A stretch of 64,000 nt of DNA from Paramecium tetraurelia (Eukaryota > Ciliophora > Oligohymenophorea > Peniculida > Parameciidae). This document shows, piece by piece, positions 1 through 64,000 of the stretch. The stretch is from the NCBI RefSeq assembly GCF_000165425.1, contig NW_001799641.1:625027-689026 (forward strand), given 5' to 3'. The number at the start of each line of letters is the position of its first letter. Within the stretch, counting starts at the first letter, position 1. Under the pieces are notes generated by a model. That model was not told where the DNA came from and made no database searches. It saw only the letters and a list, made by a program, of their open reading frames with translations. Position numbers and translations under genes: made by a program.

Positions 1-3000
1 GTTCTTGTCTCAGTACATTTGGTCTACTACTCATCAAAAACAATTCCATTATTGTGTTATGTACTTTTGAAATTAATGGTGGTACCAATTAATGAACAGT
101 CTAAATTTAGTTGCAGAATTCATCCATGTTTTAATATCCAAAAAAGTTATATGAATTATCTGAGCGAGATAAGATTTCTCCTCTGCATTTGTATTTTGAA
201 AATCTAGAGAGATTAATCTTTAGATAACTGACATTTTGAGATTGATGAGATAGTATTGGAATTTCGAAAAACTTTATTTCTTTGGATCTAAGACTCTAAA
301 ATTTAAGAATATGTTGTTTTTACATTTTTATATTGGTAAAATGAAAAGTAATCACAACGTATCTCTAAGTAATACAACATTAATAATAATGTTGATGTTC
401 TACATTGAGATTAATTATAGAACTGCAACAAACCACCTTACAATTTATCAAGGATTTTATTTTATTCAATATACAATTATTAAACTTCTTCGTAATTCAA
501 CTTATTGCTGCTTAGTTTTATTAAATAATTCTATTTCATTTATAGACAATCCATTAATTTATTAAAGAAATGGGTCCTTTAATGCTCAGTACTCCTGTAA
601 TCTCCATATTAAATAGTCTTTCTTATTTATATTTCAGTCAAATGAGATTGTGTCCTTTGTAGAGTGAGATACTTTGAATAACTGGTCATCAAATTAATAA
701 CAATACCATCGAATGGCTTCTTTTATTCTTGCAATTGCAATTTCACTTCCATTATTTATAGCCATGTCTGATAACACTCCTCTGATTTGCCAATATAACT
801 AATCAATTGAGTTATGTAAGTTAAATTGGGTTGTGTAACATAAATCTGAATATTCAAGATTAGTTTTATGTAATATCTAATATATCTATCAATTAAATCA
901 ACTGAAACAAATAAGTTTGAACAAGTATAATCTGAAAATATCCTCATTTATTTATTGTCATGATTCAATTCTAAACTCTGTTTTTTTTCACCCATAAACC
1001 CTCGGCAAAAGCAATAGAGATTATTACATAATTCAATGTGAGTCTTAACTAAAATTATACATTGCATCAAAAATTTAGATTAGTTTGCATTAAACACATT
1101 ATTAGGAGAATAAGCCTGTTACTTCTAAATATCCAACAACTCGTATAAACGTACAAATTGTAAGAAATATTTATAATTAGTCAACCTAACTGTATTTATC
1201 TATTCTAACTTCTATAACCAAATCAATCTTTCAATTTAATGAGCTTCATCGTTTATAGCCATAGATTTTGTGATAGTTTAAGAACTTCTTTTTAATATCT
1301 TTTACTTAAGTGGCATATTTTCAGCATGAAGTGTTTTCATAACGATATTCTTAAAATTATAATCCGTCAGTTGATTAAGCATTTTACATGTACATGGAAT
1401 ACTCATTAAAGTTAATGTTATGATGTCAGTTATAGAAAATTGTAATAATTTTGTAAAAGTAATCCCAAAGGTAAGTGAAAAGGCAAAATGAAAGACGTAT
1501 ATTTTATATGGCTAAACAAATGGAATATTTTATGATTAATCCTATAAATCGAACAAGAGATTCAAAAGTACAAAACAACTTATTATTTATTAGAATAACA
1601 GATTGTCGTATATCGTTTCATGATCCATTAGATACAAGACACTGAAGTATAAGACTGTGGGCACAATTCTTAAAATCTATCCAATTTTAAATGATGTTGT
1701 AACCCTTAGTCTTAAATAATTAGTGTCTTTTAATCTGTAGGATTATTGCATATACAAAGACAAGGCTTCTAAAATTATTAAAAACAATAATTGAATCAAA
1801 TTAAGCGTAAAATTTAAAGCAAATAAGACAACTTAGTAATTGGAGGAATTGAAAATTCTGTAAAATATTATTGCTATCCAATATATTTAAGGCAAAAATA
1901 GGATGTGAGTGAAATAATTGGTTAGTAAGGAAGTTCTGTATAAATACATTTCAATAAGGGAACCATTATCAGTGATCATCAACTATTTTAGTAAGAAATG
2001 CTCTATAAAATCATTATCATTATAGGTGCTATTTAACAAGTTAAGGGATTCTATTGAATATCATAAAATATATATACAAAAACTATTCCCATCGGTCTTA
2101 CAAAACTGCTTTTTGTTTTGAAATTTAATCTCTTTAAAATGAATGTATTCCAATCTTACAGCAATTACATTAATCAACAACATTAAAAAGAGTAAAGCCA
2201 AAAAAATCAACTGAAAATATATTATTTGCTCCAATGATAGATATTATAGAATTAAAATTGTTGGCATTGATATTCTACTTATTAATTCCATCTTGTCTTA
2301 AGTGTAGGAGGGTTCATCAAATTTCTAATCAGTACTCAACATTCGAATTATTTACTGATATAACAACACTAATGCTATCGTCTAAAACATCCTTATAAAT
2401 TCGCATAAGGCCCAGAATAGCCTATTCTCTTACTCTAAGGCTACCTATGAATGTCCTATCAAATATTACAATTAAAGTTTTTAGTATTTCAAGCTTTTCT
2501 TTATAAATTTCATAAAATTATTTATGAATTGTGTTTAATATTTGAAAAAAACCATTGAATTTTATCTAAAGCTCACTTAAGATTATGGAAAAAGACTAAA
2601 TATTATATAGGAGTAATGAATATATTAATAAATTGATTCTATGTGAAATAGGATTTCCCTATTTGAAATTTCTACGTTTAAACATTTTGAAATTTTAATT
2701 ATGTGATATACACGATTTTCAATAATAGTTCATTTTATTTTGTTAATAAATAATTAAATTTGAATGCATACTAATTGAATATAATCCACAAGAAAATATT
2801 GATGATTGCAGAATTCATTTTTTCCAATTTTACTAATTGTATTTTTATATATATATAAGAAATGAAGCTTCGTTAGATTGGAGTAAATAAATAAATAAGA
2901 TTTTTATAAAGATTCTATCATAAAGGATAAAATTATTCTGTGGAAGTTGTTGAACATTCGTTTTTTTCTCTCTGTACATACAGTCAGTAGATTTGCATTG

Positions 3001-3702
3001 AAGGAAAGTAAAACGTAATTTAAATGTCAAAGAGGCCTTAATAAATTATTTTGTTTGATCTAAGAATAAGAGTTGCAAGGGAGGATCTCCTATTTGTGCA
3101 TATAAGTTCATTAAAATTTTTAAACTTAGAGAATGGAGCTTCAGAATGTTTGGATAAGATTAAGAAGATTTCATATCTATTAAATTAATATTACACAAAT
3201 TTAGATTTCATTAGTCTATTATTCCCTAAACTATTTTATATGTTATTTCTTGTACATCCTTTGGTGGGACTGGATCTTTCTATTTACCTAATGATTTTGA
3301 GCTCTATTCATTTTTCAACTGTTCATTTTAGGAGGAAGCCAATTTGGATAGGTATTCTTATCGATCACAATTGTAGTAATATGAAATTAATTATGGGATA
3401 TTTAAATTTCTGTTATCTATCCAAAGAAATTAATTTAAATTAGACCTGAAATATTTGCGTTAGTAAGCTGCATATTATCGCGATTTTATGTAAAATTATA
3501 ATATGAACTTTACAACATATTCTCTCTTTTGTTGTTCTGCTCTCTTATTGGATATATACCTTCCTTCAAAGATACTTTAAAAACATTTTAATAAATTAAA
3601 AAATTCATCATACCCAATTGGTGTAGTTGCACGAAACTCTTGTTAACCTAACATTTAATAAATTTATAAAATTCTTCTAATGCTCCTTATCGAATCATTT
3701 CA
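1..3702. other. Long gene-free stretch
   Basis: I see no convincing gene here on either strand, even with TAA/TAG read as Gln: TGA appears frequently in all frames I read and no family motif, intron-bounded exon or Gln-rich run stands out. The short standard-code ORFs (for example 2845-3030 on minus, 3240-3443 on plus) have AT-driven compositions and no recognisable motif. No telomeric C4A2/C3A3-type repeat, tRNA or tandem repeat is visible. A block this long is unusual beside the rest of the window, where genes are often separated by under 100 bp; it could be subtelomeric or decayed sequence. Confidence 0.5.
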
Positions 3703-4364
3703 TCACACCTGATACAACAATAAAGATTACCTTGTATAGATCTTTTTTGAGATATTTTCTTAAGGTTCATTCAAAAAAATCCCTCTGACATCAAACTAAT
3801 CGCAGAGTCTGGGATCTTCCTCATTGAATGGAGTTGTTATAGATTCTCCATTTGTTAATAAAGCAAATCGCAAAGCCTTTTAAATTCTATATCTGTCTGA
3901 GATACTGATTGAGTTATCATAGTTTTTGAAATATTATTTCAATAGAGCTTATGGATCTCCGCAGTTTTATAATAATTTTTATGCTTCTAAATCGGCAGCT
4001 TTAATTTGCTCTTCCTGAAATTACTCCTTCCTTGAGTTGAGTAAATAATTCAGAAAGAAACAACATCCCCCTTCTAAAATGTAACTATCCCTTTATTTCA
4101 ATAATTTCAAAACATCCTTCTTAAAATGATAACTTGCGATATTCTATTTCAATCCATCATATTTTCCAATGAGTTCATAGTTTTTAATGTTTTAGGCCAA
4201 TTACTTGAGATGGGCCAATTCTTATAAATCTACAATCATATTAGAGTTCATACTTACAGTGAATCTACCGGTATTACTTTTGATTTTAACTATTCACTTA
4301 ATATGGAAACCACTTATGATTTACCTGATCCTGTTATTCCTGAAACGACAAGCAATTTTTTCAT
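3703..4364 (-). CDS. tRNA dimethylallyltransferase-like protein (MiaA/TRIT1 family)
   Basis: The N-terminus starts MKKLLVVSGITGSGKS, a P-loop, followed by VDSLQIY, the D-S-x-Q segment that follows the P-loop in tRNA isopentenyltransferases. Further on come ILEGGCCFFLNYLL (matching the family's GGTGLYxxALL strand) and DRYRIQKALRFALLTNG (matching the NPRRxxRALE...TG helix). Such enzymes transfer dimethylallyl to A37 of tRNAs reading U-starting codons. A 24-nt intron (GTATGA...GTAG) follows DSLQ. The protein, about 210 aa, is shorter than bacterial MiaA and lacks the eukaryotic C-terminal zinc finger. One frame break lies at the T5 run 4181-4185; adding one base there joins the two halves. It stops in TGA and lies 48 bp downstream of the BAF60 gene on the same strand. 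Confidence 0.7.
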
Positions 4365-4412
4365 AATAAAAAATATTTTTAATACGTTCAAAATACCATA
4401 TATTTCAATAAC

Positions 4413-5730
4413 TCATTATTAAGGTTGTTGTTGTTATTCCAAATACTTACGAATCTGTCTCTCTACCAATTCCTAATTTTTCATAAGGAATTTCATGTTT
4501 TTAGGATCTTCATTGCGCATTTCATCATCATTTTACATCAATTCCAAATATGAGTTTTATTGTAAGAATAGATTTTCCAAAAACAAGCTTGGATTCTTTT
4601 GATATGAATAATAGGCATCTCTTTTTAATTTGTGGCTCTTGCTTTACTCAATGAATTTTTGAATCTGCTTTTCAAATCCCTTAATTTTCTAGTTTAATTG
4701 AATGAAGGGATGTTCTGCTCTTTATTGCTTCTTCTCTGAATTATCTTCTGTCACTACCTTTTAAGCCAAGAATGGCATTAATTCTGGCTAATAACTCATT
4801 TCCTGTTCAACCACAACATCAAACCCAATATAATTACTAACTCCTAAATGGTGTTTTATGACAATAGGTTCCGGATTCTCAATAAACATTTTAAGGAGCA
4901 TATTCAGATTTGATAAGGGTATACGTTCCTACCCAAATAATTATTTCAATTATTCATCAGCTATTATGTAATCTTTACTCTCTTTATCAGTTAAATTGTT
5001 GAGCTAAGGTATATAATTGAATAGAGTACTTTCACATATTCCCAAAAGCAATACAAGATCTAGGATCGTGTGCCTTCTTTAATTCCGAGCAATTGTTGAA
5101 GTGTCTTGTGCAATTTGTACTTCTAAGGGTAGGTTTGAAGACTTATTGAAATAATCACATCACATGCTGGTCCTTTTCTTTTGATGTGAAATCCACTTGT
5201 TTCCTGTTGTTATTGTGATTATGATTGTGACTATTACTGTTATTATTGCTATTGCAGATGATTTCTACTCCATTGGATGACATTTTAAGAGGGGTAATAG
5301 GTTTTATCGAATTGGACTTCAAGTTATCTGATAAAATAAGAGAAAGGTTTCTTGTCTTCTGACAACACTTATCCTTTGATGAAAAGATTCCATTCGTCGC
5401 AAACCAGTTCAGAGTAGACAATAATTCTGAGGGTCTTTTTAAGATATTATCCTGGTTAGATAAAAGATTCCTGTAAATCAACTCGCTTGTTTTTAATCAT
5501 TTGATCTATGCGATTCTCGTATCTTTGAATATGTGGTATGATGCTTACTTCACCAAGTTGTTCAATATTTAAATTTATGGACACAATTGAATTGTTTCAT
5601 CATCAAATTAAATACTGGATTTATCGTAAAGTTATTTGAGTTGGGTTTTAACATCTGGCTATCTGATGGGCTGTTTTTGCTATGAGGGCTGCTGTGCACT
5701 TTATTATTATTATTATTATTGAGATGCCAT
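4413..5730 (-). CDS. SMARCD: SWI/SNF subunit BAF60/SMARCD homologue
   Basis: The translation follows the whole BAF60/SMARCD layout. First comes a helix with RIDQMIKNKRVDLQES (human-like DQxIxRKRVxIQEA), then KTLRIIVY, WNLFIKGQVL, YFIRQLEVQFDKTYYP and GFHIKRKGP. The SWIB-domain core follows (LLGIKEGTRSQI, FWEYVK, QLFGQERIPLSNL), then a helical C-terminus with KRDAYYSYQKNP. These subunits are scaffolds of nuclear SWI/SNF remodelers. The N-terminus starts MASQ followed by seven Gln, and a second poly-Gln/Ser-Gln tract inside the protein is encoded by mixed CAA/TAA/TAG. A 26-nt intron lies at 5004-5029. The reading frame changes once near 5565-5575 (A/T runs, no usable splice sites), so the first ~45 residues and the rest need one inserted base to join. 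The stop is TGA. Confidence 0.88.
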
Positions 5731-5869
5731 GTAATAATAAATATATATTTTTATATATATATAATAATAATAATAAAGCTCGTGTTGTGTGCAACGAATA
5801 TAAAGAATATAATTGACATAGATATAATAATTGTGGATTATTGATTATATAAATTAATTTAAATTTAAA

Positions 5870-6326
5870 ATGGCCTGTCCTGAACATAAAGCCAATAACT
5901 TTATTAAGTTCATATCGGTGTTGGTAGCAGTGGTGTTAATAGTTTTGGGGGTGTTGAAATTTTACTTCACTCCAGACATTCCTATTTTGGTGGGGATTTG
6001 GACAGTGTATTGGATGTAAGAAAGTTGAATGAAAAGTTTAGTATTTTTGGGTTATTGTTGATACTTGTTGAATTGAACGTAAAATTGGTAAAGGAATACT
6101 TTGGATTTATGATTGAATACTGCGGAAAGGGCATGTTTGTGATATTGTAAGAGCAGAGAATAATTTTAGCTGTGGAACCCTAATGATAGATAGCTTTGTG
6201 GATCCACACATAGTGCATGAATCCATTGTAGGATTATTGATCATATTCGCTGGGTTTCTAATAATCATAGTGGGATATTCTGCAATGCCTAGTTAAAACT
6301 TCCCCCCTCCTCCAGTTCCAGTTTGA
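5870..6326 (+). CDS. Small four-helix membrane protein, COPI-associated-like
   Basis: This ~135-aa protein starts MACPEHKANN and has about four hydrophobic segments (VLVAVVLIVLGVL, IIFGLLLILVEL, FVIFCGTLMI, LLIIFAGFLIIIVG) and a short Pro-rich tail ending PPPPVPV. The pattern of a helix, FGLLLxLxEL, then YFGFM and GKGMFxIFCG resembles the COPI-associated (TVP15-like) family of Golgi/ER membrane proteins, but I recognise it only by pattern. Two introns of 26 nt (from GTAAGAAAG) and 23 nt (from GTAAGAGCAG), both ending TTTAG, restore the frame. The gene lies only 6 bp before the glucokinase start, on the same strand. Confidence 0.55.
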
Positions 6327-6332
6327 TATAAT

Positions 6333-7764
6333 ATGAAAATTATATTCTAAATTTTGTTAGCCATTTCGTTGGCTTGGTTTTGGGTCAGTGTCGAAGACCG
6401 TGTCACAAGAGCACTAAGAATCCTCAACAGCAACACCGATAAGCCCTTGAAGAAGAAAATCCTTTTTGCATTTTCAAGCGATGAAGACATTCAAGTTTAA
6501 GCGATAACTCTGTTAAGAGAGTTAGGATGCAGCAAAGAGGATAGAAATTAGAAGAATATCTGCAGTAGCATATTATTTCACTTCGAAAATGGATTGGGAT
6601 CCGAATTGCATGTTACTGAGGGTTTTGACAATATCGTGTAAATTTCTAAGAGAATTTCTACATCCAAGGATTTGGGCGGGAATGCAGCTCAAATGGCTCT
6701 CAGAGCATTCAAAGTAAAATTATGATTAAAAATATGCAAGGAAGGTGGAGATGTCTATTTGTCTGCAATAATGTCCAATCATTATTATGAGAATTTGTTC
6801 AATTCATCAATATCAATCATCCCCTAGAGTTTTTTGAGGGAGGAAATAAGGGATGTGCATATTGTGATCAATTTCGATGAAGGGGATATCTATGATACCA
6901 TAATATGTCAACATACAAATAGGTTGTATTTGTAGAATGATTAAGACAATATGAGGTTCCCTGGTTTGGAAAATTTGGAAGCAAACATCAATTCAATACA
7001 CCCCGACTTATTGGTGATTGGGGGATTTCAATTGATGAATCAGAAACCAAAAAAGGAATATTAAGAAATCATTTTAAAATTAGAATAGATCTTGATTGGA
7101 TAGAAAAACAAATTGAAGATTCACTTTGAAATGGGGGCTTTTAATGATGAAAATCTATTACTTTACTTAATTGAACACATATTCCCACATGTGCATTCAA
7201 CAGGAATGAATGAACAAGAGCTTTAATTATTATACAATTTCATAACAAAAAAGTAATTGGAATAACAATAAATTAATACCAACTAATAATTAGAATTAAT
7301 TATTAAGCTATTTTAAGAATTGAATTTAGAAAGGTATGAAATATTTAAAAAATTATCAGGGTTCATTTTCATTCCTAAACTATTCAAATGATTTGTTCGA
7401 ATCAAAATTGGAGAGAAATTAAGCCTGCATTACATCGATCTATTCTAGTTGGATTAATTCAAGCGATGAAATCCTACAATGACAATTAAATTGACTAAAA
7501 ATATTTAAACGTGACTCATCTTTAAGTATTTTTTTTTTATTCTCTTAGATGGCCTTAGAAGAAGAAGACTTGATTCTATATCCAAGTAACACCGTCTTGA
7601 ATCAAGATTATTTAATTGAGGAAATGAACTTCTGTTGGCATTTATAAGATCAACTTTAACATCAATGTTGCCTTGCTCCTGTTTTAATCAACCCACACCC
7701 AATGAGAACTTGTGGATTAGGTGATAATATAGGAAGCACGTCCTTATTGTATTAATTAAAATGA
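6333..7764 (+). CDS. ADPGK: ADP-dependent glucokinase (ADPGK)
   Basis: The family phosphorylates glucose using ADP as donor; animal ADPGK is an ER enzyme. Matching segments in order are LGGNAAQMAL (substrate-binding GGNAA), GLENLEANINSIHPDLLVIGG, HFEMGAFND, TGMNEQELQLL (human GLNEQELLFL), RVHFHSQTIQM (RIHFHTLVYH) and, at the end, MRTCGLGDNIGS. In the last, GLGD holds the catalytic Asp of the ribokinase-like fold. The N-terminus MKIIFQILLAISLAWFW is a signal peptide or signal anchor, consistent with ER targeting. Introns are 27 nt (after FK, ending GCAAG), 26 nt (ending TCAG) and 23 nt (T-rich, ending TTAG). The length, about 450 aa, is normal for ADPGK. It converges on the next gene with only 16 bp between stops. 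Confidence 0.9.
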
Positions 7765-7780
7765 AAAGTTATATAAATAT

Positions 7781-8143
7781 TCAATCAGTTTAAATCACAT
7801 TAAATTCACCTTCTTCATATTATAAAGGATAATTAAAATTGCTTTCTTCCACATACTGAAAGATATCAGATTTTCTATTATGAAGATTCTATGTATGAAC
7901 ACCATCTCTTCTGGATTTGGACTGTTTTTGGATAGATTTGTTAATCGGGTTCAATCGCATGTGAGAAATTTTAGATATAACATCTTCTTCAGAATTGCAA
8001 GTAATTTTATTTTTTTTAATTGATTGATGACTATTATATTAGTGCTCTTGTTATATGAAGGATGATTCCTCATTTTATGGGTCACCTTCTGCCATTGACT
8101 CTAACAAGCCTTAATCACCTTCTTTCGAAATTTAATTGTTCAT
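7781..8143 (-). CDS. Small hydrophilic hypothetical protein
   Basis: This is an intronless ORF of about 120 codons starting MNNQISKEGDQGLL and ending in TGA, with many Gln from TAA/TAG. It is acidic and Ser/Asn-rich at the start, then basic (KSIQKQSKSRRDG), and ends QYEEGEFNVIQTD. There are no membrane segments and I recognise no domain. It converges on ADPGK. Support is the uninterrupted frame, the ATG preceded by AT-rich DNA, and codon use like its neighbours. Confidence 0.6.
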
Positions 8144-8287
8144 TTGTAGAAAGATAAATATTTAAATTAAATATATATCATAGTAATGATACTACTTTAA
8201 AATACATAATTATTTGACCAAATGCATCCGTTTTCATGGCAATCATAATTCTATCATCAATATATTATAAAATATAAAAAAATTAAA

Positions 8288-8477
8288 ATGCAATATATAA
8301 ATTAAGTTCTTATTTCTTAAATTAGAAGCACAATTGTTTTTTAAGAAGTTCAAAATTTATGATCAACCCTTGAATTAGTGTAAGGAAAGCAATTACTAAC
8401 AATTTGTTTGGTTATAAATCAATCCTAGGGTACCCACTCAAAAGAATAAGTTATTCTGTGTATTGGAGTACTACTGA
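8288..8477 (+). CDS. Possible very small basic protein, one frame break
   Basis: From about 8306 a frame is open to TGA at 8475 and reads like protein rather than spacer (LFFKKFKIYDQPLNQCKE, then FVWLQINPRVPTQK). The nearest ATG at 8288 is one base out of frame; removing one A from the ATAAATTAAG stretch would join them, giving about 60 residues. I recognise no family. It could equally be a remnant or a chance ORF in the roughly 445 bp between two minus-strand genes. Confidence 0.3.
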
Positions 8478-8588
8478 TTTTAATTCAAGTAAATGAGCAT
8501 TATTTTGAATAATCAGAAATGTTAATGTTTGTTTCTGTCATGGAATTTTGAATATTTTAATATATATATATATTTTGATATTGCTTAA

Positions 8589-8940
8589 TCAAGGGGTAAT
8601 AGAACATCCTAAGTGTAAGCCAATCTGCCTGATATCCACCTCCACCGAGTCATCTTAATTTTGATAATATATAAATAAATTACCTAAAATTAATATATTA
8701 GATATACCTTTAGCCTCCTCTAATAAGGAAAATAGTGATAAATCGTATTGGTTAGCAATCCTCAATCCTGACATAGTGGAGGACAGTCTAATAATTTGAT
8801 TTATTTGATTGAGCACACTAAAACATGTGATATTAAACATACATTCTCATTTGAATTTTCTGTTGTTAGCTTGAGAATTTGAAAGTGGATTTTGCAATAG
8901 GAGCTACAAAGGCTCTTGTGATAGCAAAGAAACCTCTCAT
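8589..8940 (-). CDS. Small protein with mitochondrial-type presequence
   Basis: The ORF starts MRGFFAITRAFVAPIAKS, with Arg/Lys and hydrophobic residues and no acidic residue in the first ~25 positions, which is typical of a mitochondrial targeting peptide. A 25-nt intron (GTATGTTTAA...TTTAG) and a 24-nt intron (GTATATC...TTTAG) lead into LRIANQYDLSLFSLLEEAKG and a C-terminus DIRQIGLHLGCSITP before TGA. About 100 residues in all. I cannot assign a family; mitochondrial localisation is inference. It lies 48 bp beyond the stop of the granule-protein gene on the same strand. Confidence 0.5.
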
Positions 8941-8988
8941 CACAAATAAAATTTATTAATATTATTGATAAATTGTTAATAATATTTT

Positions 8989-10206
8989 TCATTATCTTCT
9001 AATTCCTCCTCTCTCCAAAGCTGATTCTGCTTATGATAACAACATCAACTCATTATCCCATCCATCATTGAGTTGCTTATTCTATCCCTATCTAGCCAAA
9101 TAAATGTTGAAAAATACCTAGCTGCCCATCCAGCATTCACATTATCAAGATTGGCCTAAGCAGTATCCAAATTAGATTATGCATCCTTTAAGAGTCCTGA
9201 TTTGGTTGCAATTTCCCCGTCTTTGGTTTCAATGTCTCCTTTCAATTGTGGAATGATTTCATTATTCAAAAGATTGATATTCTCTTCCAAAGAAGCCAAC
9301 AATCCATCATTGGTGTCCTTCTCCAATTGAGCATTCATTTACAAAGCCTATTTTGAAGCCACTAAGTCTTCCCTCAAACTGTTAAGTAACTTAATTGCAT
9401 TTCCAGCTTATTCCTAATCAGCAAAACTAAAGAAGTTATTAATAATTCATACCCGGAGGTGCCCATTTAAATTAAGACCTTGGATAAAGGTTCGAAAAGA
9501 TGAGGAAGATGAGACACTTCACCCAATCTTCTTGAGAATGTGGCAGCAGAAACGGCCAGATCCTCTTTGTTTATTTCAATAAAGGAGGACTCTAGATGAA
9601 TGATTAAATGGAATTACATTTGACAAGTTGTAACTTTGCGATGACTTGATCAACAATTGATATAGATGAGTCGTATTCTGCTGTCTTTTTTGATGTTGCC
9701 TAATCGTTATTCTACACAGTTCTTTGCAATTAAGCCTGATTTTTTTGAGAATCAGTCAATTATTGACTTTTATCATATAAACTTTATTATAAACTGTTTC
9801 TGTCCTTTTGGAATGTCGTAATGTCACTCTGATGTTATGCAACCTTGGATCAATTAGTAATGTCATACTTCTGTTTTGTATTCTGTGACTTGATTTGAAT
9901 AGAACTCTGAATCACTCAAGAATTACTAAAAGTAAGAATCTAATTATTCAGCTTCGTCTTATTTTGCTTATTGTGTTGATGCAACAATGTCATCTATTGC
10001 TGTAAATAATGGACTAAAATCCACCTCTGTAAATTATTGCAATGATATCATGTTTAATATGGTGTTGCCTAATTTACTTTTTGTCAGTTATCCGAGCTAC
10101 TCGTCAAACATACTTGCCTAGCTTGATCATATTTTTGACATCATTACTTTGTAATTTAGGTGCAATACACTATTGCCACTATACATAAAAGTGCATAAAC
10201 TCTCAT
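8989..10206 (-). CDS. Secretory-granule core protein, trichocyst matrix/GRL-like
   Basis: The protein starts MRVYALLCIVAIVYC, a clear signal peptide, and is otherwise almost entirely heptad-rich helix. After a 30-nt intron it reads GNTILNMISLQQFTEVDF, then IDDIVASTQQAKQDEAEQLD. This layout, an N-L-Q motif followed by an acidic helix, resembles ciliate GRL/trichocyst matrix proteins, which are processed coiled-coil proteins crystallised in exocytic granules. The C-terminal half carries long helices (NAQLEKDTNDGLLASLEENI; KGDIETKDGEIATK; QSNLDTAQANLDNVNAGW) and ends SALERGGIRRQ. At least three more short introns are needed, including 26-nt ones at the GTATGAATT and GTATTTTTC sites. Family assignment rests on architecture and motif feel, not a search. 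Confidence 0.62.
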
Positions 10207-10252
10207 TAAAACGGATATTATTAATATTATAATAAATATATAGATTATTTTA

Positions 10253-13200
10253 TCATTATTAAATAACACCTTCCGCTATTTCCTCAATCTCATCGTCCTG
10301 ATAATCTTCAATGACCATCATAGGTGATTACATGGGGGTATGATCCTACTAAAAGAACTTCTATGGTTGTTGTTCATTATTTTAATCCACTGACTTCGTT
10401 GGTGAACCAATCTTAGACGATGAATGAATTGATAATTTCTTTTCCTTCTCAAAATAATCCTAAACTTGCTCTGGCTTTGGATGCAAAAACTAAATCTTAT
10501 TCTACTCACTTCTGAATTCTAAAAAGTTCATCAGAGCCTTCAAACATTTCTATTTGTCTGAAAAATAAATCGATTGGTACTAATTATGATAATCTATACA
10601 CTTACCTTCTTCAATTGCAATTCCGTTTCACAAAAATACATCTACTCAGTGGCATCCCAAGTCTTCATCTAAATCGATGACTCCTTCTCCTCTATGAACA
10701 ATATCACGAACATTCTCTTTGTGGTATTCAAATTGTTGGCCAAATGCAATATCAGAGTTCCCTCAGCCCTGGATCTAGTCAAAGTCTTCCTGTATTCTTT
10801 GTAATTAGAAAAGATTCTCCTATTTCTAAACTTGGTCTGCATAGGTCGAATCGTACTCTCCACAAACAAAATCACATTGTCATCAGGCTTCAATTTAACC
10901 CTCTGCTGATCTTATTAATTAAAACATAGATAGATGAATTTGGAGTTTATTATTTGCAAATTCTTGGTCAGAACCTTCGCCATATTCTCAGGACTCTTTT
11001 CATGAGTCAAGATCTCAGCATCATCAGGTGTTAAATACCAAGCGAATGGTTCCGATCTCTCCTTCAAGTTTTGAGCCTTGATCTCTAATATTCTTTCGTG
11101 ATCCTCAAACACTGAATCTCGATCTTAATTTAAAATCTTCTAAATCTTGTTCTTCACCTAACTTATCACGATCAAATATTTCTTCCCTGTGTAATTCATA
11201 GTCTCTTTGGCAAGTATATTTGTGGCATACGGTCTCTAAGATAATCTCATACTCTTATTGAAATTGGACTGATTCTACATTTAAGATTAGACCTGGATCT
11301 GGGATTCCACTCTACCCACTCCAACACTAAGTGGATTAATCAAGGATGATTGAATCCTGCTTTTATCAATCATAAGACCTCCTGCAAATTAGTCCATTCT
11401 CACTCCTTTTCTCAGATTCTAACTTAGAATCTTAACAGTATTTGGGTCCTTCACATTGAAATTGGGATACAACTTCTTGATGCTCTGTAAATCAACTTAC
11501 AATTTGGTCACATTGTTTTAAGAGTCATCATATGATTTCTTATCTAACAATTACTTAGAGTTAGTGTACACAATATTAATGAGAGTATTCCCTGTCTTCT
11601 CTTAATCAATCAATACTTCCTAGGCATCCTTTTCAATCATTTTTTCATCAACATTGATGTTTTATTGTTCATTTTACTGATTATCCTCAAAAGTAGTTGA
11701 TATCCCATCATCTTGAGCCTTCTAGAATTAATACTCATCAAATTTTATTATTCCATTCTCAATATAGATCTTATTGATAAAGTGACTTGCCAAAGATTAT
11801 GAGCCTAAATCAATCAATTAGAAATTATCATGAGAATAAGAGGCTCTCATTTTTGCTCTCCTTGAATCTTTGTCTTTTGAATTTTTGTTTACTGGAATCA
11901 ATTCAAAAGTATAGATGGTTTGACTTGGTATCTTCCCTGGCTACTTGTATACATTGATAATATAATAATCAGATTTATCATCCCCTCTAATTACTTTGAA
12001 GGATCTCTTTATAAACTCACCCAAATGCTTATTTTTCTCCTCAATCTATCTCTTTCTGGCTAATTTAGTTTGCAACCACTTCTTTAAGAGTTTCTTTCTG
12101 AAAGTAGATTAGGCTGCGATGGCTGCGTAAGTCATCATTTAGAATTTGGTTTCATGAGAGTAGTTCTTCTTCTTCTTTTTCATAATATGACTTTCTATCA
12201 TTATTATAGGTAGAGTCAATGAAAATTGGAACTTATTGAAATTGACAACCAGATTCTTCTAAATTAGAGAGATCAATGGAGTCATCAATGATCGATAATA
12301 TTGGATAGTCTTCATCTAATCATAATTAGAGAGAACTGAGAAATCGATTCTCTAAAGGTCCAATTAATCTTGTCTTTTGGTTTATGAGTTTATTAATTGA
12401 TCGCTTTATTAGGATAGTTTCTCTAAGTTAATCAAAAACTGCTTTTCTCTCAATCTCCTTTTACTTTTGAGAGTCTTGCTCCTCTCCACTAGATGACCCT
12501 AAGGAGTCACAAAGGTCAATTCCCTCATACTTAATTGGAGGTTGCCAGACTACTTGATGAGGAAATAGGATATCTCAATATAATGTTAACCATTGTTCAC
12601 AATGAATTTATGGATGTGCAATTTGGAACGTTTTAATTATTTATACAATTTGAATTTCTCCACCATTCTTTTTACCATCAACATCCCTTGGATCTTTTAA
12701 ACAAACTTTTCTCTCAAGAACAAAGACAAATCCCCTCTTAGATCTTCAAAATTATGAGTATGATCCTTTTCATTGATTGTTATAACCTTTGAGATTGTTC
12801 TACTGAATTCCTTGAAGAATCTGATCACTTGTTTATTGTTGAGATCTTTCAATCTTTCATCCACATATTTGGATTAGAATTGATGTGTGTCAATCTCAAT
12901 CACTCTTTTCTCATTAGTATTATTGAAATGAATAATTATCCTAACAATCATGTACTCTCTATGAAATTCAAAGAATAAAGTGCTTGATCCCTTTTGATAG
13001 ATGGCAATCACCACTTTATCAGTAATTTGATCATTTGGGAGTTCCTCTTATTCACGATCAACAGAGACTCCTTTCTTCGAAGATTTAGCATCATTAAATT
13101 CAAAAGCCAAATAGTCATCCATAATCTTCTGCAATTTGATTTCATCTTTTGAAAATACAATCTTATCATCTTAAAAGTCAATAAGAGGCAAAATGATATT

Positions 13201-16200
13201 CTAAGGGTTTTCTTTGATATAACTGTAAGGGAGATCATAATTGCTGATGAGATCTGATTTCAAGATTGAAGTCTTGTAGGTTTTGGTTGTATAGACATTC
13301 TATGCGTGAATGACAAACAACTACTAAGTCAATTAATAGAAGATCTGCAATTTAAATAAGCCATCTAGGAAAGTGACACTCAAATCTGACACGAAATCTA
13401 GATCATCCTTTAGTGAATGCTAGGATTTAACATCAGACAGTTAATCTTAATTGATATCATTAAATAGATTTGGATTGGTGCCATATTCTGTAGTAGGTAA
13501 CACATTTTAGACATATGCTTTGATTGATGCCTCGTCTTCTTCATCAACATGCTTAGTTGTTTTGACTCTTTGAGCTAATCGAACTTTGAAATCTCTAAAG
13601 ACATTCTGGAGAGTAGAAACAAAGTTTTTCTATTTGTTATCTTCAGCTTGATGATTCAATTTCATTTCTGGATCTTCCTCCAAACATGATACAAATTACT
13701 ATAAGTATTTATCTCTCAATGTAGATCCAATCTTCAATCTTGCATCGAGTGTGTTCTCCTTCTTTTGATTAATATCATCCTCCTCTCCTTGTTTTGACAG
13801 AATCTCTCCATGAACTTGATCGACACTCTTGCATTCAACTTTAGGCTCCCCCTTCTTATTTTTCACTATTCTTGACACCTCAACCATTCTTTATGCTACT
13901 GTTATGATTTCAGTTCGAGATAATGGATAAAACAATTTCTGATAAAATGGAACACATTTATCAAATGCATACACATGTTCTAGGTTCTTCGAAGTAATCA
14001 ATACACTTTAATATTCACTTTGACCCATCAGAGATGTATTCGGATCAGTCCTTTCTATTTCTAAATATAATGTCGTTAAGCATGCCCTTTAATTCATATC
14101 TGATCCATAAATGATTGCCCTTCTCACCAAAATTTCTCGCTCTATGTCTTTCTAATCACTAGTATTGAACTTAGCTTTATTGATCTTCTTTATGGTACAT
14201 CGTCTTCTTAACAAGTAATGTAAAACTGCTCTTTGAATTAATACAATCGAATCGGCTTTGCTTATCTTCGAGTATGTTTCCTTCCCTCCTCTTTTTTAAT
14301 AGTCCTCCTATTTTTATACCCAATAATTGGCTTCGTCACTATACTCTATACTCGGTCCATCCATATCTATTTTCAATATCTCAAACATATTTTCTCTTGT
14401 AACATCTCCCATATTTTAAAACACTATCTATTTGATTTCCAAATCATTTGACTTCTTCTAGGTTTCCTGATTTATTATGTATAAATAATGTTTCTTGCTC
14501 ACGATATTCTATGCCTTAACAATCTTTAAATAATGTCCAGTCACTGTCTTTATCAAGTTTGTTGAATATATCTGCTTCTACTTCTAATTCACCCATTTTT
14601 ATACTCTAATCCTCTGTAAATAACCTTTCATAAATGATTAGATGAATTTTATTGAGGCTAATTCTTTTTCACTCAATTTCTTAGTGTAAAGAGGTGGCCT
14701 AATCTCTCTGATTTCCTCTTCATATGGAACCACATCGTTATATTCAAAATTGTTAATCCCCTAAATGTAAAGCTTATTGCTATCAACCAAAATAAGTTCC
14801 TGCAATATCACTGCTGTTCTCTAAAGTGCCTATCTGAACTAGGTTTTGAATTCAGTTAAGCATCTCACTACGTACTTCCCATCCACCTCATTCATTATGA
14901 TAAATTGTTATGCCACAGTTTGTAAGTTCTTCAGATTCCTCAACAATTAATTCTCCTCAATTATAAAGCACTCTAAATCCTCGATATATTAATGCAACAA
15001 TCCGAGAGACTTCAAGAAACTCTACGTATCCATCTCAAAATAATATTACTATTCTTTTCTCTTGTTTTTGACTCCATTGACCAGTGAAAATCGTACAAAG
15101 GAATCATCATTTGTTATTCCAAATGTAAATATGTAAGCATCTCTAAATGGTTCTATCTTCTCATGAACCATCTAGTTGGGATGACAATAGCTCTACCTCA
15201 AGGTTTAGAATTGTCTAGACTTTACTACGTATTTATGTAAGAGCATTCTTTTATAAGCTTTATAGGTTTCCAATAAGGAAATGATTCGTTAATAGGCCTA
15301 ATTTTCTGTATTGGGAAATTTCTTTAATTTGTTTTTTTATACTATTTTCTTAGTAATCTCTCTCATTTTCAACTCCCTCAGCTTCCTTTTGATGAATCTT
15401 TGGAATTATTTCAGTTTCAATTCATCAGAAGGCAACAATTCTCCTTAATCCTTCTTAGCCTTTTTGAGACAATAAAACTTCTTCCTCTCCTTCTTCATCC
15501 TAAACTAAGCTTGTATTTTTGCTATGCTATTTGCATTATATATCTATTCCTCTATTTCCCTGATGATTTGTTATTCTTTTTCCAATAAATTCTCATCCAC
15601 CTTTTATTTGGATGTATTTTGCTTACTCAGAAAATTCAATCTTTGATCCTTAGTATTGGCTTTGACTGATGATACCTTCAAATCTGCAGACCTCTCATTC
15701 AGCCTCTATTTCTTAACTTCTGTATCTGAGGGCTCTGAGTTAGACCATTCGTCTATTTGAATCTACTCAATCTGATTCATCTTCTTATTACTAACTTGAG
15801 TTTCTTTCCTAGGTTGAATCTCCTCCTATTGCATTTTAAATTCAACTTATTTTGGTTCTGATCTATTCTCTACAGCCTTTTAGGGTTTGACCTCTTAGAA
15901 TGCTTCTTCATCTGTCATTCCTTTCTTAATGGTTGCACTGCTATCTCTTTTATTATTAAGATCCTCCATGTAATTATTTCTCTTAATCGTTGAGTACTTT
16001 TTTGTTTAACACATGGGAGTTGTTTACTAAAAACTCTCATCTGTTGGAACTTCGTAATTTTTCTTTAATTATAAGACTGTCTTAAACAAACCTGGCTATT
16101 GCTAGTTCATTTGGACTATCAATTTTTACTTGGCCAAGTGATGATGACTATGAAATTTTTAAAACAAAGGATCGTGGTTACCTAGATGTTCAAGCACAAA

Positions 16201-16989
16201 TTATAATGATCTTTTGTATTGTTTTACTGCTTCTTCCAAACGATCCAGGGCTTCCAATTCGAATCCATAGTTGAGATTGGCCAAAGCCAAACACCGAACA
16301 GTTTCAATTTGATTTGGATCAAATTCCTTCTTGCCTGATTGAATCGCTTTGAGAGAAGCCTTCAATGCCTTTTCATGCCTTGGGAATTAGAAATTATTCT
16401 TACATATTCATTTAACTTAAAACAGTTGTAATATTCAAATATGTTATTGTTTCCATCTTAATTTAGTCATACATCTGAACTAATTGTAGAGCATTCTCTA
16501 AAGCATTGAATGCTAACTGGGTTTGTCCGATTCTACGATAAACACAACCCATGTTGTTGTAAGCCAAACAACTATAAAAATAAGAGGGGGCATACGTACA
16601 TCGATGTGGGAATTTCCTAAAATGATTTATGTTGAATAATCCATTGGAGAATCAATATACATGTATCATGAAATCCATTCTTTTCAATTTGTGCCATTGC
16701 AAATTTGTTTAGTTGTTTAAACAGAGTATCCACTTCACTTTATTGCTGACTGGTTCCCTTTAGAGCCATGAGTTCTATTCTTAATATCAATAGTACATTT
16801 TTCGTAGAATCCCAATGACTCCAATACTTGAGTTTTCTTCAATTGTTAGTCAGGAGTTTCAATTGATGAAGCAGATGGTTTGGTGATTGGCTAAAAAAGG
16901 GATTGGTGAGCCGATTTTTTCCTTGCTGTGCTCTTTTGATCCACTTTTGGTAATGTTGAACTCGCCGAAGAAGGCCTCAATGGTTACAT
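10253..16989 (-). CDS. Very large TPR-domain protein with multiple IQ-like motifs
   Basis: A single frame is open from about 16,400 down to 10,600 (over 1,900 codons) without TGA; I checked it triplet by triplet. The N-terminal ~350 residues contain TPR repeats, for example YNNMGCVYRRIGQTQLAFNA and ALANLNYGFELEALDRLEEA. The remainder is charged and Gln-rich, with basic IQ-like helices such as FIQSFMKGYLQRIRV (a good IQxxx[RK]GxxxR match), LIQRAVLHYLLRRR and AAQSTFRKKLLKKWLQ, which may bind calmodulin or EF-hand proteins. Introns of 28, 25 and 26 nt occur near the ends (for example GTAAGTGTAT...ATTAG near 10,600). The start at 16989 (MQPLRPSS) is tentative, and one frame break sits at the T4 run 16833-16836. 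The full protein is about 2,200 aa, probably cortical or cytoskeletal. Function unknown. Confidence 0.8.
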
Positions 16990-17110
16990 TTACAAATGTT
17001 TTATATTTCAATTATTTTACTAATAATATCAAATGTAAGAAATATAAGTAGAGAGACACATCTTCCATTCTTCCGATATTGAGATTCAAAATACGTTAAA
17101 TAATACAAAA

Positions 17111-17410
17111 TCAATATAACTAGTCCAAAACCAACGTGCTGACCCTCCTTCTAAACAGCGGCGACTTGCACATTTGTAGTTTGCTGCTCTTTATCGTAGA
17201 ACATGAAGTGGCTTCGGAAACTTCGGTGTCAGAATCCATAGATCGAAACGAGAATATAGTTTTTTTCTTAGACAACTCAAAGTTAATCTGCTTTAACTAT
17301 GGATCGGTGAATTGCTCTAAAAATAACTCTCCCTCCAGATACTCGATAATCTTCTTCTCAGTGTCACTAATCTTCGTTGCCATTACCTCTTTGACAATAG
17401 TATCATTCAT
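17111..17410 (-). CDS. Small hypothetical protein
   Basis: An intronless ORF of about 99 codons starts MNDTIVKEVMATKISD, continues with an amphipathic helix (EKKIIEYLEGELFLEQ) and a Ser-rich middle (DSDTEVSEATSCSTIKSS), and ends SPLFRRRVSTLVLDQLY before TGA. A plus-strand ORF across the same bases is its shadow. I recognise no domain. It lies about 120 bp upstream of the giant TPR gene, on the same strand. Confidence 0.6.
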
Positions 17411-17517
17411 TAATAATCTTAATTATATTATGCTCTTCAAAATTTCTAATATCTTGTTTTAAACTAAAATAAGTTAATATTATTCAAAATAATTTAATTG
17501 TATTCCAAGATCCACAC

Positions 17518-17690
17518 TCAAAGACAATATGTTAAAAGATTTTAATTGATAATTTTATATTTCCATAGTATTTTACACAATTAATACCAAATCAACTCGC
17601 CAAATTCATAAGTTCCTCCCAACAAACCAACTCTAGAACCCCAATTCCATTGCACACTCTATTTGCTATCCAAAATTAAATCAAATCTTA
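17518..17690 (-). pseudogene. Orphan coding-like fragment
   Basis: Inside an otherwise AT-rich spacer, a GC-richer block at about 17,580-17,690 reads on the minus strand as SVQWNWGSRVGLLGG and then TYEFGELIWY, open to TGA at 17,518-17,520. The aromatic and Gly content is unlike spacer DNA. No upstream ATG in frame is visible, and beyond about 17,700 the frame hits TGA and becomes AT-rich. It may be the last exon of a decayed gene or a small gene whose first exon I cannot place. I do not recognise the family. Confidence 0.3.
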
Positions 17691-18423
17691 CTCACTAATC
17701 GATCTTAACACCTTTTATTATAAGTAAAATTATAATATAATCTCGGAGATATATTTTATATTTTCTTGAAATAAAATATATTAAATAAACCTTAACTGAA
17801 TAGTGAATCTCATGAAAACAAAGTATCTCATCAATAAGTATAACAAAATTTAATTATTAAATCACGATTGATTATATAAAATGAAGATATCTTGTATCGG
17901 CTTAAAATTTAAAATTTAATTTGAAAAGTCATTAACTACAATAGCATTTGAAACAGAAACAAAGTTAATAAATACTATTTGTGAATTTTCCAACATAAAA
18001 TAATTTTGAACTTTAGAAAAAAATAGAGATATTTTAGAATGAATACTTTGAAAATTATTATTATTTTGAATGAAATGTTCTTCTGTTTTGCTAGGAAATA
18101 ATTCGTTAATCGTAATTCTGAAATTGTGTAATAAACAAAATTTGATTTAAAAGTCAAAATCTATAAATTATTTTAAGGATCTAGACATTAAGGATACTTA
18201 AGAACTACAAAATATGATTTAAATCATATAATATAGTGAACTTGAGGAAAATTGATGAAAAAATTATAAACAATTCATAATAATATTGACTTTTGATTCA
18301 AATTTTTATGTTGATTAAAAATGTAGAGTAAATTTGAATGATAGAAATAATCAATCAAAAATATGGATATTTAGAATGAATATCAGGTTTTATCAATACT
18401 TAATTATTTGTATATAATTGAAT
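17691..18423. other. AT-rich spacer
   Basis: This holds no ORF I can support. The minus ORF at 17,975-18,157 is made of Lys/Ile/Phe/Leu codons from AT-rich sequence and has no motif. It precedes the PP2C-like gene on plus and may carry its promoter, though I recognise no element. Confidence 0.45.
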
Positions 18424-19350
18424 ATGGGTTTGTATTTAGCAAAACCTGATACGACAAAACTAACTCAATCTGGGAAGGTATTGGATTTTGCATACACGTC
18501 TACATCGTTGCAGGGTTGGTAAATCCAACAAGACGAATTTGTAATCATAAAGGAGAAGTTTGATCAAGATAATTGTCTATTCTGTATAGTGGAACAATAT
18601 GGGGGGATGGAGTATGGAAAGTATATTCAGGATCATATAGTGGAGGCACTAGTGAGTGACTCGGAATATAAACAGAAAAATTACGACAAAGCAATTGTTG
18701 GTCTATATGAAAGATTGGACAATTAACTAAAAAATTAATTTAAGGAGAGCACCAGCTACTAGGGTGTTACTCTATTATTAACATTGATTACAAACGAAAA
18801 CATTTATGTAGCGAATGCAGGAGTATTTCGTCCCTTTCGATATAATAGTTATCCAGGTGTATCATTCGATATGAAGGTAAGCACAAGGTAATGACTGTTG
18901 AACATTATCCAATGAACGATCACGAGAAACAGAGGATACTTGCTGCTGGAGGAGAGGTGTGGGAAAATAGATTGAATGCTCATCTCCCATACAGTAGAGG
19001 TCTGGGGAATTTTGAATACAAATCCAATTCCAACCTAGATCAGAGCAAGTAACTGCTAATTTCTGTGCCGAGCATCAAGTATGTTGATAAAGAAGAGACT
19101 GAATTGATTCTAATGGGAAGTCATGGTTTGATATAATTAATGATGAATTTTAGGCTTTTGGGAAACGTGGACTAACAATGCGATCTCGGAGGTCATTTTG
19201 GAGAGAATTCAATAAGGGAAGCCTCTGCCTGATATCTTGGAAACCATATGCGATTCGATCGTGGCATAGAATGTCGAGGGTGAATATGGGAAGGATAACA
19301 TCTCTAGCATATTGGTTCATTTCTAAAGAGAATAAAAGCAGGTTATTTGA
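18424..19350 (+). CDS. PP2C-fold protein, probably catalytically dead
   Basis: The frame starts MGLYLAKPDTTKLTQSG, like ciliate PP2C phosphatases, and continues with TSLQGWQIQQDE (family SMQGWRxxMEDA), VANAG, HYPMNDHEKQRILAAGGEV, PYSRGLGNFEYK and, late, GKDNISSILV. So the PP2C fold is preserved over its whole length. The metal-binding signature DGHGG is replaced by EQYGG, the usual Asp after ANAG is Val, and the CDGLWE motif reads SHGFWE; only the last Asp (GKDN) remains. It should therefore lack Mn/Mg-dependent phosphatase activity. A 28-nt intron beginning GTTTGATA restores the frame before FWETW. One single-base frame break lies near 18,874. The N-terminal MG could be myristoylated. Confidence 0.75.
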
Positions 19351-19586
19351 GTTTAATCAATGATTTAAAATGATTAATTTATTATATCTATATGTAAAAA
19401 AAATCACTACATCAACCCTTCTTGTTAACCCAATTAGAAGTACCGTTTTATTGTAGAGTTGTTCGGAAACATTTTTTTAAGGATAGAGTATATTAGTTAA
19501 AATAACACAATAACCTCATTACTATGACTTATGTACTTGAGTTTGGTATACTTTAGCATTAAAATACGGATGCTCCGAAATATATA

Positions 19587-20751
19587 ATGAACATTGAAGA
19601 ATCCACCAATTTCGAATGGTTAATCAAGCAGCATAGATTGGTTGGTTTCAAATTCCCATACCGAGGCAACTAGAAGGAGTTTTATGCTGATCAGACCGAC
19701 CTTATCTAACTCCGAATGAGATTGGGGAGCAAGATGATTTTTGTTAATCTAACTTAAACCTATAAGTATCTTTCTACGTTAGAAGCTGGATCGTTTGGTT
19801 AAGTATGAAATTATCATCTAGTTAATAGGTTACTACAAACGAGTGTTGCTTTAATAACAAGAAGGTGGCCATTAAACATATATTGCTAAATGGAAAGAAA
19901 GACTAATAGAGAACAATAGAGAATGAAATTCAGATTTTAAGATCGATCAAACATCCGAGATTAGTAGAGATTTACGAAGTCTTTAAAACTGAACTATATT
20001 ATTAAATTGTGACTGAATTTATTGAAGGAGATAATTTAAAACAACTAATATTCAATAAATCAAACCAAATTAAAAATGAAGAAATTTTAGAAATTATGCA
20101 AGTATAAATTAGATAAAATTGAAGTAATTACTCGAAGCTTTGACATATCTCCATCGGAACTAGATTCTTCATCGAGACATCAAACCAGCCAACATTATGT
20201 ATCACAACAACAAACTCAAATTGATCGACTTTGGGCTTGCTTGTTATGATGGCAAACAATTAATTGAAAATCCTAATTGCGGTACAGAAGGCTACGTTGC
20301 TCCTGAAGTCCTCAATGTCCATCAGACCAAAATTAATTACGATTTCAAAGTAGATGTCTTTGGGGCAGGTTGCGTTCTCTACATGCTTTTAACAGGAACT
20401 AAATTTTAATAATCAAATTAATCAAATGCAAGTTATCAAAAAAATAAAACCTATCAAAATAGCGAAAATAGTTAACTATTCGAATTGGTCAAAATTATGA
20501 CCAGGCCTAATCCACTTGACAGGCCTTCAAGTTTTTAGATTCTAGAATTAATTAGGTTAATTAAAGAGAATTGTGCCTATGACATCAGCCTATGGTATAG
20601 TAGCGCATTTAATCTCTCTAATTCAACTCACTCCTATCAGACTGCATCCACTGCTAGGCATATTCACTCTTCCAAAAACTAAAAAAGTGTTTGCAGTTTC
20701 AATAGTGCCAGAGGTATAGGATAGAACCTCTCCAAATAATTTTTAAAATGA
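19587..20751 (+). CDS. Serine/threonine protein kinase
   Basis: An N-terminal ~70-residue extension (FEWLIKQHRLVGFKFP) precedes a kinase domain with EAGSFGQV (Gly loop), KKVAIKHI (VAIK Lys), LHRDIKPANIMY (catalytic loop), LIDFGLAC (DFG), YVAPEVL (APE) and VDVFGAGCVLYMLLTG (subdomain IX). All catalytic residues are present. Introns are 26 nt (GTATGAAATT...AATAG) inside the Gly loop and 23 nt (GTATAAATTA...TGAAG) before the QLLEALTYLHR helix. The ~110-residue C-terminal tail is Ser/Asn-rich. It lies about 240 bp downstream of the dead PP2C on the same strand. CAMK/ULK-like features are suggestive, but the subfamily is not certain. Confidence 0.85.
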
Positions 20752-20844
20752 TTATAATGATTTTAATGTTGTTGTATTGGGTATTATTCTCAATGATGCA
20801 AAAATATTATTATTTTTTAATATTATATATGAAATCTATTTTTA

Positions 20845-21587
20845 TCATTTAAATCTCAATAGAATGCCTTTAAAAATAGGAACTCCACCGAAGTTTAACT
20901 ACAAAAAATGGAATTAGAATACGTACATTGTTTAATTACTTAGAATCTCTCCCCAACACTTATTCAGACTTCTTCTAAGTTAATTTAAATTCCCAGGATC
21001 GGGATCTCTCACGAGGATCTTCTATTGGATCTTCAGCAGGTCCAATAATTGGGGTTGTCTACTATTTACTATTTTCAAATGCAATTACTTGGGACTTGGA
21101 TTGCTGCTTGTTGTAGGAGGGAGTTGCTAATTCCCTTCTTTCTTTCTTCAGGATATCACGTTATTACTTAAAATACAAAGATTTTACATACTTTTTCAAC
21201 CTTTTTAAGATAATGACATTGAGATTTGAGAATGAAATTTTTCATAATCAAACTATTGCAAACCACTTTACATTAGAAGAGATTTTTGAAGAAATGATCT
21301 AACTGTATTCTTCTCTCTTCAATTAACTCTTCATCGTCATTGGTGGATCTCCACCAATTAGTCGGAGGAAACTTCGGCAAACTCGCTTTAAGAGTCGATA
21401 AGGATTCATGCAACAATTTAAGATGGGAATAGCGATAATCAACTGAAAAGGAGCATCTTTAATTATTTTCGAAGAAACTATATTTTAGAATCTGATGAAA
21501 TTCTTACATTAATTGATAATAGACTACATCATCATTCTTTTTGAAAGAAGGAACACATATTGAGATGGCAAACCCATTTTCTTACAT
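20845..21587 (-). CDS. PX-domain phosphoinositide-binding protein
   Basis: The N-terminal ~120 residues read as a PX domain: GFAISICVPSFKKNDDVVYY, SVDYRYSHLKLLHESL (the R-Y-S-x-F phosphoinositide segment), KASLPKFPPTNWW (the Pro-rich PPK-type loop) and LIEERRIQLDHFFKNL. The rest is basic and unstructured, with EDPIEDPRERSRSWEF and a C-terminal LNFGGVPIFKG. Introns of 30, 25 and 28 nt (GTAAGAATTT, GTATGTAAAA, GTACGTATTC) join the exons. The start at 21587 is the ATG before QENGFAIS; an upstream exon is possible because coding-like sequence continues past an intron-like stretch. PX proteins bind endosomal PI3P or related lipids. Confidence 0.72.
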
Positions 21588-21737
21588 ATAATTATTTATT
21601 TAATGTTTTTATATACTCACTTTATGGACTTTAAAATGTTTACTCGTCGACTACCTCCTTATCTTGCTCGAAAACAAAAAAACCAACTCAAGTTCCCAAG
21701 TTTCCCCTCCTCTTTACTTCTATACAGTTGTTACGAT

Positions 21738-24700
21738 TCAATAATAAACAAATAAATCTTATACTCTTAGATAATTTATATTAAAATATATTACGTTAAA
21801 AGATTGAATGTTATAAAAATAATTATAATTAATTATCAAGAACTTAGAATTTTAATTAATTCCTAATATTCTAAAATTAAGTGTTTAATCTAAGTTATAA
21901 ACTGAATATTTTACTTCATAAGGAGTTTGAGTTTTAAAAATCATATTGCAATTATTGATTTTGCAAGTCAACTCAATCGGAAACGATTTAATGTCTGAAA
22001 CCAAGCTATAATCAATTTTAATTATCAACGCTCTATTCTCTGGCTTTAAGAAGTAAAACCCATTGTAATTCAAACCTTTTATTATAGATTAATCTAATTA
22101 CCTATTAAAACGTGAGTGCTCAATTTAATGCCAAATTTGCTTTGCTAAACTAGTTATTAGGTTTCTTTTGAACATTCTACAAAAAATAATTACATTCCAT
22201 ACAACATATTAGTCTAAAAGCAAGCTACCATCAACAGGCATGACAAACCCTAAATAGAACCATTTTTTTATTTTGGTTACATCTACTATGATTGTGTTGA
22301 AAATTCCTAAAGTTACTTTTCTCTAAATGCTGCTTCCCTTTAAATCTATTCAAACCACAGCTTTTCTGAATGCTATTTAATAACAGAATTCGGAATTGCT
22401 TTTTTCAATAGATTCTTGTCAATTTTTTATAGGGTTGCAATTGAATAATAAGCAGTCATCAAACAAAAATCTAAGAAGTTTAAAGGAAATGTTTGATTTT
22501 TCGCTTGAAACACTATTTCAAACATCAAATATTTCAATCGAGTTTCATCCTGCCGATATTCAAGCTCCTCTTACTTCTAAGGTAAGTATAAATACTTTTT
22601 AAACATAAATTGAAATTTTGTTCCATTGTTAAACATCTTTTTCAACGTTTACATAAACCCTGATTTACTCTTGTCCAAAAACGAGGATATTTTCTCATCA
22701 TCTTCTATTACTCGAATGATTCCTCCTGTATCCACTATGAAAATTTTGAAATCTACAAAATATTTTAAATTAATGTGATTTGCAACTGCACTCTTTATGA
22801 ACCAAGTCATTGTATTTTTTTTGAATCCAACCTATAGGTGTTATCCAGTCAATAAAGTTATTTCAATACAATAAGGTTATTGGGGAGCTTCAATTCCAAT
22901 CTTTACTTGTTAATCATCTTTACTTACCTTCTAACTAAAAGTTTTTTGCTATAATTCTTGCAGAATTTCTAAATAGGAGTTCTTTTGATTTTATTTCAAT
23001 TTGGACATATTCTAAAATAACTCAGGTTTTAATCTTTTTTGTTCTGGTAAACTATAGAACTTAGGATCAATTTTCAATATCTCTAAGACTTATTTCTAAT
23101 ATTCAACGTTTTCCATTATCTATGGAGAATTGAGAACAATTTACAATAGTTGCTCAATCCTCAACTTTCTTTCATCTATTACTTTTTAATTCTTTGCCTA
23201 TAAACTCTTTGTTATTGTTGGGATTTTCAGTTTATTATCATACTTATTAACAACTTATAATAAACTCAGAACTTAACTGAATCTTATTAAACTTACAATT
23301 GGAATATTATCAATAGTAAAGTTAAATTTATAGAATGTAACATTCTTATGTAATTTTGGATTCTTTTCTATTCCTAAAATTTCTACTTTAACACAAAAAT
23401 TAGTCTCTTGCTTTTTATCAATTTTTTATTCAAATGATTAAATTTATTAATTTATGATATTTTAAATTTTCGACATAAGTTTTAATTTGGTTTTAATATC
23501 CCCATTTACAATCAGAATAGTCTCATTTCTAGTCACAAACTCAAAGGAATTCTTTAGAATCAACGAGTCCTTGATATCCTTTATATAAGATTGTTAAGTT
23601 ATGGGAATATGGAATTTGTACTTCAAGGCATTTAACTTGTTTTTTTTAGCGAATAAAAGTAAATTATTAAATGCGTAGATAACGATTCTTTATTCAATTT
23701 TCTTTGTATAGATTGAACAAATGTCTTCAAAAATAAAAAATATGTTAGGCTTAAAGACAGAGAGGTTTTAGACATTGCCAAATTGGTGATATAATTCCAT
23801 TAATTTTGCTTATTTTAAAAAGACATCCATCTCGCTATTGTTCTTATCGTTAATCTTTTCAATGGTCTCGAGACAACATTTCACATTTTAGTAATCAGGG
23901 TGGGAAGGCATTGTATGTTTCAATAAATCTTTGAAGAGCAGTGCGTATTTAGGTAATCGTTAAACAGGTTTAATTGTGTAATCATTTAATGTTTAACCCT
24001 TTAATAAATTCTGTAACTTAATTTCTTTGAGAAATTATTAATAGGCAGGCATAGCCTCATATTGACTCGTTATTTTTCTGGTTTGTTCATAAGCCTTACA
24101 ATATTCATAATAGAAAATAAATCCATTTAGTAGAGGAACTATGGATTTCATAACGACAGCATTTGGATCCTTAAGATTGTTATTCTTTTGTAGTTCACTC
24201 AAAAATTCAGTATTAAAATTGAGAATCTCGTAGATATGAAACATCACTTTTATATCAGCTTCTTTATTTGGAAATTTTTCAATTGATTCCTTTTTAATCA
24301 TGTTCAAGATCTCCAAATCTGAGACATACTTTATTTCAGTTTAGATTAACTCATTCAATACATTTAATCTATATCTATTCATTTTTTCAATCAATTATTG
24401 TTCCTTTTCAATTCTCTCCTTTTTTTCTCTCTCCTATTTCAACTTTACATATCGTTAAATAAATAGAATCTTATCCAGATATTATAAGTAATATTTGTCA
24501 TCTCGTACTAAAATTAATTAGTTTGAATTGTTGATTATCAGTTTTGAATTAAAAATAGATTCTGACCGCTCATGAATATTAATCTACTATAAATCCATCG
24601 ATTATCTTTGGGATTTCTTAATTTGGGTAGTTAATTCATTGGTTATCATACTGACATAAATTCTGTCTTCGCTTTGTAATTCTTTTTCATTTACTTAAGA

Positions 24701-25146
24701 AATCAATTCATTCGAAAACGTTTAATGATTCTTCTCAACTTCTTCATCTGAATCTTACGCAAGTGTTGTTTACATCTGACTTTATTTTTATAACTTTTCC
24801 TCAATCTAATCTCTCACTTCAGGATTTTCATTAAGCATCTTATTAAAAGTGCTTATAACATCATTTTCTCCACTAATTTGAATAGATTGATCCATCTCTT
24901 GCTATCCTGATTGACTAAGTTTAAGCATATGATATACTTTTATATTACTTGTTAATCCTGTAGTACTTGAGTAACCTACATAGATTTTGCAATTTTAGCA
25001 GATTGTTCTGCTTCTTCTCTTTCTTTTTTTTATTTCTCCAATAATAACACTCTCTCTTTGACAATCCTAAATTGATATTTAAATATTACATCGAACTATT
25101 GATTACAAAATGAAAATTAATCAATTCCATACATATATTGTTACAT
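21738..25146 (-). CDS. Rho-type GEF with DH, PH, PX-like and FERM-like domains
   Basis: After a Gln/Glu-rich coiled N-terminus (~280 aa) comes a DH domain: LNELIQTEIKYVSDLEIL, EILNFNTEFLSELQ, FIFYYEYCKAYEQ, then LNDYTIKPVQRLPKYALLF, the hallmark CR3 helix with IKPVQRLP. A PH domain follows (YAFNNLLLFAKKN, LKYKFHIPI). Next is a PX-like segment (VIDERKLRIEQLLQIVLNSP, YQKQVLEILKID), then a FERM-like C-terminus. This has an F1-like strand pair (KIFIVDTGGIIRVIEDDEK) and an F3-like sheet (LYGMQLFFVECS, GLNYNGFYFLKPENRALI). DH domains exchange GDP for GTP on Rho GTPases. Several 20-26 nt introns are used. DH-PH is secure; PX and FERM are my reading of weaker matches. The 3' end (21738) is uncertain. 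Confidence 0.75.
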
Positions 25147-25383
25147 AATTTACAATGATTCGCACCTTGAAAACTAAACAAAAAGATATTTTGATAATTA
25201 AATCATATAGTTTCAGATTAAGCAGCATGGATATACATTAGATATTAGAAAACTATAATTAATATTCATACAATTATTTATGTAGAATCAATAAATTTAT
25301 TATTTCGGCAAAATAAAATTAATAAAAATCAATCAAAGATAATTTCTCAAATTTCCATCCTGAATGTTACTATTTTCCTTTAA

Positions 25384-28300
25384 TCATACTATATGTATTG
25401 AGGTGGGCTTTATTGTAAAAATGCTTATGATTCTTAATGAACTTAAATTGGTTTGTTAAAATAATTCCTTATTTTTTGAATGAGATTCTAAAACAATCAC
25501 ATAATTTTCTTTCAAAAATATAAAGTGCTGTTTAAAATCAAGAATAAATTAATACACTACTAATAATGTGCATAAAACTATAATGAACCAACCAATTATT
25601 AATTCATCCTATTCATTTGGATCATTTTATTATTTATAAAATAGTATCAAGATTAATAACTCAACCAACCAAATGAACAGTTCTGAACCTATGACTTTCT
25701 AATGCTCATAAACATCCTTTAATGGCTAACTTGATTTAACGTAGAATATAAATATGATATTCAGTATTGAACATGTTAAAATAGTAATATAAGCTTCGCT
25801 ATAGCAAAACACTAAAACAAAAATGAACACTACTTTCTTACAAAGAAGGAGTAGGTTATAATAATTAGAGTAGGGTCTTGATCTTCTTATTCTAATGCCT
25901 TCAAATAGAGCTCCGTATTTTTATTTTACAAGTTGCTAACCAAAATAATAAGGCTAACTGATCATTAGAAAGAACCCCTTAATAATTAAATACAATTAAA
26001 GAAAAAAAAAGATAAAGCTTATGAAGAAACTTGAAGTCAAAAAAGGGATTCTCCATATTTCTTACTGATAACTATAGAAAAACAGCAAGATTATATTCAT
26101 ATGCCACTGACATGAAGGTTCTTAATAATCCTGAACAAAAGTAATGAATAGTGTTCAGGAAAACTCTCTAGACTTTCCTAATAATTCGAAGAATAATAAA
26201 TTTGAACAGTTCAGGTTCTTCATCGTCTATGTATAAATTCTCTTCGGAATAATATGCCATTATTTTGGTTAGAATCATAAACCCTATAATGCATAGAAAA
26301 TAAATAGATAAGGTAGTTACAAATGCAATAAAAACAGCAAAAGCATTGATATAAAACGTGGAGGAATAACCTTTTGAAGCAAATTTATAGTGAGGATCAG
26401 GTGAATCAACATAACAATTTACTAAATCTTCAATATTGAGGAAGATTTTCATGAAATCGAATTGGGCAAAGTCAAATAGTCTAAAATAGGTCTCTACATT
26501 ATAAGGATAAATGACGTTGAAAAATTATAAATAGGATATTAATTATAAAATATCCAATAGGTTCCAAAAGATGTGTAATCCCCCTACAATTAAGGAAATT
26601 ATAGCCAAACCCAATAAGATGAACAACACATATTTATTAAACTCTAGAAAGCCCTGAGTAACATCAATAACATCCTAAGAGGGTTTTAGATATTTTAATA
26701 ACTCAAATTCAAAAATCGTCTGATTAAAAGTTAAACCTTGTTTTGATTGATAATCTTAAGGGTTTTCAATTAAACATAATAAAATTGGAGTTTCCTCTCT
26801 ATTCTTTAATACAATCTATACATCAATTTAAAGAATATTATAATCTTCAAAATAATTAGTAAGCTCTTGATATTGCTTAATTTAAAATGTTTTGGAATCC
26901 TTCAGTTTGAATTAACATAATTCTGTAAATGAAACAGAAGTTTTTAACGGAATACTTGACTTTATAATAAAATTTCTTTATGCTTAATATCTATTATCAT
27001 ATAAGTCTTCTTCGAATATCAGATATGGATAGTTTTACCTATCACAAGTATCTTAACATGACCAACCATCCTCGATTAAACAGTAAAAACATCCATCTCC
27101 AGAATTTTAATTTCCGTCATCACACTATTCCTGACTTACTCGCAACCCATCCCCACAAATGTTTAAACATTTTCCATCCTTTATTTAATATCCTAGGTTG
27201 ATTTCACAAATTGCACATGACAGATCTTCATTTTATAAATTGCATGATAGACAATTATTTGCTCTCACTGAACAAGTTTTACATTATGAGTCACATTTAT
27301 CACAATGATTATTTAAATTTAAATAATATCCATCAACACAATTGTGACATTATCCCATTTCACATTATATACATAAAGGGTTAAAACAATATGATTGTGA
27401 AAAAAGACATGAGTTGCATTCATCCTTTTAATAATCATTTCCATCATCGCAATCTTCATTCCATTATACAATCTCATCCCCACAGTTACTATAACAATAA
27501 TGAGAAATTGGGGGGTTGATATAATTCATACAGGACAAACATTCCTTCATATTAGATTCATAATATCCTCTTTTACAATTGCATGAGAAAACAGTATCAT
27601 GTTATGATGGTTCTCTAGTGATTGGACATCGAGTGCACATAGTTATCAAAGGAGAATTTAAACAATACTCGCAAGAAGGGTGACAAGGAGCACATGTCAA
27701 ACTATTTTCTATTTCATAATATCCTTATTAACAAATACATTAAGTATTCAATAAGTTTAATTTCCTATTCTATTCTTAATAACAAGACAAACATGTATCG
27801 ATATCTGAACAGGTTTTACATTTTTGATCGCATTCATTACAAATCTCAGTTCCTTAATCAAAATATCCATCTTTGCATATGCATTAATTTTTGAAAATAT
27901 TTCTAAATTAATCAGGATAACATCTAATGCAAATAAATGGTTTGATTTAACAACCTTTACAAGTGGAATCACATTTATAACATTCTAGATATGGTTCCTC
28001 AGAATAATATCCCTAACGACATTCACATATAGAATGATTTAATATTCTATTTAATGAAGAATCACACTTCGTGCAATACTTTGGAGAATAAGTACATGCT
28101 CTACATAATTCCGAACAGGGCTAGCAAATCTAATTTTCCATATAATACCCTTCTAAACAACTACATTAATTAATATTTAACCAGTAATGATTAGAATCAT
28201 CACAAGCTAAACACTTTTGAAACATATTTTTTCTATGATTGATTATATCAAATCCGCAAGTCAAACATCCCTCCTCACAGGGATATTTTTAAGTACATGT

Positions 28301-30538
28301 ATTACTTAATTCAAATGTAACTTAACAATAACACTATCCATGAATTTGTATATGTTTAGGAGAACAAGAATCGCAATAATATGAATTAGTACATTAGTAA
28401 CACCCTAAAATGCATTAGAAACATGAATGAAGATTTTGATCATAATAGTACCCTTGAGCACAACTTCCAGATTACACTGAATTATCAACCATCCAATCTT
28501 AGCATTATCCAACGGAATCACATTGATTGCAAAACTCTGGACACGACACTACCATAACTCTGTAGTTAAAGATTCCATAATACTGATGCAAGTTTTTTAA
28601 TTCTTAAACAGAAAATGTTACTAACAAGCTATCAAGTGATGTAAGTAGAGTAAGTTCAATAAATCCTTCAGCTACATATTCATTCCATAACGAAGAACCC
28701 ATTGTATTTCCAATAGATAAAAACTGAAATTGATTTGAATTTGGCGTTGCTGTTGTCATTTAATAGGAAACTCCAGTAGCATTCACAAATATTTCAAATA
28801 TTTCATCGTATTATAAATCTATGCATACTACATTAAGCTTTATGAAGGCCTTGTAAAAAGGTCTATCACTTTTAATAGCATGATATATATTGATCCATAA
28901 TTCCAAAATGGGATTCCTCCCAATATTGAATAAGCATTTGAATTATATGTGAACTTACTTATTTTGTGTTCTACTTCTTCTAATTATTAACTTATGGTCA
29001 AAATTTAATCATAATAATTATTATCGTCATAGAGAATGTTTAGAATATAATTAAATTAGCCACTCATCCCATTTTCTACACATTCATTTCCTATTTAGGT
29101 CGTTTATAAAGGACATTTTGATAAACATTTATTTGCAAAATAGAAATATCCTGATTTGCATGAATTACAGAATTTTGGTTGCATAAAGGGGCAGGTCAAG
29201 CAATTATTTTCACATGAACTTAGATTCGTTGTTATTTGTTATTCTACAATCTCTAAATTTGATAAACACCACCCTCTAAGAGGTTCTACTATTGTGAACT
29301 AACCTGCAAATTTTATTTCAGTGACTTCATAATTTAAAAACATCTCAAAATAAATGTCACTTTAAAAACAATTCTCAGACTCTTCAAAATGACATTTCTA
29401 CCAATTATTTATGTGAGCTATCCCTTATGAATAGGATAGCCCAGGTTGCTCATAATCATAAATGTATAAAACTGTGTAATTATTAAATTTTAGTGAGATT
29501 TATCCACCAATGAAATGAGATTTATGATATCTCAGGAAGTATATTTTTAATTTAATCATTATCTTAGAGAAAGAAATTATTGATAATTGAGGAAAAACGA
29601 TTTATTCATTATAAAAAAAAGGACCTGCTACTTTATCATTTCCAATTTATATAATCCTCTAAGAATTATCATCAACATTTGAATAATATTTGTCCTTGAT
29701 TATGTAGAATTGATAAGAGTTGAAATCTCCAACTAAATCGTTAAACAATAAATGTGAAGTACCAATTTGGCATATTCCGTTTTAATCTGGAACATATCCA
29801 TTGGGACAAGAATTTAAACATTATATATTTGGAGTATCTAATTAAAACTAAGAATATCTATAGTCTCCAATAAAGTTGCAAAGACATTACCCTTTATTTA
29901 ATTGGAGATCATCTTTGCATCTCTCACATTATCCAGTATCATTACAAAATTCACAATTTTTATCACAAAATTAAACATACAAATAAAATCCAGATAATGC
30001 ATATATGAAAACGGGCTGAAACCCAATTGTTTCAATTAGGATCTCAATTTGATTATCTCTAAATTCTTAAAAATGATTGAATCTAAACACAGAGCTATCT
30101 GCAGAATTATTATTTCCTGGTCGATTGCAGTATATTAAGGGAGTTGGAGTTGATAACTCAAATTATGTTTAAGTATTTTCATTAACCATAACTTAATTCA
30201 AGTACAATTTAGTGCTGACTTCCTTCATCGAATCAATATAATAAAAATCTAACTCAATTCTGATAGCAGAGAATTTTCTATTGTTTGGCATTTGGATATT
30301 TCTCCAAATTTTCTCCTTTCCTTCTGCCAAGAAAGTAGAAGATGTTGGTGTACAAAGAGTTGGATTGATTTGAGTTAATGAACTAATCGTCGAATACGAA
30401 TTTAGTCCAATCCAATCCACAGAAGATGCAGCATCGAATAGTTCATATTTGTAAATTTCCCAATCTATTGTTACCTTATATTAATTTACCACACTAGACA
30501 AAACAGATTAAGATAAGACTAAATAGTTAGAACTTCAT
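25384..30538 (-). CDS. Cys-rich surface protein with furin-like repeats and multi-TM tail
   Basis: The N-terminus MKFQLFSLILICFVQC is a signal peptide, with a 25-nt intron right after it. Two lectin-like or jelly-roll-type stretches (about 30.4-30.0 kb and 29.7-29.3 kb) alternate with Cys-rich repeats of growth-factor-receptor/furin type, for example CDKNCEFCNDTGQCERC and CDKCDSQCKTCSVRANNC, which dominate 29.0-27.2 kb. The last ~450 residues hold several TM helices (NAFAVFIAFVTTLSIYFL; LIVFNYQGV; VVFIFVLVFCY; LFIWLVELLILILFY). Ciliates have many such large cell-surface proteins; ligand and function are unknown. A one-base frame break sits in a T5 run at 25,918-25,922; removing one base gives the family-typical YGALFEGI. 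Length about 1,680 aa. Confidence 0.7.
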
Positions 30539-30943
30539 AATATCTATTGTATATTATATAATTATGATCTAAATCAAATTATTATTTTAAATATTTCTAG
30601 CTCATTGTACAAAATCTTATAAACAATCATTTGAGTAAATCTTCTAAATATGGTTAATTATGATCTAAGATTCATGAAATATAAAAATTTCTAATCATTA
30701 CATACATTTTTTAAGGAATTATGAGGATTTTTATTTGCCTTATCAATAAATGATAGATATAATGAAGAACATTATATTTGAATTCAAGTTTAAAGTGTTG
30801 AGAATGGTAAGACTTGAGGTTGTAAGTGATTGGAGTTGAAAAGGAAAGAAAATTGAGTTATTATTTTATGATTATCGTGAATTTAATCATTACAAAAATG
30901 TACTTTAAATCTTTAAATAAAATATTTATTTGAAAATCAAAAT
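30539..30943. other. Divergent intergenic region
   Basis: This 405-bp AT-rich gap lies between the starts of the Cys-rich gene (minus) and the poly(A)-binding protein gene (plus), so both promoters must be here. I see no ORF, repeat or recognisable element. Confidence 0.5.
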
Positions 30944-32904
30944 ATGTAATAATTCCAAAAAGAAATACCAACACAACCACAAATCACCCCTCAACCAAAT
31001 CAATAATAATAGAAGACCATCATCTATATTGAGAATTTAGATTAGGTATGAATACATTCTACAATAAATAGGGAATATCTGAAGATTATTTATATCGTAA
31101 ATTCAAGGAAGTGGGAGAAATCGCAAGTTTAAAAATCACAAAGGACAAGTCAACCCAAAAATCCAAGGGACAAGCATTCATCACATTCATACATCCAGAC
31201 TCAGCTGAGGAAGCCAGAAAAAAATTTAATAATTAAGTATTCATCCGAAACAGCATCAGAGTCAAACCTTACTTTAATTTTCACGGAGCAGACAAGAAAG
31301 CAAATATTTTCATTTCGAATCTACCTGAAGATGCAGACGACTTGGAATTAGAGCAAGAGTTTTCAAGATTTGGTACCGTGTTATCAGTTGATGTACATAG
31401 AGACTCAACAGGAAAGCAATTGAAGTATAAATATAGATTTAGCAATTTAGTTATGGTTATGTTTAATTTGAAAGAAAGGAAGATGCTGAGAACTTGATCA
31501 AGAGAATCCAGAGCCATCCACTCACTCACAAGGGCAAACTCTTGAAATTGGAATAATTTAAGGCTTAATCAGAAAGAAAAGTGGAATCAACATCTATTTA
31601 CTTAAGAGCATTCGCAGCTCCATTACCTTAACATCTCAGTGCTTAAGATAGTGCTATGAGATCATTTGAATATGGATGGTCTTTGGTGATCAAAGATTAC
31701 TTGACTAGAGTGTAAGGAGATTAAATTAGGGACTGTTTTGTTAAAATAGATTCTGTCACAAGACAACCATGGGCAATGATTACATTCGAAACTTATGATT
31801 AAGCAAAGGTCAACTTAGATTTGTGTGAAAGTTAGAGAAAGCATCCATGCATTAATTCAGGAGCTCGTGTTGCACTTGATTTAATTAAAAAGCATGGCCC
31901 TCCTGCCAATAGCGATGGCTCTTTACAATTTACTATTTAGTAAATTGAACCATTCTTTGAAGAAATGTCAAAAGATCCATTTGATACTTTTAAGGGGGAA
32001 AGTGACAACTTCTTTTTCAATATGGTTTACAGTAAACATTTGAATCCAGATGAAAGATTGATCATCATCCAAAATATCAAGGAAGATGTAACCAAAGAAC
32101 AAATCTCTGAGTTTTTGGGATAATTTGGAAAAGTTATTCGTTTAACCATCAGAAAAACCAAAAACCCAAGATTTTAAGTCCAATAATGCTTTGTTCACTA
32201 TTAAACTCTAGAAGATTCAAAGAGAGCTCGTTCAGAACTCTATGATGATTCCAATGAGAAAATCGTTAATAAAAGAAAAGAAATCTTTAAGGATGGTAGA
32301 GCTGTAGCAAACATCTTATTATCAAAAACCATGAGAAAAGAGTTCAAGGAAATCAAAAAACAAAGCTAAAACATTTTTGCTAATCCTGGAGGTAGACAAT
32401 TACTTTAACCATAAATACCAACTTATCAAATGATGCCACCTCCTATGCCATTCCCTCATCCTCATCCTCAAAGAAACCCTCCCAGAGGACAAAGATATCC
32501 ATTCCCTCCTTCTTAAAGACCAGTACAAAGACCTCCTGTTAATATGATTAAACCATCAGAACCCATTAGAAATGTTGAAAAATACCAACCTAATTTCTTA
32601 TAAGAATTTATGGATTATTAAACTGTTCAAAGCAGAATGGAAGATTTCTTAAAAATACCTACTGATTCATAAAGATAAGTTTTGGGTAATTTATTATTCC
32701 AGAAAGTTTTCGATGTTGTTAAAGACAAAGAATCCACAAAAAAGCTTGTTGGTAATTATATAAATCATTCTTTTAGGTATGTTGATCGATCCATCTCAAT
32801 TTGAAATAGGAGATATCTTAAATATGTTTGATGATGTTAATGAACTTCAAACCTATATTGATGACGGCCTCTAATTGATTCGTGAAGAATAAAAAGCCAA
32901 TTGA
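30944..32904 (+). CDS. PABPC: Poly(A)-binding protein (PABP)
   Basis: After a short Gln/Pro N-terminus, RRM1 begins TIIYIENLDQ (RNP2) and continues KSKGQAFITF (RNP1); RRM2 has ANIFISNLPEDA and YGYVQFE. Two more divergent RRM-like units follow (around STSIYLRAFAAPLP and RLIIIQNIKED ... QCFVHY), then a Pro/Met/Arg-rich linker. The C-terminal MLLE/PABC domain has KLVGMLIDPSQFEIGD (the K-x-x-G-M-L-L signature). PABPs coat poly(A) tails and bind PAM2-motif proteins. A 26-nt intron at 31046-31071 splits RRM1; a start at 31048 would lie inside this intron and lack RNP2. Others are 26 nt (from GTATAAATAT) and 25 nt (inside KLVG-ML). Length about 625 aa. Confidence 0.9.
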
Positions 32905-33384
32905 ATTATGACATATTAATCAGTCCAAAAAAATATTTTAATGTGATATACGACCATAAATAGCAATTCTTTTTAAAAGAAATTTCAGCAAATATCTCGA
33001 TATATTTATAGGGCTGTAATATTCTTTAAGAAATTGTTAGAAAAAATAATAAAAAAATTATGAGTTGTTTGCCTAAACTCTAATTAGAGGATATTCATAG
33101 GTTTACAAACATTAATTCAATTTATTCTAGTATTTTTTATGAATTTTAATTATTTAATTTCTAAAATATTCATAAAATTGATACACTTATCATTCAATGT
33201 TACATTTGATTAAATAAAAAAATACAAGAATTAATGCATATTTATTTTCGTCTTGTTATGATCTCTTTCACTCTTACAAAATTGAAAAATTTATTATATA
33301 AATCTTGAAATAAAATTTGAATTGAAAATCTCATTATAAATTGATTACGTATAATATAAGAAATGCTTACAAAAATAACAATAT
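32905..33384. other. Convergent intergenic region
   Basis: About 480 bp lie between the convergent stops of PABP and the calcium-dependent kinase. It is AT-rich with T-rich runs on both strands, no ORF worth naming and no recognisable terminator structure. Confidence 0.45.
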
Positions 33385-35095
33385 TCATAATTAAATATTT
33401 TCTAATAGTTTGATGAATTCTTCCTCTTAAATAACTCCATCATTATTATAATCAAACTTTTCTAAGATATCATCCCAAGCTTAATTATCTATTTCAATTC
33501 CTCCAAATATATTTTCTAATTCATTTTTACTAATTACTCCGTTTCCATCTAGATCAAACATCTTGAAAGCATTCTTTATATTCTCAATAGTGATTTTCGA
33601 TTAAAGTACAAGAGCAGCAGAAATGAATTCAGTAAAATCTACTTTACCAGATTCATTTACATCTAGTTCTTGGATTAAATCATTAACCATATTCTCTGCT
33701 TAGAAATGATCAATATCAGCAACTAAAATTCCTTTAAGTAATTCTTCTTTACTCAATACTCCATCCCCATTTGTATCTAAAGACTTAAAAGTTTAAAACA
33801 ATTTTGTGCTTTCCTCTTTATTAACTAATTGTACAGAAATAAATTAAATAATTGCAGCTCTTAATTTATTTTGAGCAGAAAAATGACTAAGTATTTAGAT
33901 GATATTAAAATCTTCTATTTCCTTATTTTCATTTTCTTGGATCCAAGCATGATTAAATGCTTCTTCCATGTTGATTCGTTTTTTTGGATCTACAACGATC
34001 ATTTTGGAGATTAGATCTTTTACTTAATCACTTAGTTTAATCCAACGATCATTATTTGTGTTCCACTTACCTTGTTTAGCCAATCTTAAGGTCTCAATAT
34101 CATTGGATCCCTTAAACGGAGGTCTTCCAATCATCAATATGTAAAGTATCACTCCACATGACCATACATCCACTTTTAGATCATAGCCTGGTTCTGATAT
34201 CACTTCTGGTGCTACATAATATGGAGTTCCCACTTTTTTTGTTAAACAGGATTTGTTAATCATTTTTTCACTTGCTCCAAAATCAATGACTTTTAAATTA
34301 GCATCAGGATCGGTTGAATCAAAAAGAATATTTTCAGGCTAGAAGATATTTTGAGAATGTTAAATACTTTCAGATCTCTATGAACTATATTTTTATGATG
34401 GCAGTACATTATTGCCGAAAATACTTATTTCATATATTTTGCTACTTGTCTCTCATTATATTTAGAGATTGTTTTAATCCTCTCAAGTAATTCACCTCCC
34501 TTACAATATTCAGTTACTATATAATAATATTTGAAATCTGCAAATATTTCTAAAACTTTAACAATATTAGGATGATCCAGTGTTTTTAAGATTTCAGTCT
34601 CCTCCAACAATTTCTCTTCACAACTAATCGTTTTTCTGAGAATCACTTTTGCAGCTCTCAAATTCTCAGTTGATAAATGTTTAACCAAATAAACCTCCCC
34701 AAATCCACCTTATCCCAATTTCTTTACTATTTCATAATGAGTAAGGAACTTTTCAGTTATACATTACTTTCTAACCAACATTTCTGGTGTTAATTTCATA
34801 GTGCCACTAATTGTTTTTCCACCCATGTCTGATTTATTTCCTTCCTTATTTTTAGGTTAAACTTACTGATATTCTTAATGGTGTTAATAGAATTATTCTT
34901 TGGATAAGGAACTTAATTTATTGGCATTAGTTTCCTTATCTTGAAATTACATTTGGGTAGTAACATTCCCAGCAATTTGATGTGAGACTCCAGCGTCTAT
35001 CTCATCTAATTATCTATCCTCCACAGTTAAGACTTAGGTTAAGATCTTCAAATACCTGCCTCCTCTTTATACAGTTTAAATGTGCAACAACCCAT
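33385..35095 (-). CDS. Calcium-dependent protein kinase (CDPK) with MGCC N-terminus
   Basis: The kinase domain has LGQGGFGEVYLV, AAKVILRK, HRDLKPENILFD, VIDFGASEK, GTPYYVAPEVI and VDVWSCGVILYIL. It is followed by a CDPK junction and four EF-hands with intact loops DTNGDGVLSKEE, DVNESGKVDFTE, DLDGNGVISKNE and DYNNDGVIQEEE. Such kinases are switched on by Ca2+ binding to the EF-hands. The start at 35095 gives MGCCTFKLYKEEA, after which a 23-nt intron (GTATTTGAAG...CTAAG) joins a 90-residue Gln-rich linker. The alternative start at 34826 (MGGKTISG) also begins MG. Gly2 plus Cys3/Cys4 suggests myristoylation and palmitoylation, hence membrane anchoring (inference). A 29-nt intron lies within the catalytic loop. 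Confidence 0.88.
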
Positions 35096-35220
35096 AGTTA
35101 CAATAAAGTTAATTATAATTATAATCACAATATAATATTGAATTTAATTGATCAATCAATTAAAGCATAAATCTATCTCAATATAATTGAAGCATAATTT
35201 AATTTTAATACATCACTCAA

Positions 35221-36924
35221 TCAATTTTGATGGTTATTCATAGCCAAATCCCAAAACTGTTCGACTCCCTTCTCTGCTAAAATTCTCTTCCCTTCTGCTT
35301 CACTTTTTATTTCAATGGTCTTCCACTTGTTGAATGCATGCTATTTAGACACTCCTTCCCAAACTAGTGTACAACCAGGTTTTAAATCATCGCCTCTCCA
35401 TTTTATTCTATTCAATAACAACTTTTTATAAAACTTTATTCCCTTTGGTCCTCCTTCAGCTACCACAATTGAAGGCACAACCTATTACCCATTCTAAGCA
35501 GCAATTAAACAAACTCCTTACAAACTTACTTATTGAGCATTCATATCTACTTTAAACTTCAATTTCTTGGATTCCAAATTAGCTGATGACAAATCATCAT
35601 CAATCCTAAATACAGCAACTCTAATTTCTTATGCATTATCCTTTTACCATTTCAATTTCAATTTATCTCCTCTTTATTCTTTAGTTAACTTTCTTTCTTC
35701 ATTCTGCTTGATGTGCTTATCTAATCTAGCCTAGATTTATCTTCTGACTTCTTGCTCAGCCTTACTTGGATCTATTTAAGCTTCTGCTCCTAAAATTGCC
35801 ATCATATTTTACAAAGTTATCCTTGGTGGAGATGGCTTCTATAAACCCAATCTAATTTTATCTTATTTCTCCTTCTGAATATCCATACGTATTTTTCTCA
35901 ATCTCTTTTTCCTTTCCTTTTTCGTTAAGAACGAAGGCAACGCAGCCTTTTCTCTATTCTATACTAATTCACTAATAACAAATGGTTTTGGATGCTCAAG
36001 CAATTTGGTTATCTTATCCAATAATATTGTCGTATCTGTATATTGTAATTACTCTAAAAATGTGATATTCCTTTGAATCTCTTCTTAAGTGTGAGCTGTA
36101 GCAGGTTGTTTGTGTTCTTGCTCATTTTCAATATTGATTGGGATATAATTAGCTTAATATTCTGGGAATAGGGGCATATCCCACCATTCTATATTCGGAA
36201 TAGGATCATGATGTTTCATCTTCACACAAACCCTTTTGAAATTTGTTTGACTTGTAGTCGTTGTTAAATTCTATGCTTCCTTTTCCACTACTTTTTCCTT
36301 TTCATCTCCTTAGTTTTCAATTTAAATAGAACCTTGTTGCACTTATTCAACATCCTTATTACCATTTTCAATAAAATTAAAAGCCAATAATTTTCTTTTT
36401 TATCTTCTAATATTACTGCTTTGAATCGTGACATTTTTATCTAAGAATCGTCCCTTGTCATTTAAGGCATCCTTTAAATTGTTTTGAATTTTCAACATTT
36501 CTTAAACTTTCTCCAGCTTCTACCTTTCTTAATTTATTTTTAGAGACTTTGCTTGATCATTCAGTCGAATAATTTTGCCAGATATGTCTTTTAATTTGCC
36601 TTCCTCCGTCTCGTAAATTCCTTAAGGCAAGGATTTATCGATTGATTGCTTTGGCTCCTTTACTATTTGTATTTTGCCTGAATCTTTCAATTTTTATATT
36701 GCCTTTTCTTTCTTCTTCTTGTGTTTCAAATATGCCACTAAGCTATCAGTATCCGGCCCTAACACAGCTTTATATTTGGCATCAATTGGCATTGTCAACA
36801 ATTTCCTATTCAAATCTGGTTACTTGAGCCTTGGATTCAAATTTTATGCTTGATGACTCTAAGGCTTCTTCTCTAAAAACTGTGGTGTCTGAACATCCTT
36901 ACTCACACCTTTATTCTTATTCAT
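35221..36924 (-). CDS. PRPF3: U4/U6 snRNP splicing factor PRP3
   Basis: The intronless ORF starts MNKNKGVSKDVQT. The middle carries the PRP3 domain signature (DPIPNIEWWDMPLF), followed by QYTDTTILLDKITKLLEHP, FLTKKERKRLRKI and the helix KAEQEVRRQIQARLDKH. The C-terminal DUF1115 part has GPKGIKFYKKLLLNRIKW, CTLVWEGVSKQHAFNKW and, at the end, GVEQFWDLAM (human GAEHYWDLAL). PRP3 binds U4/U6 RNA in the tri-snRNP. At about 567 aa it is a little shorter than human PRPF3 because the N-terminal PWI region is absent. Its stop lies 126 bp upstream of the CDPK start on the same strand. Confidence 0.9.
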
Positions 36925-37024
36925 TGTTTGTATATTTATAAAAATAATATTTATAATTATCGTAATATTAAGTTTAAGGGAAAAAACGAAAGTATTTTTG
37001 GAATAAGCAATCAAGATCAATTAA

Positions 37025-38774
37025 TCAATCATTCCTGAAGAGCTTCTCATTTATAAAGGCTCTTTTTAATGCTTTATCCTTTTAAATTTCTTCATCACTC
37101 TTAGTAATTCCTTTAATTGGCTGAGCTTATTAATTAATAATTATTACTCTCTCTTGCATATCATCGTCATACAATTAGGTTATCGGAGGCAAGAGATCAT
37201 GATGAGATTTCTTCTTAACCGATAAAAATCTCTCAATCTTTTCATGTTGATCACCTTATAGATTATGAGCACTTTTCACAAAATTAACAGGTAGGTCCTA
37301 GATAAAGAAGCATAATTACTGCTCCATATTTTTTCTGAATATAAAATTAAGTAATATTCTTTGATTCTTTAATTATTTTTCTAATTGAATAGAAATTCTT
37401 GTTCTTCCCAAATTTAAATGTCTAACCCATAGGTGTTTTATCACTTTCTTCTGATATAATATGCTTTAATATGAATTCTATTTACTTAGCCTGGAGATCC
37501 AGAGATTTGCATGCTCTTTCTAGTTTCCAACTTTCTTATAGTTTCTGACTCTTAAAATTCTTCTAATTCATTCATTTTTTTATCCTAATTGCTAATAGCT
37601 TTAGTTTATGCAATAATCCCATTCTACAATTGAGCTTAGACCTTCTATCTTTTTGCTTCTCCCTCATACAATCCCTTCTTCAAAGCTAAATTAGTCGACA
37701 AGCTTTGTATTCGAGTGATTTCATTATTGTGTAAATTAATTTGTTTAAGTAATACATCATATGCCTTCTTCATTTGAATTATTAACTTGTATTCCGTTTC
37801 TTAGAGTTTACCTTCTAACTGCTCTCTTTCCTTCTACTATTTGAATAATAAATCACTATGTTATTTTTCGATTCGATATTTTTAGACTTTATAGACTCTA
37901 TCTTACTCGTTTTTCTCCAAGTCTTTAAGTTCTTTTCGAAAGTCTAAGGCTTCTTCAACTCTTTCTTCTAAACTAACTAATTTTTCTTAGGTTTGTAAAT
38001 CCTTCAACTTTTTCTTTGGCTTAACTTTCATAAGTTCTGTATCTTTAGATAAGCGATCCTCTAACAAACCAAGTTCATTTTCTTGAGTTTATTTTAATTA
38101 TGCTCTCAATTATGATAGAAAATTTACCTTCTGTCTATCTTATATTTAATAAGCTATTAAAATTCCTAATAATATTAATCATAGAAATCATCCAATTTTT
38201 CCTACCCAATTTCTTTGTAAACTTTTCTTTCTTTTAATGAGATTCTCTATCTGAGCTAATTCTAATAATGTGCTATGTTTGCCTCCAAGATTCGTAGTTC
38301 TTTCATCAACTATTTAAATAATATATATTCCTATATTTTTAGTAAGGCTGTAGCCACTTAATGCATTTTTTCTTTAATGACTGAAAACACCAAGATTTAC
38401 TCATCCTCATTTAGAATTCTAGTTGAATACAGCGAAACACATACCCATCATTATCTTAATCAAACAGTTCAAAGAAGTCTTAATCATTTTACAGTTTCAA
38501 TAATTGAACAATTTCTGTCCTGCAAGCATCGAAAACCCTTTGCGCTGTAATGAAGTTTAATTAAGCATCAGTTATAAAATCATTCTTCCTCATCTCATTC
38601 CAAATTTTCTCACACTTACCAGCAGCTTAAATATATAAGTCACCTTATTATGAATTATTTCTTGTATTTACCTTCTCTTTTAATTTAGCTGATAACATGT
38701 TTGGGAAGATTTGAAATTGCAGAATAATTGGATTGTTGTAATTTTGCACTTATTGTGACTGACTTAGATTCCAT
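37025..38774 (-). CDS. EF-hand plus coiled-coil protein
   Basis: After MESKSVTISAKLQQS and a 28-nt intron comes an EF-hand-like N-terminal helical region. It contains one canonical loop, DQDNDGILNEDE, which is split by a 26-nt intron (GTATGTGTTT...CTAG). Most of the remaining ~450 residues are charged coiled coil (KIQEYILFKQLMKELRIL; QRISLKERKVYKEIGQ), and the C-terminus is KDKALKRAFINEKLFRND. I cannot name the family; basal-body or axonemal coiled-coil proteins with one EF-hand look like this. Calcium binding is likely from the loop; the location is inference. Confidence 0.65.
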
Positions 38775-38940
38775 TTAATTTATCATAAAAAATATATTAG
38801 TATATCAAATTCATATATTTAAGTAATGTTTTAATTTTACGCTTATTTAACATACTGTTTTTCTGAAATTGATAAAAGTAATTATTAAATGCTATCATTA
38901 TCCTTCACATTAATTAATTAATTATTTTATCCAAAATCAA
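38775..38940. promoter_or_regulatory. Short divergent intergenic region
   Basis: These 166 bp separate the starts of the EF-hand coiled-coil gene (minus) and the calcium-release channel gene (plus) and must contain both promoters. No specific element is recognisable; the call rests on gene orientation alone. Confidence 0.35.
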
Positions 38941-41900
38941 ATGGACTAGGATGAAACTTGGGGAAGTTTGTAGTAAATTATTCAAGAGGATGAAAAGTAT
39001 AAGCATATTTGCAATTAATTTTAGTTAAAATAACGTCCGACAAGGTGATATTATTTATTTAAAATCGTATTTACCAGATGATAATAAGGGTCTTATTTCT
39101 GGAGAGGGATTTGCAGCAAACAAGTTGGAGTGTCTTCTCCTCTAAAAATCTTCAAATGACTACTACAATTCAAATGAATTTTTGGCCAATAAGCAAATAG
39201 ATAGTTTGGTTAATAAACAAGCTGAATGGAATATATTCAAATGCTTATTCAGAATTCTGGATAGCAATCGCTCCATTTATGAGTAAGCGAAAAGTGAAAT
39301 CGTTTCTGACGAATAAAAAGGAAATGAGGAGCAGAACGAAAGCGAAAAGAATATCATTTATGGTTAAGAAATACAATTACTACACTTGTATTCTAAATGT
39401 TTCTTAACTCTCAACAGTTAAGTCTTAGCAAAAGAAAACTGTTGTCGTGAACTTAGATTAGAATAGAGTATTACCTCAAATTCTAATTTTATGCTCTCAT
39501 CTAATACAAAAAGCTATGGCGAACCAGTTTTGTTTGGAGACATTTTATATTTAAAGAGCAGTGTAGTTCACCTGAATAAGTGGGGATTAGGTATTTAATA
39601 AACAAGTCCTTATTCTGAAGTTCATGCCTCTTAAATAGCTTCAACATTGAGAATATGTAACTATGCAGAAAATGAGAATGAAAATGTTATAATGAACGGG
39701 GATATTATTGTATTTAAGAATAGACTATTGGGGGGATATTTAAGTATTAAAAGATAATTCTCATCAACAAAGTTAATGCAATAAAGATAAATCTATAAAA
39801 AAAAAGATTAGCCGTTAGAATAGAATTCAATTAATTTATCAGAACTAAGAAAATAAGAAAACTTAGATTAGATGTTTCATATCACATTGGAAAGTGAGTT
39901 GTAATTAAATTCCTTGTGGTAGTTAATAGGTCTTACTAGTTAATCTGCTCAACTATAAAATAACAAAAAGGAAAAGAGTAGAGTTCAAAAAAGCTATTTG
40001 ATTAAAAATGTCTTAACTGGAACATTTTTATATTTAGAAAACGAATAATTACATGCCTCATATGATCGTCTACAACAGAAGTTTGAATTTTAAATAAGAA
40101 ACTTATAGAAAACAGAATAATAGATTAATTTAGGCGAATTTTATAGAATTTTGAGAATACAAGAAAATCAATAATTATCATAATTCTAAACCTATGCGAT
40201 TTAATGTAATAATTTTAATGAAGTAAACATAACTACCAATTGTCAAAAAACCTAATACGATTAATAACTCTTCAAAGTTGCAAGAGGTCCTTATCAAGAT
40301 GCTATGGCTGCTAATAAAATATAATCATTTTACTTTGGTATTGTTGAGTTTTACATATTCTTACAAGATTGGGCTTTAGATAGAGAATTAAAATATTAAT
40401 ATAATATAGCATTTTAGAATTAAAAATAATTGCAAGATGAAATCAATTAATTTGAAAAGCTGTTATAAAATATGAATTTATTTTTAACTTAAGAAAATTC
40501 AATACAAGAAACAAAATAATGTCAATTTAATTTGTGCTAGTATGATGTTTTAGATTTACTCATCAAATTACAATAATTGGTAAATTTGATTTCCACTCAA
40601 GAAAATAAATGGGAATCTTCTTTTAGCGATAAAACAGCGTAGAGAATTGCTAGGTAAAAATTTGATCCTGTTGCATCTATTAAAAAGAAGAAACAATTTA
40701 ATTTGATTGAAGAAATTTATTCAACGATATATTAAATCATATTGGATAATTATGATTGCTGCAATTATGTAATTCAAGAGGATTCCATAATAGACTTTCT
40801 TTTTAGTCAATTAAATCAATTTAGAGAATAGATCGAAAAAATGTTTAAGTAAATAGTTTCAAAGGCTAAGTATAATCCCATAATTGCTAAAAAATGGATA
40901 AATAGAATATCAATGATTACAGAGGAGAATTTAGAAGATTAAATGTTTATAATAACAATCATTAATTTATTTATTTCATCAAATTATCACATCAGTGTAG
41001 AATGTCAAAATTTATGTAGAAAGAATCTCTTTTCTAACAATAAATGCAAATTAATAAAATGTCTCATAATAAATGAAATACCTGTAATTCAATTAGAAGC
41101 AGATGCTAAAACTTTTGAGAAGAATAACAAAAGGTTTTGTGACAATCATCATGATCATTATTAAAACTTAAAATAAAATCAAATAGCACTTGAGTATTTC
41201 ATGAAACATGATTAATTAAGGTAGTATCATATATATGAACAATATCTACTAAATTTATTGAATTTATATGCAAAGATGTGTAGAGGTAGGAATTTCAAGA
41301 ATATGAACTTGATTAAGAATGTGGCAGGTATCAATCAATAGTTCTTTGATTCGATAATAAAGTCAAAGCATAGTTTACAATGCAAATAAGTTATTATTGA
41401 ACTGTTTTCATCCTTATATTTAGATATTGATCCTTTGACTAAGATTTCAATTTTTGAGAATACTTGTTACCTTAGATAGGCTTTAGGTGATTTTGATAAA
41501 GAATTAGAATCAGGCAGGTACTTTTATGAGAATATTTCCTCCAATATACTCAAGTAAACAGATTCATATCAAAACTTTTAATAAGATACCGTGAGAACTC
41601 AAGAGAATATGAAGGAACTCCTACTTCTGAAATCCTTTTCATCACATATTATTACGAATTAAAAATATCACGAATATTTTATCAACTTATTTTTACAATA
41701 AGAATACCCAACTATTTTAACAGAAGATTCTAATAGTTCACTCAAATACAAAGAAATTTCTAAGGTTTAAATAAGATTCTTTTTAAGTGTAATACGTATC
41801 ATCAAAGACTCGATTGATTTAGGATACAATACATTGAATAAAAATAGAGAAATATAAGAAACTTTGCCAAACATATTTTTTGTTTTGATTATTCAATTAA

Positions 41901-44900
41901 ATAATAATTTTAAGACATTTGAATTTCAAGAAGATAATGCCTTCAATCTAAATTTAAAAAATATGCAATATACTAAAAGTAAATTAATTTCAGAATAGTT
42001 TGAAAAATTTAATTTAAAATTCAACTAATCCTGGATTTCAGATTTCCTATTATGGACTACATCGACATGCAATGATTAAGATTTGATAGAATAGATATTC
42101 TAAGAAGCATTAAATATCTATTAAGTATTATTTTATTTGTCAGCTAATTTATAAGTCTTACAATACGTAACTTAAAAAGAGAGCTCATTGAATGAATTAT
42201 TTGCAAGCCATAATTCTATACTATTTCATTGTTTGTTTGGAACCATGAAATTACCAAATCTCAATAATGAAATCTTATAATACCTCATCTTAAGTTTTAA
42301 TAATTAGTAGTACGATCTTTAAGAAATTAAAGAAGTGGAAATCCTTGATGATGAAATAGAACGTAAATATTTTGGAATTGTAAATGGACATTATGAGGCA
42401 CAAGGTGACTAAGGGCCAAAAGAAATATAATAATATGTTAAGTAAGCAGTAAAGTACGTGTAGATTGATTAATAAAATAATAAGAAAATAGATGAATTTT
42501 AAAAATCATTCCTAAAAATCTCTTAATATATCTAGAAAATAAATTCATTATTTGAAAGTATCAGAAATTATAATCAGTCTTATACTAAATCCCTTTAAAA
42601 CATGATTAGAAACGCAGGAATACATCTTATTTTTATTGAATTCTTTATCAGTTCAGATGAAATTATTGAGGATGAACATGTTGTATATTTTTATAGAAGC
42701 TTTTTAAAATTTTGGGAGAACTTTATTAAAGATAATTAGACAAATTTTCAGATATTAATGCCACAATTAGACCATCTATTAAAAATCATATTATTGCCAT
42801 AACCCTAACGTGATAATTTTTTATACAAATCTTTATAAATCTCTAAACTGCAACTTTAGAGTGCATCACATTCCATTATAGATATAATTATGAATATTTC
42901 TAAATCGCTCAATTTAAATGAAAATCTAATTCATATTAGAGCAGGCAAATAATATCTGAAGATCTTATAAAGATTTACAAAAACTGCTTCAAAACCTAAG
43001 TTTAATCATTTAAGTAATTAAAAGCAAATCCTACATTTAATTCTTCAAAATTTCAGGAATCTTATAGATCCTTTACAGTATTTTGAAGACAAAATTCAAA
43101 AAGATAAACAAGTCTAATCTAGTGTTCTTCGATATTATTAACTTAAACTTCATTCAGCAGCTCTAAATCTAATTTCGGAAACTTGTCAAAATTATTATTT
43201 AGGAATATCTGAAACCCAGAGAATTTTACTATTTGAATAATTAACATCAGTATTGTAGAATGAACCTTATATTGTTAAGGGTGCTTATTTAAAATGCATC
43301 TTTGAATTATATGTGAATTTTGCTAAATCAAATAATCTAATAGGAGATCTTATAGATAATTATCAACTCAAAGAGTTGTTCACTTCTGTTATTATTCCAG
43401 ATTTGCAATTAATGTAACAATTTTAAAAAAGCCATAATTTAGGAAATTCAATATTGCTTAACAACAAGGAATACTGGAAATATATCCTTTATGTGTTTGA
43501 ATTTTTGATATCTGTCATTGATGAATTCAGACTTCTAGAAAGATAAAACGAATGCAATTTTATTGAAGAGTATACTTAGATACTCACTTTGATTAAGGGA
43601 ATATTGCTCAATACTTCTAATCCACTGATCTAAGAAAAAAGAGAATATATATAATAGATATCTGAGATCATTGAATTATTTCTAAAGAATCTTTATGATT
43701 TCAATCTTTAAAATAGATTACAAATTTTCTGTATAAGATAAAAAATGTCACTCCAAGATTTAATAGATCATGTAGAATAATTGAATTAGAGGGATAGAGT
43801 ATTAAAGCTAAAGGAGATTTGTAATCAAAATCACAAGACTTACATAAAATAAGAAGATCTTATCGGTTTCAGGACTAATAAGGTTTCTCAGTATTAAAGT
43901 TCTGAGAATTGGATTGATTTTAAAAAGGCCTTTCATACCTAAAATGAATTCAATGAAATTACAACTTAAGCATAAGATAGATTGAGAGAAGAACTTAACT
44001 TATAGATTTTAAAGGAAGATTTTCAAAAGAAAAAAGAAGAAGAAATCAAAAAGTTATTCGTCAAAAAGAAATGTCAAGGGGAAATTTAAAATCCTTTGTC
44101 AGAAGATGTACAAATTTTATTCTTTTTACATGACTTATCTTAACAGGCAAATGGCTTACTTTAAGATGATAAATTTAAGGAGTTTATAATTAAATGCAAG
44201 TAAATATTTTCATAATATCCTCAATATTTAATTAAGTTATGTAAAATATTTTTAGAAATGAAAAAGCCAGCTAAGACTTACATAAATCAAGGGGAACTTG
44301 ATGATGATGATGATGATATTAAGGAAAATGAAAATAAATAGGGTTAGTTGAATACTCTTGAATAATATACAATATACCAAAATGTAATATCTGAAAATGA
44401 TATTCATGTTATCGCAATAGAGTAACTAAATCATTAAAATCCAAATGAATAACTTGATTCCTTAACATTGTTACATCTTTTATTAGACTTTGGTAATACG
44501 TAAGTGCAACAGAGATTTTATACTCTTTTATAGAATCATAAGAAGCATAAGAAAATCTTCATTCAATTCTTTAGGGATTTTTATAGTACTGATGTGAGTA
44601 TAAAATTAGAAGAATTAAGTACATCAAAGAATTCAGACTATTTAAATATATGTATTAAGGTGCTACAAGTCTTATAGGGATTATGTGAAAATGTTCATAT
44701 AGAGTTCTAAAAGTTTTTGAGAATACAAAATTAACAAGATTCGATTACGAATAATTTTAATTTTGTTTTAGAAACTACCAATCTATTAGTGAATTTTTTA
44801 TCTGATAAATCTGTAGAGAATTCTAAGAAATGGGATTTGTATTAACAGGGATTACTCAGTTTAATAGAGTTTTCAACTGGTCTTAACGAAAATAAAAAAG

Positions 44901-47116
44901 AAATCACAAAGAATTCTCGATTATTCTCTGGATTTAATGAATTATTCGATCATTCAGATTTAGACACAGCATTAATTCCTTCCTCAAAAAAAGTGTAAAA
45001 CGTCTACTTTTAATTATTGTAAACTCTCTACATTTATATTTAATTACTGATATCCTTATTGGAAGGTAATGCCAATGAAAATAAACAAGTGTATAAATTT
45101 TTATTGGAAAATTTAAATAATGAATTCCTTATGTCATTAGCAAAAAAAATATATAATTGTAGAATCTTTCCTAAAAAATCAGTGATATGCGTTGACAAAT
45201 ATTGCAAATTACCATGCTATGACAATTTATGTAATAAAAGTTTCTGCGTTAATGGTTATAAAACAAGGGAAGATTCTCTATTAATTGAGACTGGCCTAAA
45301 TATCTTTATTATCGGTCTAAAACTATCAAATTATAGTAATGATTAAAAATTTAAAATATTCTAATTTGAGAGCATGACCATAGAAAAGGATTTGATCCAA
45401 GAAGATCAATTGTACTAAGACATAAGCCTAAGAAATGTTATTGAAAAAACATTTTCTATAAGTCAACATCCTGAGTATTATTAAAAAGTAGTTGATACTT
45501 AGTTAGTGAATAATGATTTATTTGATGAAGTTAATGAAGAAAAATAAAATACATCAGCTAAACTAGTTTAAGTATCTAGGGAAGATGAATTCTTTTTGTT
45601 CTATAGGGAATTCATTGGAAGGATTGAAGTAGTTAACTAATTTGGTTAAATAGAGAGAATTCTATTTCAAAAACCATTTGTTTGCAAGTATATGACAGAA
45701 AATATTAAATTAAATTTGATTTATGAATCTAATAGAGAAACAGATGAAGATAGAATTACAAGTTTTTTGGAAAATATCGGCTTTTATCATTCTTAAATGG
45801 CTCATTATCAAAATGTCAGTACTATTCCTATAATGCATTTCGGTTAAAAGCATTGGAGAACTTTAAAAGATGTATCTTATATTCTTTGTGTTGTTATTGT
45901 GCTATTCTTTATTCTAATGCCAGATAATATAGCAGATGGAAACTTGGTTGAAGGTGATAATGAAGAAGACGAAATAATTACTGATTCAAAAAAAGTACAA
46001 GTAGTATTGTATTTAAATAATGTAAGTTATATAATATATGTAGATTATTACTGTAATTTAATTAATATTGAATTTAATTATTATTATCTTTTGTGCAATT
46101 GAGCGATACCCAATTGCAGTTAATTTTAGAAGAGGAGAAACTAATGTGAAACAAATCCAGAATCTCAAAATAGAGGCTGGATTTAAGATTCCAGAATATA
46201 AAAAGAAATACTATGAATTTGTAGGATATATGGAGAATAATTTTGAATAATAATAAGTCAGAAAAAATCCATTAAGGAAAATAATTGTATTATTATTGAT
46301 AGATTTCGATAATTTATATAATGTAATATAAGATATTAATTGTTTAGCTTATAATATTTGGAATTACTGCCATTGCCTTCTTTAACAACTATGTTTATGC
46401 AATTTTATTATTAGATATTGTAAAAAGATCAGAGGTTTTGTAGAATATCATTAAAGCTTTTACTGAAAACACAAAAAATCTATTAATATTTGGACTATTA
46501 GGACTTATTGGATTGGTCTTATATGGATTTTTAATAAAAATATCATTTAGTGGGGATTTCAAGGATGAAACAAAATTCGCTTAAGATTCATTAGGTTACT
46601 CTATAGCACATGTCATTAATTTTGGTTTAAGAAATGGTGGCGGTATAGGTGATACTCTCTCTGATTATGCTGATCCATTTGAAGAACCAGCTAAATATTG
46701 GAAGAGATATTTCTTTGACCTCACCTTCTTCATAATCTTTAATATCTTGTTTTTATAAATGATTTTCGGTATCATAGTGGATAAGTTTGGTGAACTGCGT
46801 GATGAGAGGCAGGAACTTTTGAAAGATATACAAGGAAAATGTTTTATTTGTAGTCTCGAAAGAAATGAGATTGATTCTAAGTAATTTTATATCATATCAA
46901 TTTAGAACAAAAAATGGTTGGTATTAGCATATTTATTTGGAGCATAATGTATATCATATGCTATTTTACCTAATATATATTAAAAAAAAGCCAATCACAG
47001 AGTGCAACTAATTGGAAAAGTATATTAAAGATTAAATGGAAAATAAATTGTCTGAGTTTCTTCCCGTTAAATTGACATATGAACTTCAAAACCAACAAAA
47101 ATAATAATAACAATGA
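38941..47116 (+). CDS. IP3/ryanodine receptor-type intracellular Ca2+ release channel
   Basis: The N-terminus (MDQDETWGSLQQI, a 28-nt intron at 38997-39024, then GDIIYLKSYL) leads into MIR-type beta-trefoil repeats (FGDILYLKSSVVHLNKWGLG; NGDIIVFKNRLLGGYLSI). A long helical-solenoid middle (RIH/RIH-associated type) follows. The C-terminus has TM helices (TVIQLILNLIIIIF; LLIFGLLGLIGLVLYGFLI) and a pore NFGLRNGGGIGDTLSD, whose GGGIGD selectivity filter is that of IP3/ryanodine receptors. After S6 comes GIIVDKFGELRDERQE, then KCFICSLER and HIYLEHNVYHMLFYLIYIK, the CxxC...HxxxxH zinc region and C-terminal helix of IP3 receptors. One base too many in the A6 run 46909-46914 breaks the frame before that helix. 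Length about 2,700 aa; Paramecium calcium-release-channel (CRC) family. Confidence 0.88.
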
Positions 47117-48032
47117 TTTTATGAAAAGGCATTATGCAAATATTTAATTCTTATATATGTATAAAGTATAGATTATATTGATTTATTAAACTCAGAATAT
47201 AACATCATTTTAATAGTTAAATATCAAATAAATTATTTTTTGATAATAATTCATGTACCTTTAAAGTTTTTCATATTATTAATTAAGCTATTCATTACTA
47301 AATTATGGTTCTTATTATTTTATAAGGAAACTGATGATTTGAATAATAAATTAATAAGTTGATTTGCCATATATACGATTCCTGATATTTCAGTGTGATG
47401 ATTAAAATTTATTTATCATAAATATTACAATTATTTAATCTTTGCTTTAATTAGCATCAATATAATATATTCTTCATTAATAGCTTTATTAATAATTCCT
47501 TACAAAATAAATTTCATTCTTTATAGTGTTTTAATTCAATATGATATTTTATTTCCAATGACTTTAATCCAAACGAAGTATTTTTACATCATCTTATAAT
47601 TACAAGTCTCCAATTAACAATATAATTATTAATAATAATAATATAATTTTCATGAATATATGGCAAAGTTTATGGTTTATTGTTTTGATATCAGAATCAA
47701 ATGAGTTCACAAATTTCTCTAATTAATCTAAGATTCGAAATATCTATTGATCTAAGATATTTGATTAAATAAGTTTTTATGTTATATACTTCCAATCATG
47801 GCATTTCATAGAATAAACAAACTATATTAAATCTAAAAGAATTGTTAGTGATCTCTAAATAAAAATATTTATATTAGATAAGGAGATATCTAATATTTTT
47901 TCAACTTAATGATAAGTTTTAACAATAAAGTATAAAATTTTAATTTATTCTCACTTTTATACTTAAGTCTAGTTCAAAAAGAAGCAAAATTATAATTACA
48001 AAGTATTATAATTTTAATAATTAAACAATTTA
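47117..48032. other. AT-rich spacer
   Basis: About 900 bp without an ORF I can support on either strand; TGA recurs in every frame read and no motif or repeat stands out. It separates two genes on the same strand. Confidence 0.45.
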
Positions 48033-48920
48033 ATGAGAAGTAACAGCTAGTAATAATAGTCCACATAATAATTAAAAGAAGTAATTTGAAATTATAAAAT
48101 CAAGACAATACACAAATTGCAATAAAGAGATGCTTCTTATAGGTTGGAAATATCTAAGCTAAAAAAATAGTTAAGCGAAAGAGATCATGAATACAAAGAA
48201 GCTTTAGAAGAATTATAAGAATTAAAAAGAATTTAGTAAAGGGTATTTGTAAACTCTTATTTAAAAGGATAATCAATATATTATGAAAATAGACAATTAT
48301 GTCATGAACTTAAAATAAAAATTACACAAAGCTAACATTAAAATAGGTTCGCTTGAATCAAAATTATCATCCTCCAGAGCTAAATAAACTATTTCATTTG
48401 AAGAAATTACTAATCATAATGAAACCTTTTAAACAGAAATCTCGTAAATGTCAACACATCAGCCGATAATCAAACAATAATCAAATCGTCCCAATTAAAC
48501 TTATGCTTCTAATAAACCAAAATTAATTTGTAAACCTGTTAAATTTTAACTGCCATACCCAAATACAGGCTTCACAGAAAATTAGGAAATTAATGAAAAT
48601 TCTTCATTTATCAAACCAAGTCCATTATAAGAATAAATTTTAAACAGAATCCTAGATGATGAAGAATTCTCTGCCAATTTCTCCTAAAAATTAGTTTAGT
48701 TCTAAAATGACTCCTGTTCGTAAAAAAATAAAACATAACCAATGACATTCACCTGCAATTCCAGACAAAGTAACTTTAGTTTTGCCAATAGTGAGAAGAA
48801 ACCAACAAATAATGAGAAGTCTGTTAAAGGATCAAATAGATAATGTAATTATTTTTATTATTTTAAGATCATTCTGTATCAACGGATGATAAAGAAAACA
48901 CGTACTAATATTGTAATTGA
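48033..48920 (+). CDS. Gln-rich coiled-coil hypothetical protein
   Basis: Starts MRSNSQQQQSTQQQLKE, then a 24-nt intron (GTAATTTG...ATCAAG) and a coiled coil (ASYRLEISKLKKQLSERDHE; LHKANIKIGSLESKLSS). This is followed by a disordered, Asn/Ser/Gln-rich part with SFIKPSPLQEQILNRILDD and a conserved-looking EEFSANFSQKL. A 23-nt intron (GTAATTATTT...TTAAG) leads to the end HSVSTDDKENTYQYCN. About 270 aa. I recognise no family; a scaffolding or cytoskeletal role would be a guess. Confidence 0.6.
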
Positions 48921-49278
48921 TTTCATTTATAAATAACAACTGAATTTAAATACTCTAATATTACCTTTCTTCATTGCAATTTTAATGTTGTCCGAATCTA
49001 TTAATGCAAATTATAATAAATCACATATTTCTATGTTTTTTTTGTAAATAATGATCATTTATTAAAGAAGAGGAGCTGAAAATTATATTTTTAGTTATTT
49101 GATACCTCTATTCATATTTTTAATTAATGAATGAATCTAATAATTTAAAACAAATTTTCTATATAATATTTTATTAAATCAGTTTTATCATTTATATTAA
49201 ATTGCCATTATCTTGGTAATATATTTAAATTGGAGTTTTTAATCAATTTGTTTTAATAATATAAATTCATAAATTATA
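48921..49278. other. AT-rich spacer
   Basis: About 360 bp of AT-rich sequence between two plus-strand genes; I see nothing in it beyond short chance ORFs. Confidence 0.4.
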
Positions 49279-49527
49279 ATGCAAGACTACTTAGACTCAA
49301 GCTTAGACTCAATAGAATTAGAGATATATCACAAGCCAAATCCAAAGATTAGATCAATAATGGATTATTTGAGAAAATCAAATTTGTAATTCTGTACAGA
49401 TCCAAAAAAAAAATAAGACGATTATTATTCAAACTTAACCGAATCTGTAGATTAATTCTCTTTGAGACGAAATAAATTTGTAAATAGAAAAAAACCTGAA
49501 ATTTCTATAGATTGTCCAGCTCTTTGA
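49279..49527 (+). CDS. Small hypothetical protein followed by an in-frame extension
   Basis: An 82-codon ORF starts MQDYLDSSLDSIELEIYHKP, has PKIRSIMDYLRKSNLQF and NLTESVDQFSLRRNKF, and ends PEISIDCPAL at TGA 49525-49527. I recognise no domain. The same frame then stays open for another 92 codons to TGA at 49804, and the last ~65 of these look coding (GHSLGRKQGCFDPKKIL). Either the TGA is a sequence error, or it is read through, or a separate exon or gene lies downstream. I annotate only the first part. Confidence 0.5.
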
Positions 49528-50002
49528 TTATATATAAACTTACTTCAAAATTTATTGAAATTTTCATGTTTAAGTTGTTTTATTTTGAAAAAATATTTTT
49601 AGAACACTCATTATATAGAGTCCTCCCAAAGCCTTGGTCATAGTTTGGGAAGAAAACAAGGTTGTTTTGATCCAAAAAAAATCCTAAACGTTCATCTTTT
49701 ATTTGCTCGATCTTCAACCATGTTTTAAGTGAGGAGAAACAATTGTGTAATTATTAGAAATAATACTGATGGTTTTGAGAAGAGAAGTGAATATTTATTA
49801 GTTTGAATTTAAATTAGAATTCAAAAGATGTCCTAAGATTGAAGAATGAAAAAACAGATAATTATAGAATTTACATTTAATTTTTGATAAAAACAAGGAA
49901 AAATAAATATCGTGAAAAATAAGAATACTAATTACCCGGCAAATCTAATTTACAATATTTCCCTCTTTTATTAATTTTAAATAATAAGAAAAAGTATTCA
50001 AG
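49528..50002 (+). other. Spacer containing an open frame in phase with the previous gene
   Basis: The first ~70 bases are AT-rich and look like 3' spacer. From about 49,610 to the TGA at 49,804-49,806 the frame of the preceding small gene is open and has protein-like composition (FARSSTMFQVRRNN, then NTDGFEKRSEYLLV). No ATG opens it and no 20-35-nt intron removes the intervening TGA. The last 200 bases before the PCNA start hold nothing recognisable. Confidence 0.35.
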
Positions 50003-50857
50003 ATGTTCGAGGCCAAGTTTAACGATGGAGTTTTATTCAAAAAGATTGTTGAGGCAGTTAAGGAATTAGTAAAGAATGTTAATTTAGAAGCAAATGGAAC
50101 AGGAATATCATTATAAGTAAATTTGTAAATTAACATTCATTAGGCTATGGATACATCTCATGTAGCTTTAGTGGCCTTGTAATTAAATGAGAAGGGATTC
50201 AAAAAATATAGATGTGAGAAATCTTTGACTATGGGTTTAAGTATTGAAAATTTGTAAAAAATTCTGAAATGCTCAGGAAATGATGATCAAATTACTTTGA
50301 GAACTTAAGAAGAAGAACCAACAACATTATCATTTACATTTGAATCAAAAAGTAAATAGAATATTAATAGATTAGATAGAATAAGTGAATTTTAGTTGAA
50401 TTTGATGTCCTTAGATTAGGAATAATTAGGTGTGCCCGATACAGAGTATTCATCAGTAGTCAGAATGCCTTCAAATGAATTCACAAAAATTTGCAGAGAA
50501 TTGGGAAACATTAATGAGGCAATAGGAATAGAGACATCGAAAGATGGAATAAAGTTTTTTGTTAAGGGTGATATAGGAGAGGGTCAAGTTTCTGTTAAAA
50601 CCAATGAATCAGAGAAACTAGAAGAGAGAGTAGAATGTGATGTTGATGAACCAGTGAATTTGAGTTTTGCAGTGAGGTATATTTATAATGGTTATTATAG
50701 ATATTTCAATTTATTTAATAAGGCATCGGCATTGTCAAATTAGGTTATATTGTCAATGTCTTAAGATTAGCCATTAGTGATTGAATATATTATTGAGGAG
50801 ATGGGATCTCTTAAGTTATATTTAGCTCCTAAAATAAATGACGAAGAATCTTAATGA
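50003..50857 (+). CDS. PCNA: Proliferating cell nuclear antigen (sliding clamp)
   Basis: Starts MFEAKFNDGVLFKKIVEA and follows PCNA throughout: the first domain has AMDTSHVALVAL (the family's AMDxSHVxLV), LEKS-type CEKSLTMGLSIENLQKIL, and NEKGFKKYRC. The second domain has MPSNEFTKICRELGNI (family MPSxEFxRICRDL) and ISTSKDG-type ETSKDGIKFFVKGDIGEG. The third has VNLSFAVRYI, KASALSNQVILSMSQDQPLVIEY and the C-terminal LKLYLAPK. The homotrimeric ring tethers DNA polymerases and PIP-box proteins. Introns of 27 nt (GTAAATTTG...CATTAG), 24 nt (GTAAATAGAA...GATTAG) and one more after the FAVRY strand are used. Its stop is 33 bp before the next start. Confidence 0.93.
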
Positions 50858-50890
50858 TCAATTTTTATATTAAAATATTTATAATTTGGT

Positions 50891-51565
50891 ATGTAATAAT
50901 AATAAAAACAACCCATTAACGAGAGACGACGTCGAAGCGGAGCATTGCATGCTCAAACATGTGAAGAATATTTGAAAGTATGATCTTTATTTTATAAATC
51001 AAGAAATATGAACAAATTGGATAAATAGTGATACGAGAGAGTTCAAGGAAAAAGAGTTTGTCTGAATCAGCTTTTCTTAATTTTGACTTTATACCAGCAG
51101 ATGAAGGAGTAGAAGACATCTGCTAACTTAAAATATTGATATATTCACCAAAAATAAAGTTGAATGAATAAGAATTCTTACAAATTTTAAAGCGTGTTAG
51201 AAATCGATCTATAACTACTGATAATTTACCTTTTGCAAATAAAACTTTCGATTTCGATTTCTTTTATAGAGAATATGATGTAAATGATAAGCATTTTGGT
51301 CTCCATTTCTGGATTCAAAATAACCCTAAGCATAAGCATAATCTCTTTTTTACAGGTATTCATCATCACAAACCTAATAATAATAGAGAATTACTATCGG
51401 TTCTTCAACGCAGCTATATTATTACAAAGAGATCAAAACATAGAGTCATTGATAAGAGAAACTAATCCTAACTGTATGATTAAAATTTTTCCATTCGTAA
51501 GAGTATTCTTATATAAACTAGATGGACGAATTGCTATTGGAATCCCTTTAATCCATTATTGCTGA
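50891..51565 (+). CDS. Hypothetical protein, about 200 aa
   Basis: Starts MQQQQKQPINERRRRSGA; a 26-nt intron (GTATGATCTT...ATCAAG) joins CEEYLK to KYEQIGQIVIRESS. The body is mixed alpha/beta with Phe-rich strands (ANKTFDFDFFYREYD; HNLFFT), and a 31-nt intron (GTATTCATC...ATAG) leads to FNAAILLQRDQNIESLI, FPFVRVFLYKLDGRIAIG and the end PLIHYC. A minus-strand ORF starting MSSTPSSAG is its shadow. I recognise no family. The organisation, with one frame restored by two introns of the right size, supports it as a real gene. Confidence 0.6.
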
Positions 51566-51677
51566 AGTAAAAATTTATTTAATTAATAAGATATGTCATA
51601 GCAATATCAAATCTTGACCAGCCATATATTAACCTACTTGTATGCAATAATAATATATATGAATAAATATATATAAA

Positions 51678-53295
51678 TCATTAAAGTTTATTTGCTTTTT
51701 TAACAACATATTGATGCATAATATCTTTCATAATAGTATTATTCATCGGTCTAAAAACAGTTGATCCACTAGCCAATTTATCAAATATGTTATTGATCTA
51801 AAGGAATGCTCTTTTGTGGTTGTTAAGATTTTCAGAAATGGTTTCTAAGAGCACCCTTTTGTCTTAGGTAGGGGCAGACTTAGGCGCATTTTATAGTTCA
51901 CCAATAATCTCTCGATACAAAAATCCCCATTTATCAATAATTTAGTCAGCAACTCTATTTAAGTAATTAGCTTCAGATTTCTTAAATGCCTTCCACTTTT
52001 ATTAGATATATTTAATTTTTTGATTAAACTAATGCACTTTATTCATTCCATTTGATAAATGGCCGTATCTGTATAGGAAATGATTGAGTATGGAATAAGC
52101 CCTTTTCTTGGCTTTGTTTCTCATAAGTTTGGCCCCAAAATAAAATAGAATATTCGTGTCAAGATAGACAGCCTCTTTCTTCCCATATTAATATCTGGAG
52201 CTAATCTTATTGAGCATAATCCTCATGAACTTTCTACAGCAAACTTAAACCTTATTACTAATCACTATTCTCATTACTCGTTTCTATTTAAATTTAAACA
52301 TACATAATATTAGTGTTTGATTGCCTTAGCTAACAACGTAATAAATAGTAATTCTAACCAAAGCATATCGATATTGCTGATGTGTAACTTAATTTCACTC
52401 CTTAATCGTTGCACTCTCGATTGCAATCTGTCAAGTTCGTGAGTATAAGAGGATTCCAACATCTGCAATTTCTTGTTATGCTAAATTATAGACTTCTTCT
52501 TCATCATTTCTTCAATTAAGGAATTCTTTTGCTTGGTACTTTTGATCTTAAAATCCAATATTAATTTAAATTTGACTTGAGATTCTTTATTCGATCTAAT
52601 AAATGATGAACTAGTTTTTGGTTTATGCACTACTAAAATTCAAATAAATATAATACTTGAGAGATTACTTCTATAAGTGTAACTGCCCGGTTCTCGGCTG
52701 GTTAATAATTCTCTTGGAATTTAGAGCATTGGTGTTTGTTATCTTTTCTAAATACTTTTATTAGAGTTTGATTGATGAATTCCAACAGTGGCTTTGATCT
52801 TCAAATCGGTGTATTTATCAGTGTAAATGGATAAGTATACATAATCGCATTTGAATTTTGTGAAATGAGGTGGAGGCTCAGTAAATTAAAATCTTGATTT
52901 ATTCTAATCTATAGATGACCATTTTTACAATCACTTGTAAACTATTATTTAAAATGTTTGGACTATCAGTTATTGATGACACAAATATCTTGATTAAACA
53001 TTAATTATTGTTAGATTCATAGACAAAATTTAATGGCTTTGTAAGTTCCTTCACTTTAATTTTGATATATTTGAAGATGCTTGGGTACATTTGTAATGTT
53101 ATGCTTTGATTTATAGAGATTTCTAATCTATATTATAAAATCATTACCCAACCTATCAGGCTAGCGCTTTAATTGCACTTAATCTGGTTGAGAATAGGTC
53201 TTTCGATGACCTACCTCGTATTGCTTGAACTCTTTTGAAGTGATATCATCGATTAGTTTTAAGTTTGCAGTATAGTCTAGTTCATTTTTATACAT
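51678..53295 (-). CDS. Hypothetical protein with beta-rich N-terminus and coiled-coil/basic C-terminus
   Basis: Starts MYKNELDYTANLKLIDDI. A 25-nt intron (GTTGGGTAAT...TATAG) leads to a beta-rich part (YPSIFKYIKIKVKELTKPL; CLIKIFVSSITDSP; FKCDYVYLSIYTDKYTDLKI), a linker QIPRELLTSREPGSYTYRSN and a coiled coil (SSYTHELDRLQSRVQRLRSE). A basic IQ-like C-terminal half follows (VCCRKFMRIMLNKISSRY; NKAKKRAYSILNHFLYRYG). One frame break lies at the T5 run 52922-52926; removing one base gives VKWSSIDQNKS. I recognise no family with confidence. The start lies 10 bp from the divergent LRRC49 start. Length about 500 aa. Confidence 0.6.
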
Positions 53296-53305
53296 TATTA
53301 TTTTA

Positions 53306-55549
53306 ATGAATAAAGAATCACGCTATGCATATGTAATAATTCAAATTATTTCTACTAGACAAAATCATCGATGTCTCCAAATAAGAATCAGAGATCTTCT
53401 GAAGCTAATGCTACCTACTCTACTGGTTTTTCCAAAAAAACAACCTATAAGCCAACTCAATCAAATCAAACACCTATTTCAGGTTAACTGCCGGAAATTA
53501 CTAAAAAGAAAACCAAGAATGACATACTCTGTTACTCTCAAGAGTTTCAAGATATTCTCCAAGTTGAAATTGATGAGAGGTAACAGTTTAATCACTAATC
53601 AAAGGTATCGATATTTAGTTAAAAATGGAACCATCAAAAAGATTGAGAATGGAGGAAACATCATCTTTTCTGAATTATAACAAATACCTGGCATTTGGGT
53701 TTGTTATAGAAGACCCATGGAAAGAGCCAATAACTTAGAAAAATTAAGTCTTGATTATTTGGACTTGACTCATATGCCATTATTAGAAGGAGAAGAAAAG
53801 TTGAAAATCCTAACATACCAGCATAACAGAATTTTATCAATCCAAAATCTTGTCTCCTTACCCAATTTATTATATCTAGACTTGTATGATAATTAAATTA
53901 AAGAAATCGATGAATTGAAATAAGTTTAAAAATTAAAGGTCTTATTGTTACCCAAAAATTAAATTAGAAGGATACAAAATTTAGATCACCTCACTAAATT
54001 AGAAGTTCTAGATTTACATAGCAATCGCATTGTTAATTTGGAAGGATTAAGCAAATTAAAAAGTCTCAAAATTTTGAATGTTGGTAATAATCTAATAACC
54101 AAATTGGAAGCACTTGAGGAATTAAGCTCTCTAATTGAATTAAACATTAAAATGAACTAAATTGAGAATATTGATCATTTATAAGGTATATTCATAATTC
54201 TAAAATAGTCCTCCCCTAATTGTAAAAATTATTTATGTCCTAAAACAAAATTAATTCTTTTCCCTGTATTTTCAATCTATCAGAATTATCACTAGAAAGC
54301 AATCCAATCTAAACAAACAAATCTGATTATTATAGATACATATGCTAAACCTTTGAAACTTTAAAAATTTTAGATGGAAAACCTATTGATTAAATCAAAT
54401 AGGAGATCTTGTTTGCCGACATACCAAAAACAGAACCCATTAAAAAGAAAACAATAAACCAATAGCAAATTTAACAACAGCAATTACTACAATAGTAAAA
54501 ACCAAAAAAGCCCAATTAAATGGGCCTTGAGATTCATGGAGTGGCTTCAGAATTTAAAACTAAAGAGGAAATTGCACCCTTTGCCTAAGTTAAAAAGGAA
54601 CCTACTAACTTAAAAAATCCTCCAACCTAACAATAACAATAACAACCATTAAGAGAAACAATACCAAGTTTAAAGAACTCTTTGACAAACACTGCTGCTG
54701 CCTAAGAGGATGACATTTTAGTCTTGATCAAAAAATAATGGACAGCTGAATATAAAAGAATTCAATTGTTAGAAAAAAATAACTAATTAAATAAAAAGAG
54801 CTGCTTAGAACATCAACTTGTAGAAGGAGGACATGCTGAAGTTGAGGATGTATACCATTGTGTATAATATTTAGGATGTCTTTTTGCTGATATATGGCAC
54901 TGCATCAGCTATGGTATTACCAACTTAAAATTTTAGTTAAATTATTGAAAAAATCCATTTTCAATATGTATTTTTTGACTCAATTATTGACACTTAATTG
55001 TCGATATTAAAAGATTATTCAAAATTGAGAGAACTAGTTTTGAAAGATAACTATATCAATAGTCTATTATAATTAGCCAAATTGGAAGTAAGTTATCTAA
55101 CTCTATAAATAAGCATTTGAGTGAAATTCAAAAATTAACAATATTAAACAATCCAATTAATAATTGTTCTTTCATGTTTTAATTTTTAGTTTATAGATTT
55201 CCATCTATGATTTAAATTAATGGAAAAGATATAAGAAATGATGATAGACAAAAAGTAATTTATATTGTTAAGTTAGGCCAAGCATTTGTTTTCCAATTTT
55301 GACAAATCCTTATAGATTCCAGAAAAATTATAAAATTTTGAAAATATACGGCAATTAAAAAGCTTTTAAAAGGATAGATCCTACATTAAACTATTTCATA
55401 AATGTTTAAATGACGTTTCAAATGAATAAAAGATAGTATACAAATATCGAAAGACTGTAATATATATGTATATCTCAATTTAGTTTGAAAATATTTATGA
55501 AGACTACTTAACTTAATTAATCCAATAATGTAAAGATAAGGAAAAATGA
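53306..55549 (+). CDS. LRRC49: LRRC49-type tubulin polyglutamylase complex subunit
   Basis: After a ~90-residue N-terminus come LSLDYLDLTHMPLLEGE and LKILTYQHNRILSIQNL, very like LRRC49 (LNLDRRRLTVCPILEGE). LRR repeats continue: LLYLDLYDNQIKEI, LEVLDLHSNRIVNLEGL, LKILNVGNNLITKLEAL, LIELNIKMNQIENIDHL, LSELSLESNPI. A low-complexity Gln/Lys linker precedes VEGGHAEVED (LRRC49 SGHAEIED), ELVLKDNYINSLLQLAKLE and VYRFPSMIQINGKDI, then a helical C-terminus ending CKDKEK. LRRC49 is part of the complex that adds Glu chains to ciliary and basal-body tubulin. Introns of 25-26 nt (GTAATAATTC, GTAACAGTTT, GTATACCATT, GTAAGTTATC) are needed. Length about 690 aa. Confidence 0.85.
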
Positions 55550-55592
55550 TTTTATATATTTAGTTGAAATATTATTGATACTCAGCAGAATT

Positions 55593-58215
55593 TCATATTA
55601 TAGATTTTATCAGACCTTAAATTTCAAAATAAACTCCGTCCACTTCCATTTGAGAGTATCTGAGATCTGCCTTTGCATTTTTGTATTAAATTAATTCATT
55701 TTAGAGTTTACTCCAAAAATCATTTAAGTGTCTTAGTTAGTAATATGGATTAATTTTCTTTATTTTTTATTGTTTTTGAAATTTGTTCTAAGTCTCTTAT
55801 TCCTTTTTCTCTAATATTTATTATTTTTATTCCTTTAATAAACAATAAAAATAAGGAGAAGGCGTAATTAGCAAAGGAGCTTATAATCCTGATTTTACAT
55901 GATTAATGATTTACTTCAAAGTTTTCATTAATTGTCTTTTTTGCTTCTATAATTTAAATATTTATTTAATCATCAATTACTCATTTTCAGTAGTACCTTT
56001 GAAATTATTAATCATTTTTAATCCTATACAACTTTCTCTTCTCCTTTTATTAAGTTCTCTCTTTTGCTTATTAAATTTCATAACTTTTTAAACAGCATCT
56101 CTAAATTTCTGAAATGATCTCCACTTCCTTTCTTAATTTCTTCCGAAAATATACTTTAATATCCTTGTTTGAATGAACTAAAAAGATTCTTTTGAAATTC
56201 TCTATTTAAACTCCTTTTCCATAATATTTTTGCTTATATCTGTTGGCTTTCGTTATTCTTTGTAGTTTATACAACTTACTCTTCTTACCTTTTAATTTGC
56301 TAAAGATATAAAGTAATTATTTACATCTCATTCTGAGATGGCTTTCCTTGATAAGAATTTTTCTTCGCAAACCTAGTTGCTCGATTTCAAAAGAAAGACT
56401 CTCGTCTGTCTAAATTATATCTAAAAATATCTAAACAGGAAAAATGATAACAACAGAATTTTTGGATGCGACAGCACTTTGTTTTCTATTAACTTAATCT
56501 AGAATCTCCATTTCACCAAAGATGCTGCCTTCTATAATGTTTAACATACTTCGACCTTATTCATCACACAATCTCACCTAGTAATATTTCGAAAATATTA
56601 TACTTCTCCTGTTATTAGGAAGTAAACGTCCATACTGGGTGAGCCAACATAATAGATTGTTTCATACTTTTAATAGTAGAATATTGTCATATATGGTAAT
56701 AGTTTGGAGGCAATATTAATATCCAATTTAAATAGATTAGTGTTTACAATTAATTGTTATTAAGAAAAGCATATTGTATACTTTTTCAGTTATCCGGGCA
56801 ACGAGTCTATTATTCTCTAATTATTATAGTTTAAATGTACTTTCTATAATTCCAGAAAGAATTATTTTCTAGGTTGTAAGTCAGAAAATGTGACACTTGA
56901 TCAGACAACCAGTCTGGAATAATGATTGTGTCCATCAAGTTTTCTAAATCTTCTAAGTGTTCTTTCTAAATTTCAGCCGATGTTTACTATTCTAAGATTT
57001 AAGCTAAATTTCCAATAGTAAATGAATAGAATCCGACTCCAACTAAGAGCCACACAATGACAAGGTTATATTACATAGAAGTAGAAATAGAAACATTGCC
57101 ATATCCAACAACAGTAACTGTTTGTATTGCCCAGAATAACCCATCGATGTATGATGTCCAATTGTTAGAATCTTATGCCATAGAAATTCCTTCATAATAT
57201 TGTACATAATGCCACATACAGCCAAATGCACTTATTAAAATCAGCATATTTTTAAAAATGTTCAAAACACTTAGAAATTTGGCATCTATTAAAGAGAAAT
57301 AATCAAAGAAAGATAATTTATCTTCAATAGAGATCTAAGTTTTTTTTGAATCGGCTGAATGATATAGAATTTTTCTGTCTGTTTAAGTGAAATATTTGAA
57401 TAGTCTTATTAATTTCAATAAATTAAAATAGTCTCTCAATTAGAAAGAATCTTCCATTTTAGGTACAAATAATTTATAAGGTAGAATTGTCAGTATATCA
57501 AAAATTAACCATCCTGTTACATTATGAATGAATATGGATGAAAATGTTTTTAGGAGGATATTATTATTATCTATCTGACAAATCATCTATTCTAATATAA
57601 CATCAACAAAGAATAAAAAATCTATAATAAATGTAACTATCGTTATAAAATCCTAGAATAAAAGATGTTCTTACATACTAGTCAAACTCAGAATAAGTGA
57701 TGTAAATTGGGTAAACGATGTTTGCAACAACAGTGTTGAAACTTATAATTTCTCTCCACAAACGAATAAACTTTAGGTGAGGAAGAAAGGGAATTTATTA
57801 TTTGGAAATTGAACTTTAAGTAATATTCTTTTTCTTTTTCTATTTTGAAAAGTAGGTTATAGCTCTAGCAAAGTTCAGGATGATTAGTAATCTTCTGATG
57901 GCCCTGTTAAATTTAATTTTAAAGCCATCCAACACCAAAACATCTTCCTCTTCCATAATTTAATCTTAACTTGTAAACTAACTTATTTTTGGTTGCAACA
58001 TATGCTGATATTGTTGACTAGAAACATTAAATTAAATTCTACAGTTTCGGAGATAAAATTAATGTAGCTTCTCTGACTTGTATTCTTCTTCTTCGAAGAT
58101 CGTTAAATGTCTGAACAGAGCTATACACTTTATAACTAGTTAATTACTGCAATCCTTTTTTAAATTCGTTCTATTCTTCAACTTCATTTGTAGGGTGAAC
58201 CTGCTTTATACTCAT
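55593..58215 (-). CDS. Cyclic-nucleotide-binding-domain K+ channel
   Basis: Starts MSIKQVHPTNEVEEQ. TM helices follow from about residue 190 (FNTVVANIVYPIYITY; FITIVTFIIDFLFFVDVIL; WLIFDILTILPY; LLKLIRLFKYF; LILISAFGCMWHYVQYY). The pore is GLFWAIQTVTVVGYGNVSI, with the K+ filter GYG, then S6 YNLVIVWLLVGVGFYSFTIG. After a C-linker comes a cyclic-nucleotide-binding fold with IIEGSIFGEMEIL and RKQSAVA (phosphate-binding cassette with FGE and the Arg). The S4 is only weakly charged. The C-terminus continues ~140 residues as coiled coil beyond a one-base frame break in the T5 run 56015-56019. CNBD K+ channels are very numerous in ciliates. Convergent with LRRC49, 43 bp apart. Confidence 0.85.
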
Positions 58216-58365
58216 TATAAAACAAAATTAATAATATTGTATATTACTCAATTTATTTTAACTGCACTTAATACTAACTAAATAATATGTATCGAATATA
58301 AAGTGACTTTTCATTTCGCTGCAAGAACTAACATATATAATTTTAATTAAATAATAAACTCTTCA

Positions 58366-59912
58366 ATGAAAAATAAACTCTATGAAGACGAATCGCAGAT
58401 GCAGACAATTGATTACATTTATGAAGAATTTCGAAAAGAAGTAAGTTCTCCAAGTTAAAGATTAGTTTGATTTAATACTCAACAAATGCCAAGCCTTTGA
58501 TCATTGCACCTATATTATAGATTACTACTATAATTTTAAAACAGGCCTTAAAGAACAAATTAACAAACTCGACCCAAATACAAGGGTAATCGAATAGTTA
58601 TAATTAGTTATCCAAATAACTTCGTTAGTTAGATGATACTTCAGAAAAATCCCTTGAAATTATCAATATGCTAAATGAATACGAAGAATGTAAGATATCA
58701 TCCAAAATTCCTAGATCGATTTCCCTCTAAAGTATAGCTGATCAAGACATTCAAATCCTTTGCTCCAAAAGCACCCCAAAAGAAGAAAACAGTGAAATTA
58801 TGCGAAAGTCTTATGATTGAGGAGAATTAAGCAATTGCTTAAAATAATTTGAGAAACAGCTAATTGTAGGTAATTTAGGAAGAGAATCTGATTGAGGATG
58901 AAGTTATACCAAATCAATTCGAACAAGAAGTTGTTGAGTCTGAAATTCATCTGAAAAACAACTTCCACCAAAATAAAATGAACATTAATCCTGAATAAGA
59001 AGAAATAAATCAATTAGAAATAAGAATGGAACAGGCAAAAGGTCTCTATCAGGAAGCCCTTTTGGATGAAGCCTTCGAGATCACCTAAGATATTTTCCTT
59101 AAATTAAATAATAAACAAGCTCAATGGTTTAAGGAGAAAGGTTACCAAGAATTCTATGAGAATTTGCAAGAAAAAAAACTCATACTTACATAGAACTTGA
59201 ATGAATTAGAATCAGGAGGATGGAGAATAGAAAAACAAACACAAAATCTTATCATTAAATATAAACTATTTGAAGAAGAATCAACAGTGACTGTTTATTT
59301 AGATTCTGTATTTGAAGCCAACATCACAAAGTTGATGGCACTCATCAATGAAATTGATCTATATCATAATTATGTTCCTTTTTGCCAAAGATCCTCTATG
59401 AATAAATAATTGACTAAGACTTGCAAGATTTGCGATATAGTAGTTTACTTCCCGTTCATTTCAGATAGAAGGGCAGTATTTGTTGGCGAGGGCATTGATA
59501 GGCTTATGATCAATGGAACAATAGTCTTTGTTTGCAAGTCTATTGATCATAATATCGACTATCAATAGAAACATGACATTCATTTTGAAACAAATAAAAA
59601 ACTTGTTAGTTTGATAATCAATTACTATATTTTTGAATTGACACCTATAAATGATAATAAATGCAGAGTTCGTGCTATTACTAACTCAAATCCTTAGGTG
59701 AAATACCTTCCTAATTGGCTTATTGGGTATTTGGCCAGGAAAGTAATTATTTTATCAAAATATAGATGGCACATGAATTGTTTGAAAGAATGGAAAGGAT
59801 AACCAAGAATTTTGAAAAATCTCCATGGTTTGAAAAATATAATCAAAACATCGAATTTTATAAGTGGATTGACTAGAAAGTATAGAAATACTTTGAATTA
59901 CGTTAAAAATGA
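58366..59912 (+). CDS. START-domain lipid-binding-like protein
   Basis: An N-terminal helical region (MQTIDYIYEEFRKE, then a 25-nt intron, FDLILNKCQAFDHCTY) and an acidic coiled linker precede a C-terminal ~210-residue START/SRPBCC-like domain. That domain reads ELESGGWRIEKQTQNLIIKY, YLDSVFEANITKLMALINEI, DLYHNYVPFCQRSS, RAVFVGEGIDRLMINGTIV, LTPINDNKCRVRAITNSNP and LPNWLIGYLARKMAHELFER. A W-H-x-Y-P-type steroidogenic lipid-transfer domain is the best fit. A 23-nt intron (GTAATTATTT...ATATAG) precedes the last helix, MAHELFERMERI. One single-base frame break lies near the AAA at 58805-58807. Ligand unknown. Confidence 0.72.
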
Positions 59913-59930
59913 ACTATTTAATTTTAAATA

Positions 59931-62900
59931 ATGCTAAACAACTGTTATACTCTTCGCCACAGTCCAGTATTCAGAAATCCAAAATCAAACTAAGCAGTTC
60001 AGTAATTAACTACACTTATTAATGATACTGCAGGCCGATTGTCTCCACTTTAACCTCAAGTCAAAAAAATAATTGGAATTAAAAAAAATTCATCAACTGA
60101 CCGCTAATTACCACTTTGTGAAGTGCCCTTTCAAACTAATTTTTTCGCCTAACATGAAAATGACATTGCATATTCCAATAGAAGCAATATTTAAACAAAC
60201 AGATAATTTAGTAGAAATTAAAGAACATAAAGTGTTTATACAGGTAATAAAGAAAATTTTGTGAGAAGCCCTACTAGAAGTCCATTTTCTAAACCAGTTA
60301 TTCAGAAAGATTGTTTCACTCCAATCTATAATAGGAGTCCCATCTAAAGAGTATAATCTCCAGGAATAATAGTAGGCATAAGACAAACTAATCAAAAGGG
60401 ATTTGGATCCATAAGTCCCATGAGAATACAACAAAGGGTTAATATAAGAGAACCTTTATCTGAAATGGTGGATAATTTGAAACAAAATATTTTGAGAGAT
60501 ATTTAAGAAGTCACAAAAAAATATTCAAATACCATTCTATAAGCCAACTAATAGCCAGAAAAAATCATATAAGAACAAAGGGAAACTAGGTTTGACGAAT
60601 TTAAGGTCTAAGAATTCAAAAAATAACAATATCTCGAACATCAATTAGAATTAATCAAATCGTAATAATAAAAGCTAGTGGTTCAAAATAAACAGAGTTT
60701 CTGTTCTCAAGAAAATCTTATGAACGCAACATTAGATTAGAAAAAACATTTCTAATAAAGATAACATGACTTAAATTTCTTGAAATCCTTAGAATACTAG
60801 ATCAGATCACAATCCTTTGTCGATTAGTAAAGCAATTTTTAGAGTTTGAAATAAGAAACTCAAAAAATAAAATAAATTTAAGAAATTAAGAAATTTACTT
60901 ATGATCCTCAATACTAGTTACAATTTGCTTAATAATAAATTGAAGAAAGAACACCTCTATAAAATATTAGTAAATATAATTAATAAATTGATTATTTACA
61001 GAGATTGAATAATAAGATAGAATCGATTTCCAAATAGCAGCATCATCTACCCGAATATCAGAACCCATAAGGATAAAAAAAAAATGATGAATTTTCTATG
61101 ACCAAATTGTATCAAGACTAACAATTAAAGAACACCATAGATATGAATTAAGAAAAGCAATGCGTAAACTATTTCTAATCTCCTTTTAATTTAAACTAAG
61201 AAAAATAATATCCAGTGTTTAATACTGCAAGATCTGGTTATTCACCGATTGGAAGAGAAGTGCACATAACTAACAAAGAATCAGCCAATAATACTTTAAA
61301 TAATACTAAACAAATTTTATCAACCTTGAATTCTTAAAATGAATTGTAAAAGTTGAAGAATTTACAATTAGAATTAAAATAGAATAAACCAGTATTTGAG
61401 TAAACAAAATAATAAAAAATGGAATTAGATATTAAAAAATTTTAAGAAACAGGAGAAACAAAAATTGACAAAACTTATTTTAATCCTTATTCATAGACTT
61501 AATAAATTTAAATTGAAAAGTCTTGTAGGTAGGAGAAGATTTAAGAAATTAATTAAGAAAATTCTAATCTAAATAAAGCTAAATAATTTAATGTTTTCAA
61601 TTCTTAATAATCATAATAATAATAAAAATTATTATTGCAATAATAAGTATCAGAATAAAGTTAACTTTAAAACTAATACTCAAAAAAACAGGTATATTAA
61701 GATATTAGTAAATAAATAAAATAGCAAAAGTTTCCAGCCTATTTGAAAGGGCCCAATGATACTGATGATGATGTAAATAATCAAATCACAATTAGTAATT
61801 TATCATCAATTATTCCTGCTGAGATATCTGCTAATTAGCATAAAAAAATAAATGTTTCATTTGAAAGCAGTATTGAATAATAATAACTTGATTATTTAAA
61901 AGGATCTGATTGCAGAAATACGTTTGGACCTTTATAATTGGAAACTATACTAAAATCCCCAAAAGAAAATTGTGAAATTTTACAAGAAAAAGATTCACCT
62001 TGCTAACCTGAATTTGATTTAAATAGTTCTAGGTACGAGATTTAGAATCATAATAAGAATTAAGAAATACCCTCTAATAATGAATAAGAAATTATTAAGA
62101 GCAGCAGAAAATTTACTAAGAATTAAGAAAGTGAAAAGGAATAATCTATAAAAAAAAGTGATGAATAAACAGGAGAAATCCAATTTTTTGAATAAATTGA
62201 AATGATGGAAAAAATAGTAAGATAATAATCTCAGGCTCAATCATAATGTAGTTAGTCAAGAGATTCAAAGTCACTTGAAAATTAATCAAAGTAGAACAAT
62301 ATTTAAAATAGTGGATCAAATTTCAAAAATAAAAGTTCCTAAAATAAAAGCTCTGTTAAATAATCACAAGCTTACAGTCCTATGGAAACTAAAATTTCAA
62401 TTGTAGTTTAACCATTTTAAAAAGAGAGTTCTGGTAGAAAAAGTTCTCCCAAAGAAATTGAGAACAATAACGTTCAAATTTAATCTTAGTAGAGCATTTT
62501 AATTAATAAAAATTGTGATAAAATCTCTTCTGGTAAAGGTTAAAGGTACAGTGACTACAAAGAGGAAGTAAAATAACTTGATGACGATAAACAAGAATAA
62601 GATTATTTATTAAATAATTCTACAAGATATGAACAAATGGTACAAAATTTCTAAAATATTAAGAATCAATCTTTAAGCGAATTCTAATTAGAAAGTTAAA
62701 CATTTAAATAATCAATGTAGGTTAATGAATGTGAACATATAAGTGATTTTGTGATATTCAGCGATAAATAAAACGAGAACTAATTAGAAATAATTAAAAA
62801 GAAGAACGTAACATTTAATTAACAATTAATTCAATAATCTCTTTCAAAAATAGAAAACCTCCAAACTGAAACTAATTTCAGTGATTTTATGAAAATTAAG

Positions 62901-63071
62901 GCTTTGGATATTCTCTCATCAGACTCTATTCCAGTAATTTCTTAAGATGCATTTACATTGACTTAATTATAGCCAAAAGGAGGGATAAGTAATATATTAT
63001 AATAATTCTAGGCTTTTTGTAATACAAACAATAGTTAGAAACTGAATGAAATGATTTATTTTTTCTATTGA
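59931..63071 (+). CDS. Large Gln/Asn/Ser-rich disordered protein
   Basis: A 1,046-codon frame without TGA or introns starts MLNNCYTLRHSPVFRNP. The composition is dominated by Gln (TAA/TAG/CAA), Lys, Ser and Asn, with short SP-type motifs (RSPTRSPFSKP; SPGIIVGIRQ; SGYSPIGREV) that look like phosphorylation or microtubule-binding repeats. There are several coiled coils (FKVQEFKKQQYLEHQLELI; LQKLKNLQLELKQNK) and long poly-Gln-like tracts. No folded domain is recognised. A standard-code reading breaks it into dozens of tiny ORFs. It starts 18 bp after the START gene's stop; a cytoskeletal or cortical scaffold is only a guess. Confidence 0.7.
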
Positions 63072-63092
63072 AATTAATTATTAATATAAAAA

Positions 63093-64000
63093 ATGAATAT
63101 ATTTAATCAGCATCACTTCACTCCTGAGACTCCTTAGTTATTACAAAATTTAAATTTAAGAGATAGCTAAGCTGCAAAGAAGCTAATATAATTATTATGT
63201 CATAGTAGTGAGATCTAATTTCCTCCAATATAAAATACAAAAATCAAATTAAGTGAGTATATGGAAAGCCTAACACAAAAACCGAAGAACTTATTTTAAC
63301 AATGTTCTGAAAAAATTTATGACATTTTTGGATAAATGGATAATAGAACAATTATCAATTCGATTTTAGATCATTTAGATGAACATTCCTGTATCAATGT
63401 GTTAATGTTGTTTTATAAATGTTTGTAGAATTCTGGCTTAAAATAATAAATCTATGAGGATGGGTATTAAATAAAATATCATATAGCTATTTATCCGAAA
63501 TCATTGAAAAATTTGAAAATGCTCTAACAACTCCAAATTCGATTTATATGAAATTATCCAAACTAAGTACCACAGGAGACTTTCATATGAATTTAACCAA
63601 ATTTTTATTGACACATTATCCAACTGTTTATTCAAAAGAAAATAACCTTTAACCAAGATAATCAATTTAAGAAAATTCTTTTTAAGTAGAGCCTTCCAGA
63701 CAATAAAACAAAAATTTCAAAATACCTCCTTTAAAATTACCTTAAAATAGTTTAGAAATAATTGGCGTGATGACAAGATCAACAAGGAGAGCGGATCCTT
63801 TTAAATCATATTCTACATGTTCTAATAGGTTCTCGCATTCAATTGATTCTGCAATTAAATTTACAAGTGGTTCTTAAGCAATTCATATTGAAGAAGATTA
63901 GAATTGCAAATTAAATGCAAAAGAAAAGTAATATATCCTAAATTGATATTAGATTATAAAATTTAGCATAATTATTAGGGGGTTATTGTTTGACTCAAGA
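63093..64000 (+). CDS. Hypothetical protein, 3'-partial at window end
   Basis: Starts MNIFNQHHFTPETPQLLQN. An N-terminal helical part (KLIQLLCHSSEIQFPP; INSILDHLDEHSCINVLML) is joined by a 23-nt intron (GTATTAAATA...ATAG) to YLSEIIEKFENALTTP. A Ser/Gln-rich linker (EIIGVMTRSTRRADPFKS) follows, and after a 25-nt intron (GTAATATATC...ATTAG) it continues NLAQLLGGYCLTQ off the right edge. I cannot identify the family from this part. Without the second intron the ORF would stop at TGA near 63,945. Confidence 0.55.

Follow-up and report, generated by a model that had tools for sequence, protein, structure and literature searches.

The 64,000-nucleotide stretch of Paramecium tetraurelia DNA analysed here (the window) carries on its minus strand a gene for a predicted Dbl-type RhoGEF, in which the DH domain is followed by a PH domain, a PX domain and a FERM domain with the lobes F1, F2 and F3. 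An earlier note made from the sequence had proposed one protein of this kind, and comparison with paralogues from the same genome confirmed the predicted order. The earlier note missed that this is the common build of DH proteins here, not one odd protein.

Gene model

The DH hallmark IKPVQRLPKYALLF, whose sequence and coordinates had been given correctly before, lies within a 1016-codon TGA-free frame (22070-25120, minus strand, code 6). Introns were chosen among GT..AG candidates, and all four positions were recovered in the spliced alignment of the ohnologue (L009, on contig C143), which is identical to the window protein in 761 of 1066 alignment columns. The resulting model is as follows.

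21836..25130, minus strand: whole gene, ATG 25130 to TGA 21836; 5 exons, 1065 aa, code 6
25130-25090, 25066-24938, 24914-22102, 22075-21915, 21889-21836, minus strand: exons, from GT..AG candidates and the spliced ohnologue alignment
25067..25089, minus strand: intron 1, 23 nt, GT..AG; matched in position by an ohnologue intron of 22 nt
24915..24937, minus strand: intron 2, 23 nt, GT..AG; matched in position by an ohnologue intron of 28 nt
22076..22101, minus strand: intron 3, 26 nt, in F3, GT..AG; matched in position by an ohnologue intron of 24 nt
21890..21914, minus strand: intron 4, 25 nt, in F3, GT..AG; matched in position by introns of L009, L010 and L011

The earlier note had set the ends at 25146 and 21738. 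The modelled start is 16 bases inside the first of these and the modelled stop 98 bases above the second; 21738 is where the next TGA falls when the last intron is left in. Exon 3 (24914-22102) runs from before the DH domain into F3 through 937 codons without TGA; order-1 Markov simulation of one 64-kb strand, repeated 500 times, gave no TGA-free run longer than 460 codons. The N-terminal exon is the least certain part of the model.

Domains of the window protein

The following domains were assigned.

23837..24361, minus strand: DH (RhoGEF), aa 242-416; Pfam PF00621, E 9.9e-37; solved DH domains of intersectin, PREX and FARP2
23435..23806, minus strand: PH, about aa 427-550; profile A3 against PDB, FARP2 PH 1.3e-8, SOS1 PH 5.4e-4
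23072..23398, minus strand: PX, about aa 563-671; profile A2 against PDB, SGK3/CISK PX 1.1e-9; three of the four close members match Pfam PX; the Arg601 column holds Arg in all 17 intact members
22592..22876, minus strand: FERM F1, aa 737-831; RA_2 in 4 of 4 close members, best 6.2e-4; myosin VII F1; ezrin and SNX27 weakly
22205..22591, minus strand: FERM F2, about aa 832-960; FERM_M in 4 of 15 family members, best 1.4e-4; talin F2 from 1.9e-4
21839..22204, minus strand: FERM F3, about aa 961-1065; KRIT1_FRMD8_FERM_C in 4 of 4 close members, best 4.5e-6; myosin VIIa F3

From its sequence, the DH domain is identified with certainty: the window protein scores 127.3 bits against a curated RhoGEF cut-off of 27.6, and RhoGEF is the sole Pfam family over cut-off in the window frame alone. 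The PX domain gave no Pfam match in the window protein alone, even at E up to 1, while F1 (E 0.008, 16.7 bits, cut-off 27) and F3 (E 0.038, 14.9 bits, cut-off 29) stayed under their cut-offs, and the assignment of PX and FERM therefore rests on the paralogues. Since the region after the DH domain is too diverged for single-sequence search, family profiles were built. Alignment A1 holds 4 close members from the 18 DH loci. A2 holds 15 PX-FERM segments from the 17 intact loci (L014, closely paired with L015, and L025, closely paired with L023, were omitted, and two segments stop before FERM), and A3 holds 13 PH segments from the 15 intact loci with PH (L014 and L018 omitted). The decayed locus L026 is in none of the three.

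In A1, with Pfam at E up to 1, RhoGEF, KRIT1_FRMD8_FERM_C and RA_2 matched all four members and PX three (best 1.4e-4), the fourth being the window protein. In A2, at E up to 0.5, RA_2 matched 9 of 15 members, PX 8 (best 1.2e-9), FERM_M and KRIT1 FERM_C 4 each, and FERM_N 3; SNX17-27-31_F1_FERM (best E 0.0087) and SNX17-31_F2_FERM (best E 0.067) matched one member each. Against solved structures, the A2 profile found the PX domains of SGK3/CISK, of SNX16 (4.5e-7) and weakly of SNX17 (0.048). The FERM matches included myosin VIIa MyTH4-FERM (3.8e-8), myosin VIIb (3.5e-6), talin (from 1.9e-4) and myosin X (0.004), followed weakly by ezrin/radixin (0.01 and above), SNX27 (0.015) and KRIT1 (0.1), and the structure matches aligned in the corresponding regions of the query. 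For the PH domain, the profile of 13 members places it directly behind DH in the window protein; in single members, Pfam matches were weak (SOS1_NGEF_PH in 2 of 13, best 0.0018). PX and F1 are separated by about 65 residues (aa 672-736).

These profile matches of paralogues from the same genome therefore confirm the order DH-PH-PX-F1-F2-F3; for PX and FERM it is the paralogues that carry the assignment. The PH fold that had been read after the DH domain is borne out by the match to FARP2, and the proposed PX and FERM domains hold by the paralogue profiles, although Pfam on the window protein alone puts neither over cut-off. An IQ motif before the DH domain was also considered. Of nine members tested, five gave a match (E 0.009-0.068), always below cut-off, and the window protein gave none; the motif is not claimed.

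Conservation and selection

Relative to the ohnologue, dN/dS is 0.126 overall, 0.294 in the N-terminal part, 0.063 in DH and 0.098 in PX, and 0.125, 0.133 and 0.134 in F1, F2 and F3, with dS near saturation. No value is given for PH because dS is saturated there; among the domains computed, DH has the lowest ratio. The corresponding values for the two older paralogues are mostly unreliable because dS is high.

The CR1 Glu is present in all 17 intact members, including the window protein, and the CR3 Lys in 14, with Arg in the other 3 and Lys in the window protein; by analogy with Tiam1, we take these to be catalytic DH positions. In the PX domain, the Arg601 column is Arg in 17 of 17 intact members, the next residue is aromatic in 15 of 17 and the helix Arg is kept in 16 of 17, whereas the loop Lys position is mixed and not conserved. 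By p40phox and SGK3, the first Arg presumably forms the 3-phosphate site, and the Arg-aromatic pair, the helix Arg and the loop Lys the binding pocket. Because the loop Lys is not conserved, PI3P as the ligand is a guess. In L018 and L022, His stands in place of the pocket aromatic. In L023 and L025, the CR3 Lys and Arg are replaced by Arg and Gln, and these two may perhaps be drifting or inactive GEFs.

A family of DH proteins with a prevailing architecture

Code 6, introns of 20-30 nt and the many gene duplicates in this genome (69 Mb, 231 contigs) agree with an aurelia-type Paramecium. A search of it with PF00621 gave 22 matches at 18 loci. Family counts were made from gene models aligned to the window protein. 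Thirteen of the 18 loci were modelled as DH-PH-PX-FERM; among them is L020, whose F3 is not shown because its model is unreliable beyond F2. The same order occurs in the ohnologue, in two older paralogues and at nine more loci. One pair, L023 and L025, is without PH (DH-PX-FERM), and another, L018 and L022, is without FERM, its models ending after PX (DH-PH-PX); L026 (G000:C37) is a decayed DH copy with in-frame TGA codons. PX and FERM are thus found together in 15 of the 17 intact DH loci, 13 of which have PH as well.

In the raw genome scan, a Pfam PX match stood after DH and before FERM at three loci of the 18 (C48 3.0e-8, C213 2.4e-6, C161 5.6e-5), and at the other DH loci it fell short of E 0.001. 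With the window FERM as query, all 12 matching places were at DH loci, and with the C213 FERM 13 of 14 were; the genome matches of RA_2 (3 of 3) and KRIT1 FERM_C (1 of 1) were also at DH loci. The exception (L045, G000:C227:306482-306640) is a FERM alignment over about 108 residues on contig C227, where PF00621 has no match and no convincing DH alignment was found within 8 kb; it is probably a relic of a C213/C161-type gene. Searches with tblastn found no relatives in viral contigs or in bacterial and archaeal genome contigs.

Trees of DH-PX and of FERM have seven clades in common, with support of 0.99 or more in both: the window gene with L009, L010 with L011, those four together, L016 with L024, L017 with L019, L014 with L015, and L023 with L025. 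The trees are unrooted, the shared clades are mainly close pairs, and support for the deeper nodes is poor, the trees of the different domains disagreeing there. The pair without FERM clusters with L020 (support 0.995), and its FERM was probably lost, because L020 has F1 and F2; the position of the pair without PH is weaker (0.794). Mostly because the architecture is present in every clade, the DH-PH-PX-FERM fusion would probably predate the DH family of this genome.

Some models needed care. Ab initio prediction misses some last introns and fused L011 and L023 with upstream genes, and the sequences were therefore trimmed to begin near the DH domain before alignment. In L010 and L011, the spliced alignment took out two stretches of 27-36 nt each that the ab initio models read through; these are probably coding, and both proteins are therefore about 20 residues short in A1 and A2.

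Candidate substrates and other Rho regulators

The earlier note had treated the substrate as a puzzle, Rho GTPases being reported as scarce or absent in ciliates. The puzzle did not survive the genome search, which found 12 Rac-like GTPase loci, 13 RhoGAP matches at 11 loci and one RhoGDI locus. A Dictyostelium-type Rac query gave 122 matches, of which 12 loci were kept as Rho-like (L027-L033, L035, L039-L042); L034 and L036-L038 were aligned and judged Rab-like by eye, and the remainder were left unmodelled. The 12 loci are 38-53% identical to the query over the modelled stretch, and all 12 models have a CAAX-like Cys four residues from the end, the ends having been read on without seeking further introns.

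By their sequence matches, L028 and L032 appear to belong to the Rac/Rho type and not to another class of small GTPase. L028 matched 790 solved sequences and L032 matched 232 (best E 4.9e-52 and 9e-52, respectively); in each case the top 60 carry the names Rac, RhoG, Cdc42/G25K, plant RAC or simply GTP-binding protein. Assignment of the remaining ten loci is by alignment to the Rac query. The Rho-insert region has 23-27 residues in 9 of the 12 models, compared with 34 in the reference, and a full insert was not found in this comparison, in which the models of L027 and L035 carry a stop and L040 is ambiguous.

Proposed function and alternatives

The reading that we favour, with reasonable though not high confidence, is that the protein would act as a Dbl-type, Rac-type GEF, with its PX domain on a 3-phosphoinositide membrane and its FERM domain on a protein partner, loading a Rac-like GTPase. 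We infer the exchange activity, lipid specificity, FERM partner, autoinhibition and place in the cell as follows. The PX domain would recognise a 3-phosphoinositide on membranes of endosomes, phagosomes or the cortex, PI3P being the likeliest lipid, and the FERM domain would bind the tail of a membrane protein or a second small GTPase. Together they would place, and probably unlock, the DH-PH unit, which would charge a Rac-like GTPase of this genome with GTP; the loaded GTPase could then drive local actin or membrane remodelling. An endosomal and cargo function may be part of this. On its side the sequence offers one gene, four domains in order, conserved catalytic and lipid-pocket positions, the family-wide order, and the Rac-like GTPases, GAPs and GDI; the counterpoints are the missing PH of L023 and L025, the missing FERM of L018 and L022, the poor deep tree nodes and the unconserved loop Lys of the PX pocket.

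The main rival assigns the FERM domain to an active Ras-, Rap- or Arf-like GTPase; the protein would respond to that GTPase as its effector and in turn activate a Rac-like one. The FERM domain of KRIT1 binds Rap1, and in Pfam F3 matches KRIT1_FRMD8_FERM_C and F1 matches RA_2; this resemblance is weak and general, however, and in the profile search the myosin VII FERM stands far above that of KRIT1 (3.8e-8 vs 0.1), so that we regard such an arrangement as rather improbable. It is still less probable, and in our judgement unlikely, that the DH domain has been kept as a docking fold that catalyses no exchange, with PX-FERM working as in the sorting nexins. The absence of PH and the CR3 changes in L023 and L025 do show that a DH domain can drift inside a DH-PX-FERM architecture, but the window protein retains the catalytic residues at the positions checked, and no domain with a computed dN/dS has a lower ratio than DH.

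That neighbouring DH-PH and PX-FERM genes have been read as one is very unlikely, even though code 6, with its single stop, makes long open frames easier and a separate PX gene lies directly downstream (see below). One TGA-free exon reaches from DH to F3, the order recurs in the ohnologue, in two older paralogues and at nine more loci, and the downstream PX gene lies past the stop. The earlier proposal of a single protein, to be read with code 6 and short introns, is upheld.

Returning to the proposed membrane-directed Rac-type GEF, a wider version, to which we give slightly less than an even chance, would derive all Dbl-type RhoGEFs here from one DH-PH-PX-FERM ancestor. Rho activation would then be tied throughout to 3-phosphoinositide membranes and FERM partners, with Rac-like substrates of reduced Rho insert and a FERM fold surviving almost only in these GEFs.

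Comparison with known proteins

RhoGEFs are grouped by their accessory domains. FARP1 and FARP2, like the window protein, combine DH-PH and FERM in one protein, and among solved structures the PH profile matches FARP2 best; the DH-PH of FARP2 is also matched as one stretch (5.5e-21, fifth in the list). FARP proteins have FERM first, in the order FERM-DH-PH-PH, with two PH domains and without PX, whereas in the window protein FERM is last and PX stands between; the FARP order was not found. SNX17, SNX27 and SNX31 have PX before FERM as here, with weak matches of SNX27 F1 and SNX17 PX, but are without DH-PH, and in the window protein the segment of about 65 residues separates PX from F1. That the order found differs from those of SNX17/27 and FARP agrees with what had been noted before. 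The MyTH4-FERM myosins VII and X and talin are among the best solved FERM matches of A2 and are without DH; unlike these myosins, the window gene model has neither motor nor MyTH4. PREX1/2, intersectin and Tiam1 are among the best solved DH matches, and their accessory domains differ.

A PX survey of 2010 reports, in the parts examined, large PX numbers in Paramecium and Tetrahymena; it lists RhoGEF and FERM_M as PX-associated domains, RhoGEF co-occurring rarely, and these parts do not name the DH-PH-PX-FERM combination (PMC2837644). According to a myosin survey, the tails of Paramecium tetraurelia myosins have only IQ motifs, coiled coils and RCC1 domains, and FERM occurs in some Tetrahymena myosin tails (PMC2375034). 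One review describes Rho signalling as absent from sub-clades of alveolates. Searches by hyphenated names, titles and the starts of abstracts, mostly in non-subscription literature, did not meet the order DH-PH-PX-FERM, which may be annotated somewhere. The present analysis gives, for ciliates, one genome with a set of Rho parts, namely GTPases, GEFs, GAPs and a GDI, in which the GEFs likely have a built-in membrane address. The idea that actin in Paramecium is directed by membranes of phagosomes, endosomes or the cortex, via lipid-recruited GEFs, becomes testable in this way.

Neighbouring genes

Directly downstream on the same strand, a separate PX match of 45 bits (window 21228-21452, minus strand, in frame 21156-21737) apparently belongs to a small PX protein; the ohnologue has a counterpart of it on the corresponding side (C143:511133-511357). 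This neighbour lies past the GEF stop, which rules it out as the PX domain of the earlier note. Near it, a frame at window 20080-20751 (plus strand) has protein-kinase motifs (HRDIKPANIM, DFG). Next to the GEF gene, at window 25901-29008 (minus strand), is a long frame rich in cysteine, in which CxxC blocks recur and hydrophobic stretches can be made out by eye.
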